Source: Denitrovibrio acetiphilus DSM 12809
Lineage (GTDB): Bacteria > Chrysiogenota > Deferribacteres > Deferribacterales > Geovibrionaceae
Direction of reading: 5' to 3'
DNA length: 64,000 bases
Assembly (NCBI RefSeq): GCF_000025725.1
Contig: NC_013943.1
Span: forward strand, 2,418,001-2,482,000
Of this stretch, positions 1-64,000 are shown piece after piece. Numbering within the stretch: position 1 is the stretch's first letter; each line of letters starts with the position of its first letter. The position numbers and the translations under genes are program-made. The notes under the pieces are model-generated. The model was not told where the DNA came from. It searched no databases and worked only from the letters and a program-made list of their open reading frames with translations.

Positions 1-228
1 TTTCAGGATTCCTTTATCAAGAAGATCCTTGTAGATTTTTGCTGCGTTAGCATATTTGTCTTCCTGCCCGTCCGGCAGATCCATTGTCACAACGTTATGA
101 GGGCATTTTGCCTTCAATTTCTCTTTCATCTCAGGAGAGATTACATCATATGGAGGAGCAATAACATTTTTGAGAAGAACTTCCTCAAGATTGTATCTCA
201 CCCCAGCTAAAGGTCTTACTATAGACAC
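1..228 (-). CDS. DUF1015 family protein, N-terminal part (cut by window edge)
   Basis: Only the first 76 codons lie in the window; the frame is open to base 1. The start is a GTG at 226-228 behind a strong GGAGGAAG Shine-Dalgarno, just after the tyrS stop. The visible protein opens SIVRPLAGVRYN and contains APPYDVISPE and NVVTMDLPDG, which match the conserved N-terminus of DUF1015 proteins (soluble, about 400 residues, function not established). It is co-directional with tyrS, 13 bp downstream, so probably co-transcribed. Family assignment is fairly sure; no function is claimed. Confidence 0.8.
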   Translation of the reverse strand, partial: MSIVRPLAGVRYNLEEVLLKNVIAPPYDVISPEMKEKLKAKCPHNVVTMDLPDGQEDKYANAAKIYKDLLDKGILK

Positions 229-241
229 TTTCTTCCTCCGA

Positions 242-1450
242 TTAGCTTACTGTAAGCTTTGCGAACTTTCTTTTGCCTACTTTCAGGACATATTGCCCTG
301 CATGCAGACACTGGTCAATATCCTCTACTTTATCACCATCTATGTAAATTCCGCCCTGCTTGGCAAGCCTTCTGGCTTCGCTGTTGCTCGGCAGGAAGTT
401 TAAACCGTTCTTTGTTATAACGTCGATTAGTTTAACATCTGTTCCTATTTTATATTCAGGCATTTCGTCAGGATTTTCTCTTTTCGAAAATACCTGCTCA
501 AAGCCCTCTCTCGCTTCTTTTGCTGCCTCTTCTGAATGGAACCTTGCTACTATTTCCATCGCAAGTTCCTTTTTAACATCCATAGGATGCTTGCTTCCAT
601 CAGCGACAGACTGCTTAAGTATATTGATATCCTCAAGGCTTCTGTCAGAAAGGAGCAGGTAGTAGCGGAACATGAGCTCGTCCGTGATGGACATAACTTT
701 CCCGAACATGTCCTTTGGCGATTCTGTTATACCTATATAGTTACCGAGAGATTTTGACATCTTCTGTACGCCGTCAAGCCCTTCCAGAATAGGCATAGTA
801 AGCGCTATCTGCGGAGCCTGCCCATAGGCACGCTGCAAATCACGCCCAACCAGCAGGTTAAACTTCTGGTCAGTTCCGCCCATTTCCACATCACTTTTAA
901 GCGCCACAGAGTCATAACCCTGAATTAACGGATATATAAATTCGTGTATACTGATTGGTCTGTTCTCTTTATATCTTTTGGAGAAATCATCACGCTCAAG
1001 CATTCTCGCCACTGTATAGTGAGAGGTCAGCCTGATCATGTCAGAAGCTGACATATCTTTCATCCATACACTGTTAAATGCCACCTCAGTTTTTTCCGGG
1101 TCGAGTATCTTAAAAACCTGCTCTTTATATGTCTCAGCATTAGCAAGAACATCTTCTCTTGTCAGAGCTTTTCTTGTTTCATTTTTCCCGGAGGGGTCGC
1201 CTATCATTCCTGTAAAATCCCCGATAAGAAATATTATCTTATGACCAAGATCCTGAAAGTGTTTGAGTTTCTGAATGAGTACTGTATGCCCAAGATGGAG
1301 ATCAGGAGCTGTAGGGTCGAACCCTGCTTTCACTCGGAGCGGTGTATCTGTCTCATATGATTTAGTGAGTTTTTTAAGAAGATCCTCTTCAGAGATGATC
1401 TCCTCACACCCTCGTTTTAACTGTTCTAACTGCTCTTCTGGTTTTAGCAC
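242..1450 (-). CDS. tyrS: Tyrosyl-tRNA synthetase
   Basis: Class I aminoacyl-tRNA synthetase that charges tRNA-Tyr in the cytoplasm. The 402-residue protein has the HIGH-type motif as HLGH (about residue 52), followed by a [15 protein letters not shown] loop, the tyrosine-site segment [19 protein letters not shown], and KMSKS at about 230. A C-terminal S4 RNA-binding domain covers roughly 335-400. Length and signature fit the TyrZ-like branch (about 400 residues). ATG start with GGAGG upstream. A promoter is visible upstream, and DUF1015 follows closely. No T-box leader is present in the short upstream region. Confidence 0.97.
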
Positions 1451-1502
1451 ATTGCCTCCATATAAATTACGCTTAACGCAATATCAAGCAAAATGTATGT
1501 AG

Positions 1503-1531
1503 TTTATATCTGATTATCTGACATTGTTCAA
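1503..1531 (-). promoter_or_regulatory. Probable sigma-70 promoter of tyrS
   Basis: On the minus strand TTGAAC (1526-1531) and TATAAA (1503-1508) are separated by 17 bp, placing transcription start about 45 nt before the tyrS ATG. The -35 box is part of a small dyad, GTTCA-AG-TGAAC (1526-1537). Prediction from consensus only. Confidence 0.5.
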
Positions 1532-1553
1532 GTGAACTGTTGTTTTTAGTATA

Positions 1554-2294
1554 CTATATCCCGTACAACAGCTTGTCCATAGTGGTTTCAAAGAAAAGAT
1601 AAATTAACGCAGCTGCGGAAATAAACGGACCAAACGGAATCATGATGTCCCTTTTGCGGGCAGCAAACTGCCATATAATTCCAATTACAGCCCCCATCAG
1701 AGCGCTTGCAAAAACAACAAAAAAGATAGACTTCACCCCAAGGAACGCACCGGCAACAGCCACAAGCTTTATATCGCCAAACCCCATCCCCTCGCGCTTA
1801 CGTATCAGCCTATAAAGAAGTGCAGGGATGAACAGTGCCATGAAGCCCACAGCAGCACCATAAACAGCAAAACGCACATCCTCCCTGACTATGTAGGCCA
1901 TAAGCAAAGCTCCGCCTATACCGAAAACGATAAGGCTGTCGGGTATTATACCGCATTCAAAGCTTTCTGTGTCTAAAGCTGAAAAAAGATCCGCCAGCCC
2001 CGCTGAAACCATCACAAGGATAAGGAGTACGGCATGAATAAACTGGGCTGTGAGACCAAACCTATAAAAGCTGTACCACACAAGAACACCTGTCAGTATC
2101 TCTGTTACAGGATACATAAAAGATATCTCTGAGCTACAGAAACGGCATCTTCCGCGCAGCAGAATCCAACTTATAACGGGTATATTATCATAAAAACGCA
2201 CTCTCTCACCACAGGATGTACAGTGGGAAGGAGGGCGTACTATTGAAAGATCTCTGGGAAGTCTGTATATAAGAACGTTCATGAAGCTCCCCAT
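1554..2294 (-). CDS. pilD: Prepilin peptidase (type IV leader peptidase, A24 family)
   Basis: Inner-membrane aspartic protease that cleaves and usually N-methylates type IV prepilin-like proteins. The 246-residue product shows GSFMNVLIYRLPRD at the N-terminus, two CxxC pairs (CTSC and CRFC) of the zinc-binding cytoplasmic domain, the first catalytic region ADLFSALDTESFECGIIPD, and the second catalytic motif GFGDIKL. Several hydrophobic membrane segments follow. The first ATG leaves the usual first membrane helix short; the frame stays open upstream to 2352 and encodes ILHLYALCLGLC, but holds no ATG, GTG or TTG. The real start may therefore be a non-canonical codon. No pilin genes are nearby. 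Confidence 0.93.
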   Translation of the reverse strand: MGSFMNVLIYRLPRDLSIVRPPSHCTSCGERVRFYDNIPVISWILLRGRCRFCSSEISFMYPVTEILTGVLVWYSFYRFGLTAQFIHAVLLILVMVSAGLADLFSALDTESFECGIIPDSLIVFGIGGALLMAYIVREDVRFAVYGAAVGFMALFIPALLYRLIRKREGMGFGDIKLVAVAGAFLGVKSIFFVVFASALMGAVIGIIWQFAARKRDIMIPFGPFISAAALIYLFFETTMDKLLYGI

Positions 2295-2348
2295 ACAGAG
2301 CCCCAGACAAAGCGCATAAAGATGAAGTATTATATCACACCGCCGAAA

Positions 2349-2819
2349 TTATCTGCCGTTCTCTTCCAGAGCAACTTCGATAACGAAGACATCGTCACCG
2401 ACCTTAAACGTCATGCCTATACACTGGACATTACGCTGTTTTCCGACCATATGGTTTTTCCCAACGACAACGTTTGGAATAGAAATTTTAAAACGGATCC
2501 CCTTGTTTGAGAAAACCTGTTTGGCACCGCCTGCAATCATGTTGAGAATCTCACCAATGGCATCCATGACATCTTCGTCCATCTCAGTTTTCTTCTCACC
2601 TAGAAAGTTCTCAAGCACCTTAAAAGCAAGGCGTTCCGTCATGCTGATCACAACAAAACCTGAAGCCTGTCCGGCAAGTCCTATTACGCCTGAAATGTCA
2701 TAAGGAAGTTTTTCGTCTGATTTAAGATAGAGCTGTCCGCGTTCCGGTTCAATGCCCACCATAGTTTTAAAAACTTCACTGGTGGAGGTTATGAACGGGT
2801 TAATGTAATCTGCTTTCAT
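2349..2819 (-). CDS. cheX: CheX-like CheY-P phosphatase
   Basis: Cytoplasmic chemotaxis protein of the CheC/CheX/FliY phosphatase group, which dephosphorylates CheY-P. The 156-residue protein has the active-site signature EILNMIAGGAK (about residues 90-100: acidic residue, Asn two turns later, then the GGAK turn) and the typical N-terminus KADYINPFITST. A C-terminal FVIEVAL strand closes the fold. It sits 4 bp after lpxI and before the prepilin peptidase, away from other chemotaxis genes, so the location is incidental. The assignment rests on the signature and length. Confidence 0.88.
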   Translation of the reverse strand: MKADYINPFITSTSEVFKTMVGIEPERGQLYLKSDEKLPYDISGVIGLAGQASGFVVISMTERLAFKVLENFLGEKKTEMDEDVMDAIGEILNMIAGGAKQVFSNKGIRFKISIPNVVVGKNHMVGKQRNVQCIGMTFKVGDDVFVIEVALEENGR

Positions 2820-2823
2820 AGTT

Positions 2824-3621
2824 TTATACAGCCAAAAAGATTAATTTGTTTTCATCGGCGTATCTGACGCAGGAATCAACATCTACGACAAATGTTGTAC
2901 CCGCCTCCACCGCAATAACTTTCCCGTTATTATCAGCTATATTTTTTAAGGTGTCAACACCCACAGTTGGAATATCAAACCTTTTATCCTGTGAAGGTTT
3001 AGCACATTTGACAATAACTGCACCCTTACCGGCAAGACTACACCCTCTGACAACAGCCTTGTCTGTGCCCTCGATAGCTTCAAGAGCCATGACAGCTTTG
3101 TTCTTCACTACAACAGTCTGTCCGATGTCAAGTCTGCCAAGTTCTCTTGCGACTTCAAGACCAAACTCTATATCTTCCATCTGAACCTTAGAGGGCTTCT
3201 TTTTGCTGTAAATCCCTTTCCCGAGATACAGGGGATAAAGAGCCTCTGACTGCTCCATGACCTCTATCCCGTTAGCGTTCAGTTCGTGACAGATAACATC
3301 CATAATAGTATCATCTTTTCTGTTCGGGAGAGTTGCGAGCAGCTTCATAGCCGTGAGATCAAATTTAAGGTCTGAAAAAAGAAGGGACTTGTTCACCTTT
3401 CCGGCAAACAAGACCCTGTCCGAGTTATTATTTTTAAGAAGTTTGATTATTTTGCCCACCTGAGTGACACTTACTTTTTCCACCGTAACACCTAGCGAGC
3501 CCAGATCAGCAGTAACCTCTTCGTAAAGAGCTATTATGACAAGTTCATGTCCGTCTTTGATCAGGTTTTTTGCTGCGATAAGCGGAAGTTCACCATAACC
3601 GGCGATGAGCCCTATACTCAA
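2824..3621 (-). CDS. lpxI: UDP-2,3-diacylglucosamine pyrophosphatase LpxI
   Basis: Makes lipid X from UDP-2,3-diacylglucosamine, the LpxH-replacing step of lipid A synthesis. The 265-residue protein opens with IGLIAGYGELPL and has the conserved GVDTLKN segment (about 223), which holds the catalytic aspartate of the family. The start is TTG at 3619-3621, overlapping the TGA of the upstream oxidoreductase (TTGA), with GAGG upstream, so translation is probably coupled. No lpxH-like gene or lpxB is in the window. Confidence 0.94.
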   Translation of the reverse strand: MSIGLIAGYGELPLIAAKNLIKDGHELVIIALYEEVTADLGSLGVTVEKVSVTQVGKIIKLLKNNNSDRVLFAGKVNKSLLFSDLKFDLTAMKLLATLPNRKDDTIMDVICHELNANGIEVMEQSEALYPLYLGKGIYSKKKPSKVQMEDIEFGLEVARELGRLDIGQTVVVKNKAVMALEAIEGTDKAVVRGCSLAGKGAVIVKCAKPSQDKRFDIPTVGVDTLKNIADNNGKVIAVEAGTTFVVDVDSCVRYADENKLIFLAV

Positions 3622-4595
3622 ACTTTAACCTCGATTTTATTCCCGTTGGCGCCTGTGAGGAGTTCGTCGACCTTCAGCGCAACTTTCAGGGAGCGGAGTT
3701 CGTGCTCCACAGTGACATTTCTGCACTGCTTGCCTGTTACACAGTCGAGGAAATGCTTAATCTCCATTTTAAGGGGGTTGTCTTTGTAAACAAAGAGTTT
3801 TTCATAGCTGTATTCATTCTTATACTTCAGCTCTTTAATCCCTAACTCTTTCCCCTCTTTTGCTTCGCGATAGATATTAATATCCTGTGTTGTGTAATCA
3901 AGATAGATGAACGCACCCTTCTGAGAAATGCTCATTGTTCTGTCTTTCTTCTGGGTGACACGGCTCACAAGAATATTTGCAACACAATTATCCTCAAACT
4001 GAATAGTAACTGTGGCAAAATCAGGCAGAGGCGAATAAACACAATTGCCATGAGCCTGAATACTGGTTATATTTTTGTTCACCATGTTCAGAATGATATC
4101 AATATCATGTATCATAAGATCCAGAACGATGGAGTCATTTTTAAAATTTGGGTTGTAAGGTCCGACACGCCTTGATTCGATCAGATACGGATCATCAGTA
4201 ATATTGTCCAGCTCCTGAACAGCACCGTTAAAACGCTCAACATGTCCTATCTGCAAAACAAGCTTTTTCTTTTCTGCAATATCGAAAAGCTCCGTAGCTT
4301 GTTCTATATTAGTTGTGATGGGTTTTTCCACCAGAACGTGTTTCCCGCTCTCCAGACATTTTTTAGCAATTTCGTAATGATGCTTTGTAGGAGCTGCGAC
4401 TGTGACAGCCTCAACCTTACTAAGCATTTCATTAAAATCACCTGTTGTCTGATAGTTATAACTTTTAGCCACAGCATCTCTTACACTGCTGTCAGCATCA
4501 CAGAGCATCTGGAGGTCAGATTCCGCCATCTCATCATTAAGGTTCAGATGATAGCGCCCCATTCTTCCAAGCCCGATAATCCCCGTTTTAACCAT
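3618..4595 (-). CDS. Gfo/Idh/MocA oxidoreductase, possibly UDP-GlcNAc 3-dehydrogenase (GnnA-like)
   Basis: NAD(P)-binding sugar oxidoreductase of 325 residues. The Rossmann start is TGIIGLGRMGRYH; the EKPI motif (about 92) carries the family's lysine; IGHVERFNGAV and DLMIHDIDI are typical of the branch that includes UDP-GlcNAc 3-dehydrogenases. It lies between lpxA and lpxI and overlaps lpxI by 4 bp, so a role in lipid A or its nucleotide-sugar precursor is likely. In species with GnnA/GnnB the product feeds an aminotransferase to give UDP-GlcNAc3N; no such aminotransferase is visible here. Family certain, substrate inferred. Confidence 0.85.
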   Translation of the reverse strand: MVKTGIIGLGRMGRYHLNLNDEMAESDLQMLCDADSSVRDAVAKSYNYQTTGDFNEMLSKVEAVTVAAPTKHHYEIAKKCLESGKHVLVEKPITTNIEQATELFDIAEKKKLVLQIGHVERFNGAVQELDNITDDPYLIESRRVGPYNPNFKNDSIVLDLMIHDIDIILNMVNKNITSIQAHGNCVYSPLPDFATVTIQFEDNCVANILVSRVTQKKDRTMSISQKGAFIYLDYTTQDINIYREAKEGKELGIKELKYKNEYSYEKLFVYKDNPLKMEIKHFLDCVTGKQCRNVTVEHELRSLKVALKVDELLTGANGNKIEVKV

Positions 4596-4601
4596 AAATA
4601 A

Positions 4602-5375
4602 TCATCTCCTGGTAAAACCTCTTTTACTGTCTTTTAAGAAATCAATGAATATTTTAACTTCTTCAAACTGCTCCAGTTCCGCAAGTTTATCCGGCACATC
4701 AGCAAGTTTTATTTTTAAATCTCTAAGTATCGCCATCGCTCTTTTAAGCTCAAGTCTCGCATCAGGTTTAACACCGCGTCTCTTCAAACCAACAACATTG
4801 AGACCTTCTATTCTGGCAGGGATACCAACAGCCATACAGAAGGGTGGAATATCTTTCGATACATTCACACGTGCTCCCAGCATAGCCCCTGTTCCTATTC
4901 TCGTAAACTGGTGACAGCCGGCATAACCGCCTGCAACAACATTTGAGCCGACATGGCAGTGCCCCCCGAAAGAGACATAGTTTGTCAGCGTAATATTATT
5001 TCCGAGTTTGCAGTCGTGACCAATGTGGGCATACGCCATAATAAAGCAGTCATCCCCGACAACGGTTTCCCATACATCTTCTTTTGTGCTTGCCCGGTGG
5101 ATGGTGGCAAATTCACGTATCACGCAGTTCTTGCCTATTATGAGCTTTGTATCTTCGCCACGGAAGCTGTAATCCTGCGGGGCGCCGCCAATATGAGCAT
5201 TAGGGCTCAAGACAGTTCCGTCCCCTATTGTTGTATTACTCTCAACAACAGCATTATAACCAATCTGAACATTTTCGCCTATGACACAATTCTTACCGAT
5301 ATATGCTCCGGCAGCTATCTCTGCTGAGTCTGCAATTTCGCAGCTGGGGTCAATTATTGCGCCTTTATTTATCAT
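4602..5375 (-). CDS. lpxA: Acyl-ACP:UDP-GlcNAc O-acyltransferase LpxA
   Basis: First acyltransferase of lipid A synthesis, a cytoplasmic trimer with a left-handed beta helix. The 257-residue protein (family usual about 260) shows hexapeptide repeats from residue 10 to about 185 and the catalytic-histidine segment FIMAYAHIGHDCKLGNN (about 115-130). The signature IGGAPQDYSFRGEDTKL is typical of LpxA rather than LpxD. Whether the substrate is GlcNAc or GlcNAc3N cannot be read from sequence alone; the neighbouring oxidoreductase makes the question relevant. ATG start behind GGAG, 4 bp after fabZ. Confidence 0.97.
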   Translation of the reverse strand: MINKGAIIDPSCEIADSAEIAAGAYIGKNCVIGENVQIGYNAVVESNTTIGDGTVLSPNAHIGGAPQDYSFRGEDTKLIIGKNCVIREFATIHRASTKEDVWETVVGDDCFIMAYAHIGHDCKLGNNITLTNYVSFGGHCHVGSNVVAGGYAGCHQFTRIGTGAMLGARVNVSKDIPPFCMAVGIPARIEGLNVVGLKRRGVKPDARLELKRAMAILRDLKIKLADVPDKLAELEQFEEVKIFIDFLKDSKRGFTRR

Positions 5376-5379
5376 AAAA

Positions 5380-5817
5380 TTACTCCGGGACAGTCATCAT
5401 GGCAGTCAGTTCACCTTCACAGGCGAGCTGTCCGTCAACAAATGCTTCCCCTTTAGCTTTTACTATTTTTCCTTTCTTTCTGATAATGGTAACAACCATC
5501 TCGAGCTGATCACCGGGAACAACCTGTTTACGAAACTTGACACCGTCAACTCCCATAAAGAGCGTGAGCATGTTCTCAGGTGCATCCTCGCCTGATGTTG
5601 AAATAGTATGTATGCCTGCACACTGAGCAAGAGCCTCAACTATAAGAACGCCCGGCATCACAGGGTGACCGGGAAAGTGACCCTGAAAAAACGGTTCATT
5701 CATAGATACATTTTTTACAGCACGGATTTTATCCGGAGTTATCTCAAGAACACGATCCACAAGCAGAAATGGAAATCTGTGCGGAAGTATTTTCATTATT
5801 TCTTTAATATCAAGCAT
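5380..5817 (-). CDS. fabZ: (3R)-hydroxyacyl-ACP dehydratase FabZ
   Basis: Dehydrates beta-hydroxyacyl-ACP in fatty acid synthesis and competes with LpxA/LpxD for the same substrates. The 145-residue hot-dog protein has [13 protein letters not shown] at the N-terminus and [20 protein letters not shown], which contains the catalytic His and Glu. Its ATG lies inside the end of lpxD (8-bp overlap, DKDA stop region), and GGAG is present upstream. The lpxD-fabZ-lpxA order is the conserved one. Confidence 0.97.
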
Positions 5818-6811
5818 CTTTATCTTTCTCCAGATCTTTGATTCGTTTTACGATATTCGGCAGGTCTCTGACGTATGCGATCTCCCGCATCCAGCCTTTC
5901 CTGCTAGTAACCGGAATTCCGGCATATATACCGGGTTTATCTATATCGCTCATCACACCAGCCATAGCCGCCAGCATAACCTTAGAACAGATATTAACAT
6001 GATCACTAACGCCTGCTCTGGCTCCTATCATAACATAATCTCCCGTGGTGGAGCTTCCGGCAATTGCGGCCTGCCCTGTGAGTATATTATGCTTACCAAG
6101 TTTAACATTATGAGCAACCTGAACCTGATTATCAATCTTCGTCCCTTCGCCGACAACAGTGTTATCAAACTTGCCTCTGTCAACACAGCTGCCTGAGCCT
6201 ATTTCGACATCATTCTCAAGTATGACCGACCCGATGTGAGGTATTTTTACGTTGCGCCCATGCTTCTGGTAGTATCCAAAACCGTCTCCGCCTATTACAG
6301 CACTGGAATGGACTATAACTCTATCTTTTAATCTGCATCCGTCATAAATTGTAGCATTAGGGTAAACTATGCAGCCAGAACCGATCTCGACATCTTCACC
6401 AATCACTGCTCCGGCATGGATCTCTGTCCCTTCACCGATCTTTGCTCTGCTGCCTATATAGGCAAATGCATCTACAAAGACATTTTCACAAATAATTGCA
6501 CTGTCGGCAACATACGCAGCGGGATTAACACCGTCTCTGTGCTTTTTCGGATAAAGTGCGTTTACGGCAGCCACAAGGGCAAGCTCTGCATCATCCGCAA
6601 AAAGATATGTCTTTCCTGCCGGAACATCTGCCCCCTTTTTAGCAAGAAAAGCCGCGGCAGAAGAAGAATATATATCTTCAGGTATTTTATTACCTAGTAT
6701 CGCAACAAGACTGCCTTCACTGATATTTTCTATAGATGAAAATGAAGATATTTCTACATCTTCACCATTAAGCTCAGCACCAATGAGCGCAGCAAGCTCT
6801 GACGCTTTCAT
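5810..6811 (-). CDS. lpxD: UDP-3-O-acylglucosamine N-acyltransferase LpxD
   Basis: Adds the N-linked acyl chain in lipid A synthesis. The 333-residue protein has the N-terminal uridine-binding domain (residues 1 to about 100, starting [15 protein letters not shown]), a long left-handed beta-helix of hexapeptide repeats, and the active-site histidine in [14 protein letters not shown] (about 235). Overlaps: its ATG shares a base with the ompH stop (TAATG) and its end overlaps fabZ, indicating tight operon coupling. Confidence 0.97.
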
Positions 6812-7326
6812 TATTTTCCTTGTTTAAAAACGTTATCGTATCTTTTGATTACATTGTCTGTAATGTTAACGCTATCCGCCATATAAAGAACAGCAGAGTT
6901 CTGAACTTCGAGTATAACTTCATACCCAAGCTCTTTTCCGAGATCAGTGACTATCTTCATAACTTCATCCTGAACCCTTTTAAGGTGTCTCATCTCAAGT
7001 CTTTTGAGTTCTTTTGAATAGTCCTCTTTTGCTGTGTTGAAGTTTCTTATCTCACGCTGAATTTCAGTTCTCTTCTTCTCTTTTGTATCTTCTTTATAAA
7101 TGCTCTCTTTCTGAGTATATTCGTCCTGCATATTTTTAATTTTATCACCCAGTGTCTGAAGCTTTTTATCATAATCATCTGCCTGTGTTTGCAGTTTGTT
7201 GTAAACTTCCTTACCTGATTCTGACTGCTTAAGCACCTGCTGGAAATCCAAAACACCTATTTTAGCAAATGCATTTGCGGAAAAAGCTACCATTATCACC
7301 ATTACAAGTATTGAAACGCGTCTCAT
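6811..7326 (-). CDS. skp: OmpH/Skp-family periplasmic chaperone
   Basis: Periplasmic holdase for unfolded outer-membrane proteins. The 171-residue precursor has a signal peptide ([20 protein letters not shown], cleavage near residue 21), then [14 protein letters not shown], typical of the family, and a long charged coiled coil (about 40-125) forming the tentacles. It sits between bamA and lpxD as in many Gram-negatives, 40 bp after bamA. Confidence 0.93.
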
Positions 7327-7366
7327 TAAGTCCTCCTGTATAAAATATACATTTATTATTTATTTC

Positions 7367-9607
7367 TTAGAACATACCGCCGATGGAAAACTCCCATTTA
7401 CCACTGGGGTCTTCACCGTTAGGATCGTCAACTGGCACACCATACTCCAGCCTGAGGGGGCCGACAGGGCTGTACCATCTGAAACCGGCTCCATATGATT
7501 TATAAACATCACCGCTAAGGAACTGCTCGTTGCTGGTAAGCGATTGAGCCGCATCAATAAAAAATACGCCCATTAGCTGTGCACTCTCCACAACAGGAAA
7601 GATCACCTCAAGGTTCATCTGATCGTACTTCACACCACCCAGCCTGTCTCCATCTTCATCCAGAGGGGAGACATCGCCATAGTCGTACCCCCGGACACTA
7701 TACATGCCACCAAGTCTGTAACGCTCTGCCACAGGTACATCTTTTCCACCGTATGCCTCAACCTGACCGCCTTCAAAGTTACCCATGAAAACAAATTTCC
7801 AGAAAAGAGGGATATAGTGGGTGTATGACAGCCCTATTTTTACAAAGTCATTATCACCGCCGAAAATACCGCCGGCTATTTTGCTATATACAACAGCTTT
7901 ATTACCTGCCGTAGGGTTCTGAGGGTGATTCAGTGTTGTCCACCGGAGAGTCGGTGTCAAACTTATCGTTGTAGACTCCCCCTCCTGTTCCCAGACTATT
8001 TTTGCGGCATCTTCATCTATATCATTAATGTCTATTACTTCGTAGCGCAGCCTGTAGTTTGCGTACAGTTTGCGTTTAATAAGCTGATGCCCAAGGCTTA
8101 CCGCAGCTCCCATGGACTCTTTATCATATTCGTAATAACTTCTGTCTGTTTTAAAAAGATCAAAACCAAGGCTGTACGGTCTGTCAAACAGCCAGGGGTT
8201 TGTTATGCTGAAAGTGTAGTCAGCTTTCTTTTCAGAGAATTCCGCTTTGAGTGTGGTCTGATATCCCATCCCGAACAGGTTCTTCTGCGTAAGGGAAACC
8301 ATACCTGTCACAGCATCAACTGTCGAGTATCCGGCACCAATGCTGAACATACCTGTCATTTTATCTGTAACATCCACATCAAGATCAACTTTATCGCTGG
8401 CAACGGGTGTCTCCGACAAACGGACTTCACCAAAATAATCGGTAAATTCCAGATGATTCTTTGACGCTGTAATAAGTGAACTGCTGTAGAGGTCTCCCTC
8501 TGTTAGATCAAACTCACGTCTTATAACCCTGTCTCTCGATTTCGTGTTACCACGGATATTGATTCTGTTGATATAGACGAGCTGATTCTCTTCTATCTGG
8601 TATTTAACTGAAACAGTCTGAGACTCATCATTAAGGATTGTAACAGGATTTACGTTTGCATAGGCGTATCCGATATCTGTGAATTTCGCAGTGACTCTTT
8701 TAACATCATCCTGAAATTCTTCAACGTTAAACCAATCCCCTGTTTTCAGCTTCGTAGTCTCACGGAGAGCGTCAGCCTCGACAGATTTATACCCCTCAAA
8801 CTCGACTTCGGCTACTTTGAACCTCAGCCCCTCTTCTATGACTATAGTCAGAACAATCTTCTTCTTATCCTCAGAAAGCTCAATCCTCGGCTCGCCGACC
8901 TGTATTTTGGCATACCCTTCACGGAGATACATAGCCTTTATCTTTTCCATATCGACGGCAAGCTCTGTCTTTTTAAGCTTTCCGCTTCCGGTAAAGAAAG
9001 ACCAGAAGCCCTTTTCAGAAGTTTCTATCTCTTTCAGGATTTCCTTTCTTTTAAAGTGATTATTCCCAACGACATTAATTTGAGTAATTTTAGCCTCGAC
9101 ACCTTCGTTAATAAGGTAAACGACATCAACAGAGTTATTCCCTCTGTCTTCTATCTCGGCTGTTATATCTACAGAGTAGAATTTTTCATCATGATATTTG
9201 TCTTCGACTATTTTCAGGTTTGTTTCAACTTTTCTGCTGTCAATAACCTGTCCGGTCATCGGCACAAGTATTTCGTTAAGAACACTGGTCTTCAGCTCAA
9301 CGTTACCGTTAAAAATAACCCTGTTAACATATGGTTTTTCTTTAACAACATAGGCAAGAATAAGCCTGTCGTCGCTGAGCCTCATGTCAACTTTAACATC
9401 TGTGATGATATCTGCGCTGAAAAGATTTTTAATACTGTTATCGATGTCTGCTAAACTGAACTCATCCCCGGGATTTACGGTATATTTCAGAATAGTATTT
9501 GTGGGTACCCTTCTGTTCCCCTCCACAACGACATCATCGATTGTTGCGGCATAAGAATTAACCGCGAATAGAATTATCAGTGCAATAAAAAAAAAATACT
9601 TTTTCAT
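7367..9607 (-). CDS. bamA: Outer membrane protein assembly factor BamA
   Basis: Omp85 insertase that folds beta-barrel proteins into the outer membrane. The 746-residue precursor has a signal peptide (cleavage after NSYA, about 20), five POTRA-type repeats to about residue 410, and a 16-strand barrel containing the conserved VRGYDYGD loop (about 625). It ends in phenylalanine (IGGMF), the expected C-terminal sorting residue. The ATG overlaps the hisG stop by 4 bp (ATGA). No lipoprotein partners of the BAM complex are adjacent. Confidence 0.96.
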   Translation of the reverse strand: MKKYFFFIALIILFAVNSYAATIDDVVVEGNRRVPTNTILKYTVNPGDEFSLADIDNSIKNLFSADIITDVKVDMRLSDDRLILAYVVKEKPYVNRVIFNGNVELKTSVLNEILVPMTGQVIDSRKVETNLKIVEDKYHDEKFYSVDITAEIEDRGNNSVDVVYLINEGVEAKITQINVVGNNHFKRKEILKEIETSEKGFWSFFTGSGKLKKTELAVDMEKIKAMYLREGYAKIQVGEPRIELSEDKKKIVLTIVIEEGLRFKVAEVEFEGYKSVEADALRETTKLKTGDWFNVEEFQDDVKRVTAKFTDIGYAYANVNPVTILNDESQTVSVKYQIEENQLVYINRINIRGNTKSRDRVIRREFDLTEGDLYSSSLITASKNHLEFTDYFGEVRLSETPVASDKVDLDVDVTDKMTGMFSIGAGYSTVDAVTGMVSLTQKNLFGMGYQTTLKAEFSEKKADYTFSITNPWLFDRPYSLGFDLFKTDRSYYEYDKESMGAAVSLGHQLIKRKLYANYRLRYEVIDINDIDEDAAKIVWEQEGESTTISLTPTLRWTTLNHPQNPTAGNKAVVYSKIAGGIFGGDNDFVKIGLSYTHYIPLFWKFVFMGNFEGGQVEAYGGKDVPVAERYRLGGMYSVRGYDYGDVSPLDEDGDRLGGVKYDQMNLEVIFPVVESAQLMGVFFIDAAQSLTSNEQFLSGDVYKSYGAGFRWYSPVGPLRLEYGVPVDDPNGEDPSGKWEFSIGGMF

Positions 9608-10233
9608 ACTGACTCCACTGTTTCAATTATTTCCTTTATCCTGTCATATTTAACTTTAGCCATGCTTTTGTTGCCTATGAGTCTGGCTGTGGATTCAAGT
9701 ATAGTCTCAACTTCGATCAGTCCGTTCTTTTTCAGTGTCTGCCCTGTGGAAACAAGATCCACAATAAAATCAGAAAGCCCCACAATAGGGGAAAGTTCTA
9801 TTGAACCGTAAAGTTTTATCGTTTCAACAAAAACACCTTTACTTGCGAAAAAGTTCTTAGTAAGCATCGGATATTTCGTAGCAACCACCATGTCATGCCT
9901 GTATGAAAGGTCGCTGTTTCTGATGCCTGCCACACAGAGTCTGCAAAACCCGAAGCCAAGATCGAGATATTCGTAAACGTCACTGCCGGATTCCAGCAGT
10001 ATATCTTTTCCAACCACGCCAATATCTGCGGCGCCGTGCTCCACATAAGTGGAAACATCCATATTTCTCACCATCATGAATTTGATGTTATTCTTTTCAT
10101 CATAAAAAGTGAGCCTTCTGGAATTAAAGTCCACCACGCCTTCATTAGTGATGCCTTGTTTAAGGAAAAGTTCAATAGTATCTTCTGCAAGTCTACCCTT
10201 AGGCAGAGCTACATTTACGCAGTTTTCTTTCAT
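9604..10233 (-). CDS. hisG: ATP phosphoribosyltransferase, short form
   Basis: First enzyme of histidine synthesis, condensing ATP with PRPP. At 209 residues it is the short (HisG-S) form, which lacks the C-terminal regulatory domain; in known cases it needs the HisRS-like HisZ subunit, which is not in this window. The N-terminus reads VNVALPKGRLAEDT, and the phosphate-binding loop is in DFIVDLVSTGQTLKKNGL (about 150-170). It overlaps murA by one base and bamA by four. It stands alone from other his genes. Confidence 0.95.
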   Translation of the reverse strand: MKENCVNVALPKGRLAEDTIELFLKQGITNEGVVDFNSRRLTFYDEKNNIKFMMVRNMDVSTYVEHGAADIGVVGKDILLESGSDVYEYLDLGFGFCRLCVAGIRNSDLSYRHDMVVATKYPMLTKNFFASKGVFVETIKLYGSIELSPIVGLSDFIVDLVSTGQTLKKNGLIEVETILESTARLIGNKSMAKVKYDRIKEIIETVESV

Positions 10234-11492
10234 TATTCTTTAACCCGTTTTAGTTTTGCACCCACACCGTTCAGCTTATCAACAAAATTTTCGTACCCTC
10301 TGTCCAGATGATAAAGTCTGGAAACAGTTGTCTCCCCCTCCGCCATGAGAGCAGCAATAACAAGGCTTGCGCTTGCACGAAGATCAGAAGCCATTACAGG
10401 AGCACCTGTCAGTTTAGCAACGCCTTTGATAATTGCAGATTTGTCTTTCAGCTTAATATCCGCCCCCATCCTCTTTAGCTCTGCAACATGCATAAACCTG
10501 TTTTCAAAGATGGTCTCGGTAGCAACGGAAACTCCTTCGCTGCAAGCCATAACAGCCATAAACTGCGCCTGCATATCCGTAGGAAATCCCGGGTACGGGA
10601 GGGTTGTTATATCAGTAGCACTCAGCGGTTTGTTTTTGATAACCTTCAGAGTTGTGTCGTTAATCTTTTCTATTTTAACACCGGACTCTTTAAGCTTCTC
10701 CAGTGTTGTTCTCATCTGCAGTAAGGGCACATTCGTAAGCTCCACTTCACCGCCGACTCCTGCGACACAGCAGAGAAATGTTCCGGCTTCTATCCTGTCA
10801 GGCATAACGATATAGTCAGCACTGTTCAGGCTGTTCATCCCCTTAATGCGGATCTCTTTTGTACCTTCACCTTCAATGTCTGCCCCCATCTTTTTCAGAA
10901 AGCGGGCAAGGTCAACAACTTCCGGCTCCTGAGCAGCATTGCGGAGAACTGTTTCCCCTTCTGCAAGGGTTGCAGCCATCATGATATTCTCTGTACCTGT
11001 TACTGTAACAATATCAAATGTAATCTCAGCGCCCTTCAGCCTTTCGCACACAGCTTCGACATAGCCGTGCTCAACTTTAATCTCTGCCCCCATAGCCTCC
11101 AGGGCTTTCAGATGCAGATCGACAGGACGTTCACCTATGGCACAACCACCCGGCAGAGAAACCCGTGCACGCCCTTTTCTCGCAACCAGAGGTCCGAGAG
11201 TGAGCACGCTTGCACGCATAGTTTTTACCAGTTCATAGGGAGCTTCTATTTTTTCAGGTTCGAATTTGCTTTTGAGTGTGACGGTTCTCCCGTCTCTTTT
11301 TGATGAAATGCCCAGCTCATTCAACAGCTTAAGCATTGTATTGATATCAACAAGCTCCGGTGCTTCAGATATTTTAAATTCGCCATCTGCGAGAATAACA
11401 GCCGCCAGAATCGGCAGAGCTGCATTCTTAGCACCACTAATCCGGATGGAACCCTTTAAAGGTCTTCCACCATCTATTACAAGTTTATCCAA
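10233..11492 (-). CDS. murA: UDP-N-acetylglucosamine 1-carboxyvinyltransferase MurA
   Basis: First committed step of peptidoglycan synthesis, transferring enolpyruvate from PEP to UDP-GlcNAc. The 419-residue protein has SGAKNAALPILAA near the N-terminus, the fosfomycin-target cysteine in LPGGCAIGERPVDLHL (about 115), and YPGFPTDMQAQ (about 300). It overlaps prmC by 16 bp at its 5' end and hisG by one base at its 3' end. Confidence 0.97.
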   Translation of the reverse strand: MDKLVIDGGRPLKGSIRISGAKNAALPILAAVILADGEFKISEAPELVDINTMLKLLNELGISSKRDGRTVTLKSKFEPEKIEAPYELVKTMRASVLTLGPLVARKGRARVSLPGGCAIGERPVDLHLKALEAMGAEIKVEHGYVEAVCERLKGAEITFDIVTVTGTENIMMAATLAEGETVLRNAAQEPEVVDLARFLKKMGADIEGEGTKEIRIKGMNSLNSADYIVMPDRIEAGTFLCCVAGVGGEVELTNVPLLQMRTTLEKLKESGVKIEKINDTTLKVIKNKPLSATDITTLPYPGFPTDMQAQFMAVMACSEGVSVATETIFENRFMHVAELKRMGADIKLKDKSAIIKGVAKLTGAPVMASDLRASASLVIAALMAEGETTVSRLYHLDRGYENFVDKLNGVGAKLKRVKE

Positions 11493-12298
11493 CTAACTAC
11501 CCTTTCAATATGCTGATAATCTTTGGTGACAGAACAGTCTTTTGCATATCCGGAATCAAGCAGCTTTTGGTACTGCCCGATGCCCAGTTCAAAGAATGCA
11601 CCACCCCCGTTTTTATTACATAAATAAGGTATCATGTCCAATAGTTTTTTATAAAATAAAATGTCGTCTTTACCTGCTGAAAGGGCGTTTTTAGGTTCAT
11701 ATTTCAATGATTTAGCAGACAACAGCCACTCTGATTCTGAAAGATAAGGCGGGTTGCATGTGACAATGTCAAAAGTCCCTAATCCAAGTTCCTTTATCCT
11801 TAATGCATCCCCTTTCACAAAATCAACCCGTTCGGCTATCCCATGTGTATCAGCATTAAATTTTGCAGCGTCAAGAGCACCTTCGCTTATATCCAGCCCG
11901 ATCCCCTCAGAGTCCGGCAAACTGCTCATCAAAGCTGTGAGTATGCATCCTGACCCTGTACATATGTCAAGAACACGCAAATTTTCCCTTTTGCCTGCAA
12001 ACTTCAACGCCTCATCCACCAGTATTTCCGTCTCAGGTCTGGGGATAAGTACATTTTCATCAACATACATATCAAGACCATAAAAATTTTTATTCTGAAT
12101 AACATAGGCAAGAGGTTCATCTGCATTAATGCGGGCAAGCTTTTGTTTAGTTTCTCTTGTAATCTCAACATGTTCGTTAAGATTCACAGAAATAAGAGTA
12201 TAGGGTATTCCTGTAGTGTGTGAAGCAAACTCAATGGCATCACTTCTATTATCAAAATATTCTGTTTGAAGATATTGTAAATATTCTGCAACATTCAC
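11477..12298 (-). CDS. prmC: Release factor glutamine methyltransferase PrmC (HemK)
   Basis: Methylates the Gln of the GGQ motif in RF1 and RF2. The 273-residue protein has an N-terminal helical domain, the SAM motif VLDICTGSGCI (about 114-124), and the catalytic NPPY in CNPPYLSESE (about 185). The start is GTG at 12296-12298 behind AAGGA. Its ribosome-binding region lies inside the near end of a duplicated upstream segment (see repeat). The neighbour of its substrate gene prfA, as is usual. Confidence 0.95.
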   Translation of the reverse strand: MNVAEYLQYLQTEYFDNRSDAIEFASHTTGIPYTLISVNLNEHVEITRETKQKLARINADEPLAYVIQNKNFYGLDMYVDENVLIPRPETEILVDEALKFAGKRENLRVLDICTGSGCILTALMSSLPDSEGIGLDISEGALDAAKFNADTHGIAERVDFVKGDALRIKELGLGTFDIVTCNPPYLSESEWLLSAKSLKYEPKNALSAGKDDILFYKKLLDMIPYLCNKNGGGAFFELGIGQYQKLLDSGYAKDCSVTKDYQHIERVVSWINL

Positions 12299-12523
12299 AA
12301 GGAAGTTCCTTGCTCCTTAACACTAAACTTTATAAATATCATATACTGGCTCATCTTGCGCCTTCCGCTGGTCGGCTGATATCCAAATCACCATCAATAC
12401 AGAGCATGGGAAAACAACCTTAAACTCAAGGAAGTTCCTTGCTCCTTAACACTATACTTTATAAATAGCCTATGCCGGCTAGCCTTAAGCCTTCCGCTGG
12501 TCGGCTGACATCAAAAACCACCA
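12298..12523. repeat. Duplicated prmC upstream segment, two copies at a 129-bp period
   Basis: Two copies of a segment of about 97 bp lie at 12298-12394 and 12427-12523. Both contain CAAGGAAGTTCCTTGCTCC and CTTTATAAATA, and both end near CCTTCCGCTGGTCGGCTGA (12361-12379 and 12490-12508); both blocks are offset by exactly 129 bp. The near copy carries the prmC Shine-Dalgarno and GTG start; in the far copy the start position is changed (minus-strand GAG). Each copy holds the short dyad AAGGAA-G-TTCCTT. The interval between prmC and prfA otherwise contains no gene. Confidence 0.85.
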
Positions 12524-12561
12524 GCCCAGCAATAGTTAAGACATCATAGGTTTATTACTAT

Positions 12562-13632
12562 TTATCCTAAACCTGATTCCTGAAGACGTTCAGCCTGATC
12601 GAAGGCAATTGTAGCATCAATCATATCTTCCATTTCACCCAAAAGGAATCTGTCAAGGTTTGCGGACTCTTTAATACGGTGATCTGTAACTCTGTTCTGA
12701 GGAAAATTATAAGTTCTGATCCGTTCGCTTCTGTCGCCGGAGCCAACCTGAAGTTTACGGCTTGCAGCCTCTGCGGACTGCTTCTTCTGTATCTCAGCTT
12801 CAAGAATTTTAGACTTGAGAAGCTTCATAGCCTTTTCACGGTTTTTGATCTGGCTTCTTTCATCCTGACATGAAACAACAACGCCTGTCGGGATGTGGGT
12901 CATTCTAACGGCAGAGTCTGTTGTGTTAACATGCTGACCACCCGCTCCGCTTGCACGGAAAACGTCTATACGCAGATCTTTCTGCTCGATATGCACATCG
13001 ACATCTTCCGCCTCTGGCAATACCGCCACTGTGCAGGCTGATGTGTGTATACGACCGCCGGATTCTGTCTCCGGCACACGCTGAACCCTGTGCCCGCCAG
13101 CCTCGAACTTAAGCTTGCTATAGGCTCCATGCCCCTTAACAAGCGCCACCACTTCTTTATAGCCGCCAACACCGGTTTCGTTAAAGTCAACTACTTCAAC
13201 TTTCCAGCCGTTCATTTCAGCGTATTTAGTATACATTTTCAAAAGGTCTCCGGCAAAAAGTGACGCTTCGTCACCGCCTGTACCTGCCCTTATTTCAAGG
13301 AAAATATTCTTATCATCGTAAGGATCTTTGGTGAGAAGTGACTTTTTGAGCTCGTCTTCAAGCTCATCAAGAACACCCTTCTTCTCTTCAAGTTCCATCT
13401 CGGCGAGTTCCACAAGATCTTTATCGTCAGAGGTCTTTATAATGCTGTGCGCTTCATCAACCGCTTCTTTCTCAGCAAGATATTCTTCGTATCTCTCCAC
13501 AACAGGCTTAAGCTCTGCGTGTTCCTTCGCTGTTTTCTGAAAAGCCATATTGTCTTTCATCAACTCCGGATCCACGAGCTTGTCGGTTAGTTCATAATAT
13601 TTCTTTCTGACTTCATCCAGTTTATCAAACAT
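12562..13632 (-). CDS. prfA: Peptide chain release factor 1
   Basis: Recognises UAA/UAG and triggers peptide release. The 356-residue protein has the GGQ loop in RASGAGGQHVNTTDSAVR (about 230) and the GTGGDEASLFAGDL segment (about 118). The stop-codon anticodon region PETESGG (about 185) has the RF1-type context. Starts ATG 10 bp after the DUF1385 gene; prmC follows after the duplicated segment. Confidence 0.97.
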   Translation of the reverse strand: MFDKLDEVRKKYYELTDKLVDPELMKDNMAFQKTAKEHAELKPVVERYEEYLAEKEAVDEAHSIIKTSDDKDLVELAEMELEEKKGVLDELEDELKKSLLTKDPYDDKNIFLEIRAGTGGDEASLFAGDLLKMYTKYAEMNGWKVEVVDFNETGVGGYKEVVALVKGHGAYSKLKFEAGGHRVQRVPETESGGRIHTSACTVAVLPEAEDVDVHIEQKDLRIDVFRASGAGGQHVNTTDSAVRMTHIPTGVVVSCQDERSQIKNREKAMKLLKSKILEAEIQKKQSAEAASRKLQVGSGDRSERIRTYNFPQNRVTDHRIKESANLDRFLLGEMEDMIDATIAFDQAERLQESGLG

Positions 13633-13642
13633 ATGATCTCCG

Positions 13643-14542
13643 TTAGAGTATAGTTATCCCTTCCTCAGGAATGGGCATATCAAGAGAAGCTCTGATGGAT
13701 ATAAGCGCCACCTCAAGCTGACTGTCATCCGGCTCCTGAGTCGTTATCTTCTGTACGAGAAGACCGGGGAGTATTAATAATTTCATTATTGGATTTTCAA
13801 AGTGCTTTCCGCTGAACTTCAGTATCTCATAGCTGATACCTGCTATCACAGGGATAAACACAAGCCTTGCACCAAGCTTAATAAAAAAGTTTGCATCATT
13901 AGGTATCAGCGAAAAAACCATTATGCACACCAGCATAAGTATAATCAGAAAACTTGTTCCGCATCTGGGGTGAAACCTGCTCTGTAAGCGTGCATTTTCA
14001 ACAGTAAGATCAAGTCCCTGTTCATAGGTGAATATAGCCTTGTGTTCGGCTCCGTGGTACTCAAACACACGTTTTATGTCTTTCATAAAAGATATTACCC
14101 ACACATATATAACAAAAAACACCACCCGAACTATCCCATCAATCCCGTTATACACAAGAGACGAGTGCTCCGCAGCAGGAAATATGTGTTTAGAAAGCTC
14201 CGTCACCTGAAGCGGAAGGTATATGAAGAGCAGGAGACCAAGCCCTATGCCTGTCGCCATACTGAAAAACATTGCCCATTTACCTACCTTCTCCTCACCT
14301 TCTCCGGTGGAGTGATAGGCGCTGAAGTTCAGAGCACGGATGCCGAGTATCAGGGCATCGTAAAGAGCAATGAGCCCTCGCACAAGAGGCTTTTTGAAAA
14401 GCCAGTTTTTATCTATTTTCACTTCCTCTTTCTTGAGGACTATTTCATCTTTGCTTTTCCGGACAGCGATCACAAATTTAGAGGGAGCTCTCATCATAAC
14501 GCCTTCGATGACAGCCTGCCCGCCGATGCTAGGTTTTGACAT
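13643..14542 (-). CDS. DUF1385 membrane protein
   Basis: A 299-residue protein with IGGQAVIEGVMMRAPSKF at its N-terminus, the DUF1385 hallmark, and EYHGAEHKAIFTYEQGLDL and HPRCGTSF further on, conserved His/Glu/Cys motifs that suggest a metal site. Four or so hydrophobic segments (about 85-110, 130-155, 205-255) point to the inner membrane. The rpmE-DUF1385-prfA-prmC order is common in bacteria. Function is not established for the family. Confidence 0.9.
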   Translation of the reverse strand: MSKPSIGGQAVIEGVMMRAPSKFVIAVRKSKDEIVLKKEEVKIDKNWLFKKPLVRGLIALYDALILGIRALNFSAYHSTGEGEEKVGKWAMFFSMATGIGLGLLLFIYLPLQVTELSKHIFPAAEHSSLVYNGIDGIVRVVFFVIYVWVISFMKDIKRVFEYHGAEHKAIFTYEQGLDLTVENARLQSRFHPRCGTSFLIILMLVCIMVFSLIPNDANFFIKLGARLVFIPVIAGISYEILKFSGKHFENPIMKLLILPGLLVQKITTQEPDDSQLEVALISIRASLDMPIPEEGITIL

Positions 14543-14897
14543 TTAAATTTAACTCCTATAAGTTTCAGATTGCTAGTATATGAATTTTCAGTAAAAATGC
14601 CAGTCATTTCAGTATCAGACTCTAAATGCTTTATGAGGGCTTGCCATTTCCAATGTACCTCGTAGCACTCAGTTTCGGCTTTTTTTATACTTAGGCAACA
14701 GGCTTCTCAACTGCTTATTCTGACAAAAAACTACGGATAATATCCTGTCAGATAGACCTTATTTAAATAGATATTAATTAAATGAATAGATGCTAAAAAA
14801 CTAAAGTTTAAAAAGAATTCAGGCAAAAATAAAGCCCGACGGCATAAAACCATCGGGCAGTTATTTATAAAAGTATCGTCAACAAAAGAGTAATAGA
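14543..14897. other. Intergenic region between DUF1385 gene and rpmE
   Basis: 355 bp, AT-rich. Apart from the rpmE terminator at its right end I see no gene, tRNA or recognised RNA. Short open frames here lack a ribosome-binding site and any family resemblance. It must hold the promoter for the DUF1385-prfA run; I could not place one convincingly. Confidence 0.5.
14821..14858 (-). terminator. Intrinsic terminator after rpmE
   Basis: On the minus strand GCCCGATGG / CCGTCGGGC pair as a stem (14834-14858) around a short loop, followed by TTTATTTTT. It lies about 40 bp after the rpmE stop. Confidence 0.85.
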
Positions 14898-15107
14898 TTA
14901 CTTGTTTTTGTTGTATTTTTTCATGAACTTCTCTACACGGCCGGCAGTGTCAATAAACTTCTGCTTACCGGTAAAGAACGGGTGACATTCAGCACAAATA
15001 GCCACTGATGCTTTATCTTGATCAACAGTTGATTTTGTGTGAAACTCTGCTCCGCAAGCACATCTGAAAGTGATGTCTTTGTAGTCAGGATGAATATCTT
15101 TTCTCAT
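14898..15107 (-). CDS. rpmE: 50S ribosomal protein L31 (zinc-binding type)
   Basis: A 69-residue ribosomal protein. Two cysteine pairs, CACG (about 17) and CAEC (about 38), mark the zinc-containing RpmE form rather than the zinc-free YkgM/RpmE2 form. The C-terminal [20 protein letters not shown] is typical. Lies downstream of rho, with its own terminator. Confidence 0.97.
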
Positions 15108-15220
15108 TTATTTGTACCTCATAGTGTTACGCTTTCGGCGTCCCCCTTCGGACAGAACTATTCCAACAGCCCTGTCAGGGAATACGGGTTATATCACAAC
15201 CTAAATTTTATATCAAGGGG

Positions 15221-16462
15221 TTATTTCCCCATGTTTTCCAGAAACTCAATATTGGATTTTGTCCCTTTCATCTTATCAAGGAGAAATTCCATAGCGTCCA
15301 CAGCATTCATGTTTGACAGGAAGCGGCGGAGTATCCATATCTTGTTAAGCTCATCTTTTGTAAGAAGCAGTTCTTCCCGTCTTGTGCCTGATTTGTTGAT
15401 ATCAATAGCAGGGAATGTTCTGCGCTCAACAAGTCTTCTGTCGAGGTGAAGCTCCATGTTGCCAGTTCCTTTGAACTCTTCATAGATAACTTCGTCCATT
15501 CTGGAACCAGTGTCAACCAGAGCAGATGCAATGATTGAGAGTGAACCGCCTTCTTCTATATTTCTGGCTGCACCAAAAAATCTTTTTGGCTTGTGCAGAG
15601 CGTTGGAATCCACACCACCGGAAAGGACTTTACCTGACGGCGGTTCAATGGAGTTGTATGCTCTCGCAAGTCTTGTTATAGAGTCGAGCAGAATAACCAC
15701 GTCTTTCTTATGTTCAACAAGCCTTTTCGCTTTATTCAGAACCATTTCTGCAACTTGAACGTGCCTGTAAGCCGGTTCGTCAAATGTTGAACTGATAACC
15801 TCAGCGTCAACAGAACGCTGCATGTCAGTAACTTCTTCTGGTCTTTCGTCTATAAGCAGGATAATGAGGAAAACTTCCGGATGGTTGGTGGTGATGGCGT
15901 TTGCAATGCTTTTCAGAAGCATTGTTTTACCTGTTTTCGGGGGAGCCACGATAAGTGCCCTCTGCCCTTTACCGATAGGAGCAAGCAGGTTCATAATACG
16001 TGTCTCGTAAGCTATCGGCTTGTACTCAAGCTGCAGCCTCTCCTCCGGAAAGAGCGGTGTGAGGTTTTCAAACAGAGTCCGTATCCTTGATGCAGCCTCA
16101 AAATTGACCTCTTCCACTTTTAAGAGAGCGAAGTATTTCTCATTGTCTTTCGGCGGTCTTATCTCGCCTGCGACAGTGTCACCGTTTCTAAGACCGAATT
16201 TACGGATCTGAGCTGGTGAGACATAAATATCGTCAGGTCCCGGCAGATAGTTATAGTTAGGAGAGCGGAGGAATCCGAATCCGTCAGGAAGTATCTCTAT
16301 GACACCCTGTCCATATATCTGTCCGTTTCTTGCACTTGTTTGTTTGAGTATTTCAAAGATTAGTTCTTGTTTAAGGAGTCCGTCTGAGTTCTCGATGCCT
16401 GTAGAAATGGCTATTTCCACCAGTTCTTCGATGGGTTTCTTTTTCAAATCAGTAAGGTTCAC
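15221..16462 (-). CDS. rho: Transcription termination factor Rho
   Basis: Hexameric RNA helicase that ends untranslated transcripts. The 413-residue protein has an N-terminal Rho-N helical domain, a cold-shock RNA-binding domain ([17 protein letters not shown], about 52-68), Walker [14 protein letters not shown] (about 172) and the Q-loop/R-loop region RLARAYN. The start is GTG behind GGAG. A promoter and hairpins precede it, compatible with leader-based autoregulation as known for E. coli rho, but that is inference. Confidence 0.97.
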
Positions 16463-16576
16463 GCTTTTTCTCCATTGGTTCGTGTAGTAGTTTATTAAGG
16501 TTTGTGGAACCGATTAAATATAATTAACAGCAGGTTTGTAATATTCTGAATATTCTCGTTTTGTTTTAATTGAATT

Positions 16577-16673
16577 TAAAAAAATACGAAACACTGCCGA
16601 TTGACAGTAGGTCCTGGAGGCTTTCAGAGCCCCCTATCAAAGTAAAGTTAATCTGAAACAGCACATCTGTCAA
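16577..16673 (-). promoter_or_regulatory. Probable rho promoter and attenuator-like leader
   Basis: TTGACA (16668-16673) and TAACTT (16645-16650) are 17 bp apart on the minus strand. The predicted leader then contains a 7-bp hairpin (GGGGGCT/AGCCTCC, 16616-16634) and a second, ACTGTC-AATC-GGCAGT (16593-16608), followed a few bases on by seven Ts. The distance from stem to T-run is longer than in a canonical terminator, so attenuation is only a possibility. The rest of the interval to the lipoprotein gene shows nothing recognisable. Confidence 0.4.
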
Positions 16674-16759
16674 GCAAAAGGTAGCAGACTTTTCCTTAAT
16701 GTTAAGAATTTTTATTTTCCGCCCCGCATCCGAATTTCCAGTTATCAGTGCAGGCTGTA

Positions 16760-17581
16760 TCAGTCAGCCGAACTTTCCGAGAGACTGCCGGAGCAGCTCG
16801 CAGTATAAGATATTTGGCACAAAGATGAAAACAGTCCGGTGGTGTCAGGGCTGAAACATACCAGTCTTATCAGCTGGTTACTGTAACCTCCGAATGCCCT
16901 TTCAACCCTGTCCATAAGAGCATCCTCGAAATAATCATCAAGATTTTCGTGATATCGTGCCGGATATTTCACATCTGAAACTTTATCGCTACTGAAGCTC
17001 AGTATTGAGCTTGTCCTTTTAAGGTCTGCGTCATAAATATCTTCAAAGAATGAAATAACATCTGCAAAACTGCCACACTTCGCGTCCCATGCATCTGTCG
17101 TACCGGCATCCCCCAAAAAGGCAGAAACGTTGTACGAATCATCTGTAAATTCATCAGAAGAGTCTTTATATTCACCAATAGTGACCACAACTTTATAAAT
17201 GTCAGCCTTTTTGACAGAATGACTTATCTCCAAAGGAGTCCCGGCAAGGACGGCATCAGCAAAATCCTCATAAGGATCTGAAACATAAATAACTGATACA
17301 CCTCCATCTTCAAAATAGCTTACTTTAATACCGCTGACATCTTCACCACCTTTGTCAGTCACCGTTAGTTCAAAATCAATATCTGAATCTTCGGAGTGCA
17401 CATTAAGCCTGCCGTCAGAGTCTGTCACCCCAGACACAATCCCATCCCCTTTTGCATAAGTTATGGAAGGATGTTTTGTATCATCATCGTCTTCATCGTT
17501 AGAAACCCCGATATAGACCTGACAGGCTGTCAGCAGCAGAATATTTATAAACATAAAACAAAAGATAAAAGCTCTTTTCAT
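16760..17581 (-). CDS. Predicted lipoprotein, unknown function
   Basis: 273 residues, not recognised. The N-terminus has a lipoprotein signal peptide, with lipobox LTAC at about residues 17-20, followed by an acidic linker (DEDDDD). A beta-rich stretch resembling an Ig-like carboxypeptidase-regulatory segment (GIVSGVTDSDGRLNVHSED) comes next, then alternating helices. The residue after the lipid cysteine is Gln, so outer-membrane sorting is likely. It follows ppsR on the same strand with a 39-bp gap. It could be lineage-specific. Confidence 0.75.
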   Translation of the reverse strand: MKRAFIFCFMFINILLLTACQVYIGVSNDEDDDDTKHPSITYAKGDGIVSGVTDSDGRLNVHSEDSDIDFELTVTDKGGEDVSGIKVSYFEDGGVSVIYVSDPYEDFADAVLAGTPLEISHSVKKADIYKVVVTIGEYKDSSDEFTDDSYNVSAFLGDAGTTDAWDAKCGSFADVISFFEDIYDADLKRTSSILSFSSDKVSDVKYPARYHENLDDYFEDALMDRVERAFGGYSNQLIRLVCFSPDTTGLFSSLCQISYTASCSGSLSESSAD

Positions 17582-17620
17582 TTCAGAACACCCTCTACTT
17601 ATTTTGCAGAAACAAACCAG

Positions 17621-18430
17621 CTATAATTCCATGTCCCTACCATAAACAGTGTGTATTATCTCCCTTGCGGTTTCCTCAATACTCTTATTCGTGGTGTCTA
17701 TCATGCTCCACTTACGATTTTTACGGATAAGCTCGTAACAAAATTCAACTTCAGCAAAGATTTTCGGCAGATTATTATAATTACTAGTGGTTTTATAGTG
17801 ACGCAGCCGCGCAGAACGCACTTTTTGCAGAACTTCAGGGTCCATAACCAGCAGAACGACTTTATGCTGTTCCACCTTAAAAACCTCTTCAGGAATAGGT
17901 ATCTCCGGAACAAGCGGAATATTAACAACTTTAAATCCCTGCTGAGCAAGGAAAAAAGATGTCGGTGTCTTTGATGTGCGTGACAACCCGAGGATGATGA
18001 GGTCTGCCTCGTTCATCCCCCTCATAAGCTTCCCGTCGTCGTGGGTGAGTGTAAACTCCATCGCTTCGATACGCTTGAAATATTTTTCGTCAACCTTACG
18101 CAGAAGTCCCGGTTTTTCCAGCTGAGGCTTGCCCATATAACTTTCCAGGCTGTCAAGCGGCGGTCCAAGCAGGTCAATGCTTTTAAGTCCGTTCTCAGCG
18201 CAGAATCTCCTCACGATGTCCCTGAAACCTTTACTAACCATTGTATAGGCTATAAAGGAATAGTCCATTTTGGCGTGATTCAGGATTGAAACAAGCTGTT
18301 CCTCTCTGTCCACCATGGAATAAACAGTAAACTTTGCATCCGGCTTGTCAAACTGCAAAAGAGCTGCGCGCATGATGCTCATGGCACTTTGACCAGTACC
18401 GTCAGAAATAATGTAGATTCTGTCAGACAT
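17621..18430 (-). CDS. ppsR: PEP synthase regulatory protein (kinase/pyrophosphorylase, DUF299)
   Basis: Bifunctional ADP-dependent kinase / Pi-dependent pyrophosphorylase that controls PEP synthase (or PPDK) by threonine phosphorylation. Started at ATG 18428-18430 (after GGGAGAG, one base after the ligA stop), giving 269 residues beginning SDRIYIISDGTGQSA, as in the family. The P-loop-like motif GLSRTSKTPTS is at about residue 148. A longer in-frame reading exists upstream inside ligA but has no support. The target kinase gene is outside the window. Confidence 0.93.
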   Translation of the reverse strand: MSDRIYIISDGTGQSAMSIMRAALLQFDKPDAKFTVYSMVDREEQLVSILNHAKMDYSFIAYTMVSKGFRDIVRRFCAENGLKSIDLLGPPLDSLESYMGKPQLEKPGLLRKVDEKYFKRIEAMEFTLTHDDGKLMRGMNEADLIILGLSRTSKTPTSFFLAQQGFKVVNIPLVPEIPIPEEVFKVEQHKVVLLVMDPEVLQKVRSARLRHYKTTSNYNNLPKIFAEVEFCYELIRKNRKWSMIDTTNKSIEETAREIIHTVYGRDMEL

Positions 18431-18431
18431 A

Positions 18432-20390
<1,959 letters not shown>

Positions 20391-21590
20391 TTATGCATAC
20401 CTTCTGATAAGGCTTCCTTCCGGTGCGGAAAGCCCCCTTAATATATATTTCATCCCTGGTTTTGTGTTTATCTCTTCGATGCCGTTCAGTGCTATTATGC
20501 TTCCGGCTTCAATTTCAGTCTCTTTCATATCAGGGGTCAGGAGCATAACCTTTTCCCCTTTTCCAAACTTGGCTTTGGCGTCAATGAATACGCCGCCTTC
20601 GGCATCACCTTCCACAATAGCGAGGAAATCACACCCCCGCACATATGAAGACGTACCGTAATTCATGCTGGAGCTGTATGCCTGACCGCTATAGGAAGCC
20701 TCGGTATATTCCCTGTGGCTGACACTTGTGAGGAGTTTTATCCACTCATCCTTCACACTGTAGTCCCCTTCTGCGGCTGCATCTATAGCCTGCCTGTAGA
20801 CGCCTGTCACAGTGGAGACATACATTACAGACTTCATACGACCTTCTATTTTAAGGGATTTCACACCCACCCCTGCAAGATCATTCACACGGGGGAGCAG
20901 ACATAAGTCTTTGCTGTTATAGAAATATGTCCCCCTATCGTCCTCTGCCACAGGAAAATACTGACCGTCTCTGCTCTCTTCCACAAGAGCGTATTTCCAC
21001 CGGCAGCTCTGTGCACAGTCTCCTGCGTTTGCATCCCTTCCTGTCATATAGTTGCTTATGAGGCATCTTCCGGACATGGATATACACATGGCACCATGAA
21101 CAAAAACTTCAACTTCGCATGGGGTGCTTTTGCAGATAAAGGCTGTTTCGTCACCTGTGACTTCACGGGCAAGTATAACCCGCTCTGCACCCAGCTCGTG
21201 CCAGAACTCCACAGCGGACAGATTGGTAACATTTGCCTGTGTGCTTATATGAACAGGTATCTCCGGAGCCACCTCACGGGCTATCCGGAAAACACCGGGA
21301 TCAGATATGATAAGAGCGTCCGGTCTGATATCCTTCAGCTCTCCGATATATTTCCTTACACCGTCAAGTTCGCGGTTTTTCAGAAATGCATTTACAGTAA
21401 CATAGCCCTTCCTCCCTCTTTCGTGCAGATATCTGAAAGCTTCTTCCATCTCCGGAAGCTCAAAATTCGAAGCACGGACACGAAGTCCGTAGCCCGCACC
21501 TGCGAGATAAACAGCATCTGCGCCAAACCGCACAGCAGCTTTCAGCTTTTCAAAACTTCCCGCCGGGGAAAGCAATTCAGGTTTATTCAT
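20391..21590 (-). CDS. U32 family protein, TrhP/RlhA-like
   Basis: U32 'peptidase' family, 399 residues. The N-terminus is PELLSPAGSFEKLKAAVRFG, and the family signature EVFVHGAMCISMSGRCLISN (about 163) is followed by NYMTGRDANAGDCAQSCRW with further cysteines, consistent with an Fe-S cluster. Characterised relatives hydroxylate tRNA uridine-34 (TrhP) or 23S rRNA (RlhA); protease activity is doubtful for this branch. The pattern SNYMTGRDAN...CAQ.CRW favours TrhP. It stands between ligA and the methyltransferase. Confidence 0.88.
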   Translation of the reverse strand: MNKPELLSPAGSFEKLKAAVRFGADAVYLAGAGYGLRVRASNFELPEMEEAFRYLHERGRKGYVTVNAFLKNRELDGVRKYIGELKDIRPDALIISDPGVFRIAREVAPEIPVHISTQANVTNLSAVEFWHELGAERVILAREVTGDETAFICKSTPCEVEVFVHGAMCISMSGRCLISNYMTGRDANAGDCAQSCRWKYALVEESRDGQYFPVAEDDRGTYFYNSKDLCLLPRVNDLAGVGVKSLKIEGRMKSVMYVSTVTGVYRQAIDAAAEGDYSVKDEWIKLLTSVSHREYTEASYSGQAYSSSMNYGTSSYVRGCDFLAIVEGDAEGGVFIDAKAKFGKGEKVMLLTPDMKETEIEAGSIIALNGIEEINTKPGMKYILRGLSAPEGSLIRRYA

Positions 21591-21593
21591 TAT

Positions 21594-22199
21594 CTATTTC
21601 CTCACCAGCAGCAGTCCTCCGCCAATAGGCAGAAAACTGTGGCTATGTGTATATTTTATATGATTCATAAAATTCCGCATTGTCTTTACCACATTTATAT
21701 ACTTCGGCGCAATCTCACAGTCTTCACAAAAGACCTCGCCATATACAAAGATATCATCAAAGATTATGCTTCCGCCCTGATTTAAGAGTTTATAGGCGTG
21801 ATAGAAGACTATGGGATACTGTTTTTTCATGGAATCAACAAAGATCATATCGTATGTCTCTGTATTGGTTTTCAAAAATTTAATCACATCAGAATTTACA
21901 AAACGGGTGTTCAGTCCGGCACAACGGCTCTCAGCATAATCCAGTCTGCTTTTATTATAATCAACAGCAGTGATATGGGCAGATGGTGCACCTTTAGCCA
22001 TATAGCGTGTTGAAACGCCAACACCGCAACCAAGCTCAAGTATTCGGGATGGTTTTAACGAATAAGCAAAATGTTCGAGAAACATCCCCGTATCGGGTTC
22101 AACAGATGGTGTTTTCATCTGCTCCGCATCATAATGCAAAGCTTTGTCCGCTCCGTCTGCCAGCCCCCTCAGGTATGGGTTCAGCAGTCTATTGTTCAT
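21594..22199 (-). CDS. Class I SAM-dependent (O-)methyltransferase
   Basis: Methyltransferase with motif I ILELGCGVGVSTRYMA and motif II ITAVDYNKSRL, then YDMIFVDSMKK and a GGSIIFDDI strand, resembling the caffeoyl-CoA/catechol-type O-methyltransferase family. Substrate unknown. I chose ATG 22197-22199 (201 residues, NNRLLNPYLRGLADG), which overlaps the motE-like stop by 11 bp; a GTG at 22262 would extend it but runs deep into the upstream gene. Relatives with this N-terminus occur near U32 proteins, suggesting an RNA or cofactor substrate, but this is uncertain. Confidence 0.8.
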   Translation of the reverse strand: MNNRLLNPYLRGLADGADKALHYDAEQMKTPSVEPDTGMFLEHFAYSLKPSRILELGCGVGVSTRYMAKGAPSAHITAVDYNKSRLDYAESRCAGLNTRFVNSDVIKFLKTNTETYDMIFVDSMKKQYPIVFYHAYKLLNQGGSIIFDDIFVYGEVFCEDCEIAPKYINVVKTMRNFMNHIKYTHSHSFLPIGGGLLLVRK

Positions 22200-22680
22200 T
22201 GATGCCTTGAATATTTTCTGGTGTGAGCTTTTCAGAAATACGGGCGGCAAATTTGGGGTCACTTTTACCCATCGCAGACATAATCTTACCCGCTGTCATA
22301 GAATTCATACGCAGAAAAAGCTGTACCGCCTTATCAATATCCATCTGAGATATGATATCCGCTGAGGATTTTGCTTTTGCAGCCCCGTAAGCCTTTGCAA
22401 GGGCGTCAAGGTTGGCATCTTCCTGAGCCTTTATCTCGTTAAGGCGGGCGGTGATTGTGTCTTTCAGTTTGCGGAGCTCGCTCTCTTTCTGAAGGAGTTC
22501 GTCCTCCAGAGCCTTCATGCGTTCCTCTTTACCGGCAATATTCTTCTCCCGCTCATCGAGTTCTGCCTTGCGCTTGTCAAGTTCCTGTGCGATAGCCTGA
22601 AGGTTAACAAGGCTTTCCGCCTGTACGCCGGCAGTAAATATCATTATTATCATAAGCAGCATAGCTGTTTTAGTTTTCAT
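22189..22680 (-). CDS. MotE-like periplasmic flagellar stator chaperone
   Basis: 163 residues from ATG 22678-22680 (AAGGAG upstream; inside the fliJ end). Signal peptide or anchor (about 1-22, ending VQAES), then a long heptad-rich coiled coil (about 30-95), then a C-terminal MgtE-N-like helical domain ending with TAGKIMSAMGKSDPKFAARI, as in MotE. MotE helps MotC fold at the stator. The position at the end of fliF-fliG-fliH-fliI-fliJ is typical. The symbol is withheld because the assignment is by architecture. Confidence 0.82.
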   Translation of the reverse strand: MKTKTAMLLMIIMIFTAGVQAESLVNLQAIAQELDKRKAELDEREKNIAGKEERMKALEDELLQKESELRKLKDTITARLNEIKAQEDANLDALAKAYGAAKAKSSADIISQMDIDKAVQLFLRMNSMTAGKIMSAMGKSDPKFAARISEKLTPENIQGINEQ

Positions 22681-23098
22681 TTCTGGCACTCCTTGTCACT
22701 GCAAGCTCATCTATCAGCTTCATCTCTTCTTTGTTCAGATACGTTCTGTAATTATCAACATGCTTCTCTTTCAGTTTGAGCATTACCTTATGCCTTTCTA
22801 TGGCTTCGACAACTTTCTTTTTCTGAAGTTCTATATTCAGTTCGAGCTGTTTGCGGAGTTTGATAAGCATATTTTTGTCGTTTGTTATCCGCTTTATATA
22901 CTTATCATACATACTTCTGAACCTGCTGTCAGCAGTTCCGCGCTCTTCAACCTTCAGGTTTATTATTTCATCCGCTTCAACGATCTTCAACTTCGTGCGT
23001 TCAAGTTTGGAGTTTATCTCAGCGAGTTTGTTTTTTTCAAGATCAACCAGCCGCTCTCTGTATTCTAAAACTTTTTGGAGTCTGAAGTTCTTTTTCAT
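22670..23098 (-). CDS. fliJ: Flagellar export chaperone/stalk protein FliJ
   Basis: 142-residue, all coiled-coil protein that acts as the central stalk of the flagellar export ATPase. It begins KKNFRLQKVLEYRERLVDLE, the usual FliJ opening. It starts in the overlap with the fliI stop and its end overlaps the next gene. Sequence conservation in this family is weak, so the call leans on the start motif and position after fliI. Confidence 0.88.
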   Translation of the reverse strand: MKKNFRLQKVLEYRERLVDLEKNKLAEINSKLERTKLKIVEADEIINLKVEERGTADSRFRSMYDKYIKRITNDKNMLIKLRKQLELNIELQKKKVVEAIERHKVMLKLKEKHVDNYRTYLNKEEMKLIDELAVTRSARNEN

Positions 23099-24405
23099 TA
23101 TTTAGCTATGATGGCATCAAGCAGTTTTGTGCTCTCTTCAAAATTAATTGAATCGTCTATGCCCTGCCTGAGAAATTGTTCGATCTGCCCGATCTTCGCT
23201 ATGGATTCATCGATCTTCGGATTGCTCCCCTTTACGTATGCGCCGATGTTAATGAGGTCTTCCGCTTCGTTATAGCTGGCGAGCAGGTCACGCATCCGCC
23301 CGGCATTGGCATACTGCTTGTCATTCACAATCTCTTTCATAAGCCTGCTGGCACTGCTGAGGACGTCTATTGCCGGATAATGATTCTTTGCTGCAAGCCC
23401 TCTGGAAAGGACTATGTGCCCGTCTATAATTGAACGTACGGAATCACCTATCGGGTCATTCATATCGTCCGCCTCCACCAGTACGGTGTACAAACCTGTA
23501 ATATTCCCTTTACCTTTTTGTGTTCCGGCACGTTCCAGAAGTTTTGGGAGCAGACCAAAGACAGAGGGTGTATATCCTTTTGTTGTTGGCGGTTCCCCCA
23601 CTGTAAGCCCTATCTCACGCTGCGCCATAGCGAAACGTGTCACAGAGTCCATCATCAGCATAACATTAAGCCCTTTACTGCGGAAATACTCCGCTATGGC
23701 AGTCCCTACAAACGCCCCGAGCTTTCTTATCAGAGCAGACTGATCAGACGTGGCGATAACGAGGACACTGCGCTTAAGCCCCTCTTCGCCAAGGTCACGC
23801 TCGATAAACTCACGCACTTCACGACCACGCTCACCGATAAGGGCTATTACGTTAACATCTGCATCAGAATCCCTCGCTATCATACCAAGGGTCACTGATT
23901 TACCCACACCGGAACCGGCAAAAATACCGACCCTCTGACCACGACCAATTGTTATAAGGTTGTCTATCGCTTTGATCCCTGTCGAAACAGGTGTTTTAAT
24001 TATCTCACGTTCGAGCGCCTGGGGAGGCGACTGATAAACATTAACAAGTTCGAAATCCGTTATTGGTCCTTTGCCGTCCATGGGATTACCGAGACCATCC
24101 AGAACACGCCCGAGAAGGCTATCTGATACTTTTACAGTGTTGCCGTAGGATTCGTTCGTCACATGGCTTCCGGGGGCTATCCCCTCACTTTCGCCATACG
24201 GCATAAGGATGATGCGGTCGTCCTTAAAGCCCACAATCTCTGCAAGAATGCGTCTGCCGTCCATACTCTCTATACTGCATCTGGTACCGATACCGAGCAG
24301 CGGACCGTCCGCCTCTATAGTGAGTCCGACAATCTTTGTAACTTTTCCTTTTATCTGGAGGGAAGCCTTGTGGTCAACCCTCTTCAGTCGGGCTAAATTC
24401 TTCAT
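23098..24405 (-). CDS. fliI: Flagellum-specific ATPase FliI
   Basis: Hexameric ATPase of the flagellar type III export apparatus. From ATG 24403-24405 (GGAAGGA upstream) 435 residues. Walker A GIFAGSGVGKSVTLGMIARD (about 160), Walker B region GLNVMLMMDSVTRFAMAQRE, and TKGYTPSVFGLLPKLLERAG typical of FliI/SctN. It overlaps the fliH end by about 32 bp, suggesting coupling. Confidence 0.96.
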   Translation of the reverse strand: MKNLARLKRVDHKASLQIKGKVTKIVGLTIEADGPLLGIGTRCSIESMDGRRILAEIVGFKDDRIILMPYGESEGIAPGSHVTNESYGNTVKVSDSLLGRVLDGLGNPMDGKGPITDFELVNVYQSPPQALEREIIKTPVSTGIKAIDNLITIGRGQRVGIFAGSGVGKSVTLGMIARDSDADVNVIALIGERGREVREFIERDLGEEGLKRSVLVIATSDQSALIRKLGAFVGTAIAEYFRSKGLNVMLMMDSVTRFAMAQREIGLTVGEPPTTKGYTPSVFGLLPKLLERAGTQKGKGNITGLYTVLVEADDMNDPIGDSVRSIIDGHIVLSRGLAAKNHYPAIDVLSSASRLMKEIVNDKQYANAGRMRDLLASYNEAEDLINIGAYVKGSNPKIDESIAKIGQIEQFLRQGIDDSINFEESTKLLDAIIAK

Positions 24406-25246
24406 GTATCCTTCCCACAAATTCTTCCATTATTCTTTTTATACTGAAATTCATCTCACCGATATTTGTCGAAACTTTCAGACTACCCTTCATAATATTT
24501 TTATCCGGCTGGGTTTCATAGTCAGGGAAAGCCTCTTTCATAGTCTCAACATCATCAGGATTAACCAGAAAGATTACTCTCTCAAGTTCTTTCAAGTGCA
24601 TCAGAGACTTGTTCGCAACAGAAACTATAACCTTATCGTTTATCCTCAACTCTTCGCCTATTATGTCCTGCACCATGCTGACCAGCATTTCCGGCAAAGC
24701 TTCATCAAGCTGTGTCACCGCTTTAGAAAACTCGTCAAGCTGAGTTATCACATCTTTATACGCACCCTGAAGACCTTCAAGATAGTCGCTTTTCTGTGCC
24801 TCATACTCTTTTTCTGCCTCAGCACGCCCCTGCTTAAGCCCTTTCTGTAGACCTTCCGCAAGTCCTGCCTCGTGCCCGTCTTTTCTTGCCTGTTCCAGCT
24901 CTTCCTCAGTAATCACAGGAATTTCGGGTTCAGGCTCGGGCTCTGGTTCGGGGGTAGGGTCAGGTTCTTTTGCATTAACCGGAGACTCTTCCGGAACAAA
25001 CTCCTTCGGAGTATATTTCTCTGTCCTCAGCGACCTGTCCTGAACGATAATCGCCTTTCCCATTTCAATATCATCATCAAAACTAAAGACCTTCATGTCG
25101 ATTTCGCCGGGAGTATATTCCATCTCTCCGACTTTTTCGAGCTTTTTAACTTTTTCACCACGTTCAACAGTTTCATAAACCTGAAATCCGAAGTGCTTAA
25201 GTTTATCAGTTTTTACATCTTCATTTTTGATTACTTTTTTAGACAT
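24374..25246 (-). CDS. fliH: Flagellar assembly protein FliH
   Basis: Regulator of FliI and link to the C-ring. The 290-residue protein has a long acidic N-terminal region with a Pro-Glu-Pro repeat (PDPTPEPEPEPEPEIP, about 93-110), then the small-residue repeats GHEAGLAEGLQKGLKQG (GxxxG type, about 125-142), typical of FliH, and a C-terminal V-ATPase E-subunit-like domain. It follows fliG after an unusual 308-bp gap. Confidence 0.9.
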   Translation of the reverse strand: MSKKVIKNEDVKTDKLKHFGFQVYETVERGEKVKKLEKVGEMEYTPGEIDMKVFSFDDDIEMGKAIIVQDRSLRTEKYTPKEFVPEESPVNAKEPDPTPEPEPEPEPEIPVITEEELEQARKDGHEAGLAEGLQKGLKQGRAEAEKEYEAQKSDYLEGLQGAYKDVITQLDEFSKAVTQLDEALPEMLVSMVQDIIGEELRINDKVIVSVANKSLMHLKELERVIFLVNPDDVETMKEAFPDYETQPDKNIMKGSLKVSTNIGEMNFSIKRIMEEFVGRIHEEFSPTEEG

Positions 25247-25385
25247 TTACCACCACAGGTAAGATTAACATTATTTTATATATAAAACTTTTCCGGTGTA
25301 CTGCATAGAGGTATACGGATTGATAAAAATATATATAAAAGCACCTCTCAGGCACCCGAAAAGCAAAACTGACAAAATGGAGATA

Positions 25386-25606
25386 TTATACGTACTCATC
25401 CTCTTCACCGCCGCCTATGGATATAACCCCTTCCTCGACAATGAATAAGATTTTTTTGCTGTCATAGCAAAAAAATTAGGGTCGCACAGCATGAACAAGT
25501 GCATGCCGGCTCCCGCTGCGCGAGGCACTTCCTGTGCCTTTATCGACTCGGGGCTTATACGTACTCGTCCTCTTCACCGCCGCCTATGGATATAACACCT
25601 TCCTCG
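25386..25606. repeat. Duplicate of the fliG 3' end flanking a 117-bp hairpin-bearing insert
   Basis: Bases 25386-25437 match 25555-25606 (the last 17 codons and stop of fliG) with two visible mismatches over 52 bp, offset 169. Both copies can be read in the fliG frame as EEGVISIGGGEEDEYV plus stop. The 117 bp between (25438-25554) are unlike the neighbours and contain two hairpins. The remaining 139 bp between the outer copy and fliH (25247-25385) show no gene. Confidence 0.88.
25451..25475. other. Symmetric hairpin in the fliG-fliH gap
   Basis: TTTTTTGCT (25452-25460), loop GTCAT, AGCAAAAAA (25466-25474). It reads as a poly-T flanked stem on both strands. A second stem, AGGCAC/GTGCCT with loop TTCCT (25523-25539), lies in the same insert. 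Either could lower readthrough from fliG to fliH, but neither is a classical GC-rich terminator. Confidence 0.5.
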
Positions 25607-26556
25607 TCGAGTTCACGCACAATGGCGACTATCTCGTGCTGGGCTTTCTCCACTTCTTTCAGCTTGATAGGTCCCATATATTCCATCTCTTCCTTCATTG
25701 TTTCCACAGCACGGGAAGACATATTTTTGAAAAAACGCTCCTGAGTCTCCGGGTCTGTCCCTTTGAGAGCAAGAGTAAGAGCTTTCTTGTCTGCTTTTTT
25801 CAGTATTTCCTGCAGTGCAACATCGTTGAGAGCTCTGATATCCTCGAAAACAAACATCATATCCCTGATAGCCTGTACCAGCTCCGGATCGTCTTTTTCC
25901 AGCTTTTCAAGAGTTGCCTTGCTAGTAACCCTATCCATCCTGTTGAAGATTTCCGCAACGGATTTAACACCGCCAACCTCAACATTATAAGAAGACAACG
26001 ACTCAAACCGCTCTTCAAGAACTCTCGCAAGAGTCTTCACAACAGATGGTGAGATGTCTTGCAGATTTGAAATACGAAGTGTTATATCAGCTTTCATCTC
26101 TTCGGGAAGCTGAGCGAGTGATTCCGCCGCCTGCGAAGGGTCTAGGTGCGCGAGGATAAGAGCTATTGTCTGCGGGTGCTCAGTCTGTATAAATTTAGCC
26201 AGTTGTTTCGGGTCGATCTTGGATAGAAAGTCAAAACCCGAAGACTGCTCCAGCATTTTTGTAAGCCTGTCGATGATCTTTCTCGCACGCTCTGGCCCCA
26301 GCGACTTAACAAGCACCGACTTGGCATAATCCAGACCGCCTTTAGCAATAAATTTCTTAGCAAGCATCATGTTATAGAAATCTTCTATATACTCGTCCAT
26401 CTTTTCAGGAGATACAATCTTAGTGGTTGCGATCTCTTTCGTAAGCTCACTAACTTCATCTTCATCAAGGGCAGCCAAAACAGGTGATGTCACATCTTCC
26501 CCGAGTGCGATCATTATCGCAGCGGCTCTTTTTACACCATCTTCACTTATCATCAC
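25555..26556 (-). CDS. fliG: Flagellar motor switch protein FliG
   Basis: C-ring rotor protein that contacts the stator. 333 residues: N-terminal FliF-binding domain (KRAAAIMIALGEDV), middle domain with EHPQTIALILAHLDP (about 130), and the C-terminal torque domain with MFVFEDIRALND (about 238) and charged residues. The tail ...GVISIGGGEEDEYV is duplicated downstream. The start shown is a GTG immediately after the fliF stop; ATG three bases on is equally possible. Confidence 0.97.
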   Translation of the reverse strand: MMISEDGVKRAAAIMIALGEDVTSPVLAALDEDEVSELTKEIATTKIVSPEKMDEYIEDFYNMMLAKKFIAKGGLDYAKSVLVKSLGPERARKIIDRLTKMLEQSSGFDFLSKIDPKQLAKFIQTEHPQTIALILAHLDPSQAAESLAQLPEEMKADITLRISNLQDISPSVVKTLARVLEERFESLSSYNVEVGGVKSVAEIFNRMDRVTSKATLEKLEKDDPELVQAIRDMMFVFEDIRALNDVALQEILKKADKKALTLALKGTDPETQERFFKNMSSRAVETMKEEMEYMGPIKLKEVEKAQHEIVAIVRELDEEGVISIGGGEEDEYV

Positions 26557-28224
26557 TTAATTATCCCCTCTCATCAAGGTTTTAAGCAGGCTTGCCATAG
26601 CATCGGGATCTTCTGTAGCAAATTCCTCTATCTTCTTAAGCATAACTTTTGATTTAACTGTGTCAACATCCATCGGCGAGCTTTCTTCCAGCTCGGATTC
26701 TATCTCCCTTTCAAGTTCTTCCAGCGTTTTCGGATAAGAGTCATCAAGGGTGATATCTATCCCCATCTCACCATCAATCTGTCCGTATGTGATTGAGCCG
26801 TCCTCGTGGACAGTAACAGGCTTGTCCAGTCTTTTAAGTATCCTGCGGATAACGAGAAAGTAGAACAGTAAGACTATCAGAGCCGCAAGTAGATATTTGG
26901 AAACCATTCCGACAAGTTCCATGGTTTTCTCTCTCTTAAGGGTGTCATACTCGTGATCTTTCGATGTGGTATCAAACGAAATATTTGTAACTTCGATCTG
27001 GTCACCTCTGGGTTCGTTATACCCCACAGCCATAGCAACCAGATTCCTTATGGAACGCATCTCGTCATCTGATCTTCGCTGACTGACAATAGTGCTTTCA
27101 CCGTTATCGTCCTGCTGTCTTATTTTTCTGTCATCAACAACCACAGCAACAGTCACCCTGTCTATCGTTCCATATGCTTTCTGTTCAACTGTTATAGTTT
27201 TATTTATCTCAAAGTTCTGTGTGTCTTCGGTTTTGTTATATTCCTGATTGCGCCCGGCAGTGCCAATGTCCGGTTCTGCAAGATTAGACTGAACGCCGGG
27301 AATACCCTGAGGGCCGTCAGGCTTATTCGTACTGCTGATCTCCATTGACTGCTGAGACCTCAGCACAGGAGTATCGCCATATTCCTCTTTTGTTACATCT
27401 CTTTTATTAAAATCTATCTCGGCAGTCACTTTAGCAACAGCATTCCCTTTACCAAGGGTTGCACCAAGTATTTCATTAACCTTTCTTTCAAGGTCGCGTT
27501 CTATTTTTTTAGTGTATTCAAGCTGGCTCTGAGTCATCATCAAAGGAGAATTTTCTTCATCGAGAAATTCACTGAGCAGACGACCCTGAGTATCTACAAT
27601 CTGAACATTTTCCGGTGAGAGCCCTTTTACAGCACCTGAAACAAGTGATGCTATCGCCTGTACTTCTGCCCTGCCGAGTGATGCTCCGCTTCGGAGACGC
27701 AGAACCACAGCAGCTTTAGACGCCTCTTCATCTGCAATAAAAAGACGGTCTTTTGACACAGTAAGATGTACCCGCGCCTCCTGAATCTCTTTCAGCGCAG
27801 TTATAGTACGGGCAAGCTCTCCCTGCAACGCTCTTTGATAGCTAACATTCTGCATGAACTCTGTCATACCGAAACTTGATTTATCAAAAAGCTCCAGACC
27901 GGCACCGCCGCCTCTGGGAATATTTTCTTTTGCGAGGTTTAACCTTGTTTCATAGACATATTGGTCAGGTATGGTAATTTTCGCACCGCCATCCTCCAGC
28001 TTATAGGGGATACGCTGCTCTTTCAGACTGTCCACAACAAGTGCGGCATCGTCCTGTGTCATACCTGCGAAAAGGGTCTTATAGACTGGTCTGTTGGCCC
28101 AATATACTATCACGGCCACAGATATAAAAACAGCCGCCAGCGCGGCGGCCACTGATATCTTCTGTAATAGAGACAGTTTTAAATAGGTATCTTTAAACTG
28201 GGAAGCTATATCACTGAGAGCCAT
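26557..28224 (-). CDS. fliF: Flagellar MS-ring protein FliF
   Basis: Forms the membrane-supramembrane ring. The 555-residue protein has a first membrane helix (about 18-42), the YscJ/FliF ring-building motif region (LFAGMTQDDAALVVDSLKEQ), SASVVLRLRSG-like segment, a second helix (YLLAALIVLLFYFLVI, about 445-462) and an acidic C-terminal tail that binds FliG. Confidence 0.97.
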   Translation of the reverse strand: MALSDIASQFKDTYLKLSLLQKISVAAALAAVFISVAVIVYWANRPVYKTLFAGMTQDDAALVVDSLKEQRIPYKLEDGGAKITIPDQYVYETRLNLAKENIPRGGGAGLELFDKSSFGMTEFMQNVSYQRALQGELARTITALKEIQEARVHLTVSKDRLFIADEEASKAAVVLRLRSGASLGRAEVQAIASLVSGAVKGLSPENVQIVDTQGRLLSEFLDEENSPLMMTQSQLEYTKKIERDLERKVNEILGATLGKGNAVAKVTAEIDFNKRDVTKEEYGDTPVLRSQQSMEISSTNKPDGPQGIPGVQSNLAEPDIGTAGRNQEYNKTEDTQNFEINKTITVEQKAYGTIDRVTVAVVVDDRKIRQQDDNGESTIVSQRRSDDEMRSIRNLVAMAVGYNEPRGDQIEVTNISFDTTSKDHEYDTLKREKTMELVGMVSKYLLAALIVLLFYFLVIRRILKRLDKPVTVHEDGSITYGQIDGEMGIDITLDDSYPKTLEELEREIESELEESSPMDVDTVKSKVMLKKIEEFATEDPDAMASLLKTLMRGDN

Positions 28225-28243
28225 ACACCCTCTCTCTCACACA

Positions 28244-28549
28244 TTATATTTGTGTTCTCATGACCTCTTGGTAGGCTTCCATTATCTTGTTTCTGACCTC
28301 AAGCATCATCTTAAGGGAAACGTCAGCCTTTTGCAGTGCTATCATGGTGGATTCGATATCTTTTGTCTCTCCGCTAAGAACTTTCTGCACAGCATCATCA
28401 GCCTCAATCTGGGCACCGTTAACGTCCCTGAGGGCATCTTTGAGCATACTGGAGAAATCAACGCTCGCTTCCGGCTTCTCAGCCTGAGAGCTCTTTGTTG
28501 TGTCCAGTTTGTTCGGCAGCAGAAAGTTAATATTGTTAATTTCAGACAT
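28244..28549 (-). CDS. fliE: Flagellar hook-basal body protein FliE
   Basis: 101 residues, the adapter between the MS ring and rod. Contains DFSSMLKDALRDVNGAQ and the conserved C-terminus with MIALQKADVSLKMMLEVRNK, AYQEVMRTQI. ATG behind AGGGGTAGG. Located between flgC and fliF, as is standard. Confidence 0.95.
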   Translation of the reverse strand: MSEINNINFLLPNKLDTTKSSQAEKPEASVDFSSMLKDALRDVNGAQIEADDAVQKVLSGETKDIESTMIALQKADVSLKMMLEVRNKIMEAYQEVMRTQI

Positions 28550-28640
28550 TTCCTACCCCTGCACTGAGTCTACATGAGAAAACACGTGTATACTCTCTAG
28601 TAATATAATATATTTCACGCCTGTTTTACAACCCATTTAT

Positions 28641-29045
28641 TTAAGCTCTTCCTATTTCAAGAGCTTTCATTGCAAGCTGTTTAGCGGTTGACACTACTGT
28701 TGTGTTCGCTTCATAGCTTTTTGATGCTTCGAGCATATTAACCATCTCTTCGATAGGGTTTATGTTAGGATAAGCAACATACCCCTCTTCATCAGCATCA
28801 GGATGTCCGGGCTCATACTTTAATATCGGCGGTTTTTCATCTTTCACAACCTCTGTCACTTTAACGCCCCCCGCAAGCTCCCCTTCAAGCACCTGCTTGA
28901 AGATAACGTCCTGCCTTACATAAGGTCCGCCATCATCTGTCCTTGTGGTATTTGCGTTTGCGAGATTTGCCGATATAGCGCTTATTCTTATCCGTTGCGC
29001 GCTCATCCCTGTTCCGGCTACTCCGAGTACATCAAAAAAGCTCAT
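28641..29045 (-). CDS. flgC: Flagellar basal-body rod protein FlgC
   Basis: Proximal rod component, 134 residues. N-terminal rod motif SAQRIRISAISANLANANTT with GGPYVRQDV, and the C-terminal PNINPIEEMVNMLEASKSYE ANTTVV region, diagnostic of FlgC. Follows flgB by 11 bp; a 91-bp gap separates it from fliE. Confidence 0.97.
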   Translation of the reverse strand: MSFFDVLGVAGTGMSAQRIRISAISANLANANTTRTDDGGPYVRQDVIFKQVLEGELAGGVKVTEVVKDEKPPILKYEPGHPDADEEGYVAYPNINPIEEMVNMLEASKSYEANTTVVSTAKQLAMKALEIGRA

Positions 29046-29056
29046 TTCCTACCCCT

Positions 29057-29467
29057 TTATGATCTGCCTGCAATTATATTTTTCAGTTTTGTAAATTTAC
29101 CTGCTGTCATGTCCGCCATCATATTATAACGAATCGTATTTTCAGCCATCTGAGTCATTTCGTAGTCAACATTAACATCATTGCCGTCATTTCTTACAGA
29201 CGGATTATTTTGCTGATAAACAAAAGAAGAGGGATCAACACCCCTGCCTGCCGGAGGAAGATGTTTCTCGTTTGTCCTTGTAAGGGGTAATTTTTTCCCT
29301 GTCCCTAAAACTTCATCCATAACATCATAAAATTCCAGATCCTGAGCCTTATAGCCGGGAGTGTCTTTATTGGCAATGTTTTCAGCGATCACACCGTTTT
29401 TTACAGATGCTGTTCTAAGCCCTGTGGCAAGTGTGTCGATCTTCATTCTTTCAAATATCCCCTGCAT
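29057..29467 (-). CDS. flgB: Flagellar basal-body rod protein FlgB
   Basis: Proximal rod protein, 136 residues, first gene of the flagellar operon. Has NGVIAENIANKDTPGYKAQD near the N-terminus and VNVDYEMTQMAENTIRYNMM at the C-terminus. ATG with a strong CGGAGGCGG Shine-Dalgarno. A sigma-54 type promoter is just upstream, putting the whole flgB-motE run under likely RpoN control. Confidence 0.97.
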   Translation of the reverse strand: MQGIFERMKIDTLATGLRTASVKNGVIAENIANKDTPGYKAQDLEFYDVMDEVLGTGKKLPLTRTNEKHLPPAGRGVDPSSFVYQQNNPSVRNDGNDVNVDYEMTQMAENTIRYNMMADMTAGKFTKLKNIIAGRS

Positions 29468-29492
29468 ATCCGCCTCCGTATGATCTTACTAT

Positions 29493-29508
29493 AACAATTA
29501 TCATGCCA
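29493..29508 (-). promoter_or_regulatory. Sigma-54 promoter of the flgB operon
   Basis: On the minus strand TGGCATG-ATAA-TTGTT matches the RpoN consensus TGGCACG-N4-TTGCW with correct GG-to-G spacing; the -12 element is GT instead of GC. It would start transcription about 15 nt before the flgB ATG. The window also encodes an FlrC-type activator, which supports the reading. Confidence 0.65.
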
Positions 29509-29627
29509 ACAGCATGGAAATAATTCTCAAAAAAAGATGGCTCACCTCATATCATGATATCTTTTCAAGTGTACCAAAGTGCAGTTGTTTTTATTAATTA
29601 ATCAATTATATTGTCTCTTAAACATGG

Positions 29628-29633
29628 TATAAT
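29628..29633 (+). promoter_or_regulatory. Extended -10 promoter of the PAS gene
   Basis: TGG-TATAAT (29625-29633) is an extended -10 element; no good -35 hexamer is visible at 17 bp. Transcription would begin about 22 nt before the ATG, leaving room for the AAGAGG ribosome-binding site. Confidence 0.5.
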
Positions 29634-29662
29634 TTTTTTATAAACACTCAAGAGGCTCATAT

Positions 29663-29986
29663 ATGGATGATATTTGCGGAGCAATGGTACAGATGAATGA
29701 CAAAGGCATCATAACGGCATGGAATGACAGTGCGGAAAATATTTTAGGATATACAGCAGATGAAGTGCTCGGAACTGATGGTATCCAAAAGATATTCATC
29801 AACAATGAAAAAGACAATATTCTGAATGTTGTAGAAACCGGAGAAGTATACTACAGCTTTGACTCGCATGTCTTAAACAAAGCAGGTGAAGTTCAGCCTG
29901 TGGCACTTGTTACGTCACCTCTGACCGACAGCGCAGGCAGCATCTCCGGCATTACGGTACTTATAAGCAATATTCTGCTTTTATAA
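29663..29986 (+). CDS. Stand-alone PAS domain protein
   Basis: 107 residues comprising one PAS domain and nothing else: MNDKGIITAWNDSAENILGY is the PAS core, then YTADEVLG and a PAC-like GEVQPVALVTSPL segment. No output domain, membrane helix or signal peptide. ATG behind AAGAGG. It is divergent from flgB and could serve as a small-ligand or partner sensor in the flagellar or two-component setting, but that is a guess from position. I see no reason to call it a fragment: start, RBS, promoter and stop are all in place. Confidence 0.75.
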   Translation: MDDICGAMVQMNDKGIITAWNDSAENILGYTADEVLGTDGIQKIFINNEKDNILNVVETGEVYYSFDSHVLNKAGEVQPVALVTSPLTDSAGSISGITVLISNILLL

Positions 29987-30132
29987 TAAATCCGGCCTAT
30001 ACATCTCCACTCATACTTTGCATAGAGCATGAGCGCCCCCTCCATTCCGTCCGGCTTTTGAAAAGTAAGCCGCTTTCAGATACATATTCAGCATACCTGT
30101 AATTGCTGGATGTAAATTCTTGTAAAAAATGC

Positions 30133-30145
30133 TATAAGTCACTTT
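30133..30145 (+). promoter_or_regulatory. Extended -10 box abutting the msbA-like start codon
   Basis: TGC-TATAAG ends at 30138, seven bases before the ATG, and no Shine-Dalgarno intervenes, so the transcript may be leaderless. The rest of the 158-bp interval after the PAS gene holds no recognised element. Confidence 0.4.
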
Positions 30146-31873
30146 ATGAACAATACAAAACGTATTTGGCAATATTTCAAAAAACATAAAATATTGATAG
30201 CAATAGCGTTTGTGTCTTCCATGGCTGTGTCTGGAACCGATGCGGCGATAGCATACATGGTCAAAGATATTCTTGATGGTATCTTTATATCAAAAGATGA
30301 GAAAATGCTTCGGCTGGTTCCCTTGATGATCATTTCTCTCTTCACTTTCAGGTGCGGCGCAAGATTTCTCCAGTCTTACTCAATCCAATATGCCGGACAA
30401 AAAGCTGTACAAAGCATCAGAGACGACATGTATCAGAAAATTATTCATCAGCCGATGAGTTATTTCAGTGAAAACAGCATTGGTATAATGATGACGAAAA
30501 TCATCAACGATGTATCAAACCTCCAGAGAGCAATATCGTCCGCTATGCGAATCTTCAGAAGCTCCCTGTCCATAGTCTTCCTGACCGGAATAGTCTTTTT
30601 TCAAAACCCTAAACTTGGTATATCTGTTTTCATACTTGCTCCGATACTGTTTCTTATAGTCCACAAATCCGGCAAAAAGATAAAGAAAACCAGCCATAAG
30701 ATTCAGGAATATACCGGAGAGATGGGCAGTGCTCTCAACGAAAGCTTCTCAGGAATACGGGTCGTTAAATCTTTTGCAGCCGAAATAAGAGAATACAGTA
30801 AATTCAAAAAAGTTGCCCTTTCGGAGCTGAAATATAAACTGCGGCAGGCAATGATAACATCTGTCAGCTCACCCATGATTGAAACACTCTCAGGATTCAG
30901 CATAGCGGCCATCATCTTATACGGTGGAACGATGGTTATCAGCGGTGAAACAACAACAGGGACTTTTTTCTCTTTTGTGACTGCTTTCGGCATGATGTTC
31001 GAACCAATCAAAAAACTTAATAACTATAACCAGATAATACAGGTTGCAAGGGCTTCTATGGAGAGAATATTCTCTGTTCTCGACACTGAAAACAGCATTC
31101 TGGACAACAATGGGGCACTTCAATGCAATGCAAATGAGAAAAACATTACATTTAAAAATGTTTCTTTCCGCTATAAACCCGACAGTGCAAAGGTTCTGGA
31201 CAACATATCCCTAAGCGTACCTTTCGGAACAAGCGTGGCACTTGTCGGTTCAAGCGGAGCAGGCAAAAGCTCACTAGTATCTCTTCTTCCGAGATTTTAC
31301 GATGTTACCGAAGGGGCTATCCAAATAGGCGGCACCGACCTTCGTGATTTCGACGTTTACTCTTTGCGCAGAAATATCTCAATCGTATCCCAGTCTGCAT
31401 TTCTATTTAACAATACAGTAAGATATAATATTGCCTATGGATTTGATAAGATAGAAGAAAGCAGAATCATTGAGGCTGCCGAACAGGCATATGCGACTGA
31501 CTTCATAAATGATCTGCCGGAAGGGCTGGATTCACTGCTGGGGGAGAGAGGATGCAAACTCTCAGGCGGTCAGAAACAAAGACTGACTATAGCCAGAGCG
31601 ATACTCATGAACAGTCCTGTGCTGATTCTGGATGAGGCAACAAGCGCACTGGACACAGAGTCGGAAAAAATCGTCCAGAAGGCACTCACAAACCTTATGA
31701 AAAACAAAACCAGCTTTACCATCGCCCACAGACTGTCCACAATAATCAATGCAGACATTATTGCCGTTATGGACAATGGAAAGATAATAGATACGGGTAC
31801 TCACACAGAACTTTTAGAAAAATCCGACATCTACTCCAAACTATTTGAAATGCAGTTCAAAAACTCCCGCTAA
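30146..31873 (+). CDS. msbA: MsbA-like lipid ABC exporter
   Basis: Inner-membrane half-transporter that flips lipid A-core or other lipids. The 575-residue protein has six membrane helices in residues about 15-310, then the ATPase domain: Walker A VGSSGAGKSSLV (about 372), signature LSGGQKQRLTIARA (about 475), Walker B VLILDEATSALD (about 494), H-loop AHRLST. Length matches MsbA. The lipid A genes of this window make that substrate plausible; general drug export cannot be excluded. Confidence 0.85.
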   Translation: MNNTKRIWQYFKKHKILIAIAFVSSMAVSGTDAAIAYMVKDILDGIFISKDEKMLRLVPLMIISLFTFRCGARFLQSYSIQYAGQKAVQSIRDDMYQKIIHQPMSYFSENSIGIMMTKIINDVSNLQRAISSAMRIFRSSLSIVFLTGIVFFQNPKLGISVFILAPILFLIVHKSGKKIKKTSHKIQEYTGEMGSALNESFSGIRVVKSFAAEIREYSKFKKVALSELKYKLRQAMITSVSSPMIETLSGFSIAAIILYGGTMVISGETTTGTFFSFVTAFGMMFEPIKKLNNYNQIIQVARASMERIFSVLDTENSILDNNGALQCNANEKNITFKNVSFRYKPDSAKVLDNISLSVPFGTSVALVGSSGAGKSSLVSLLPRFYDVTEGAIQIGGTDLRDFDVYSLRRNISIVSQSAFLFNNTVRYNIAYGFDKIEESRIIEAAEQAYATDFINDLPEGLDSLLGERGCKLSGGQKQRLTIARAILMNSPVLILDEATSALDTESEKIVQKALTNLMKNKTSFTIAHRLSTIINADIIAVMDNGKIIDTGTHTELLEKSDIYSKLFEMQFKNSR

Positions 31874-31906
31874 TAACTTTGTATTTATTAGGGAAGACCA
31901 AATCCG

Positions 31907-33328
31907 CTAACCTATTATATCCTCAATATTTAATCCATTCTCTTTATATTCATTCAGCTTATTGCGAAGCGTACGCACAGTTATACCGAGCATATCCGCC
32001 GCTTTTGTCCTGTTGCCGCCAGTCTCTTTAAGGGTCTTAATGATGAGTTCCCGCTCCATCTCTGCAATAGTTCCTGCAAAATCTATACCGGCAGAAACGC
32101 TATCCTCAGTGGTCTCGCAGCCTGTATAGCTGTCTGCTGCTGCAAGCTCTTGTTTATCCGTCATGAACTGGTTTATTGTTATACCGTGCAGAAAGAGATT
32201 TCTTTCGGATATCACCCCGTCACGACAGAGCACAACAGCACGTTCGATGGTGTGTTCAAGCTCACGTACATTCCCCGGCCAGTCATAATCCAAAAGTGCT
32301 TTCACAGCGTCATCTGTCATTTTACAGCTGCCTTTACCATTTATCTGGGCGTATTTTTCTGCAAAAAATGTCGCAAGCTCCATTATGTCTTCTTTACGTT
32401 CACGCAGAGGCGGAAGTTCAATAGAGATCACATTCAGTCTGTAATAAAGGTCTTCACGGAAATTTCCCTCATCGACCTCTTTTTTCAGCACCTTATTAGT
32501 GGTGGCAAGTATGCGTACATTTATTTTAAAAGGCTTTGTTCCGCCCAGTCTCTCAACTTCTTTCTCCTGAAGGACACGCAAAAGCTTCGCCTGAAGATGA
32601 AGGGGTATTTCACCAAGTTCATCAAGAAGTATCGTTCCGCCGTCAGCGAGCTCGAATTTGCCGGGTTTCCTGTTGACAGCTCCTGTGAACGCTCCCTTCT
32701 CATAGCCGAACAGCTCACTCTCCATGAGGTTTTCCGGCAGCGCGGCACAGTTCACAGCGACAAAAGCCCCTGATGAACGGTTTGAATTTTCATGTATGTA
32801 TCTGGCAAAAACTTCCTTTCCTGTCCCTGATTCTCCGGTAATGAGAACAGTTGCTTCGCTGGCTGCAACATCCCTCGCCAGAGAGAAAAGCTGAGCCATA
32901 AAAGCGGAACGAAAGATCGCAGTATTCTTCTTCCTTTTAACAGCCGGCGCAGTCTCTTCTATCTCCAGAACTCTCCGCACAAGCTCTTCTATAACTTCCG
33001 GCGCAAAGGGCTTCAGTATATAGTCATAGGCTCCAAGCTTAAGGGCATCCACCGCATTGTTGACTGTTCCGAATGCGGTTACAAAACAAAGGGGGGTAGT
33101 GATCCCAGCGGACTGGATCATATTCATCATGGTCATTCCGTCAACGTTAGGCATACGCATATCACTTACAATGAGGTCATAGGCATTCTTTGATGCTTTC
33201 TCAAACCCCTCCTGTCCGTCAGTGGCGATTTCCACAGAAACACCCATCCGGCGTACTGTTTCAAGCATCGCTTCACGCATATTATCGTCATCGTCAACTA
33301 TAAGTATTTTCTTTGATGTTAAATCCAT
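31907..33328 (-). CDS. Sigma-54 dependent response regulator, FlrC/FleR-like
   Basis: NtrC-type activator of 473 residues from ATG 33326-33328 (AAGGAAATGGTT upstream; a longer in-frame reading overlaps the kinase gene). Receiver domain with phospho-Asp in IVSDMRMPNVDG (about 55), AAA+ domain with Walker A GESGTGKEVF (about 165), the RpoN-contact loop YEKGAFTGA (about 228), and a C-terminal Fis-type helix-turn-helix GGNRTKAADMLGITVRTLRN. Paired with the histidine kinase just upstream; with the flgB sigma-54 promoter nearby it is the natural flagellar class regulator. Confidence 0.9.
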   Translation of the reverse strand: MDLTSKKILIVDDDDNMREAMLETVRRMGVSVEIATDGQEGFEKASKNAYDLIVSDMRMPNVDGMTMMNMIQSAGITTPLCFVTAFGTVNNAVDALKLGAYDYILKPFAPEVIEELVRRVLEIEETAPAVKRKKNTAIFRSAFMAQLFSLARDVAASEATVLITGESGTGKEVFARYIHENSNRSSGAFVAVNCAALPENLMESELFGYEKGAFTGAVNRKPGKFELADGGTILLDELGEIPLHLQAKLLRVLQEKEVERLGGTKPFKINVRILATTNKVLKKEVDEGNFREDLYYRLNVISIELPPLRERKEDIMELATFFAEKYAQINGKGSCKMTDDAVKALLDYDWPGNVRELEHTIERAVVLCRDGVISERNLFLHGITINQFMTDKQELAAADSYTGCETTEDSVSAGIDFAGTIAEMERELIIKTLKETGGNRTKAADMLGITVRTLRNKLNEYKENGLNIEDIIG

Positions 33329-33350
33329 AACCATTTCCTTATAAAAACTA

Positions 33351-34478
33351 TTAAACCGGAAGCTCCACTCTGAATCTCGTATAGCTGCTGCCGTCACTTT
33401 CTACTGTAATGTTCCCTTCGTGAGCCTTGACTATCTTATAAACAATCGCAAGCCCCAGACCGGTTCCTTTCGCTTTTGTTGTCTGAAAAGGGATAAAGAG
33501 TTTCTTACGCCGCTCTTTTGTAATTCCGGTTCCTTTGTCTGAGACAATGAATCCGCTCACATCTCCTTCAGAAAAAGAATCCATAACTATCTCGCCTTTT
33601 TCAGAGCTTGCATCTATCGCGTTATGCACAAGGTTCATGACAACCTGTTTAAAGAGCTCCATATCACAGCGGAGCATGTGCTCCTCATCTATCCTGTTGA
33701 TAAATTTAATTTTCTTCTCGCGCATGAGATGCTGCATGTAAAGTATAACATCATCAACGATATCAGCCACATAGTGCTCCGACTTAACAAGCTGTATTTC
33801 TTTGGTAAATATAAGAATATTATTAATAATAGAATTAATCGTCCTAACACCTTTAACGATGGAACGGGTCAGCTTCATCCCCGGTTCATTCTTTTGCAGG
33901 TCACGCTCAAGAAGGGATGCAAAAAGTTCTATGCTCCCCAGCGGGTTTCTTATGTCGTGGGCGATATTTGCAGCCATCTCCCCCATCAGTTTAAGTTTTT
34001 CATCTCGCTGCTTTTCCATCTCCAGATGACGCAGGTGGGTGATGTCATTGATAACATAGACATAGCCTCTCTGCTCGTCAGTGTCCAGAAGTCCCACAGA
34101 CAGACGAAATGTCAGTCCGCCCTCTTCATGGTCAAAAACGCCGGCACGGCTGTATGCCCTGAGCATTCCTGAAAAAATATCTTCTCCTATTTCATATATC
34201 AGCTGATCAGCAACAGGATTTTTCACCAAAACTTTAAAGCTTTCATCCACAGCAATAACACAGCTATTTGAGTTATTAAGGACAGATTCCATAAGACCGG
34301 ACAATTTCGAAAGCTCGGCATTTTTTTCCTGAACCTCTTCCCGAAGTTTTTTTGCTTCAGCCTCAATTATGGCGTACTTATCCTCAAGCTGTCTGGACGC
34401 TTTATTAAACTGTTCGAATGCCTCCATAAGCATGGCAAGCTCTTTCGACTGATCTACTTTGTCAGGTTTTTCCGCCAC
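33351..34478 (-). CDS. PAS-containing histidine kinase, FlrB/FleS-like
   Basis: Cytoplasmic sensor kinase of 375 residues: N-terminal coiled coil (about 20-65), PAS domain (about 65-165), H-box NIAHDIRNPLGSIELFASLL (about 178), N-box MNLVHNAIDASSEKG, and the G-boxes DKGTGITKE and GTGLGLAIVYKIV. No membrane helix, so it senses an internal signal, as FlrB does. Overlaps the TPR gene by 25 bp upstream and precedes its regulator by 22 bp. Confidence 0.9.
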   Translation of the reverse strand: MAEKPDKVDQSKELAMLMEAFEQFNKASRQLEDKYAIIEAEAKKLREEVQEKNAELSKLSGLMESVLNNSNSCVIAVDESFKVLVKNPVADQLIYEIGEDIFSGMLRAYSRAGVFDHEEGGLTFRLSVGLLDTDEQRGYVYVINDITHLRHLEMEKQRDEKLKLMGEMAANIAHDIRNPLGSIELFASLLERDLQKNEPGMKLTRSIVKGVRTINSIINNILIFTKEIQLVKSEHYVADIVDDVILYMQHLMREKKIKFINRIDEEHMLRCDMELFKQVVMNLVHNAIDASSEKGEIVMDSFSEGDVSGFIVSDKGTGITKERRKKLFIPFQTTKAKGTGLGLAIVYKIVKAHEGNITVESDGSSYTRFRVELPV

Positions 34479-37075
34479 TTGATCTCCTCCAGTTCGCTTC
34501 TAGCCGCACTTGCATAGACAGAGCCTGGGACACTCTCAAGAAGCTCCATCAGAGCGTTGACAGCCTGTTCGTCCTTCCCCTGCATTTTGCGGTATGTTTT
34601 TCCGAGATAATAAAGTCCTTCGGCTCTCTTTTCGTCCCTCGGGCTGTATTGCAGTTTAAATTTCTCCAGCGCGGTCGCCGCATTTTCAAAATTATTTCTT
34701 TTATAATAAGATATTCCCGTGTCCAGATATACCTCTTCATATCCGTCAAAGCGTGTTCCCTCGTCCCGGTCCAGCTTCTGAGTCAGATCAAAAAGGATTG
34801 ACTCCCTCTTCAGGTCATCGAAAACATCTTTACTGATGCTATACATCTTTTGCGCTGCATATGCTTTATTATTCGTATACTTTTTCAGCAGCTCAATGAG
34901 GTAGTCAGGTCTGGTGTTCTCAAGCTCCTGAACAAGAAACCCCATCATATTATCTGTAAAAACATCTGGACTTACATCAGTTTTTAACTGGTCAAGCATA
35001 ATAGCTGTCATGAGATAATAAGGGTTCTGCTTATCTTCAACCTGGTTAAGCATCGTAAGAGACTGGTCTTTCATCCCCATTTTGAAAAGTGAAAATGCTG
35101 TGATACTTTTCACTTTATCTCTGAATATACGGTCTCCACCATTTTGTATAAAATCTGAATTCTGTTCATTAAGACCAATTATATTTATAAATTCATTTTT
35201 TTCATAATAATCATCAATTGTTATGGAAATAGCATCCTTCTGAATATTTGACGCCTCAGTAAGATGCGCCCCCTCAGGGAACGACACCCGATATTCTGAC
35301 GCTGCAATGACAGCATCTGTCAGGTGCCCCTGCTGGTAAAGTTCCTGAGCATAGGCAAACTTAGCTTCTTCCAGCATCGCAACCCACTTATCAGGGTTTA
35401 TAAGATCATCATTTTCAAGCAGAAATTTCGTGAGATCATCTATTGTTTCTTTATACTGACCTGCTGCGAACCTGTCTCTTATATCTCCGAAGCGTATATC
35501 CTGGAGGATTTCAAGTGCCTCTCTTTTATGTTTAGTATCCGGAAACACCTCCAGCATGCCTTCGATAAGCTGCTGGGCAAGTGCGTAATTAGATTTGCTA
35601 TACGCATCTTTTGCTTTTGTGAGTGTTATCTGCTGCCGGATATCGTAAACCTCAGGCAGGTGATCTGAAGTAAAATTCTTTCTTATGAAATTTTCAACCC
35701 TCTTGTCAGCATCCTCATATTTATTCTGTTTAAAAAATGCTTTGATCAACACAAGCTCTGCTTCTGCACGAATATCCAGATCATCAGAATTCAGAGCAGA
35801 CTCCAAAGCGGTTTCCCACTCTTCCGGCATCTTCTCTTCTATGTGTCTCCGTGCAAACATGACAGCACAGAGCAAACCGCCCTTCTTCTCTTTGTATACC
35901 TGTCTGCATATATCAAGGCGTGCATCAACGGCATCACCCTTATTCTCTTTCTCAAGCATGATAGCAGACCTGTACATAGACATATCCGCAAGCTCGTCAG
36001 ATGGGTAAAGGGAATAAACTTTTTCAAAAGCCTCTCGAGCAACACCGAACTTATTCCTGCTGCTGAGAACTTCCCCCATGGTATAAAGCTCTTCCGCACC
36101 GAGAAGCCCAAGTTCCTCTTTATGGTCGAGTACAGTCAGAAACGTTTTATAGGCAAGATCAAAATCTTTCCTTTTGGCATGCAGCATCCCTATCTTTGCA
36201 GTCTGTATGGTAAAGGTTTCAGGGAAATTATATATGACATTCTCATGAGCATCAATTGCCTGAACATACTGTCCTGATTTCGAATATATCTCTGCGATAC
36301 GCTCATACGACATCTTCCGTATATCCCTGTCACGTAATGATTTAATTATATTATTATAAGAGAATACCGCCTCACTGTAAAGCATGGCGAGTTCCTTTGC
36401 CTCTGCTGTTTTAATCAGCACATCCTTTTTCCTGAAAGAATCCGGATACTGCTTAAGGAAATCATCAAAAATCCGTGCGGCAAAGATATAATTGTCGTCA
36501 GACTGCTCACCCATTTTGAAATAGATCATCCCCATACGGAAAAGACCTTCCTGCCTGTAATATCCTTCTATACCGGAATTAAGAAAGTTTTCCGCGAGAG
36601 AAAGAGCATATGGCAGGTCTTCCTCCGCCATAGCGTCATCCATCATCCCCAGAACCTCTTCTGCGTTTTTATCTGCCAGAATCCTGTCAGTTGACTTAAT
36701 CAGAGGCTGTTCGATGCCGTAACCAAGCTGTATGTCGTCAGAAGTTTTCTTCCTCGCTGCGGTGATGAGAATATCACCTTTGCTTCTGCTGAGGGTATAG
36801 TCAGTATTAGGAAAGAAAGAGAGAGTGACCATTCTGCCATCCACGGAGAGGGATTTTATGAACGGGTCATTGAAGCTTCCGGCCGCATCTGCGGAAAGGG
36901 GTGTCGTGAGCTCCACAACCATTCTGCTCTCCCCTTCACTGACAGAAACGATGCTTTCTGCCATGCCGGATATTATAAATTCAGAAAAATGACCATTATT
37001 GCGGATATAAACACCCGCAGCAAAAGCCATATGAAACATCAAAAAGGTTAAAAGTATGAAAAATATTCTACCCAT
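34454..37075 (-). CDS. Large exported TPR-repeat protein
   Basis: 873 residues. A signal peptide (FFILLTFLMFHMAFAAG, cleavage near 20) leads into a beta-rich N-terminal stretch resembling an AMIN-type domain (about 25-110), then many tetratricopeptide repeats to the C-terminus; the last reads AEGLYYLGKTYRKMQGKDEQ. It is likely periplasmic. It is first in the TPR-kinase-regulator operon and overlaps the kinase. Function unknown; a link to flagellar or envelope assembly is inferred from the operon only. Confidence 0.8.
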   Translation of the reverse strand: MGRIFFILLTFLMFHMAFAAGVYIRNNGHFSEFIISGMAESIVSVSEGESRMVVELTTPLSADAAGSFNDPFIKSLSVDGRMVTLSFFPNTDYTLSRSKGDILITAARKKTSDDIQLGYGIEQPLIKSTDRILADKNAEEVLGMMDDAMAEEDLPYALSLAENFLNSGIEGYYRQEGLFRMGMIYFKMGEQSDDNYIFAARIFDDFLKQYPDSFRKKDVLIKTAEAKELAMLYSEAVFSYNNIIKSLRDRDIRKMSYERIAEIYSKSGQYVQAIDAHENVIYNFPETFTIQTAKIGMLHAKRKDFDLAYKTFLTVLDHKEELGLLGAEELYTMGEVLSSRNKFGVAREAFEKVYSLYPSDELADMSMYRSAIMLEKENKGDAVDARLDICRQVYKEKKGGLLCAVMFARRHIEEKMPEEWETALESALNSDDLDIRAEAELVLIKAFFKQNKYEDADKRVENFIRKNFTSDHLPEVYDIRQQITLTKAKDAYSKSNYALAQQLIEGMLEVFPDTKHKREALEILQDIRFGDIRDRFAAGQYKETIDDLTKFLLENDDLINPDKWVAMLEEAKFAYAQELYQQGHLTDAVIAASEYRVSFPEGAHLTEASNIQKDAISITIDDYYEKNEFINIIGLNEQNSDFIQNGGDRIFRDKVKSITAFSLFKMGMKDQSLTMLNQVEDKQNPYYLMTAIMLDQLKTDVSPDVFTDNMMGFLVQELENTRPDYLIELLKKYTNNKAYAAQKMYSISKDVFDDLKRESILFDLTQKLDRDEGTRFDGYEEVYLDTGISYYKRNNFENAATALEKFKLQYSPRDEKRAEGLYYLGKTYRKMQGKDEQAVNALMELLESVPGSVYASAARSELEEIKWRKNLTK

Positions 37076-37081
37076 TGGCTT

Positions 37082-37110
37082 ATTCTACAATAAGGCGTTA
37101 AACCCTGCAA
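37082..37110 (-). promoter_or_regulatory. Probable promoter of the TPR-kinase-regulator operon
   Basis: TTGCAG (37105-37110) and TAGAAT (37082-37087) are 17 bp apart; the -10 ends six bases before the ATG at 37075 and there is no Shine-Dalgarno, so the mRNA may be leaderless. Confidence 0.45.
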
Positions 37111-37131
37111 CTATCCTTTGTTGATTATTTG

Positions 37132-37160
37132 TTGAAGACTCGCTTTAATCATGGTAACTT
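37132..37160 (+). promoter_or_regulatory. Probable cheV promoter
   Basis: TTGAAG (37132-37137) and TAACTT (37155-37160) with a 17-bp spacer and a TG one base before the -10 (extended -10). The cheV ribosome-binding site GAGGGTG follows. Confidence 0.5.
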
Positions 37161-37184
37161 AAGTAACAAACACGAGGGTGAAAC

Positions 37185-38075
37185 ATGGCACTAGATCACG
37201 GAATACTGCTCGAAACAGGAACCAACGAATTCGAAATCGTTGAATTTATTATCAAATCAGACACAAAAGAGCACCACTTCGGCATAAATGTGGCAAAAGT
37301 AAGGGAAGTTATCAGATTTCCCGAAATTGTCAAAGTGCCGGATGCCCACCCAAGTGTCGTGGGTACAGCTAATATCAGACAAAAGCTAATACCGATAATA
37401 GATCTTGCTCAGTGGCTGGAGCTAAAGTATGACGAGGATTATAAAGAAAAAAAGATCATCGTAACCTTCTTTAACCACCAATATAACGGCTTTGTAGTGG
37501 ACGAAGTTGTCCGTATACACCGCATAACATGGGCGGATATAAAAGATTACTCATCCATCACAGATTTCAGTCTGGTTGAAACTGTGCTCGGCGTTGTAGA
37601 CATAGGGGGCAACCTTATACAGCTCCTCGACTTTGAAAAAATCGTTCTGGAGCTCAACCCTGAAACAGGACTGAAAGACATTGAAGTTGACTACTCTAAA
37701 GCACCCCAGAGAGAAGGAAAAACTGTTTATCTTGCAGAAGACTCAAGCGTTATCAGACGTTTCCTGCATTCACATCTGGAACAGTCCGGTTATACCACTT
37801 TCTCTTTTGAGAATGGCAAACTTCTTTTAAACAAAATGAAAGAACAGCTTCCCGACTTAGTTGTCACCGACCTTGAAATGCCTGTGACAGATGGAGCCTT
37901 TGTAGTTAAAACTATCAGATCACATCCGGATACAAGAGACCTTCCCGTACTGGTTTTCTCTTCTCTGGCATCCGAAGAAAATGAAAGAAAAGTTATGAGT
38001 GTCGGAGCAAACCGGTTCATAGGCAAGCCGGACACAGACATACTCGTCAATGAAGTAGATAAATATTTAATATAG
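37185..38075 (+). CDS. cheV: Chemotaxis coupling protein CheV
   Basis: CheW-receiver fusion of 296 residues. The CheW part (about 15-165) shows HFGINVAKVREVIRFPEI and GTANIRQKLIPIIDLAQWL; the receiver (about 180-296) has acidic AEDSS, phospho-Asp in VVTDLEMPVTDG and the conserved lysine in FIGKPD. Couples receptors to CheA and acts as a phosphate sink or adaptation element. It probably shares a transcript with ybgF (12-bp gap). Confidence 0.94.
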   Translation: MALDHGILLETGTNEFEIVEFIIKSDTKEHHFGINVAKVREVIRFPEIVKVPDAHPSVVGTANIRQKLIPIIDLAQWLELKYDEDYKEKKIIVTFFNHQYNGFVVDEVVRIHRITWADIKDYSSITDFSLVETVLGVVDIGGNLIQLLDFEKIVLELNPETGLKDIEVDYSKAPQREGKTVYLAEDSSVIRRFLHSHLEQSGYTTFSFENGKLLLNKMKEQLPDLVVTDLEMPVTDGAFVVKTIRSHPDTRDLPVLVFSSLASEENERKVMSVGANRFIGKPDTDILVNEVDKYLI

Positions 38076-38086
38076 AAGGAGAAGTT

Positions 38087-38842
38087 ATGTACAAGAAGTT
38101 TTTAATTGTTATGATAGCGGGACTTTCCCTTTCTGCCTGTACAGGCAATCAGGATCTTGTCCAGCAAAGTCTTAATAACATCAAGGATGAAATGCTCGGC
38201 ATTCAGTCTACTATAGGCGACATGCAGGTTCAGATACAGGGACTGGATAAAGATATCCGTGTAAACACCGAAAGTATCAACAGAAACTCAGATGCGATTT
38301 CGCAGCTTCGTGAAGAGATGACAGTTACCAACTCTGACGTTATGGAAATAAAAGAACGCGTTACAGAGCTTGAAAGAACTAAAATGGAACTTTCTGCCGA
38401 TCACTCCCCAATAGTAATGAAATCCGGCGACGAGGAAGTTATTATTGTAGAAGACAACATTCAGGACAAAATTGGTCTCTACACCTATGCATACGAACTG
38501 TACCGCAACGGTAAATACGCCGAAAGCGAAACAAAATTTAATGAATTTCTTATGAAATATCCTGACGTGGAAAGATCTGACAATGCAATGTACTGGCTCG
38601 GTGAAATCAAATATGCCGAAAAAGATTACGAAAGTGCAGTAATGAAATTTCAGGAACTGGTTGAAAGGTATCCCGAAGGTAACAAAGTACCGGACGCACT
38701 TCTGAAAATGGGCTACAGCTACGGCAATATCTCTGATAAAGACAACGCTGTTAAGTCGCTTCAGAAAGTTGTCAATATGTACCCTGAGTCAGATGCGGCA
38801 AGGCTCGCAACTCAGAAACTTCGCTTCTGGGGCGTAAACTAG
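38087..38842 (+). CDS. ybgF: YbgF/CpoB-like TPR lipoprotein
   Basis: 251-residue lipoprotein with lipobox LSAC (about 15-18), a trimerising coiled coil (about 30-105) and C-terminal tetratricopeptide repeats (AYELYRNGKYAESETKF, MYWLGEIKYAEKDYESA). This is the Tol-Pal associated YbgF/CpoB architecture, except that a lipid anchor replaces the usual cleavable signal. No tol or pal genes are adjacent. BamD-like proteins lack the coiled coil, so I prefer YbgF. Confidence 0.8.
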   Translation: MYKKFLIVMIAGLSLSACTGNQDLVQQSLNNIKDEMLGIQSTIGDMQVQIQGLDKDIRVNTESINRNSDAISQLREEMTVTNSDVMEIKERVTELERTKMELSADHSPIVMKSGDEEVIIVEDNIQDKIGLYTYAYELYRNGKYAESETKFNEFLMKYPDVERSDNAMYWLGEIKYAEKDYESAVMKFQELVERYPEGNKVPDALLKMGYSYGNISDKDNAVKSLQKVVNMYPESDAARLATQKLRFWGVN

Positions 38843-38864
38843 AATTATATTCAGAAACATACAT

Positions 38865-38895
38865 TAAAAGGCGGAGCACTTGCTCCGCCTTTTTT
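38865..38895. terminator. Bidirectional terminator between ybgF and glyA
   Basis: GGCGGAGC-ACTT-GCTCCGCC (38869-38888) flanked by AAAA and TTTTTT, so it works for both converging genes. Confidence 0.93.
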
Positions 38896-38898
38896 CGT

Positions 38899-40137
38899 TT
38901 AGAGGCCGGGAGGTTGGAACTTAACACAAAGCTCCTTGACTTCTTTTGATATATTTTCGAGAACCTCTTCATTTTCAAAATTCTCTATAGCTTTATTTAT
39001 CCACTGGGCAGTTTTTTCAACTTCTGCCTCTTTAAATCCTCTTGACGTAACCGCAGCAAGCCCCATCCTTATACCGCTGGGATCAAAGGGTTTTCTGGTA
39101 TCATAAGGCACAGCGTTACAGTTCAGAACGATTCCTGCCTTATCGAGAGCCTTTGCGGCCTGTTTTCCCGTGATATTTTTGTTGCTCAGGTCTATGAGAA
39201 GCAGGTGATTCTCTGTTCCGCCGGTGACAAGCTGATACCCCATAGACGTCAGGCAGTCCGCCATTTTTCCGGCATTTTTAACTACCTGTGCGGCATACTC
39301 TTTAAATTCAGGCAGAAGTGCCTCTTTCAGAGCAACAGCAATCCCCGCTGTCGTATGATTATGCGGTCCACCCTGGATCCCGGGGAAAACAGCTTTATCA
39401 ATAGCTGCGGCATATTCCGCTTTACAAAGAAGCATACCGCCCCTTGGTCCTCTGAGAGTTTTATGTGTTGTTGTGGATACAACATCGGCATAAGGGACAG
39501 GCGAAGGGTGAACACCGCCGGCAACAAGCCCTGCAAAGTGTGCCATATCGACGAAAAGAACCGCGCCGACTTCGTCAGCTATCTCTCTGAATTTTCTAAA
39601 ATCTATCTGTCTCGGATAAGCTGAGTGCCCTGCAATAATCATTTTTGGTTTACTCTTAACTGCTAATTCCCTTATGGTTTCGTAGTTAAGAAGTCCTGTG
39701 TCCCTGTCCAGTTCATATGAAACGATATTAAAATATTTCCCTGTGATGCTTACCGGCGAGCCGTGGGTAAGGTGCCCGCCATGCGAAAGGGACATGCCCA
39801 TGACAGTATCACCGGGCTTAACAAAAGCAAGATAAACCGCCATGTTTGCAGGTGAACCTGAGTAGGGCTGAACATTAGCATGTTCCGCACCGAAAAGCTC
39901 TTTCGCACGTTCAATGGCAATAGTTTCGATAGGATCAATGAACTGCTGCCCCTCGTAGTATCTCTTTCCGGGGTAGCCTTCAGAATATTTATTGGTTAGA
40001 ACATTCCCTGTAGCCTCCAGCACGGCGTGAGAAACATAATTTTCTGAAGCGATCAGACGGATTTTGTCAATTTGCCTCTGCTCTTCCTGTTTGATAAGTC
40101 CCGAGACCTCGGGGTCGAAATTTGAAAGGTGTTCCAT
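38899..40137 (-). CDS. glyA: Serine hydroxymethyltransferase
   Basis: PLP enzyme interconverting serine and glycine with tetrahydrofolate, the main source of one-carbon units. Starting at ATG 40135-40137 it has 412 residues ([12 protein letters not shown]); an upstream ATG at 40161 contains the ribosome-binding site itself and is rejected. PLP lysine in [16 protein letters not shown] (about 228), N-terminal IASENYVS and [13 protein letters not shown]-type segment. Controlled by a ZTP riboswitch upstream. Confidence 0.97.
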
Positions 40138-40169
40138 GATAAAAAGCCTCCTTTTTTCCATGTCCGGAC

Positions 40170-40212
40170 AAAAAAAAGTCCAGACGTTTCATATTACTGA
40201 AACAGCCCAGAC
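40170..40212 (-). terminator. Terminator stem of the glyA ZTP riboswitch
   Basis: On the minus strand GTCTGGGC-T-GTTTCA pairs with TGAAAC-GTCTGGAC (14 pairs, some G-U, one bulged base, loop GTAATA), followed by eight Ts (40170-40177). Its 5' arm is the conserved 3' element of the aptamer (40205-40212), so ligand binding and terminator are mutually exclusive. Confidence 0.8.
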
Positions 40213-40282
40213 GCACGGCTTCTTATAATTGCTGTACTCCCCGGAGGTGTTCTCCTCCAAAAGCGTCAGTCATACAGCTAAG
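40200..40282 (-). ncRNA. ZTP (pfl) riboswitch upstream of glyA
   Basis: On the minus strand: P1 GCTGTA (40273-40278) with TACAGC (40231-40236); conserved TGACTGACG next to it; a GGAGG/CCTCC hairpin; conserved GGGGAG before the P1 3' strand; then GCCGTGCGTCTGGGC (40205-40219). This is the ZTP aptamer order (TGACTGGCG ... GGGGAG ... CCGCCTGGGC); the change GGCG to GACG is matched by CGCC to CGTC, a compensating pair. ZTP/ZMP signals low 10-formyl-THF; switching on glyA is an established output. Confidence 0.88.
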
Positions 40283-40371
40283 TAAAATCTAATCAAATTA
40301 ATCGATATTGTCAAAGGATTATTTAATGTCTAAAAAATATGCATAAAAAACACATACTCAGGGACATTTCA

Positions 40372-40400
40372 TTGATTATTTTTTAATCATAAGTTATATA
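40372..40400 (+). promoter_or_regulatory. Probable promoter of the orphan NtrC-type regulator
   Basis: TTGATT (40372-40377) and TATATA (40395-40400), 17 bp apart. The -10 ends six bases before the ATG and no Shine-Dalgarno is present; leaderless start possible. Confidence 0.4.
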
Positions 40401-40406
40401 TATAGA

Positions 40407-41801
40407 ATGAGAAAAATAAGAGTACTAGTTGTCGATGACGAAGAGAACATCCTCTGGCTCCTTAAAGAAGGACTTTCTGATGAAAAAATCGACGTACTAA
40501 CAACAACAGAACCGAACATGGCAGAAAATTATCTGGCAAAAGGTGTCGATATATGCCTCGTGGATATATTCCTCGGAGAATATAACGGCATCAGCCTCAC
40601 AGAAAAATGGTCTAACCTTTTCAAAGAAACACACTTCATTATAATGACTGCTCAGGACACAGGCTCTAATGTTATAGAATCAATCAAATCCGGAGCAAAA
40701 GATTTCTTTTCAAAGCCTTTCGACCTACTGGAACTTAAAAACAAGGTCATCTCCCTATGCGGGAATATACCACAGAGCACAATTTCAGACAGTAAAGAGT
40801 ACGATTTCGAAACAAAAAACAAAAAGATGCTCGAGATATACAAGCTGATAGGCAAGATATCCAAAACTAATATCAATGTGCTCATACTGGGCGAATCAGG
40901 AACCGGCAAAGAGGTCATCGCAAGGATGATCCACAAACAGTCAGCACGCAGCGAGCGGCCTTTCGTCCCCATAAACATGGCGGCAATCCCGAACGAACTA
41001 CTTGAAAGCGAACTGTTCGGTCACGAACGAGGATCTTTCACAGGCGCCATCGGCGATAAAAAAGGTAAATTCGAAGAAGCAAACCACGGCACTATCTTTC
41101 TGGATGAAATATCTGAAATGGATATGGGGCTTCAGTCAAAGCTTCTGCGCGTTATTCAGGAGAAAGAAGTTACAAAGATAGGCTCCAACAAAACCCTAAA
41201 GCTTGATACCAGAATTATTGCAGCCTCTAACAGAAACCTCGAAGAACTCGTCTCTACAGGTAAATTCAGAGAAGACCTGTACTACAGACTTAATGTCGTA
41301 TCCATAGAGCTGCCGCCCCTTTATGAAAGAAAAGAAGATACAGCCTATCTCACCAACCATTTCCTTCATAAACATCAATCAATCAAAGATAAAGTGCTCA
41401 CATGCAGTGAGGAAGCCCTTGACGCTATGACAGCATACCGATGGCCGGGTAATATCAGAGAGCTTGAAAATAGTATTCAGTATGCTATTGTAAATGCAGA
41501 AACAGATGTTATCAAGCTCGAAAATCTGCCGCCTAAGATTTTTGAACAGGGGACAGGCTCCGGTAAGTCCAGTACATCTCATGACCTCTATAAACTGGCA
41601 CTGAACATTATCGAATCAGAAATACTTTCTGAGGGTAACAACGCCTACGACGAGTTCATGAAAATTGTTGAGTACCCTATAATAAAAGCTGTTATGGATA
41701 AAACAGGCAACAACAAATCAGTATCAGCCAAAATACTTGGCATCAATAGGAATACCTTCCGCAAAAAGGTAAGGGAACACGGTTTTGAACAAGACTCTTA
41801 A
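40407..41801 (+). CDS. Orphan NtrC-family sigma-54 response regulator
   Basis: 464 residues: receiver (phospho-Asp in CLVDIFLGEYNG, about 52), AAA+ ATPase with Walker A GESGTGKEVI (about 160) and RpoN loop HERGSFTGA (about 208), and a Fis-type C-terminal helix-turn-helix with GNNKSVSAKILGINRNTFRK. No histidine kinase is adjacent. Its 3' end overlaps the start of rnr by 17 bp, an unusual pairing that suggests co-expression. Targets unknown. Confidence 0.88.
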   Translation: MRKIRVLVVDDEENILWLLKEGLSDEKIDVLTTTEPNMAENYLAKGVDICLVDIFLGEYNGISLTEKWSNLFKETHFIIMTAQDTGSNVIESIKSGAKDFFSKPFDLLELKNKVISLCGNIPQSTISDSKEYDFETKNKKMLEIYKLIGKISKTNINVLILGESGTGKEVIARMIHKQSARSERPFVPINMAAIPNELLESELFGHERGSFTGAIGDKKGKFEEANHGTIFLDEISEMDMGLQSKLLRVIQEKEVTKIGSNKTLKLDTRIIAASNRNLEELVSTGKFREDLYYRLNVVSIELPPLYERKEDTAYLTNHFLHKHQSIKDKVLTCSEEALDAMTAYRWPGNIRELENSIQYAIVNAETDVIKLENLPPKIFEQGTGSGKSSTSHDLYKLALNIIESEILSEGNNAYDEFMKIVEYPIIKAVMDKTGNNKSVSAKILGINRNTFRKKVREHGFEQDS

Positions 41802-43833
41802 AATTTTAAATAGAAGCAAAAAACCTCTGACGTTTAAGCAGCTGCTTTCACAGTCTGGGCTTGATGCAAAGACGCTGAAAAGACAGCTTCGCGATCTAGT
41901 ACGTCAGAATAAAGCAGAAAAATATCGCAACGGAACATTTGTATCTAAAAACACCCCCACCGAAATCACAGGCAAACTTGACCTGCACCCTAACGGTTAC
42001 GGCTTTCTCTCACATGATGGAGAAGGACGGGACATCTTCATCCCCAAAAATAAGATGAACGGTGCTATGCACGGCGACAAAGTCACTATATCACCAGAGA
42101 CATTCAGGGGCAAACAGGAAGGGCGTGTCGTTGAAATTGTCGAACGATCCGAACAGAAAATTGTCGGCAGGATAGAAAATCTCGCCGGAATCATGCGTGT
42201 GGTTCCGATGACCAGAAAGGTAAACACTTACATATATCTCACATCAAATAAAGTTCAGTACAAAGACGATACTGTTGTTCTGGTTGAGCTGACCCATTTC
42301 CCATCTGAGGGCTCCGCAGCCCGAGGACAGGTGAACAAAGTTCTGGGGATGCTGAGTGACCCCCGCATAGAAGATGAAATCGTGCTTAACAGATACGACA
42401 TAGATAAAGTCTACCCTGAAAGTATCGAGAAATATGTCGAAAAAACATCGCCTGAGCTTATGAAAAATCCGGGCGCAAGAACAGACCTCCGAAGCCTGCC
42501 CACAGTAACTATTGACGGCGAAACAGCTAAAGACTTTGACGATGCAATATCTATCGAGAAGACAGAAAATGAATTTATTCTCTATGTTCATATAGCTGAC
42601 GTCTGCCACTTTGTTCAGCCGGGAACACCGGTGGATAACGAAGCCTACCGAAGGGGCACGAGCTTTTATTTCCCTGAATTTGCTGTACCCATGCTGCCGG
42701 AAAGCCTATCTAACGGGCTTTGCAGTCTGCGTCCTAATGAAGACAGGCTGGCGTTAACAGCAAAAATAACTTATACAAAAGACGGACAGAGAAAAAAAGC
42801 TTATTTCTACCGTTCAATAATAAACAGCGACAGAAGACTTACATATAACTCTGTGAATGATGTGCTTGAGAAAAACACCAAAGAGAAAGATAAGGCAATA
42901 CTCGACCTGCTTAAAGATTCAAAAGAACTGGCAGGGAAAATAATGGTGCGCAGAGCAAAAGCCGGAATGCTTGATTTTGACTTTCCGGAAACAACCTTTG
43001 AACTGGACGAAAATGGCGAAGTAACGGCTATTATTCCGGCAGAAAGGCATCTCTCACACAGGATCATAGAGCACTTCATGATAGAAGCAAATGAAGTTGT
43101 CAGTGAATTTCTGGAAAAGCATACAAAAAAATCTGTCTACAGAATACATGACAAACCTGACCCTATGAAGCTTGAAGACTTCGCAGGTCTGGCTGCAACA
43201 TTCGGAGTTGATGTAACTGTAAAAGACGTTACCCCGAAAGATGTAAAAAAGATCAATGAAGCCGTAAACAACTCTGATTATGCGGACATACTCGGCGGCG
43301 CTCTTGTGCGGACAATGGCAAAAGCTGAGTACAACACCAACAATATCGGTCACTTCGGGCTTGCCTCAGATTCATACACACACTTCACCAGCCCGATACG
43401 CAGATATCCTGACCTCATGGTGCACAGGCTGATCTGCAACACGCTTTTCGGTACTGAATATCACAGTGAAGCAGGACTTGACGATGCATGCAAGCTCTCA
43501 ACAGAAAACGAACAACGGGCAGAAAATGCTGAGCGAGACATCAGTAAATTCAAAAAACTTAAATATCTGGCAAAACATGTCGACGAACCTTTCGGGGCTG
43601 TCGTAATGTCTGTCGGCGCATTTGGTCTCAATATATATATCGAATCCGTAATGCTGAAGGGGACTGTTTCTCTTGAGTCAATCCCGGGAGATGTCTATCA
43701 GTTCATGAAAAAAGAACAGATAGTCAGAGGGAGGGTCACCGGCAAAATGTTCCGCGCTGCCGACCTGATAGAAGTAATGGTCGAACGTATCGACATGGAC
43801 ATGCAGGAAGCATACTTTTTTCCTGCCAAATAA
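41785..43833 (+). CDS. rnr: Ribonuclease R
   Basis: 3'-5' exoribonuclease of 682 residues. N-terminal winged helix (LKRQLRDLVRQNKAEKYRNG), cold-shock domain (GYGFLSHDGEGRDIFIPK, about 72), RNB catalytic domain with TAKDFDDAISIEK (about 250) and the HFTSPIRRYPDLMVHRL motif (about 530), and a C-terminal S1 domain (about 600-680). It lacks the long basic tail of E. coli RNase R. The start lies inside the preceding regulator gene. Confidence 0.95.
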   Translation: MNKTLKILNRSKKPLTFKQLLSQSGLDAKTLKRQLRDLVRQNKAEKYRNGTFVSKNTPTEITGKLDLHPNGYGFLSHDGEGRDIFIPKNKMNGAMHGDKVTISPETFRGKQEGRVVEIVERSEQKIVGRIENLAGIMRVVPMTRKVNTYIYLTSNKVQYKDDTVVLVELTHFPSEGSAARGQVNKVLGMLSDPRIEDEIVLNRYDIDKVYPESIEKYVEKTSPELMKNPGARTDLRSLPTVTIDGETAKDFDDAISIEKTENEFILYVHIADVCHFVQPGTPVDNEAYRRGTSFYFPEFAVPMLPESLSNGLCSLRPNEDRLALTAKITYTKDGQRKKAYFYRSIINSDRRLTYNSVNDVLEKNTKEKDKAILDLLKDSKELAGKIMVRRAKAGMLDFDFPETTFELDENGEVTAIIPAERHLSHRIIEHFMIEANEVVSEFLEKHTKKSVYRIHDKPDPMKLEDFAGLAATFGVDVTVKDVTPKDVKKINEAVNNSDYADILGGALVRTMAKAEYNTNNIGHFGLASDSYTHFTSPIRRYPDLMVHRLICNTLFGTEYHSEAGLDDACKLSTENEQRAENAERDISKFKKLKYLAKHVDEPFGAVVMSVGAFGLNIYIESVMLKGTVSLESIPGDVYQFMKKEQIVRGRVTGKMFRAADLIEVMVERIDMDMQEAYFFPAK

Positions 43834-43841
43834 TTACGGGG

Positions 43842-43871
43842 TTGATATACGTATTGCATATGAGTTATAAT
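43842..43871 (+). promoter_or_regulatory. Promoter of the Cache-GGDEF-EAL gene
   Basis: TTGATA (43842-43847) and TATAAT (43866-43871), 18-bp spacer. Starts transcription about 25 nt before the ATG; only a weak GGAC ribosome-binding site. Confidence 0.6.
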
Positions 43872-43903
43872 TTCATTAACAATCACTTTCATTTGGACGT
43901 GTA

Positions 43904-46330
43904 ATGTTTGCAAAAATGTTCAACGAAAAAAATATAGGCAGAATAAGTCTCATCAATATGATAGCCATTATATTCGTATTGACTGTTGCCATGATAGCCT
44001 TCATTGTCCGTCAGACAAACACTGAGTTTGAAACTGAACGGGCACAGCTTGTCAAAAATTTCATTGAAACAAAGAAGACAAACTTAAAAAGTGAAGTCGG
44101 CAGATTGCTGGATTTTACTAAGTTCAACACTGTGCAAACCAGAAATGCTATTAAAGAAAACATGAAAGACAGAGTCAACGAAGCCGTCTCCCTTGCAATC
44201 AGCTACAATAAGAAATTTCACAACAAATTCACCGACAAAGAGATAGATAGAAACCTAATAGATTTCTTTAAGCTATACAGTTGGGACGAAGGGAAAGGAT
44301 ACTTATACATCCTTGATAAAAAAGGCAATGTAATCTACCACCCTAAATATAAAAGCGGAACCAACCTTCTTAAACTAAAAACACCATTCGGAACCATGCC
44401 TGTACAGACAGAAATAGTCACAGCATTTGAAAAAGGCGGCGGGTTTGTTGAAAACATGATGCCTAAAGAAGCAGACTCCACAGAATTTGTCCAGAGAATA
44501 AGCTATGTCAAGCCTGCCGGAATACATGACTGGTACATAGGAAGCTCTTTTAACGAAGACTTCATCTCAGATGTAATTAAAGAAAAAGTTACCCATAGGA
44601 TAGACACGGTAAACTTTGACAATGATGGACACTACTTCATAATCAACACAGATGGGAGAGGAGTTTCGATACCAGGCAATAAAGATCTTAACGGAAAAGA
44701 CCTAACCGAAATATCTGATTCCAGCGGAGTTTTTTACTATAAAAACTTACTATCGTATGCATTACAGAAGAATGACCTGTTTGTCTTCCATAAAGAGAAA
44801 TATAAAGACTGGGACAAAACAAATCAGGTTATCTCCTATTGCCGGATTTACGAACAGTGGAACTGGCTTATGTGCGGTACTGTCGCCATGAACGACCTCA
44901 CACCGCTTATCAACGCCAGAAACGAAGCACTAAAGAAAAAGATAACCGACAACAAACAATATGCATTGGTTCTCTTTATAATAGCCGCAATTGTTGCCTC
45001 TGGTGTATCATATGTATTTTCTGTCAATATTCAGAAGATCTTTTCACGCTACAAACACGACATCGAAAATAGAAACAAAGAGCTTGAAGAGCTCAATATC
45101 GAACTCACTAATCAACTCTACACTGACCACCTGACAGGGCTTCCCAACAGAAACAAGCTGGTCAACGACCTGAATACAGTTGACTCCCCCATACTCATTA
45201 TGCTGAATATTGACTCATTCAAAAAGATAAACGAAACATACGGTTTCATCATCGGCGACTTTGTCCTTATTGATGTTGGCGAACGTATTTCATCATTTGA
45301 CAATAAGTACGATATGAAAACATATAAGTTTCACGGGAACGAATACGCTATACTCATCGACTCTGATATTGAAGGAAACACTCTCAAAACTCTCGTACAT
45401 GAGCTCACAGAATACCTTGATTTTAATGTTAAATATGAAGAGCTCGAAATTGAAATTGACATATCAGTTACAGCAGGCGTTTCTGCTGAAAAAGGCAATA
45501 TATTCGAAAAAGCAGGTATGGCTCTGCGCCACGCCGACAAAAAGAAACTGCCGTACACAATTTATGACAGCTCTATAGACATTGTTGATGAATATGAAAA
45601 CGATATACGCTGGACTAAAATAGTTAAAAGGGCACTTAACGAAAATACTCTTGTCCCTTACTTCCAGCCTATCGCTAATTCTCAGACCGGAGAGGTTGAA
45701 AAGTTCGAATGTCTTTTAAGGCTTATTGACCATGACGAGGTGATAACCCCTTTCCAGTTTCTGGACATCATCAAAAAGACCAAACTTTATCAGCATATCA
45801 CAAGACGCATAATTACAAAGTCTTTTGAAATGTTCACCAGTAATGACTTTATGTTCTCCATTAATCTCTCTATTGAAGACGTGATGGATGAATCGACGTC
45901 TAAGTTTATACTTGATCTTCTGAAAACGAGCGGGATAGCTAACAGAGTGATATTCGAGCTGCTTGAGTCCGAGGGTATAGAGAGCTTTGAGGTTGTAAAC
46001 GACTTCATCAAAGAGATAAAGAAAACAGGCGCAATGGTTGCAATAGACGACTTCGGTTCGGGCTATTCCAACTTTGTCTACCTCTCTGAGCTTCAGGTGG
46101 ATATCATTAAAATTGACGGATCACTAATCAAAAACATCGACAAAGACACTCAGGCTCAGATCATTGTCGGCACAATTATAAAATTTGCCAACCAGCTTAA
46201 TATTAAAACTGTTGCCGAATTTGTCCACTCGGAAAGCGTAAAACTCAAAGTGATAGAGATGGGCATAGACTACATACAGGGCTATCACATAGGACAACCC
46301 ACAGCAAACATAGACAGTTACGTAATCTAG
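43904..46330 (+). CDS. Cache-sensor c-di-GMP phosphodiesterase with degenerate GGDEF
   Basis: 808 residues. Membrane helix (about 14-36), a large periplasmic region with two Cache modules (GYLYILDKKGNVIYHPKY and HYFIINTDGRGVSIPG), second helix (about 348-370), a GGDEF-like domain in which the active loop reads HGNEY, so cyclase activity is unlikely, and a C-terminal EAL domain. The EAL domain keeps the catalytic residues: ECLLR, INLS, ELLES, DDFGSGYSN, IKIDG, AEFV and QGYHIG. Predicted ligand-controlled c-di-GMP breakdown; effect on motility inferred. Confidence 0.9.
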   Translation: MFAKMFNEKNIGRISLINMIAIIFVLTVAMIAFIVRQTNTEFETERAQLVKNFIETKKTNLKSEVGRLLDFTKFNTVQTRNAIKENMKDRVNEAVSLAISYNKKFHNKFTDKEIDRNLIDFFKLYSWDEGKGYLYILDKKGNVIYHPKYKSGTNLLKLKTPFGTMPVQTEIVTAFEKGGGFVENMMPKEADSTEFVQRISYVKPAGIHDWYIGSSFNEDFISDVIKEKVTHRIDTVNFDNDGHYFIINTDGRGVSIPGNKDLNGKDLTEISDSSGVFYYKNLLSYALQKNDLFVFHKEKYKDWDKTNQVISYCRIYEQWNWLMCGTVAMNDLTPLINARNEALKKKITDNKQYALVLFIIAAIVASGVSYVFSVNIQKIFSRYKHDIENRNKELEELNIELTNQLYTDHLTGLPNRNKLVNDLNTVDSPILIMLNIDSFKKINETYGFIIGDFVLIDVGERISSFDNKYDMKTYKFHGNEYAILIDSDIEGNTLKTLVHELTEYLDFNVKYEELEIEIDISVTAGVSAEKGNIFEKAGMALRHADKKKLPYTIYDSSIDIVDEYENDIRWTKIVKRALNENTLVPYFQPIANSQTGEVEKFECLLRLIDHDEVITPFQFLDIIKKTKLYQHITRRIITKSFEMFTSNDFMFSINLSIEDVMDESTSKFILDLLKTSGIANRVIFELLESEGIESFEVVNDFIKEIKKTGAMVAIDDFGSGYSNFVYLSELQVDIIKIDGSLIKNIDKDTQAQIIVGTIIKFANQLNIKTVAEFVHSESVKLKVIEMGIDYIQGYHIGQPTANIDSYVI

Positions 46331-46920
46331 TTATATCTGAAAACTTCAGTCTCTTCCGGTATAACAGGTTTAAAAACGCTGGATGGTATCGCAATATCCT
46401 TTTTTATATTCTTAAATTCCACGCTGGTGTTATTTCCATTCTGGTCTTTCGTGCTGATACCTTTTACTGTGTCGTTTTCGACAGTGAACACTATAGTTGA
46501 CAACCCTATATCACCTATGGGCGAAAGAGTCAGCCTCCCATTTTCAAAACTCACGTCAAAATCTTTTCTGATGTCAGCAGGGTTCAGCATTAGCCTCATA
46601 AATACATTCGCTGAAGGATCAAGCTTCTGCACGATGAGCTGTTTTGTCTCGCTGTCATAATAATTCATAGAATCTTTATCGAAAAGGTAAAACTGGCGGT
46701 ACGGTTTGCTGTAATCCCACATCGCCTGTTTACTAATATTAATGAATATCTTTCCACTATAAACGTCCTCTCCGAAACCTTCGATCTCAGTTGATTGGAC
46801 AAAATCAGCAGTATAGCTCTGCACTGTGGATAGAGCCGCGACAACCTCTTCAGCCGTGCGGGAGTGAGCAACAAAAAAGGTCAGCATCAAAACCATGTAT
46901 GTCAGAATAAGTTTCTTCAT
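46327..46920 (-). CDS. lolA: Outer-membrane lipoprotein carrier LolA
   Basis: Periplasmic carrier that ferries lipoproteins from LolCDE to the outer membrane. 197 residues: signal peptide (TYMVLMLTFFVAHS), then SYTADFVQSTEIEG and SGKIFINISKQAMWDYSKPY, the LolA hallmark, with a beta-sheet half-barrel to the end. Its stop codon overlaps the convergent EAL gene stop inside a CTAG. Confidence 0.92.
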   Translation of the reverse strand: MKKLILTYMVLMLTFFVAHSRTAEEVVAALSTVQSYTADFVQSTEIEGFGEDVYSGKIFINISKQAMWDYSKPYRQFYLFDKDSMNYYDSETKQLIVQKLDPSANVFMRLMLNPADIRKDFDVSFENGRLTLSPIGDIGLSTIVFTVENDTVKGISTKDQNGNNTSVEFKNIKKDIAIPSSVFKPVIPEETEVFRYN

Positions 46921-46948
46921 GAATAGTCACCTCGGTTTTCGAATTCTA

Positions 46949-46977
46949 AATATATACTGTATAAAGACAAGTGTAAA
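46949..46977 (-). promoter_or_regulatory. Probable lolA promoter
   Basis: TTTACA (46972-46977) and TATATT (46949-46954) on the minus strand with a 17-bp spacer; start about 22 nt before the lolA ATG, which has a GAGGTG ribosome-binding site. Confidence 0.5.
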
Positions 46978-47318
46978 GGCAACTTGGTTCGCTAAATACA
47001 ATTGATCTACATAATCCGTCTCAAGCATTACTCAAAGCCGTTCTGAAAGAAAACACTTATAAATGAAGCAAGCATAATACTAGCCAATATTTGTTTTTTC
47101 TATGACACTACCCCTCTTGCCGCAGCAACACTAAAAACCACAATCTAATATATCTATAATTAATCAAAAACCGTTATACAGTAACACATGCAGACTAATT
47201 ACAGGCATAACCCTTGCCTGTATAGCTTTTAAGGGCATTGACAATTCACATATTACGTTATATTATCCATAACGAAACCTAGCATATTGATAAAATAATA
47301 TGGTTTTTTGGAGTACAT
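46978..47318. other. lolA-pyc divergent intergenic region
   Basis: About 340 bp, AT-rich. It holds the pyc promoter and a dyad TACAGGC / GCCTGTA (47200-47222) 16 bp upstream of the -35 box, a candidate operator. I see no gene or structured RNA in the remainder. Confidence 0.45.
47238..47266 (+). promoter_or_regulatory. Strong sigma-70 promoter of pyruvate carboxylase
   Basis: Perfect TTGACA (47238-47243) and TATTAT (47261-47266) with a 17-bp spacer. The leader to the ATG is about 45 nt and ends with TTGGAG. Confidence 0.75.
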
Positions 47319-50300
47319 ATGAGAATAAAAAAATTGATGTCAGCCAACAGAGGTGAAATAGCTATCCGTACTTTCAGAGCCTGTACCGAGATGGGTATCA
47401 GAACCGTGGCTCTATACTCGGAAGAGGACAAATATTCACTCCACAGATACAAAGCTGATGAAGCTTACCTAATAGGCAAAGGTCTCGATCCTGTTGCAGC
47501 TTACATGAATATCGATGAAATAATACAACTTGCTATACATAAAAAGATAGATGCAATACATCCGGGTTACGGCTTTCTCGCTGAAAATGCAGAGTTCGCA
47601 AAAGCCTGCAAAGAAGCAGGAATCATATTTATCGGCCCCGACTCTGACACAATCAACATGTTCGGAGATAAAAAGAACGCAAAAATCCTTGCGAAAAAGT
47701 GCGGAGTACCCGTAATTGAAGGTTCGGTCGGCACTGTTGCCACAACAGAAGAGGCGGCATCTGTGTCCGAGTCTATAGGCTACCCTGTTCTGATCAAAGC
47801 CGTCGCAGGCGGAGGCGGACGAGGCATCAGAATTGCGAAAAACAAAAAAGAACTGCTGGAGAACTACGGTTCTGCCAAAAGTGAAGCTCTGAAAGCATTC
47901 GGAAATGACGAAATAATTATAGAAAAATACATTGAAGAACCGAAACACATAGAAGTACAACTCCTCGCAGACAAACACGGTAGCATTGTCCACCTCTTCG
48001 AACGTGACTGCTCCATACAGCGCCGCCATCAGAAGCTTATTGAGATAGCGCCCTCCATCAGCGTAGACGACAAAACTCTTCAGCAAATGTATAACGCAGC
48101 CATAGAAATAGGTAAAAAATCTAAACTTGTAAACGCTGCCACAGTGGAGTTTCTCGTTGACAAAAAACAAGATTTTTATTTTCTGGAGGTCAACCCCAGA
48201 CTTCAAGTCGAACACACTATAACGGAGCTCATCACCGGTATAGACATTGTTCAGTCACAGATCAACATTGCCCAGGGAGAGAAACTAAGCTCTCCGGATA
48301 TTGACATAGAATCTCAGGACACAATCAGAAAAAACGGCTATGCAATTCAATGCCGTGTAACAACAGAAGATCCCGAAAACAACTTTTTCCCTGACACGGG
48401 AGAAATCCAGGCATACAGAACTGCCGCGGGGTTTGGTGTGCGGCTGGATGCCGGAAATGGTTTTGCAAACGCCAAAATTTCACCTCACTATGACTCCCTC
48501 TTGGTGAAGGTATCCACCCACGCCCACTCCTTTGCTCAATCCGCCCGAAAGATGCACCGGGCTCTGAGCGAATTTCGTATCCGAGGGGTCAAAACAAACA
48601 TCCAGTTCCTAGAAAAAGTGATTTCTCACGAAAAATTCCTTAACGGCAACTTCAATACTACTTTCGTAGACAGCAACAAAGACCTGTGCGTATTCAAACA
48701 GAGACAGGACAGAGCAACAAAAGCTCTCAAATTTCTGGCAAATAATATAATTAACAACCCGTCCGGTTCACGTCTTTCAAAAGAGATAATACTCCCCAGT
48801 ATCAATCCTCCGGTTGTTCCATACGGTGTGCCTGTTCCGGCAGGGACTAAAGATATTCTGAACAGAAGAGGCGTTCAGGGGGTTATAGACCACGTACGCA
48901 GATCAAACGAGGCGTTCTTTACCGACACCACTTTCAGAGACGCCCACCAGTCTCTCCTTGCCACCCGTGTCCGCACTAAAGATATGCTCGATATCGCAGA
49001 GTATTATGCACATCACCTGAACGGACTTTTCTCTATGGAGATGTGGGGCGGTGCAACATATGACGTTGCCTACCGTTTCCTTAAAGAATCACCATGGGAC
49101 AGGCTGATACAGCTTCGGGCGAAAGCTCCGAATATACTATTTCAGATGTTGCTGCGTGCCTCCAACGCTGTTGGTTACACAAATTATCCCGACAATGTAG
49201 TCAGACAGTTCATAAAGCTCGCCTGCGAAAACGGAATAGACATTTTCAGGATTTTCGACTGCTTCAACTGGGTTGAACAGATGACACCTGCCATCGAAGA
49301 AGTGAAAAAGAACGGACGCATCGCAGAAGCTGCAATATGCTATACCGGCGACATAACAGACCCGAAACGTACAAAGTATTCCCTAAACTATTACACAGGC
49401 ATAGCAAAAGAACTGGCAGAAGCCGGAACAGATATTATAGGCATCAAAGATATGGCAGGGCTTCTGAAACCATATGCTGCCAAAACCCTTATCAAAGCGA
49501 TCAAAGAGGAGACAGGGCTACCTGTTCACTTCCATACACACAACACCAGCGGTAATGCAGAAGCGGCTGCACTTATGGCTTTCGAAGCAGGTGCAGACAT
49601 CATTGACGCCGCAGTAAGCTCAATGTCAGGTCTCACCTCACAACCGAACATGAACTCCATAGCAGCGGCTCTTGACGGGCAGGACAAACACTCAACTCTT
49701 GACAAAAAAGCAATGCAAAACGTTTCTGACTATTTTGACAGGGTTCGCAGATATTACTTCCCATTTGAAAGCGGAATGAAGGCATCCAGCGCAGAAGTGT
49801 ATATGCATGAAATCCCCGGCGGTCAATATTCCAACCTCATAGTACAAGTTGAAGCAATGGGACTCATCGACAGATGGGAAGATGTGCGCCAGATGTATAC
49901 TGAGGTAAACAAAGAGCTGGGCGACATCATCAAAGTCACTCCATCATCCAAAGTTGTAGGAGACCTTGCACTGTTTCTTGTAAGAAATAATCTCACAGTT
50001 GATGACATATACATTAAGGGCGACACACTTAATTTTCCTGATTCAGTAGTCTCATTCTTTAAGGGTATGCTGGGGCAGCCTTACGGTGGTTTTCCGAAAA
50101 GACTTCAGGAGATAGTGCTTAAAGGTGAAAAACCTCTGGACTGCCGCCCCGGAGAACTGCTCGAAGACTTCGATTTCGAAGCAGCAGCAAAAGAGCTAAA
50201 AGATATGTTCGGGCGTGATTTCTCCCCCACAGAACTTATATCCTACGCACTTTATCCGGCAGTATTCAAAGACTATGTAAAATTCAACAGCGAATATGGA

Positions 50301-50753
50301 GACCCTTCTGTATTCTGCACAAGATCATTTTTCTACCCTCTTGAAAAAGAAGAAGAAATTGAACTCGACATAGAAGAGGGAAAAACTCTCATCATACGCC
50401 ATATGAATGTCAGCGAACCAGACGCAAAAGGGATGCGCAAAGTCTACTTTGAGCTGAACGGGCAACCTCGGTCGGTTACAGTAAAAGACGAGACGCTCAC
50501 AGACATCATAAAATCTAATGCAAAAGGTGATCCGGCAAATCCTAATGAGGTTTGCGCCACAATGCCCGGCAGCATCACAAAAGTTAACGTAAAAGCCGGC
50601 GATAAAGTCGCCAAAGGTGATGTGCTCCTCATAACCGAAGCAATGAAAATGGAGACAAAGATTGCATCTGCGGCGGATGGAGAAGTCAGTGAAGTATTCC
50701 TTCACGAAGGTGACAAAATAGAATCCGGAGACCTGCTGATAAAGCTGGTATAA
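47319..50753 (+). CDS. pyc: Pyruvate carboxylase (single chain)
   Basis: Biotin enzyme making oxaloacetate from pyruvate, bicarbonate and ATP. 1144 residues: biotin carboxylase domain (ANRGEIAIRTFRA start; ATP-grasp AVAGGGGRGIRIA; EVNPRLQVEHTITE), carboxyltransferase domain (TDTTFRDAHQSLLATRVRT, about 535; metal site HFHTHNTSGN), PC tetramerisation region and a C-terminal biotinyl domain with EAMKMET. This is the one-polypeptide form. Supplies the TCA arm encoded at the right end of the window. Confidence 0.97.
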   Translation: MRIKKLMSANRGEIAIRTFRACTEMGIRTVALYSEEDKYSLHRYKADEAYLIGKGLDPVAAYMNIDEIIQLAIHKKIDAIHPGYGFLAENAEFAKACKEAGIIFIGPDSDTINMFGDKKNAKILAKKCGVPVIEGSVGTVATTEEAASVSESIGYPVLIKAVAGGGGRGIRIAKNKKELLENYGSAKSEALKAFGNDEIIIEKYIEEPKHIEVQLLADKHGSIVHLFERDCSIQRRHQKLIEIAPSISVDDKTLQQMYNAAIEIGKKSKLVNAATVEFLVDKKQDFYFLEVNPRLQVEHTITELITGIDIVQSQINIAQGEKLSSPDIDIESQDTIRKNGYAIQCRVTTEDPENNFFPDTGEIQAYRTAAGFGVRLDAGNGFANAKISPHYDSLLVKVSTHAHSFAQSARKMHRALSEFRIRGVKTNIQFLEKVISHEKFLNGNFNTTFVDSNKDLCVFKQRQDRATKALKFLANNIINNPSGSRLSKEIILPSINPPVVPYGVPVPAGTKDILNRRGVQGVIDHVRRSNEAFFTDTTFRDAHQSLLATRVRTKDMLDIAEYYAHHLNGLFSMEMWGGATYDVAYRFLKESPWDRLIQLRAKAPNILFQMLLRASNAVGYTNYPDNVVRQFIKLACENGIDIFRIFDCFNWVEQMTPAIEEVKKNGRIAEAAICYTGDITDPKRTKYSLNYYTGIAKELAEAGTDIIGIKDMAGLLKPYAAKTLIKAIKEETGLPVHFHTHNTSGNAEAAALMAFEAGADIIDAAVSSMSGLTSQPNMNSIAAALDGQDKHSTLDKKAMQNVSDYFDRVRRYYFPFESGMKASSAEVYMHEIPGGQYSNLIVQVEAMGLIDRWEDVRQMYTEVNKELGDIIKVTPSSKVVGDLALFLVRNNLTVDDIYIKGDTLNFPDSVVSFFKGMLGQPYGGFPKRLQEIVLKGEKPLDCRPGELLEDFDFEAAAKELKDMFGRDFSPTELISYALYPAVFKDYVKFNSEYGDPSVFCTRSFFYPLEKEEEIELDIEEGKTLIIRHMNVSEPDAKGMRKVYFELNGQPRSVTVKDETLTDIIKSNAKGDPANPNEVCATMPGSITKVNVKAGDKVAKGDVLLITEAMKMETKIASAADGEVSEVFLHEGDKIESGDLLIKLV

Positions 50754-50778
50754 AAAACATAGATAATCTCACTGGAAC

Positions 50779-50817
50779 AAAAAAAGCCTGCCTCGGTGAA
50801 TCCGGACAGGCTTTTTC
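50779..50817. terminator. Bidirectional terminator between pyc and the OMP gene
   Basis: AAAAAGCCTG (50781-50790) and CAGGCTTTTT (50807-50816) form a stem flanked by A and T runs for both converging genes. Confidence 0.88.
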
Positions 50818-50835
50818 AAATTAGCTGAATAAGTT

Positions 50836-52101
50836 TTAGAAAGCAAAACCAAGATTAACAGTATAGCCTGTCACATCCGGTGCAAACATATAAGTTACCC
50901 CAAGGCGAAGCTTCCTCATAGTCTTCCTCACCCCTTTAGAGGTTTCTTTGTCTTTGACTTTTGCAAATCCGTATGAAACACCTATTTCATTATATGCATC
51001 AACATAAAGCTCAGAGCCGAAGTATCTTGTATCCGTAACAAATATTTCAAAGCTTGTATCTTTTGCCAGACCATCTGACGGGATGTTCAAATTCAGTCCG
51101 TTACGTATGACTGTGTTCTGAATATCAACATCAATATCATAATCGCCATACTTAAAAGGGATCGTCTCATACCTGCCCGCCATGTTGCCCATTGTGAGTG
51201 TGAGTCTGCCAAGGTGAAAGTTATACGAACTCGTAAGAGAACCGCTTATTATCTGTGCCACAGAAGCAAGGTCAACTGAACCGACAGCACCGTAACCGAC
51301 AGCGGGAGTCATGCTCCAGTCATTATTTATGAAATATGTAAAACCAAGCCCAAGACCAAAATTATAAGCCTCTGAACCATCGACATCGACATAAGAGATT
51401 GGCAGACGGAAGCTGAGAGAGTTTTTAGACCCGTCAAATCTGACAGTATAAGCGAGAGGCAAACCGTAAGAACTGCTTGAAACGCCATCGAGATCATAGT
51501 TAGAATATCTGGAAAAAACGGAAATCATATTGGCATTAATACTGCCGGAATTCCCCATACCGGATGTATTCATCTCTATAGCTTCGTCAGAATTCACGCC
51601 ATACATATAGTCCATTGCAACCATTCTTGACTGCAAGCTGGTTGGGTTACCCGCAACAGGGTCAGTTGGAGTCTCGGCAGCGAGCTCCTGCATAAGTTTT
51701 GTCACAGCACCCGCTCCGTTCTCTTTCAGCCAGTCTTCCATTTCGTCAACACTGTCATCCCTGTCCACACCATCAAACACCTCGGTAACTCCAATGGAAG
51801 GAATTGTCAGAGTTATCTGAGTTGAATTCTCTGCCATAGTAAGATAAATAGGCACACCGCGAAAATCAATGGTTGCATTTGCCGCTGTAACATCCTCGTT
51901 GTAATTGGTAATATTTTGTGTGATTTTGTCTGTATCAAGGTTGTCGATAACATCCTCAACGGATGAAAAACTTTGGGTATAAATATCTTCTGTAGCTTCG
52001 CCGGGGTTTGCAACTATCTCAAGATTAAAAATACCTGCATAAGAATCAAGCGGCAGCAGAAGGGTAAACGCCGCAATAGTTAAAAGAATCTTTCTGAACA
52101 T
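50836..52101 (-). CDS. Predicted outer-membrane beta-barrel protein, unknown family
   Basis: 421 residues from ATG 52099-52101, chosen because AGGAG lies six bases before it; an ATG two codons earlier touches the Shine-Dalgarno. Signal peptide (LLTIAAFTLLLPLDSYAG, cleavage near 23). The N-terminal 140 residues are acidic and helical/beta mixed; the C-terminal part (about 190-421) alternates like amphipathic strands and ends NLGFAF, a barrel-type terminus. No family recognised; it may be a lineage-specific porin- or autotransporter-like protein. Confidence 0.75.
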   Translation of the reverse strand: MFRKILLTIAAFTLLLPLDSYAGIFNLEIVANPGEATEDIYTQSFSSVEDVIDNLDTDKITQNITNYNEDVTAANATIDFRGVPIYLTMAENSTQITLTIPSIGVTEVFDGVDRDDSVDEMEDWLKENGAGAVTKLMQELAAETPTDPVAGNPTSLQSRMVAMDYMYGVNSDEAIEMNTSGMGNSGSINANMISVFSRYSNYDLDGVSSSSYGLPLAYTVRFDGSKNSLSFRLPISYVDVDGSEAYNFGLGLGFTYFINNDWSMTPAVGYGAVGSVDLASVAQIISGSLTSSYNFHLGRLTLTMGNMAGRYETIPFKYGDYDIDVDIQNTVIRNGLNLNIPSDGLAKDTSFEIFVTDTRYFGSELYVDAYNEIGVSYGFAKVKDKETSKGVRKTMRKLRLGVTYMFAPDVTGYTVNLGFAF

Positions 52102-52199
52102 AAACATCTCCTATATCATTGAGTATCTGTAATATTAACACGATCAGTTACTACTTTGAACTAATTATATTAATATTATTGTAATATCTTCGCAGACAA

Positions 52200-53999
52200 T
52201 TATTGTGATTTGATAAATAGTTCAATAACTGCAGCAGTCTTTTCAGGTATGGAGCAATACTCAGATATATCCTTTGCTGTCAGATCTTTCCGCTCATATA
52301 TATCAGGAAATACTTCAAGCACTTTTCTGACAGTCTTCTCACCTACCCCTTCCAGCATAAGCAACGGAGATTTCTTAAAGTTCTTCAGTGCCAGCTTCCG
52401 GCTGTAATCAATAGCAAACCTGTGTGATTCATCACGAACTTTTTGTATAAAAAGCAGCAAAGGATCATTTTTCTTGAGATTAAGAGGATTTTTTCTACCG
52501 GGAATATGCACAGATTCAATGGACTGTTCCTGTTTGTCTTTCATGAATTTTATACTGCGCCCTTTGGATATAGAAATAAAGTTGGCAGTATACCCCTTTT
52601 CACTGGCGGCTCTCATGGCGGAATTAAGCTGACCTATACCGCCGTCAACAATATAAAGATCCGCAGGGGGTTCGGAACCCTCCTGGATATTTTCAAATTT
52701 TCTGCTGAAAAGCTCATAAATACTGATAAAGTCGTCATTTTCTGCAGTTCTTATACGGTATTTCCTGTATTGAGCTTTAGAAAACTCACCATCCACAGCA
52801 ACAATTGACACTCCGACAGTTCCGGAACCTCCCAGATGCGAAATATCCACACATTCGATCCTTGAAACACTCTCTGCTCCGATAATCTTCTTAAGCTTTT
52901 CTGTTATATCTTTCCTCTTCGAGAGCTTATTCAGGTAAAGCTGTGTCTGCACACGCCCATTATCGAGAGCGAGTTTCTCAACAGCGGCATAACCTCTCTT
53001 TCTGAAACGGAGTTTTTTGTCAGCAAGCTTCTCAAGTGCTTCCTGAAGGCTGCCAGAGTCTTCCAGACCAGCGATATAGACCATTTGCGGATAGTTACGG
53101 AGCACAGAATACATTTGCAGCACAAAGGATTCTATCACCCCTGACGGGTTTTCATCATCTTCCAGAATCTCTGTCCTGCTTCCGATAAGACGTCCCCCTC
53201 TGATGAACATCGCAGTGATACCGCTCACGTTCTCGAAACTATGGGGAACAAAAACATCAATACTGCTGGTATCATCCGGCATAACTACTGTCTGTTTAGT
53301 AAAAAGCCGGGACAATCCCCGCAGTCTGTCACGCATGATGGCGGCTTCCTCAAAGTTCATATCGTCCGAAAGACGCATCATCTCCTGTTCCATATGTGAT
53401 TTTACTGTATCCACATTCCCTCTGAAAAACTCCCGTATCTGCTCAACAAGCTGATTATAACGGTTTTTACTGATCATATTCTCGCAAGGTCCCAGACATT
53501 TTCTTATCTGGAATTTTAGACAAAGTTTTCCCTCTCTGAATTTACTGTCTCCGCAGGATCTCAGGGGAAAGACTTTAAGGAGTTCGTCCACTATGGAACG
53601 CAAACTTCCCACATCCACAAAAGGACCGAAATATTCGCCTTTTTTCCCTGATTCTCTTGTTATGCGCAGCTTTGGATAATCTTCCTCTGTGATCAAAATA
53701 AAAGGGTAACTTTTAGAATCTTTAAGCCGGACATTATATCTGGGCTTTTCAGTTTTTATGACGTTATTTTCAAGAAGCAGCGCTTCCGCCTCGCTTGTGG
53801 TAACAACGAAGCGTATGTCACGGGCAGACTGAAGCATCTTTCTTGTGCGGATAGGTTTACTTTCGAAATCAACAAAATACGAAGAGACCCTGTTGCGAAG
53901 GTTCTTCGCCTTACCAACATACAGGATCTCTCCATTTTTCCCCAGATACAGATATATGCCCGGATTTTCGGGTATTTCTTTTAATACGGGTTTAAACAT
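52200..53999 (-). CDS. uvrC: Excinuclease ABC subunit C
   Basis: Nuclease subunit of nucleotide excision repair, 599 residues. GIY-YIG domain (PGIYLYLGKNGEILYVGKAK, about 12-31) for 3' incision, cysteine cluster CLKFQIRKCLGPCE, UVR domain (MNFEEAAIMRDRLRGL, about 215), RNase H-like domain with CVDISHLGGSGTVGV (about 385) for 5' incision, and C-terminal helix-hairpin-helix (LEGVGEKTVRKVLE). Confidence 0.96.
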   Translation of the reverse strand: MFKPVLKEIPENPGIYLYLGKNGEILYVGKAKNLRNRVSSYFVDFESKPIRTRKMLQSARDIRFVVTTSEAEALLLENNVIKTEKPRYNVRLKDSKSYPFILITEEDYPKLRITRESGKKGEYFGPFVDVGSLRSIVDELLKVFPLRSCGDSKFREGKLCLKFQIRKCLGPCENMISKNRYNQLVEQIREFFRGNVDTVKSHMEQEMMRLSDDMNFEEAAIMRDRLRGLSRLFTKQTVVMPDDTSSIDVFVPHSFENVSGITAMFIRGGRLIGSRTEILEDDENPSGVIESFVLQMYSVLRNYPQMVYIAGLEDSGSLQEALEKLADKKLRFRKRGYAAVEKLALDNGRVQTQLYLNKLSKRKDITEKLKKIIGAESVSRIECVDISHLGGSGTVGVSIVAVDGEFSKAQYRKYRIRTAENDDFISIYELFSRKFENIQEGSEPPADLYIVDGGIGQLNSAMRAASEKGYTANFISISKGRSIKFMKDKQEQSIESVHIPGRKNPLNLKKNDPLLLFIQKVRDESHRFAIDYSRKLALKNFKKSPLLMLEGVGEKTVRKVLEVFPDIYERKDLTAKDISEYCSIPEKTAAVIELFIKSQ

Positions 54000-54085
54000 A
54001 GCAGGGATTATATTTCATTCTGTCTCTATGGTCAATCAGGAGCAGGCGGATACGGCATGTCTGTTCCCTGTTAATCTGCACTCAT

Positions 54086-54439
54086 TCAGAATGTTATTAG
54101 TTTGGCGCCTCTTTGAAGCATTCTTGTAACAGGTTCGCCCATATAACGGACATCTATACCCATACCTATCAGCTTATCGGACACACCGTATATATCAGCA
54201 TTCTCCCTGCAAGCAGAAACACTGACACCTGCCGTGATCATCTCTTTAACTTTTTCCTGAACACCTTCGTCATCGGCGAGAAGTTTTGCCGACGGTCCCC
54301 ATATCACGAGGTGAACTGCGTCCCACCACTCTTTATATTTGGCATTAAGTGTATACATAAAAACTGTAGTCTCTGCCACATCTCTGTCAGAGGAGCACCA
54401 GATAACAGCTAATTCATTATTATCTAATTTTGTAGCCAT
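54086..54439 (-). CDS. DsrE/YchN-like protein
   Basis: 117 residues from ATG 54437-54439 (AAGGAGAAACCC upstream); an upstream in-frame start has no ribosome-binding site. DsrE fold: LAVIWCSSDRDVAETTVFMY, then HLVIWGPSAKLL, and a single conserved cysteine in GVSVSACRENADIYGV, the persulfide-type position. Relatives act in sulfur relay or as small trimeric or hexameric proteins of unknown role. The neighbouring metal-handling genes fit sulfur or metal trafficking. Confidence 0.85.
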   Translation of the reverse strand: MATKLDNNELAVIWCSSDRDVAETTVFMYTLNAKYKEWWDAVHLVIWGPSAKLLADDEGVQEKVKEMITAGVSVSACRENADIYGVSDKLIGMGIDVRYMGEPVTRMLQRGAKLITF

Positions 54440-54579
54440 GGGTTTCTCCTTTCCGCACTGTTTATAATCATAGTTATAATTTAATCTGATCATAAATTAT
54501 AGCAAGAGAAAAGGACTAATTTAGTCTTCTGAATGGTTATAAAAAAAGGGGCACAAAAGTACCCCGCATTACGAATAGT

Positions 54580-54957
54580 TTAGTGTGAGCAACTGTGGGA
54601 GCTGTGAGAACAGGTCTCCATGTTCATTGTAAGGTTTTCGAGTTCCCCTTTGACATAAAGTTTAATGTCGTCTTCCACGATACCGGAAGCTGAACGCATA
54701 ACCTGTATTCCGTCCTGCATGAGTTTCGCGATAGCGCCCTGGCCTATCCCACCCACAACAATAGCATCTACAGATCTGCCGGCAAGGGCAGCAACGGGAT
54801 TACATGCACCATGCTCATGGGCTACATCACTATTGTTTATGAAATCAAGCTCCTCAGTTTCTGTGTCATACACAACAAACCCCGGAGCTGAACCGAAATG
54901 ACCATAAACGCTGCTTGCTGCACCGTCATTTTGTTCAACTGGAAAACATACTTTCAT
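54580..54957 (-). CDS. NifX/NifB-type (dinitrogenase Fe-Mo cofactor) domain protein with Cys/His tail
   Basis: 125 residues of the small RNase H-like family related to NifX and the NifB C-terminus: VCFPVEQNDGAASSVYGHFG, then VAHEHGACNPVAAL and GGIGQGAIAKLMQDGI. The C-terminal tail ETCSHSSHSCSH adds Cys and His ligands. No nif genes are here, so nitrogenase maturation is unlikely; binding of a metal cluster is plausible. First of three paralogs in 4 kb. Confidence 0.88.
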   Translation of the reverse strand: MKVCFPVEQNDGAASSVYGHFGSAPGFVVYDTETEELDFINNSDVAHEHGACNPVAALAGRSVDAIVVGGIGQGAIAKLMQDGIQVMRSASGIVEDDIKLYVKGELENLTMNMETCSHSSHSCSH

Positions 54958-54983
54958 ACCATCCTCCTTCTGTTTCTCTAAGT

Positions 54984-55012
54984 AAGATAATCAGCATATG
55001 TTCATTAGTCAA
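54984..55012 (-). promoter_or_regulatory. Probable promoter of the first NifX-type gene
   Basis: TTGACT (55007-55012) and TATCTT (54984-54989), 17 bp apart on the minus strand. A weak hairpin TATCC/GGATA lies just upstream after the CDF gene. Confidence 0.45.
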
Positions 55013-55086
55013 TAACAAAATACAGTGTATTTCTTTTTTATATCCTAAAAGGGATAAAACGGCAGCAGTTCAGCTTATTTAAAGAT

Positions 55087-56031
55087 TCAGATCCATTCCG
55101 GCTGCAAAGTTATGTGCCCTATCTTATATTTATGCTCCAGATCATGGCTTATCTTATGCACAAGTTCGTAATAGCACTCTTTTCCGCCGCAGTTTATAAC
55201 AATATGAGCCGACATAAAATACATTCTATGGGTAACTTCCCATATATGAACATCGTGCACGTTATCGACAGTATCATACTTGCTGCTGATATATTCTCTG
55301 ACTTCTTCGATACTGACCGGAGAAGACTCAAGCAGGATATTAACCGAGCTTTTAAAGAGTGAATATGACCACCTTGCAATAACAAAAGCGACCATGACTG
55401 CTATTAGAGGGTCTATTATGTACCAGTCTGTATAATAGATCACAACAGCACCAACAACAATTGCAACAGAGGACAGCGTATCTGCCATCATATGCAGAAA
55501 TGCTGAACGCAAATTAACGTTACTCATGTCTCCCTTCAGAAGAATCAGACCTGTGATGATATTCACCAGAAGCCCTATAAGGGCAACTACCATAGTTGTA
55601 CCTGCTTCAATAGCCATCGGGTTAATGAACCTTTCAACCGCTTCGTAAAGAATCCATATAACCGAAAGACCTATGGTTATGGCATTTACAAATGCAGCAA
55701 GAACTTCCATACGGTGATACCCGAATGTCTTTTCTGCCGGAGCACTTCTCGTTGCCATTATAATAGCAATATAGCTTATCCCCAGAGCGAAAGAATGAGT
55801 AAACATATGCACAGCATCACTCACAAGAGCCAGAGACCCGGCAAGAAGTCCATAAACTATCTCTATCACCATGGTACCGAATGTTATGAGAAGAGAAATC
55901 CCAAGCACCCGCTTATCTGCAGTACGGTAGTCGTGGTGATGGTGGTCATGATCGTGATCATGTTCGTGGTGGTGATGCCCCTCACCGGAAACCGGAGCGT
56001 GATCGTGGGAACCGAATAAACATTTTTCCAT
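55087..56031 (-). CDS. CDF-family metal exporter with His-rich N-terminus
   Basis: Inner-membrane cation diffusion facilitator of 314 residues. The N-terminus has a His-rich segment (HHHHEHDHDHDHHHHD, about 19-34). Six membrane helices follow, then a cytoplasmic domain. TM2 reads SDAVHMFTHSFALG, so the metal site is HxxxH where zinc CDFs usually have HxxxD; TM5 reads LHMMADTLSS, the normal HxxxD. Metal specificity is thus uncertain (Zn, Co or Ni are all possible). It is 2 bp after the DUF156 repressor, an evident efflux operon. Confidence 0.92.
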   Translation of the reverse strand: MEKCLFGSHDHAPVSGEGHHHHEHDHDHDHHHHDYRTADKRVLGISLLITFGTMVIEIVYGLLAGSLALVSDAVHMFTHSFALGISYIAIIMATRSAPAEKTFGYHRMEVLAAFVNAITIGLSVIWILYEAVERFINPMAIEAGTTMVVALIGLLVNIITGLILLKGDMSNVNLRSAFLHMMADTLSSVAIVVGAVVIYYTDWYIIDPLIAVMVAFVIARWSYSLFKSSVNILLESSPVSIEEVREYISSKYDTVDNVHDVHIWEVTHRMYFMSAHIVINCGGKECYYELVHKISHDLEHKYKIGHITLQPEWI

Positions 56032-56033
56032 AA

Positions 56034-56327
56034 TTATTTCCCGAATACTTTCAAAATTTCGAGGAATTTACTAAGCTGCACATCCGCCTCTTCTTTCTCT
56101 TTACTGCGCATATCCTCTATCAGGTGTCCTTTGGCATATATCTCCAGATATTCACTCATCATAGAATGCACAGCACCTTTTACAGAGGCAAGCATATGAA
56201 CAAGCTCATATGGGTCTCTGAACTCATAGTCAGCATTGCCGAGATGCTCCTTGATAGTATTCACCTGACCGGATATTCTGCTTATTCTGTTATAAAGTTT
56301 TTTCTTTGCTTCTTTGGAGTGCGACAT
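56034..56327 (-). CDS. DUF156 (CsoR/RcnR/FrmR) family repressor, cysteine-free
   Basis: 97 residues from ATG 56325-56327 (GAGG seven bases upstream). All-helical family fold with RISRISGQVNTIKEHL and VKGAVHSMMSEY...AKGHLIED. It contains no cysteine; at the RcnR Cys35 position there is a Pro. Candidate ligands are His3, His44, His54 and His68. Compared with RcnR there are four extra residues between GAV and KGH, about one helical turn. Operon with the CDF exporter and autoregulation through the palindrome upstream are strongly suggested. Confidence 0.9.
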   Translation of the reverse strand: MSHSKEAKKKLYNRISRISGQVNTIKEHLGNADYEFRDPYELVHMLASVKGAVHSMMSEYLEIYAKGHLIEDMRSKEKEEADVQLSKFLEILKVFGK

Positions 56328-56338
56328 AATTAACCTCA

Positions 56339-56381
56339 ATATAGTATACCCCCCTATACTATATCAATGTAACATTGTCAA
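56339..56381 (-). promoter_or_regulatory. Operator and promoter of the DUF156-CDF operon
   Basis: A perfect palindrome ATATAGTATA-CCCCCC-TATACTATAT occupies 56339-56364. A G/C tract flanked by inverted A/T arms is the known operator form of RcnR/CsoR-type repressors. On the minus strand TTGACA (56376-56381) lies 17 bp before TATAGG, whose bases fall in the palindrome, so repressor binding would block RNA polymerase. Confidence 0.85.
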
Positions 56382-56479
56382 ATAAATTCCCACGGGTAAC
56401 CTCGGGGTTCTATGCTTCGCTTATGCTTAACGCATGAAGTTACAACTTCGTTGGCATAGCTAGAACATATGCAAAATAC

Positions 56480-56567
56480 GTCACTGCGAAGCCCGCAGGG
56501 CTGTGGCAGGCTCTGGACTCGTTAGCTAATCCTGAGATTGCTTCGTCATTACATTCCCCGCAATGAC
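56480..56567. repeat. Short intergenic repeat with imperfect inverted ends
   Basis: 88 bp bounded by GTCACTGCG (56480-56488) and CGCAATGAC (56559-56567), which are inverted copies with one mismatch. The interior includes GAGATTGCTTCGTCATTACA and GAAGCCCGCAGGGCTG. This text (GTCATTGCG...GACGAAGCAATCTC on the minus strand) resembles a widespread intergenic repeat found in many bacterial genomes; that recollection is not a search result. Probably a MITE-like or REP-like element. Confidence 0.65.
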
Positions 56568-56639
56568 CTATAAGCTCTAAAGTTGTGATTAGCTCATTCA
56601 TCCACGCATAAATGCATGATGTTCTGTCTTCGACCACAT

Positions 56640-56670
56640 AAAAAAAGGGGCGAGCATATGGCCAGCCCCC
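56640..56670 (-). terminator. Minus-strand terminator with no upstream gene
   Basis: On the minus strand GGGGC (56665-56669) and GCCCC (56647-56651) form a stem, followed by seven Ts. The nearest minus-strand gene upstream is beyond the plus-strand ferritin gene, so it may end a small unannotated RNA. Confidence 0.6.
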
Positions 56671-56861
56671 CCTTACCCAAATAATACGTCTTTGAAAGAC
56701 AGCACACTTTTTTATGTCGAACAAACCTCACGGGAGGTATAGAGTTCAGGAATCATACTATACAACATAAGCATAACAGCTTTTTTACAAGTTACAGTCT
56801 TATTTTCCTCGTTGTTCTTCAATAATTATCTGCATTTTCACTTTTCAGTGCAAGTTTGTGC

Positions 56862-56867
56862 TATAAT
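56862..56867 (+). promoter_or_regulatory. Extended -10 promoter of the bacterioferritin-like gene
   Basis: TGC-TATAAT with no clear -35 hexamer; start near 56874, about 28 nt before the ATG, which has GGAGGA. Confidence 0.5.
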
Positions 56868-56901
56868 CACTATAGCTTTAACACTTTCACTGGAGGACTA
56901 A

Positions 56902-57405
56902 ATGAGAAAGAAATTTACCAAAAGCATAGAACTGCTAAATAAATCAGTGGCAGACGAGATAGCAGCACTGCATCAGTATATGTACTTTCACTTTCACTGC
57001 GATGATCAGGGGTATGATCTTCTTGCCGGATTATTCCGCAGGATTGCAATAGAAGAGATGATGCATGTGGAAAAACTGGCAGAGCGGATTCTTTTCCTTG
57101 ACGGCGATGTTATTATGAAGGCTGAATCTGACGTTATCCCTGAAAAGGATGTTAAAAAGATGCTTGATATGGCAAGAGAAATGGAAGACCATGCATCTGA
57201 AATGTATAACACTTTTGCCAACGAATGCTCAAAAGCCAGCGATTCTGTTACCAAGACTCTATTTGAAAGTCTAGTTGTTGACGAAGAACGGCACTATGAT
57301 AATTTTGATGACGAGCTTGAAAACATGGACAGATTCGGCGAAAACTACCTTACTCTTCAGGCTATCGAAAGAGCTAAAACAAGGGGCGGCGGACAACCTG
57401 CCTAA
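56902..57405 (+). CDS. Bacterioferritin-family protein
   Basis: 167-residue four-helix-bundle ferritin-like protein. Di-iron ligands can be seen as ADEIAALHQY (Glu, about 18), IEEMMHVEKLAERILFLDG (Glu and His, about 50), the EMEDHASEMY helix and DEERHYD (Glu and His, near 128). The Met in EEMMHVE matches the bacterioferritin haem ligand, and the ILFLDGDV segment is bacterioferritin-like. Iron storage or oxidative protection is expected. Slightly longer than usual Bfr (about 158) with a C-terminal GGGQPA tail. Confidence 0.85.
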   Translation: MRKKFTKSIELLNKSVADEIAALHQYMYFHFHCDDQGYDLLAGLFRRIAIEEMMHVEKLAERILFLDGDVIMKAESDVIPEKDVKKMLDMAREMEDHASEMYNTFANECSKASDSVTKTLFESLVVDEERHYDNFDDELENMDRFGENYLTLQAIERAKTRGGGQPA

Positions 57406-57409
57406 TGAT

Positions 57410-57533
57410 ATAAAAGCAGTAAGTACAGCCCGTCTGAAAAGGCGGGCAATGTGCGCTCTTTCAGCCACAAGATGCGTACCTCTCTGGACAAAACGCCAAC
57501 CCCTATAGGGTTGAACCGGAAAGCTGTTTTTAG
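57410..57533. other. GC-rich structured block between bacterioferritin and NifX-type genes
   Basis: Between two converging genes. It has an 8-bp stem GCCCGTCT-GAAA-AGGCGGGC (57428-57447) with a GNRA-type loop but no T-run after it, and a second stem AACCC/GGGTT (57510-57525 region), followed 12 bases on by TTTTT. It looks unlike the AT-rich spacers elsewhere. It may be a convergent termination region or a short repeat. Confidence 0.5.
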
Positions 57534-57896
57534 TTACTGCCGAAACGCTCCATCACATTTCCCTTTGGTTGCTCCTGCAAGCTTCCCAGATAAGAAAAGC
57601 TTCAGATCGTACTCGACCATTCCGGCATGAGACCAGAAAACCTCAATACCAAGCCCGTTAAGCCTGTTTATCGCCCCGTCGCCAATACCGGCTGCGACGA
57701 CAACATTCACGCCTGCCTTCGTCAGGAGGTCAGAGGCATTTTTACTGCCTGCGGAAAGCGTGGCTTCCTCATTGAGTATTTGCCCGTATTTTTCACTAGA
57801 TGTGTCATATGTAACAAAAACCGGAGCTGCTGCAAAATGCTCAAAGATAACACTTTCACCCTGTGAATCACCACCGACAGGAAATGCTATAAGCAT
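57534..57896 (-). CDS. NifX/NifB-type domain protein, divergent
   Basis: 120 residues. Same fold as the two nearby paralogs (IAFPVGGDSQGESVIFEHFA, GVNVVVAAGIGDGAINRLNGLGI) but without the HGxCNP motif and with only one cysteine (KGKCDGAF) in the tail, so metal binding may be altered. Follows its neighbour by 8 bp, forming a two-gene operon. Confidence 0.85.
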   Translation of the reverse strand: MLIAFPVGGDSQGESVIFEHFAAAPVFVTYDTSSEKYGQILNEEATLSAGSKNASDLLTKAGVNVVVAAGIGDGAINRLNGLGIEVFWSHAGMVEYDLKLFLSGKLAGATKGKCDGAFRQ

Positions 57897-57904
57897 CCGG
57901 GCAC

Positions 57905-58288
57905 CTAGCTGCAGTCACACATACAGGACACATTTTTGCTCCCGCATGAAAGGTTTACCGTCAGGCAGATAAGTGCGCCCGTCTTGAAAAGCTCAATATT
58001 TTCACGAACATTTCCTATCCCTGCACGTATCCCCTGTATACCAGCAGCCTGAAGCTTTTTAAGCGGAACAGGACCAATACCGTTCAGAATGACCGCATCT
58101 ACCTCTTCACCGCCAAATGCATTCAGCGGGTTACAGTTGTTTGGTGTATGATTCAGGTCTGCATTATCTATATACTTAAAATCCTCTGTTTCTGTATCAA
58201 AAAGGATAAAACCGGGGGCGTCTCCAAAGTTGCTGTAAATTTCACTATCTAGCCCCTGATCTTCCTCTACTGGAAAGCTTAACTTCAT
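57905..58288 (-). CDS. NifX/NifB-type domain protein with cysteine-rich tail
   Basis: 127 residues from ATG 58286-58288 (GTGAGGTGGGAA upstream; a longer reading lacks support). SFPVEEDQGLDSEIYSNFGD, NHTPNNCNPLNAFGGEEVDA, and a tail SCGSKNVSCMCDCS with five cysteines, a probable metal or cluster site. Second gene type of the family here; upstream promoter TTGCAA-16-TATAGT (58334-58361). Confidence 0.87.
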   Translation of the reverse strand: MKLSFPVEEDQGLDSEIYSNFGDAPGFILFDTETEDFKYIDNADLNHTPNNCNPLNAFGGEEVDAVILNGIGPVPLKKLQAAGIQGIRAGIGNVRENIELFKTGALICLTVNLSCGSKNVSCMCDCS

Positions 58289-58333
58289 TTCCCACCTCAC
58301 AAATTAATGATATAATCTTTTTGGATGTTTATT

Positions 58334-58361
58334 ACTATATACTTTTTTTGTCTTTTTGCAA
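58334..58361 (-). promoter_or_regulatory. Possible promoter of the two-gene NifX-type operon
   Basis: TTGCAA (58356-58361), 16-bp spacer, TATAGT (58334-58339) on the minus strand, about 45 nt upstream of the ATG. Confidence 0.4.
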
Positions 58362-58615
58362 GGCGCCAGCATAATCTAAAACACTGTACACTAAGGACAT
58401 TATGAACACACACTCATAACAGCACCCTCTATCATACTGTTGACACAGAAACAATAATGCGCTCAAAAAAAAGGCGATGCCCGAAGACACCGCCTTTATA
58501 TATCTTTTAAGCTTTCAGCACCCGAACCGAGTGTTCCTCGGCAATAGCAGCTCAGCAATACCTATTACTGATTCGTTAAGCTGTGCCGGTGCCAATAAGA
58601 AGCAGTTGAACCTAC
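58362..58615. other. 3' region of the kor operon with terminator
   Basis: About 250 bp. AAAGGCG (58470-58476) and CGCCTTT (58491-58497) form a stem; on the minus strand it is followed by a T-rich run (58461-58469), a terminator for the kor operon. Between it and korC a loose dyad (GGCA..CAGCT with AGCTG..TGCC, about 58542-58592) is visible. No gene. Confidence 0.55.
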
Positions 58616-59158
58616 TTACTTAACAGCTTTTGCAAGTTCAATACCTGCGAGAATAGCATTTTTGTTAAGCTCTTCAGTACCTTTTGGTACACGGGAGAGA
58701 ACAGCTTTCTCAAGTGTCTCAGGAGCAACAAGTCCGCATATTTCGTTAAGAGCACCGAGAGTCACAACGTTAGCTACCATAGCCTTGCCGACTTTTTCAG
58801 CAGCAGTTCTGATGATAGGCATCATGTAAACTTTCCAGTTACCCTTAGGAGCCTCTTTAACCATAAGATCATCGAGGATAAGTATTCCGCCGTCCACAAG
58901 GTCTTTAGAATACTTCTCAGCAGCTTCCTGTGTCAGGGCTACGAGAATATCCGGAGCCATAACTTTCGGGTAGAAGATCTCTTCGTCAGAGATAATAACT
59001 TCTGCTTTAGAAGCACCACCACGAGCCTCTGGTCCATAGGACTGTGACTGGATGGATTTTTTGCCTTCAAATACCGCAGCGCCTGCTGCGAGGATGATTC
59101 CGGCTGTGATCATACCCTGTCCGCCGGATCCACTAAGTCTTATTTGAGTTTTAGCCAT
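58616..59158 (-). CDS. korC: 2-oxoglutarate:ferredoxin oxidoreductase, gamma subunit
   Basis: 180 residues from ATG 59156-59158 (GGAGGAG six bases upstream; a TTG two codons earlier is less likely). Catalytic-gamma domain: RLSGSGGQGMITAGIILA, then SQSYGPEARGGASKAEVIIS. Forms the KGOR complex with the A, B and D subunits and contributes to the CoA or interface region. Last gene of korDABC. Confidence 0.93.
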   Translation of the reverse strand: MAKTQIRLSGSGGQGMITAGIILAAGAAVFEGKKSIQSQSYGPEARGGASKAEVIISDEEIFYPKVMAPDILVALTQEAAEKYSKDLVDGGILILDDLMVKEAPKGNWKVYMMPIIRTAAEKVGKAMVANVVTLGALNEICGLVAPETLEKAVLSRVPKGTEELNKNAILAGIELAKAVK

Positions 59159-59171
59159 TACCAACTCCTCC

Positions 59172-59978
59172 TTAGCTCAGACCGACGTTAGCGTCGTATG
59201 CTTCGATAAACTCAGGTCTTGATTCCTGGTGAAGAACACCGATAGGGAATTTGCCTGCTTTCTCTTCGTCTGTCATCTTTTCCCACTGTGCCTTATTGAC
59301 AGAGTGATCTTTCTGCCACTCTATCATAGCAGACGGGGAAGCAAGCTTGTTCTTACGGCCATAGCCAGTAGGACAGCCTGCGATGATTTCAACAACAGAG
59401 AAACCTTTATGCTCGAAAGCCTGTTTGATAAGTTTTTCCATTGGAACAGCGTGGTATGTTGTGCTTCTGGCAACAAATGTAGCACCGGCACCGATAGCAA
59501 GTTTAGCTATGTCGAACTGGTTGTCAGAGTTACCGTAAGGTGCTGTTGTAGCACGGGAGCCTTTAGGGGTAGTAGGTGAGTACTGACCGCCTGTCATACC
59601 ATAGATGTAGTTGTTGAACACGAGACATGTGATGTCAATATTACGACGACAAGCGTGGATGAAGTGGTTACCACCGATCGCTGTCATGTCGCCGTCACCG
59701 CCGAGAGCAATAACGTTAAGCTCAGGCTTAGCCATCTTAACGCCTGTTGCGAAAGCGAGTGAACGTCCGTGTGTTGTGTGCAGTGTGTTTGCGTCAATAT
59801 AACCCGGAAGACGTGAAGCACAGCCGATACCGGATGTGAAAACAAGTTTGTCTTTATCCCAGCCCAGAGAGTCAACGGCACGGATAACGGATTTCATGAT
59901 GATGCCGTACCCGCAACCAGGACACCAGATATGGGGTATTTTACCTGCTCTGAGGTATTTAGCGTAATCGTAAGCCAT
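59172..59978 (-). CDS. korB: 2-oxoglutarate:ferredoxin oxidoreductase, beta subunit
   Basis: 268-residue TPP-binding subunit. HIWCPGCGYGII (Fe-S or TPP region, about 16-27), IGCASRLPGY, THGRSLAFATGVKMA and the TPP motif GDGDMTAIGGNHFIHACRRN...VFNN. With korA it performs CoA-dependent decarboxylation of 2-oxoglutarate (or reductive carboxylation of succinyl-CoA). Confidence 0.95.
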   Translation of the reverse strand: MAYDYAKYLRAGKIPHIWCPGCGYGIIMKSVIRAVDSLGWDKDKLVFTSGIGCASRLPGYIDANTLHTTHGRSLAFATGVKMAKPELNVIALGGDGDMTAIGGNHFIHACRRNIDITCLVFNNYIYGMTGGQYSPTTPKGSRATTAPYGNSDNQFDIAKLAIGAGATFVARSTTYHAVPMEKLIKQAFEHKGFSVVEIIAGCPTGYGRKNKLASPSAMIEWQKDHSVNKAQWEKMTDEEKAGKFPIGVLHQESRPEFIEAYDANVGLS

Positions 59979-59980
59979 GA

Positions 59981-61117
59981 TTATTTACCCTCCTTGATTT
60001 TGTTAAGGATAGTAATAGGTGTGATCGGCTCAGAGTCAATCTGGTTGATACCTTCGATTGATGGAACAGTTCCTTCCATTACTCTCTTAACCTCAAGGAT
60101 TGCCATTCCGAGGTTCATCTCAGGGACGATTATCCTTTTAACTTTATTCTTATATTTTTCAAGATGCTTGTCAGGGAAAGGCCAGATTGTAAGAGGTCTG
60201 AAAAGACCAACTTTTATACCTTCTGCTCTTGCCGCTTTAATAGCTTCTTTTGCTGAACGAGCTGTAGAACCGAAAGCAAAGATGAGTATTTCAGCATCGT
60301 CACATTCCATTTCGTCTACAACAACGATATCGTCATAGTGATCATCAATCTTAGCCGCCTGACGGATTTCGTCAGCCTGAGCAAGTTTACCATCGTTTGA
60401 AGGGAAACCGTCAGCAAGGTGGTTAAGACCTGTTATATGGTAGCGATAGCCTGAACCAAAATCAGCCATTGGTGCAACACCGTCTTCTTCAGGCTGGTAT
60501 GGGAGGTAATCTTTAGGGTCGCAGGTTGGACGTTTACGGTCATCAACCTTAAGATCGCCAGGTTCCGGCATATTTACAGCTTCTCTCATGTGTCCGATGA
60601 TTTCATCAGTGAGGAGAATTACTGGTATTCTGTATTTTTCAGCTATGTTAAAAGCTCTGACAGTTTCTTCGAGCTGTTCCTGAACAGTCGAAGGTGTGAG
60701 CGCCACAGCCGGGTGGTCACCGTGTGTTCCCCATTTAGCCTGCATAATGTCAGACTGACCAGGACCAGTAGGAAGACCTGTTGAAGGACCGCCTCTCATA
60801 ACGTTAACGATAACGCATGGGATCTCTGTGAGGTAACCGTAACCAAGGTTTTCCATTTTAAGAGACATACCGGGACCGGATGTCGCAGTCATGGACTTTC
60901 TTCCTGATATTGAACCGCCAAGAGTCGCTGCCATAGCGGCAAGCTCATCTTCCATTTGCACGAAACGTCCGCCAACTTTTGGCAGTCTCGCTGCAAGTAT
61001 TTCTGCTACTTCAGTGGAAGGTGTAATCGGATAACCAGCATAGAATGTACAGCCAGCGTAGAGTGCACCTTCAACTACAGCCTCATTCCCCTGAAGGAAC
61101 TTTACTTCTTTAGCCAC
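59981..61117 (-). CDS. korA: 2-oxoglutarate:ferredoxin oxidoreductase, alpha subunit
   Basis: 378-residue subunit. EGALYAGCTFYAGYPITPSTEVAE, MEDELAAMAATLGGSISG, SGPGMSLKMENLGYG and VNVMRGGPSTGLPTGPGQSD are the family's TPP and active-site segments. The STGLPT form is the KGOR-type signature; pyruvate or branched-chain substrates cannot be wholly excluded, but proximity to sucCD favours 2-oxoglutarate. Confidence 0.94.
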   Translation of the reverse strand: MAKEVKFLQGNEAVVEGALYAGCTFYAGYPITPSTEVAEILAARLPKVGGRFVQMEDELAAMAATLGGSISGRKSMTATSGPGMSLKMENLGYGYLTEIPCVIVNVMRGGPSTGLPTGPGQSDIMQAKWGTHGDHPAVALTPSTVQEQLEETVRAFNIAEKYRIPVILLTDEIIGHMREAVNMPEPGDLKVDDRKRPTCDPKDYLPYQPEEDGVAPMADFGSGYRYHITGLNHLADGFPSNDGKLAQADEIRQAAKIDDHYDDIVVVDEMECDDAEILIFAFGSTARSAKEAIKAARAEGIKVGLFRPLTIWPFPDKHLEKYKNKVKRIIVPEMNLGMAILEVKRVMEGTVPSIEGINQIDSEPITPITILNKIKEGK

Positions 61118-61132
61118 AAATTCCTCCTAATA

Positions 61133-61327
61133 TTATTTTTTATACACTTCGATAGCGAAATCAGGGCACCTGAGTTCGCACTGCATGCAAGCTATACACT
61201 TGTCCAGATCTTTGACCGCTGCTTTGAAATCTTTCATTTCAAGAGCATCGACGGGGCAAAGCTCCACACAAATCTCACAGCCTTTGCAGAGGTTTGTGTA
61301 AATTTCGATTTTTTCTGCCTTAGCCAT
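61133..61327 (-). CDS. korD: 2-oxoglutarate:ferredoxin oxidoreductase, ferredoxin-like delta subunit
   Basis: 64-residue protein with two [4Fe-4S] motifs, CKGCEICVELCPVDAL (about 14-29) and CIACMQCELRCPDFAI. Carries electrons from the TPP subunits to ferredoxin. First gene of the operon, ATG behind AAGGAGAGG, after a long leader. Confidence 0.95.
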   Translation of the reverse strand: MAKAEKIEIYTNLCKGCEICVELCPVDALEMKDFKAAVKDLDKCIACMQCELRCPDFAIEVYKK

Positions 61328-61373
61328 TTACCTCTCCTTAATATATTTGAGATTCTCAAATCGAATTTATCTA

Positions 61374-61492
61374 AAAGAGGGGCTCTCAGCCTCTTTCGGA
61401 TGCCTGAAAAACAAAAACTACCATAAACAGTGTTATGAATAATTTTCCCTTATTTACAGGTACTTCCGAAAGGAGCTATAAAGCCCCTCTTT
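61374..61492 (-). ncRNA. Candidate structured leader (long imperfect hairpin) of the kor operon
   Basis: The 119-nt segment folds on itself: perfect 11-bp outer stem (61374-61384 with 61482-61492, AAAGAGGGGCT/AGCCCCTCTTT), small internal loop and a 4-pair step (61388-61392 with 61474-61477), 8-bp stem (61393-61400 with 61465-61472), 2-nt bulge, 6-bp stem (61401-61406 with 61457-61462) and an apical loop of about 50 nt. It lies inside the predicted 5' UTR. No known riboswitch recognised; a MITE-like inverted repeat is the alternative. Confidence 0.55.
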
Positions 61493-61519
61493 GTATCCGT
61501 AACATTTTTTCGACACAGT

Positions 61520-61548
61520 GTTATACCCCGAGTAAACACAGATGTCAA
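61520..61548 (-). promoter_or_regulatory. Strong sigma-70 promoter of korDABC
   Basis: Perfect TTGACA (61543-61548) and TATAAC (61520-61525) on the minus strand with a 17-bp spacer. Predicted start near 61513, giving a leader of about 185 nt before korD. Confidence 0.75.
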
Positions 61549-61564
61549 ACATGTAAACAATTAT

Positions 61565-62452
61565 TTACTTTTTCTTTTTTCTGAGCACTTCAGCAACCTT
61601 CTTTCCTATGTCAGCAGGAGACTCCACAACATGGACACCATGTTCCCGTAAAGCCTTCATTTTAGCTGCTGCTGTGTCATCTCCACCAGAAATTATTGCA
61701 CCTGCGTGCCCCATTCTTTTACCTTTCGGTGCTGTCTGACCTGCGATAAAACTAACGACCGGCTTAGAGAAATTCTGTTTTATCCACTCTCCGGCTTTCA
61801 CTTCTGCCTGCCCGCCGATCTCACCGATGAGGACAACACATTCTGTTTGTGCGTCATACTCAAACATCTCAAGAAGATCTATATACTTAAGTCCGACAAT
61901 AGGATCACCGCCGATACCAATACATGTAGACTGACCGAACCCTTCAGCCCCGACCTGCTTCACAGCCTCATAAGTCAGAGTTCCTGATTTCGAAATGATG
62001 CCTATCGTCCCGGGCTTATGAATTTCTCCGGGCATAATTCCCATCTTACATTCCCCAGGAGTGATAACCCCGGGGCAGTTGGGACCTACAAGCATGGTTC
62101 TGGATGAGCTTGTTGTCATCAGTCTTTTAACCATGATCATATCTTTAACAGGGATGCCCTCTGTGATACATACACAAAGGTCGAGATTAGCATCAATAGA
62201 TTCTATAACCGCATCAGCAGCATATGCAGGCGGAACATAAACAATGGAAGCATTCGCCCCTGTTTTTCTGATTGCCTCTTCCACTGTGTCAAACACCGGC
62301 GTCCCGTCGACTTCGAGACCACCTTTGCCCGGTACAACACCGGCAACAATGTTTGTGCCGTACTCTTTCATCTTCTGTGCATGGAACCTGCCCTGAGAGC
62401 CTGTAAGCCCCTGCACCAGAACTTTAGTTCTGTTATTAACAAGTATGCTCAT
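61565..62452 (-). CDS. sucD: Succinyl-CoA synthetase, alpha subunit
   Basis: 295-residue alpha subunit of succinate-CoA ligase. CoA-binding Rossmann start [20 protein letters not shown], and the phosphohistidine in [14 protein letters not shown] (about 245). Follows sucC by 11 bp. Confidence 0.97.
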
Positions 62453-62463
62453 CTGTGCTCTCC

Positions 62464-63678
62464 TTATTTAGCCTTGTTTCTGGGTGTTTTCTTTTTGTTT
62501 TCAGCTTCTTCAGCAAGTTTTACAGCTTTTTCAGCCGCATCTGCCATAGTGTCGCCGGTAACAATGTTCAGACCGCTCTTACTCGCGCCGTCTTCCAGAA
62601 TCTTTTTGCCTTCTTCGACATTCGTTCCATCGAGTCTGACAACGATGTACCTGTCTCCCGGAACTTCTTCAGAGGCCTTAAGTACACCCTGAGCTATGAG
62701 GTCACAGCGGACAATACCGCCGAATATATTTACAAAAATCACCTTAACTTTTGGGTCTGTAAGGATAATTTTGAATGCTTCACGTACTTTGTTGACATCT
62801 GCACCACCCCCTACATCAAGGAAGTTGGCAGGCTGTCCGCCATATGATTTTATGATGTCCATAGTAGCCATTGCAAGTCCGGCTCCGTTAACCATACAGC
62901 CGATATTGCCTTCCATACTGACATAAGAGAGATCAAAGATACTGGCGCGAACTTCTTGCGGCTCGAGCTCACCATAATCTTTCATCTCTTCTATCGCTCT
63001 GTGTCTGAAAAGTGCGTTTTCGTCAACTGACATCTTGGCGTCGAGACAAACTATGTCCCCACTGCCTGTAACAACCAGAGGATTGATTTCAAGCATCATA
63101 CCGTCATGATCAATAAAACACTGGTATAATTTGTTTGTAACATCTGCGAATTTATTGAGGAGTGAAGAATCCAGCCCCATCTTTTTGGCAATTTTTCTTC
63201 CGAGAAACTGCCCCATCCCCGTCACAGGATTAATGCGCTCTTTTATAACTTTTTCCGGTGTTTTCGCAGCTACCTGCTCAATCTCAACACCGCCTTCTGA
63301 GCTTGCTATTATCATGTGCTGCTCAGAATCTCTGTCCACCAGGAAACTCACGTATATTTCCTGTTTAATGTCTGTAGCTTTTTCAACCAGAATCCTGCGG
63401 ACAATTTTGCCCTCATCTCCGGTCTGTTTGGTGACGATCTTCATACCAAGCATGTTGGCTGAAAGATCATAAAGATCGCTGAAGACATCAACAACTTTGA
63501 CGCCACCAGCCTTTCCTCTTCCCCCTGCGTGAACTTGAGCCTTTATCACCCATCGGTCACTGTGAAGTTCTTTAGCTACACGGAGTGCGTCGCTCGCAGT
63601 GGATGCTACACCACCGTCAGGGACGGGAACGCCGTATGTCCTGAGTAGGCCTTTGGCCTGAAATTCATGCAAATTCAT
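62464..63678 (-). CDS. sucC: Succinyl-CoA synthetase, beta subunit
   Basis: 404 residues. ATP-grasp start [37 protein letters not shown] (about 48-63), EINPLVV and the interface segment [15 protein letters not shown] basic C-terminal tail ([12 protein letters not shown]) extends past the usual end. Forms the enzyme with sucD. Confidence 0.97.
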
Positions 63679-63811
63679 GGCTCACCTTCCTTCAAATTTC
63701 TTCCAGAATCAATACCCGTATATACACCGAATATCCTTAGTCTACAAGACTTTTTGCAGTAAGTGAGCCATGATCACAATCTTTGTACTAATCGTGAACT
63801 TGCATTAACTA

Positions 63812-64000
63812 TTATTTAAGGAAGCTAAGTCTCTTAAGATCTTCAACAAGACCTTTAACTGAGTTAACAGATACATCAAACATGCCCTGCTCCTCATCAT
63901 TGAGATCAACTTCTATAATTTTTTCTATACCGTCTTTACCGAGTACACAAGGTACGCCAACATAGTATCCGCTTACACCATACTCACCGTTAAGCTGAGC
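63812..64000 (-). CDS. mdh: Malate dehydrogenase, C-terminal part (cut by window edge)
   Basis: The last 62 codons and the TAA stop (63812-63814); the frame is open to base 64000. Reads [37 protein letters not shown] and ends KRLSFLK, the C-terminal segment of the LDH-like malate dehydrogenase family. The gap of 133 bp to sucC suggests, but does not prove, a shared transcript. Confidence 0.88.

Follow-up and report, generated by a model that had tools for sequence, protein, structure and literature searches.

Intercistronic and leaky terminator stem-loops consist of a stable stem between operon genes followed by a U-rich stretch, and an intrinsic terminator carries a run of about 6-8 U directly after its stem. 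Transposase genes are known to be locked against read-through, and one RNA motif, the sucC motif RF01759, is located upstream of sucC. The published account, in the part cited here, assigns RF01759 to gamma-Proteobacteria (PMC2864571). For the phage T4 gene e and I-TevI, the sections cited describe an upstream arm that pairs with the Shine-Dalgarno sequence and AUG, and a promoter inside the structure that yields free transcripts (PMC3014915, PMC2988022). A review of MITEs (Correia, ERIC, QMITE and similar) states, in the portion drawn on here, that Correia-bearing mRNA is cut by RNase III at the inverted repeats (PMC10969869).

We compared these systems with two gene junctions of Denitrovibrio acetiphilus DSM 12809. 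The window is the whole 64,000-nucleotide stretch of its chromosome that was analysed. Since korDABC, sucCD, the hairpin and its promoter all lie on the minus strand, the RNA to be folded is the reverse complement. The features of the sucD-korD junction and its flanking genes are as follows.

63678-61565, minus strand: sucCD
61565-62452, minus strand: sucD, the gene upstream of the junction, ending 72 nt upstream of the hairpin
61520-61548, minus strand: sigma-70-like promoter, TTGACA-17-TATAAC, recognised by sequence, upstream of the hairpin
61374-61492, minus strand: 119-nt hairpin, supported by fold energy, z-score and genome ranks
61346-61360, minus strand: palindrome-like TTTGAGAATCTCAAA, 15 bp, just upstream of the korD ribosome-binding site
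61325-61339, minus strand: ribosome-binding site and ATG of korD, both single-stranded in the MFE fold of the leader
61133-61327, minus strand: korD, a 64-aa 4Fe-4S ferredoxin-type delta subunit, first of korD, korA, korB and korC

The korDABC products were assigned by Pfam and NCBIfam as 2-oxoacid:acceptor oxidoreductase subunits plus a ferredoxin-type delta subunit; korD itself scored under the cutoffs of the NCBIfam models shown for it. The frame ending before sucC matches malate dehydrogenase over its last 62 residues, a partial match, and is named mdh here. The junction is 237 nt long and contains, in order, the promoter (61548-61520), the hairpin (61492-61374), the palindrome (61360-61346) and the korD ribosome site. 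Eleven of the 12 consensus bases are present in the promoter, and equivalent promoters with 17-nt spacing were seen in both congeners, BM701 (G001; 10/12) and BM704 (G002, a MAG; 11/12). Our pattern search missed TATAAC because it demanded T at the last -10 base. The sequence-only reading had placed the hairpin in the korDABC leader behind a near-consensus promoter, and both the promoter and the gene assignments bear this out.

The palindrome TTTGAGAATCTCAAA is unchanged in BM701 and altered in BM704. Exact sites number one per genome in D. acetiphilus and in BM701, and a regulon was rejected on that count; at up to 3 mismatches the window holds 15 matches against 4.2 expected, on 11 places. 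A leader peptide was also rejected: by eye, the leader ATG reads 9 codons here and 15 in BM704, and in BM701 it is ATG-TAA, with no Shine-Dalgarno sequence seen before the leader ATG in any of the three genomes. A scan of viral contigs with korD found no relative. The korD of BM704 (G002:C13:24716-24907) contains an in-frame TAA, reflecting either gene decay or an assembly error.

On the kor-sense strand the hairpin folded to an MFE of -53.5 kcal/mol (z -8.18, 0/200 shuffles as stable) as a single unbranched structure of 47 pairs; the plus strand gave -41.6 (z -6.11). On the 5' side 30 of the first 36 bases are paired, and the apical region between CCTG and CAGG spans 50 nt. The earlier description of a near-perfect 119-nt hairpin at 61374-61492 was therefore accurate. 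As background we folded 462 kb of the same genome (20 stretches totalling 398 kb, plus the window) in 150-nt windows at a step of 30 on both strands. The hairpin window ranked 40 of 30,606 by raw energy and 2 of 30,606 after linear GC correction. None of 30,648 windows of 119 nt reached -53.5, a count biased in the hairpin's favour because such windows are out of register with other hairpins. Unbranched stems of at least 36 pairs occur in 1483 windows of the background folds, so the length alone is unremarkable: it is the stability for its GC that stands out. The hairpin is real, more than chance and unusually stable. Another very stable intergenic inverted repeat was noted in the same genome at 648430-648550 (L080:8430-8550), and no second copy of it was found.

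Folded alone, the 5' half of the hairpin reached -12.0 kcal/mol and the 3' half -5.9. In MFE folds of growing transcripts the stem of the 5' half formed first, and the whole helix closed once the 3' arm was made. Whether the 3' half folds locally or as part of the long helix, the structure runs up to one and the same weak U-tract, UUUUAGAU.

Comparison within the genus, which covered three Denitrovibrio genomes, divided the hairpin into three parts.

61482-61492, minus strand: 5' arm of an inferred older short stem, AAAGAGGGGCT, from alignment with BM701 and BM704
61388-61481, minus strand: 94-nt segment absent from both congeners
61374-61384, minus strand: 3' arm of the same putative older stem, AGCCCCTCTTT; the U-tract UUUUAGAU begins within its final bases

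Both congeners carry a short terminator-like stem, 26 nt in BM701 (AAAGAGGTGGATGACTAACACCCTTT) and 28 nt in BM704 (AAAGGGGTATTCGACTAGTACCCCTTTT), bracketed by the equivalent promoter and a near-identical 3' flank (TAGATAAATT..GAGAATCTC). Two MAFFT runs placed the surplus D. acetiphilus bases inside the loop of the short stem; an earlier alignment with trimmed input had instead aligned the second half of the hairpin to the congener stem. Removal of the 94 nt leaves AAAGAGGGGCT-GAG-AGCCCCTCTTT, which folds to -17.5 kcal/mol with all 11 bp of the stem paired and GAG as the loop. Because this empty-site stem is restored, the hairpin seems to have an old base, with the remainder a novelty of D. acetiphilus: by alignment, the hairpin looks like an ordinary junction stem enlarged by insertion in one species. 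The BM701 stem is weak (-6.6) and sucCD do not lie upstream of kor in that genome, which fits decay or a minor role. Comparative data thus reduce a striking RNA structure to two parts, a stem at the junction and an insertion confined to this lineage; the kor hairpin is real but ordinary in kind.

A MITE in the leader had been offered as one explanation for the hairpin, and part of this stood: the surplus has the appearance of sequence inserted in the loop of a short hairpin that was there before. On such an account a MITE-like mobile element would have entered a terminator-like stem loop, with any effect on kor incidental. In the alignment the insertion lies within the loop with intact flanks. 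Imperfect inverted ends of about 20 nt, AGCTCCTTTCGGAAGTACCTG and CAGGCATCCGAAAGAGGCT, overlap the host stem (identified partly by eye), and the direct repeat AAAGAGG occurs at both edges; 33/5000 shuffles match it within the last 16 nt. This repeat is not significant if sought anywhere in the insert (312/5000 shuffles). Genome sites within 3 mismatches of one arm numbered 16 against 7 for a reversed control, a mild excess made up of one exact site, one with 2 mismatches and 14 with 3. Like the MITEs reviewed (PMC10969869), the hairpin has an AT-rich centre, is hairpin-forming and intergenic, and resembles an insertion; unlike the elements described in that source, it has no second copy that we could find, and terminal repeats and a target duplication are unproven here.

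The genome-wide check found no second copy of the hairpin segment in its own genome. Among the matches listed from 58 other genomes there was no copy, only short partial matches, the best being 42 nt of the AT-rich apical part (81%, E 2e-4, G043). There was none in 72,556 plasmid records, and in phage records just three matches came up, each covering 39 nt of the apical part with an E value of 0.1. No transposase-linked relative was seen. On these results a multi-copy MITE was rejected, and with no second copy and a target duplication that is only suggested, the hairpin cannot be called a MITE. We consider a MITE-like origin unlikely, if still a serious candidate.

An inverted duplication or template switching of a short stem would give a similar outcome: the two halves are small hairpins that are mutual reverse complements. 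They match as inverted copies over 28 columns, a score reached by 2/1000 shuffles, and each folds alone. Inverted similarity is, however, expected of any hairpin, and a middle of about 60 nt is left unexplained, so we hold this origin to be improbable. A direct tandem duplication of promoter and stem was tried and rejected: only ATAACACTGT is shared, and shuffles scored as high in 67/1000 cases, or 448/1000 with softer scoring.

For function, the account we prefer, with about an even chance of being right, is that the sucCD-kor junction carries a leaky terminator or mRNA-end stem, of which the hairpin is a version enlarged in this species. Its RNA would fold into a single long helix that stops at the weak U-tract, where the congeners' short stem also stops. 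Acting as a leaky intrinsic terminator, the stem would end much of the read-through from sucCD and may protect the sucCD 3' end, with a fraction of transcripts, including those from the promoter just upstream, continuing into korDABC. The extra 94 nt would have been gained by insertion or inverted duplication, and the enlarged helix would be long enough for a plausible RNase III substrate, as RNase III can cut helices of such length. We infer promoter activity, termination, leakiness, end protection and processing.

A stable G+C-rich stem is present, the basal 11 bp of AAAGAGGGGCT/AGCCCCTCTTT. The U-tract has a T-run of 4 and a T-score of 3.27, compared with 8 and 5.13 after korC. Among 46 ORF-end hairpins in a rough survey, 11 had a T-run of at least 6, and the hairpin's U-tract ranks as intermediate within its own genome. 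Four U are so few that termination may fail altogether. A strong terminator directly 3' of a promoter would also be counterproductive for kor, which counts against a terminator. Elsewhere in the family, junction hairpins of G003, G004, G006, G008 and G009 have T-scores of 1.18-2.12, that of G010 3.24 and that of BM701 2.63. Since there is almost no U at the first five, the common role could be protection of an mRNA end, not termination. The hairpin shares with leaky terminator stem-loops a stable stem between operon genes and the U-rich stretch that follows, and a short stem of poorly conserved sequence stands at the equivalent place in both congeners. It differs in its 47 pairs, its T-run of only 4 and the promoter-like sequence upstream, which puts it in a leader as well. 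The structured region after korC (58441-58590, minus strand, z -5.03) has a canonical terminator at its end.

The sequence-only reading had raised a new cis-regulatory RNA for kor as one possibility, and a lineage-specific leader sensing a ligand or protein (a riboswitch or attenuator) could account for the position between promoter and first gene, the exceptional stability for GC and the possibility of two folds, one with each half paired locally and one with a single long helix. The long form is, however, not conserved in kor leaders, an outcome that the sequence-only reading had itself named as refuting: it was found in one of three Denitrovibrio and one of 12 family genomes; neither congener has it, nor has any other genome of the family. 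A conserved kor riboswitch was rejected for lack of orthologues of the long form, and a new cis-regulatory RNA in the sense of a conserved sensor is not supported. Because one 3' arm and one U-tract serve both folds and the korD ribosome site stays unpaired at the MFE, no on/off alternative can be seen, nor can an antiterminator in MFE folds of growing transcripts. The Rfam 15 scan of the window at gathering thresholds gave no match at the hairpin, in agreement with the earlier statement that it resembles no recognised riboswitch. The best sub-threshold score was 28.6 bits against a cutoff of 100, and the sub-threshold families were discarded as generic hairpins. We therefore think a sensing leader very improbable. 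The sole match in the window at gathering threshold was a ZMP-ZTP riboswitch at 40198-40283 on the minus strand.

A small RNA in its own right, about 140 nt long and running from the promoter to the end of the hairpin, would fit the order of elements: something like a promoter, then a stable hairpin and a short U-tract. Against it stand the weakness of that U-tract, a hairpin sequence that is not conserved in the congeners and a promoter equally placed to serve kor, and we give this reading hardly any weight.

Junction stems were also examined beyond the genus. The region upstream of korD was read in 30 loci (only 13 nt in L030) and the region after sucD in 12/12 family genomes, although the sucD of BM701 is diverged and lies elsewhere. 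In a control-free scan that takes the strongest local stem, the strongest hairpin began no more than 13 nt from the sucD stop in six of 11 intact junctions (G003, G004, G006, G008, G009 and G010), at +29 in G007 and G011, and farther away in D. acetiphilus, BM704 and G005. The hairpin sequences differ between genera of the family. When whole junctions were folded, at most 1/200 shuffles was as stable in 7/12 genomes (D. acetiphilus, G004, G006, G007, G008, G009 and G011); in the others the number of shuffles as stable, out of 200, was 23 in BM701, 24 in BM704, 13 in G003, 28 in G005 and 9 in G010. In three genomes of other families (G017, G024 and G018) a sucD-like frame, judged by eye, ends a few bases before korD, leaving no room for a junction hairpin.

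In genus g4 the sucD-korD junctions of G007 and G011 (L069 and L066) contain a dispersed repeat of that genus. At E <= 1e-5 it gave 7 matches in G007 and 12 in G011, the junction places included, 5 in G010, 2 in G009 and none in D. acetiphilus. This invasion of the same junction is a further point for a MITE-like origin of the D. acetiphilus insertion. We infer that the sucD-korD junction tolerates hairpin-forming sequence.

One junction upstream, between mdh and sucC, lies a better-conserved candidate for an RNA lock.

63674-63775, minus strand: sucC leader inverted repeat, which would lock the sucC Shine-Dalgarno sequence and AUG, supported by covariation

Here TCATGGCTCACTT pairs with AGGTGAGCCATGA, the latter holding the sucC Shine-Dalgarno sequence and AUG. 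The element ranked 3 in the GC-corrected window ranking (fold z -5.65) and had no Rfam match in the window at gathering threshold. That includes RF01759, the motif named for sucC. As in the T4 gene e and I-TevI lock, in the parts of the sources cited, an upstream arm pairs with the Shine-Dalgarno sequence and AUG (PMC3014915, PMC2988022), so a long read-through RNA would be locked. The two differ in that sucC is a cellular central-carbon gene and in that a nested promoter freeing it can be proposed but not asserted, because consensus scoring did not beat shuffles: a nested TTG-17-TA spacing recurs, with scores in none of 17 elements clearly above those of shuffled loops (best G018, 26/300). 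A search of open-licence literature with a few terms found no description of the kor hairpin or the sucC leader element.

Of 59 genomes searched, 33 were found to have sucC, and 30 of these were compared as loci. Sixteen had a stem score of at least 26: the 11 family genomes with this sucC, and G025, G018, G024, G017 and G030. Scores of 23 in G013 and G020 came from different, smaller stems at the sucC start, which were left out of the element count, and 12 others, including BM701 (sucC 51% identical), scored 14-19. Across the family (11 aligned sequences, 10 of them distinct) 94.3% of cells pair and four pairs changed on both sides, with as many in 6/500 shuffles; the covariation score exceeded 500/500 shuffles. 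A wider set of 17 elements with 12 distinct arm pairs was built by adding BM701 and two other families, with registers from a covariance model. In this set 91% of cells pair and seven pairs changed on both sides (27/2000 shuffles); paired cells and covariation exceeded all 2000 shuffles, which, like those of the family alignment, ignore relatedness. The number of pair types was not above shuffles in the wider set (882/2000), and the outermost pair or two do not form in the sequences that were added. At E <= 0.1 the covariance model gave one match per genome in 14/59 genomes; weaker matches came from G030 (E 0.0057), G017 (0.011) and G024 (0.14). The sucC element is conserved in three families of the order, where compensatory changes have kept its pairing, and that pairing would lock the sucC start.

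In BM701 a sucC-type element persists between mdh and kor (L180; G001:C14:149283-149381), although sucCD are not there. Both of its arms have changed in step. The sucCD of this genome, at 51% and 61% identity, are diverged and sit on a different contig.

The sucC leader is probably more important than the kor hairpin: it is a conserved RNA from a phylum that has had little study, and the mechanism proposed for it is documented, in the parts of the T4 work cited, for a phage (PMC3014915, PMC2988022). A more speculative model, which we regard as rather doubtful, is that mdh-sucCD-korDABC carries RNA devices at both junctions, the sucC lock closing on RNA that runs on from mdh and being freed by starts internal to its loop, as for T4 gene e, and the sucD-korD stem setting entry into kor. 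If true, promoter choice would uncouple succinyl-CoA synthetase from 2-oxoglutarate:ferredoxin oxidoreductase at one chromosomal locus.

Gene starts sampled from the same genome gave a background for the sucC stem: 5/312 scored as high, against 0.4 expected from shuffles. These five were three that share one IS4-family transposase gene start, one local repeat and sucC itself. At the IS4-family starts (L080 from 1452, plus strand; L083 from 7842, plus strand; L093, minus strand) an inverted repeat, ATAGAAAAAGTCTC / GAGACTTTTTCTAT, covers the ribosome site and AUG and is likely a read-through lock. The L080 frame passes the NCBIfam transposase cutoff, that of L083 is a shorter match below the cutoff, and that of L093 has the same first 40 residues.
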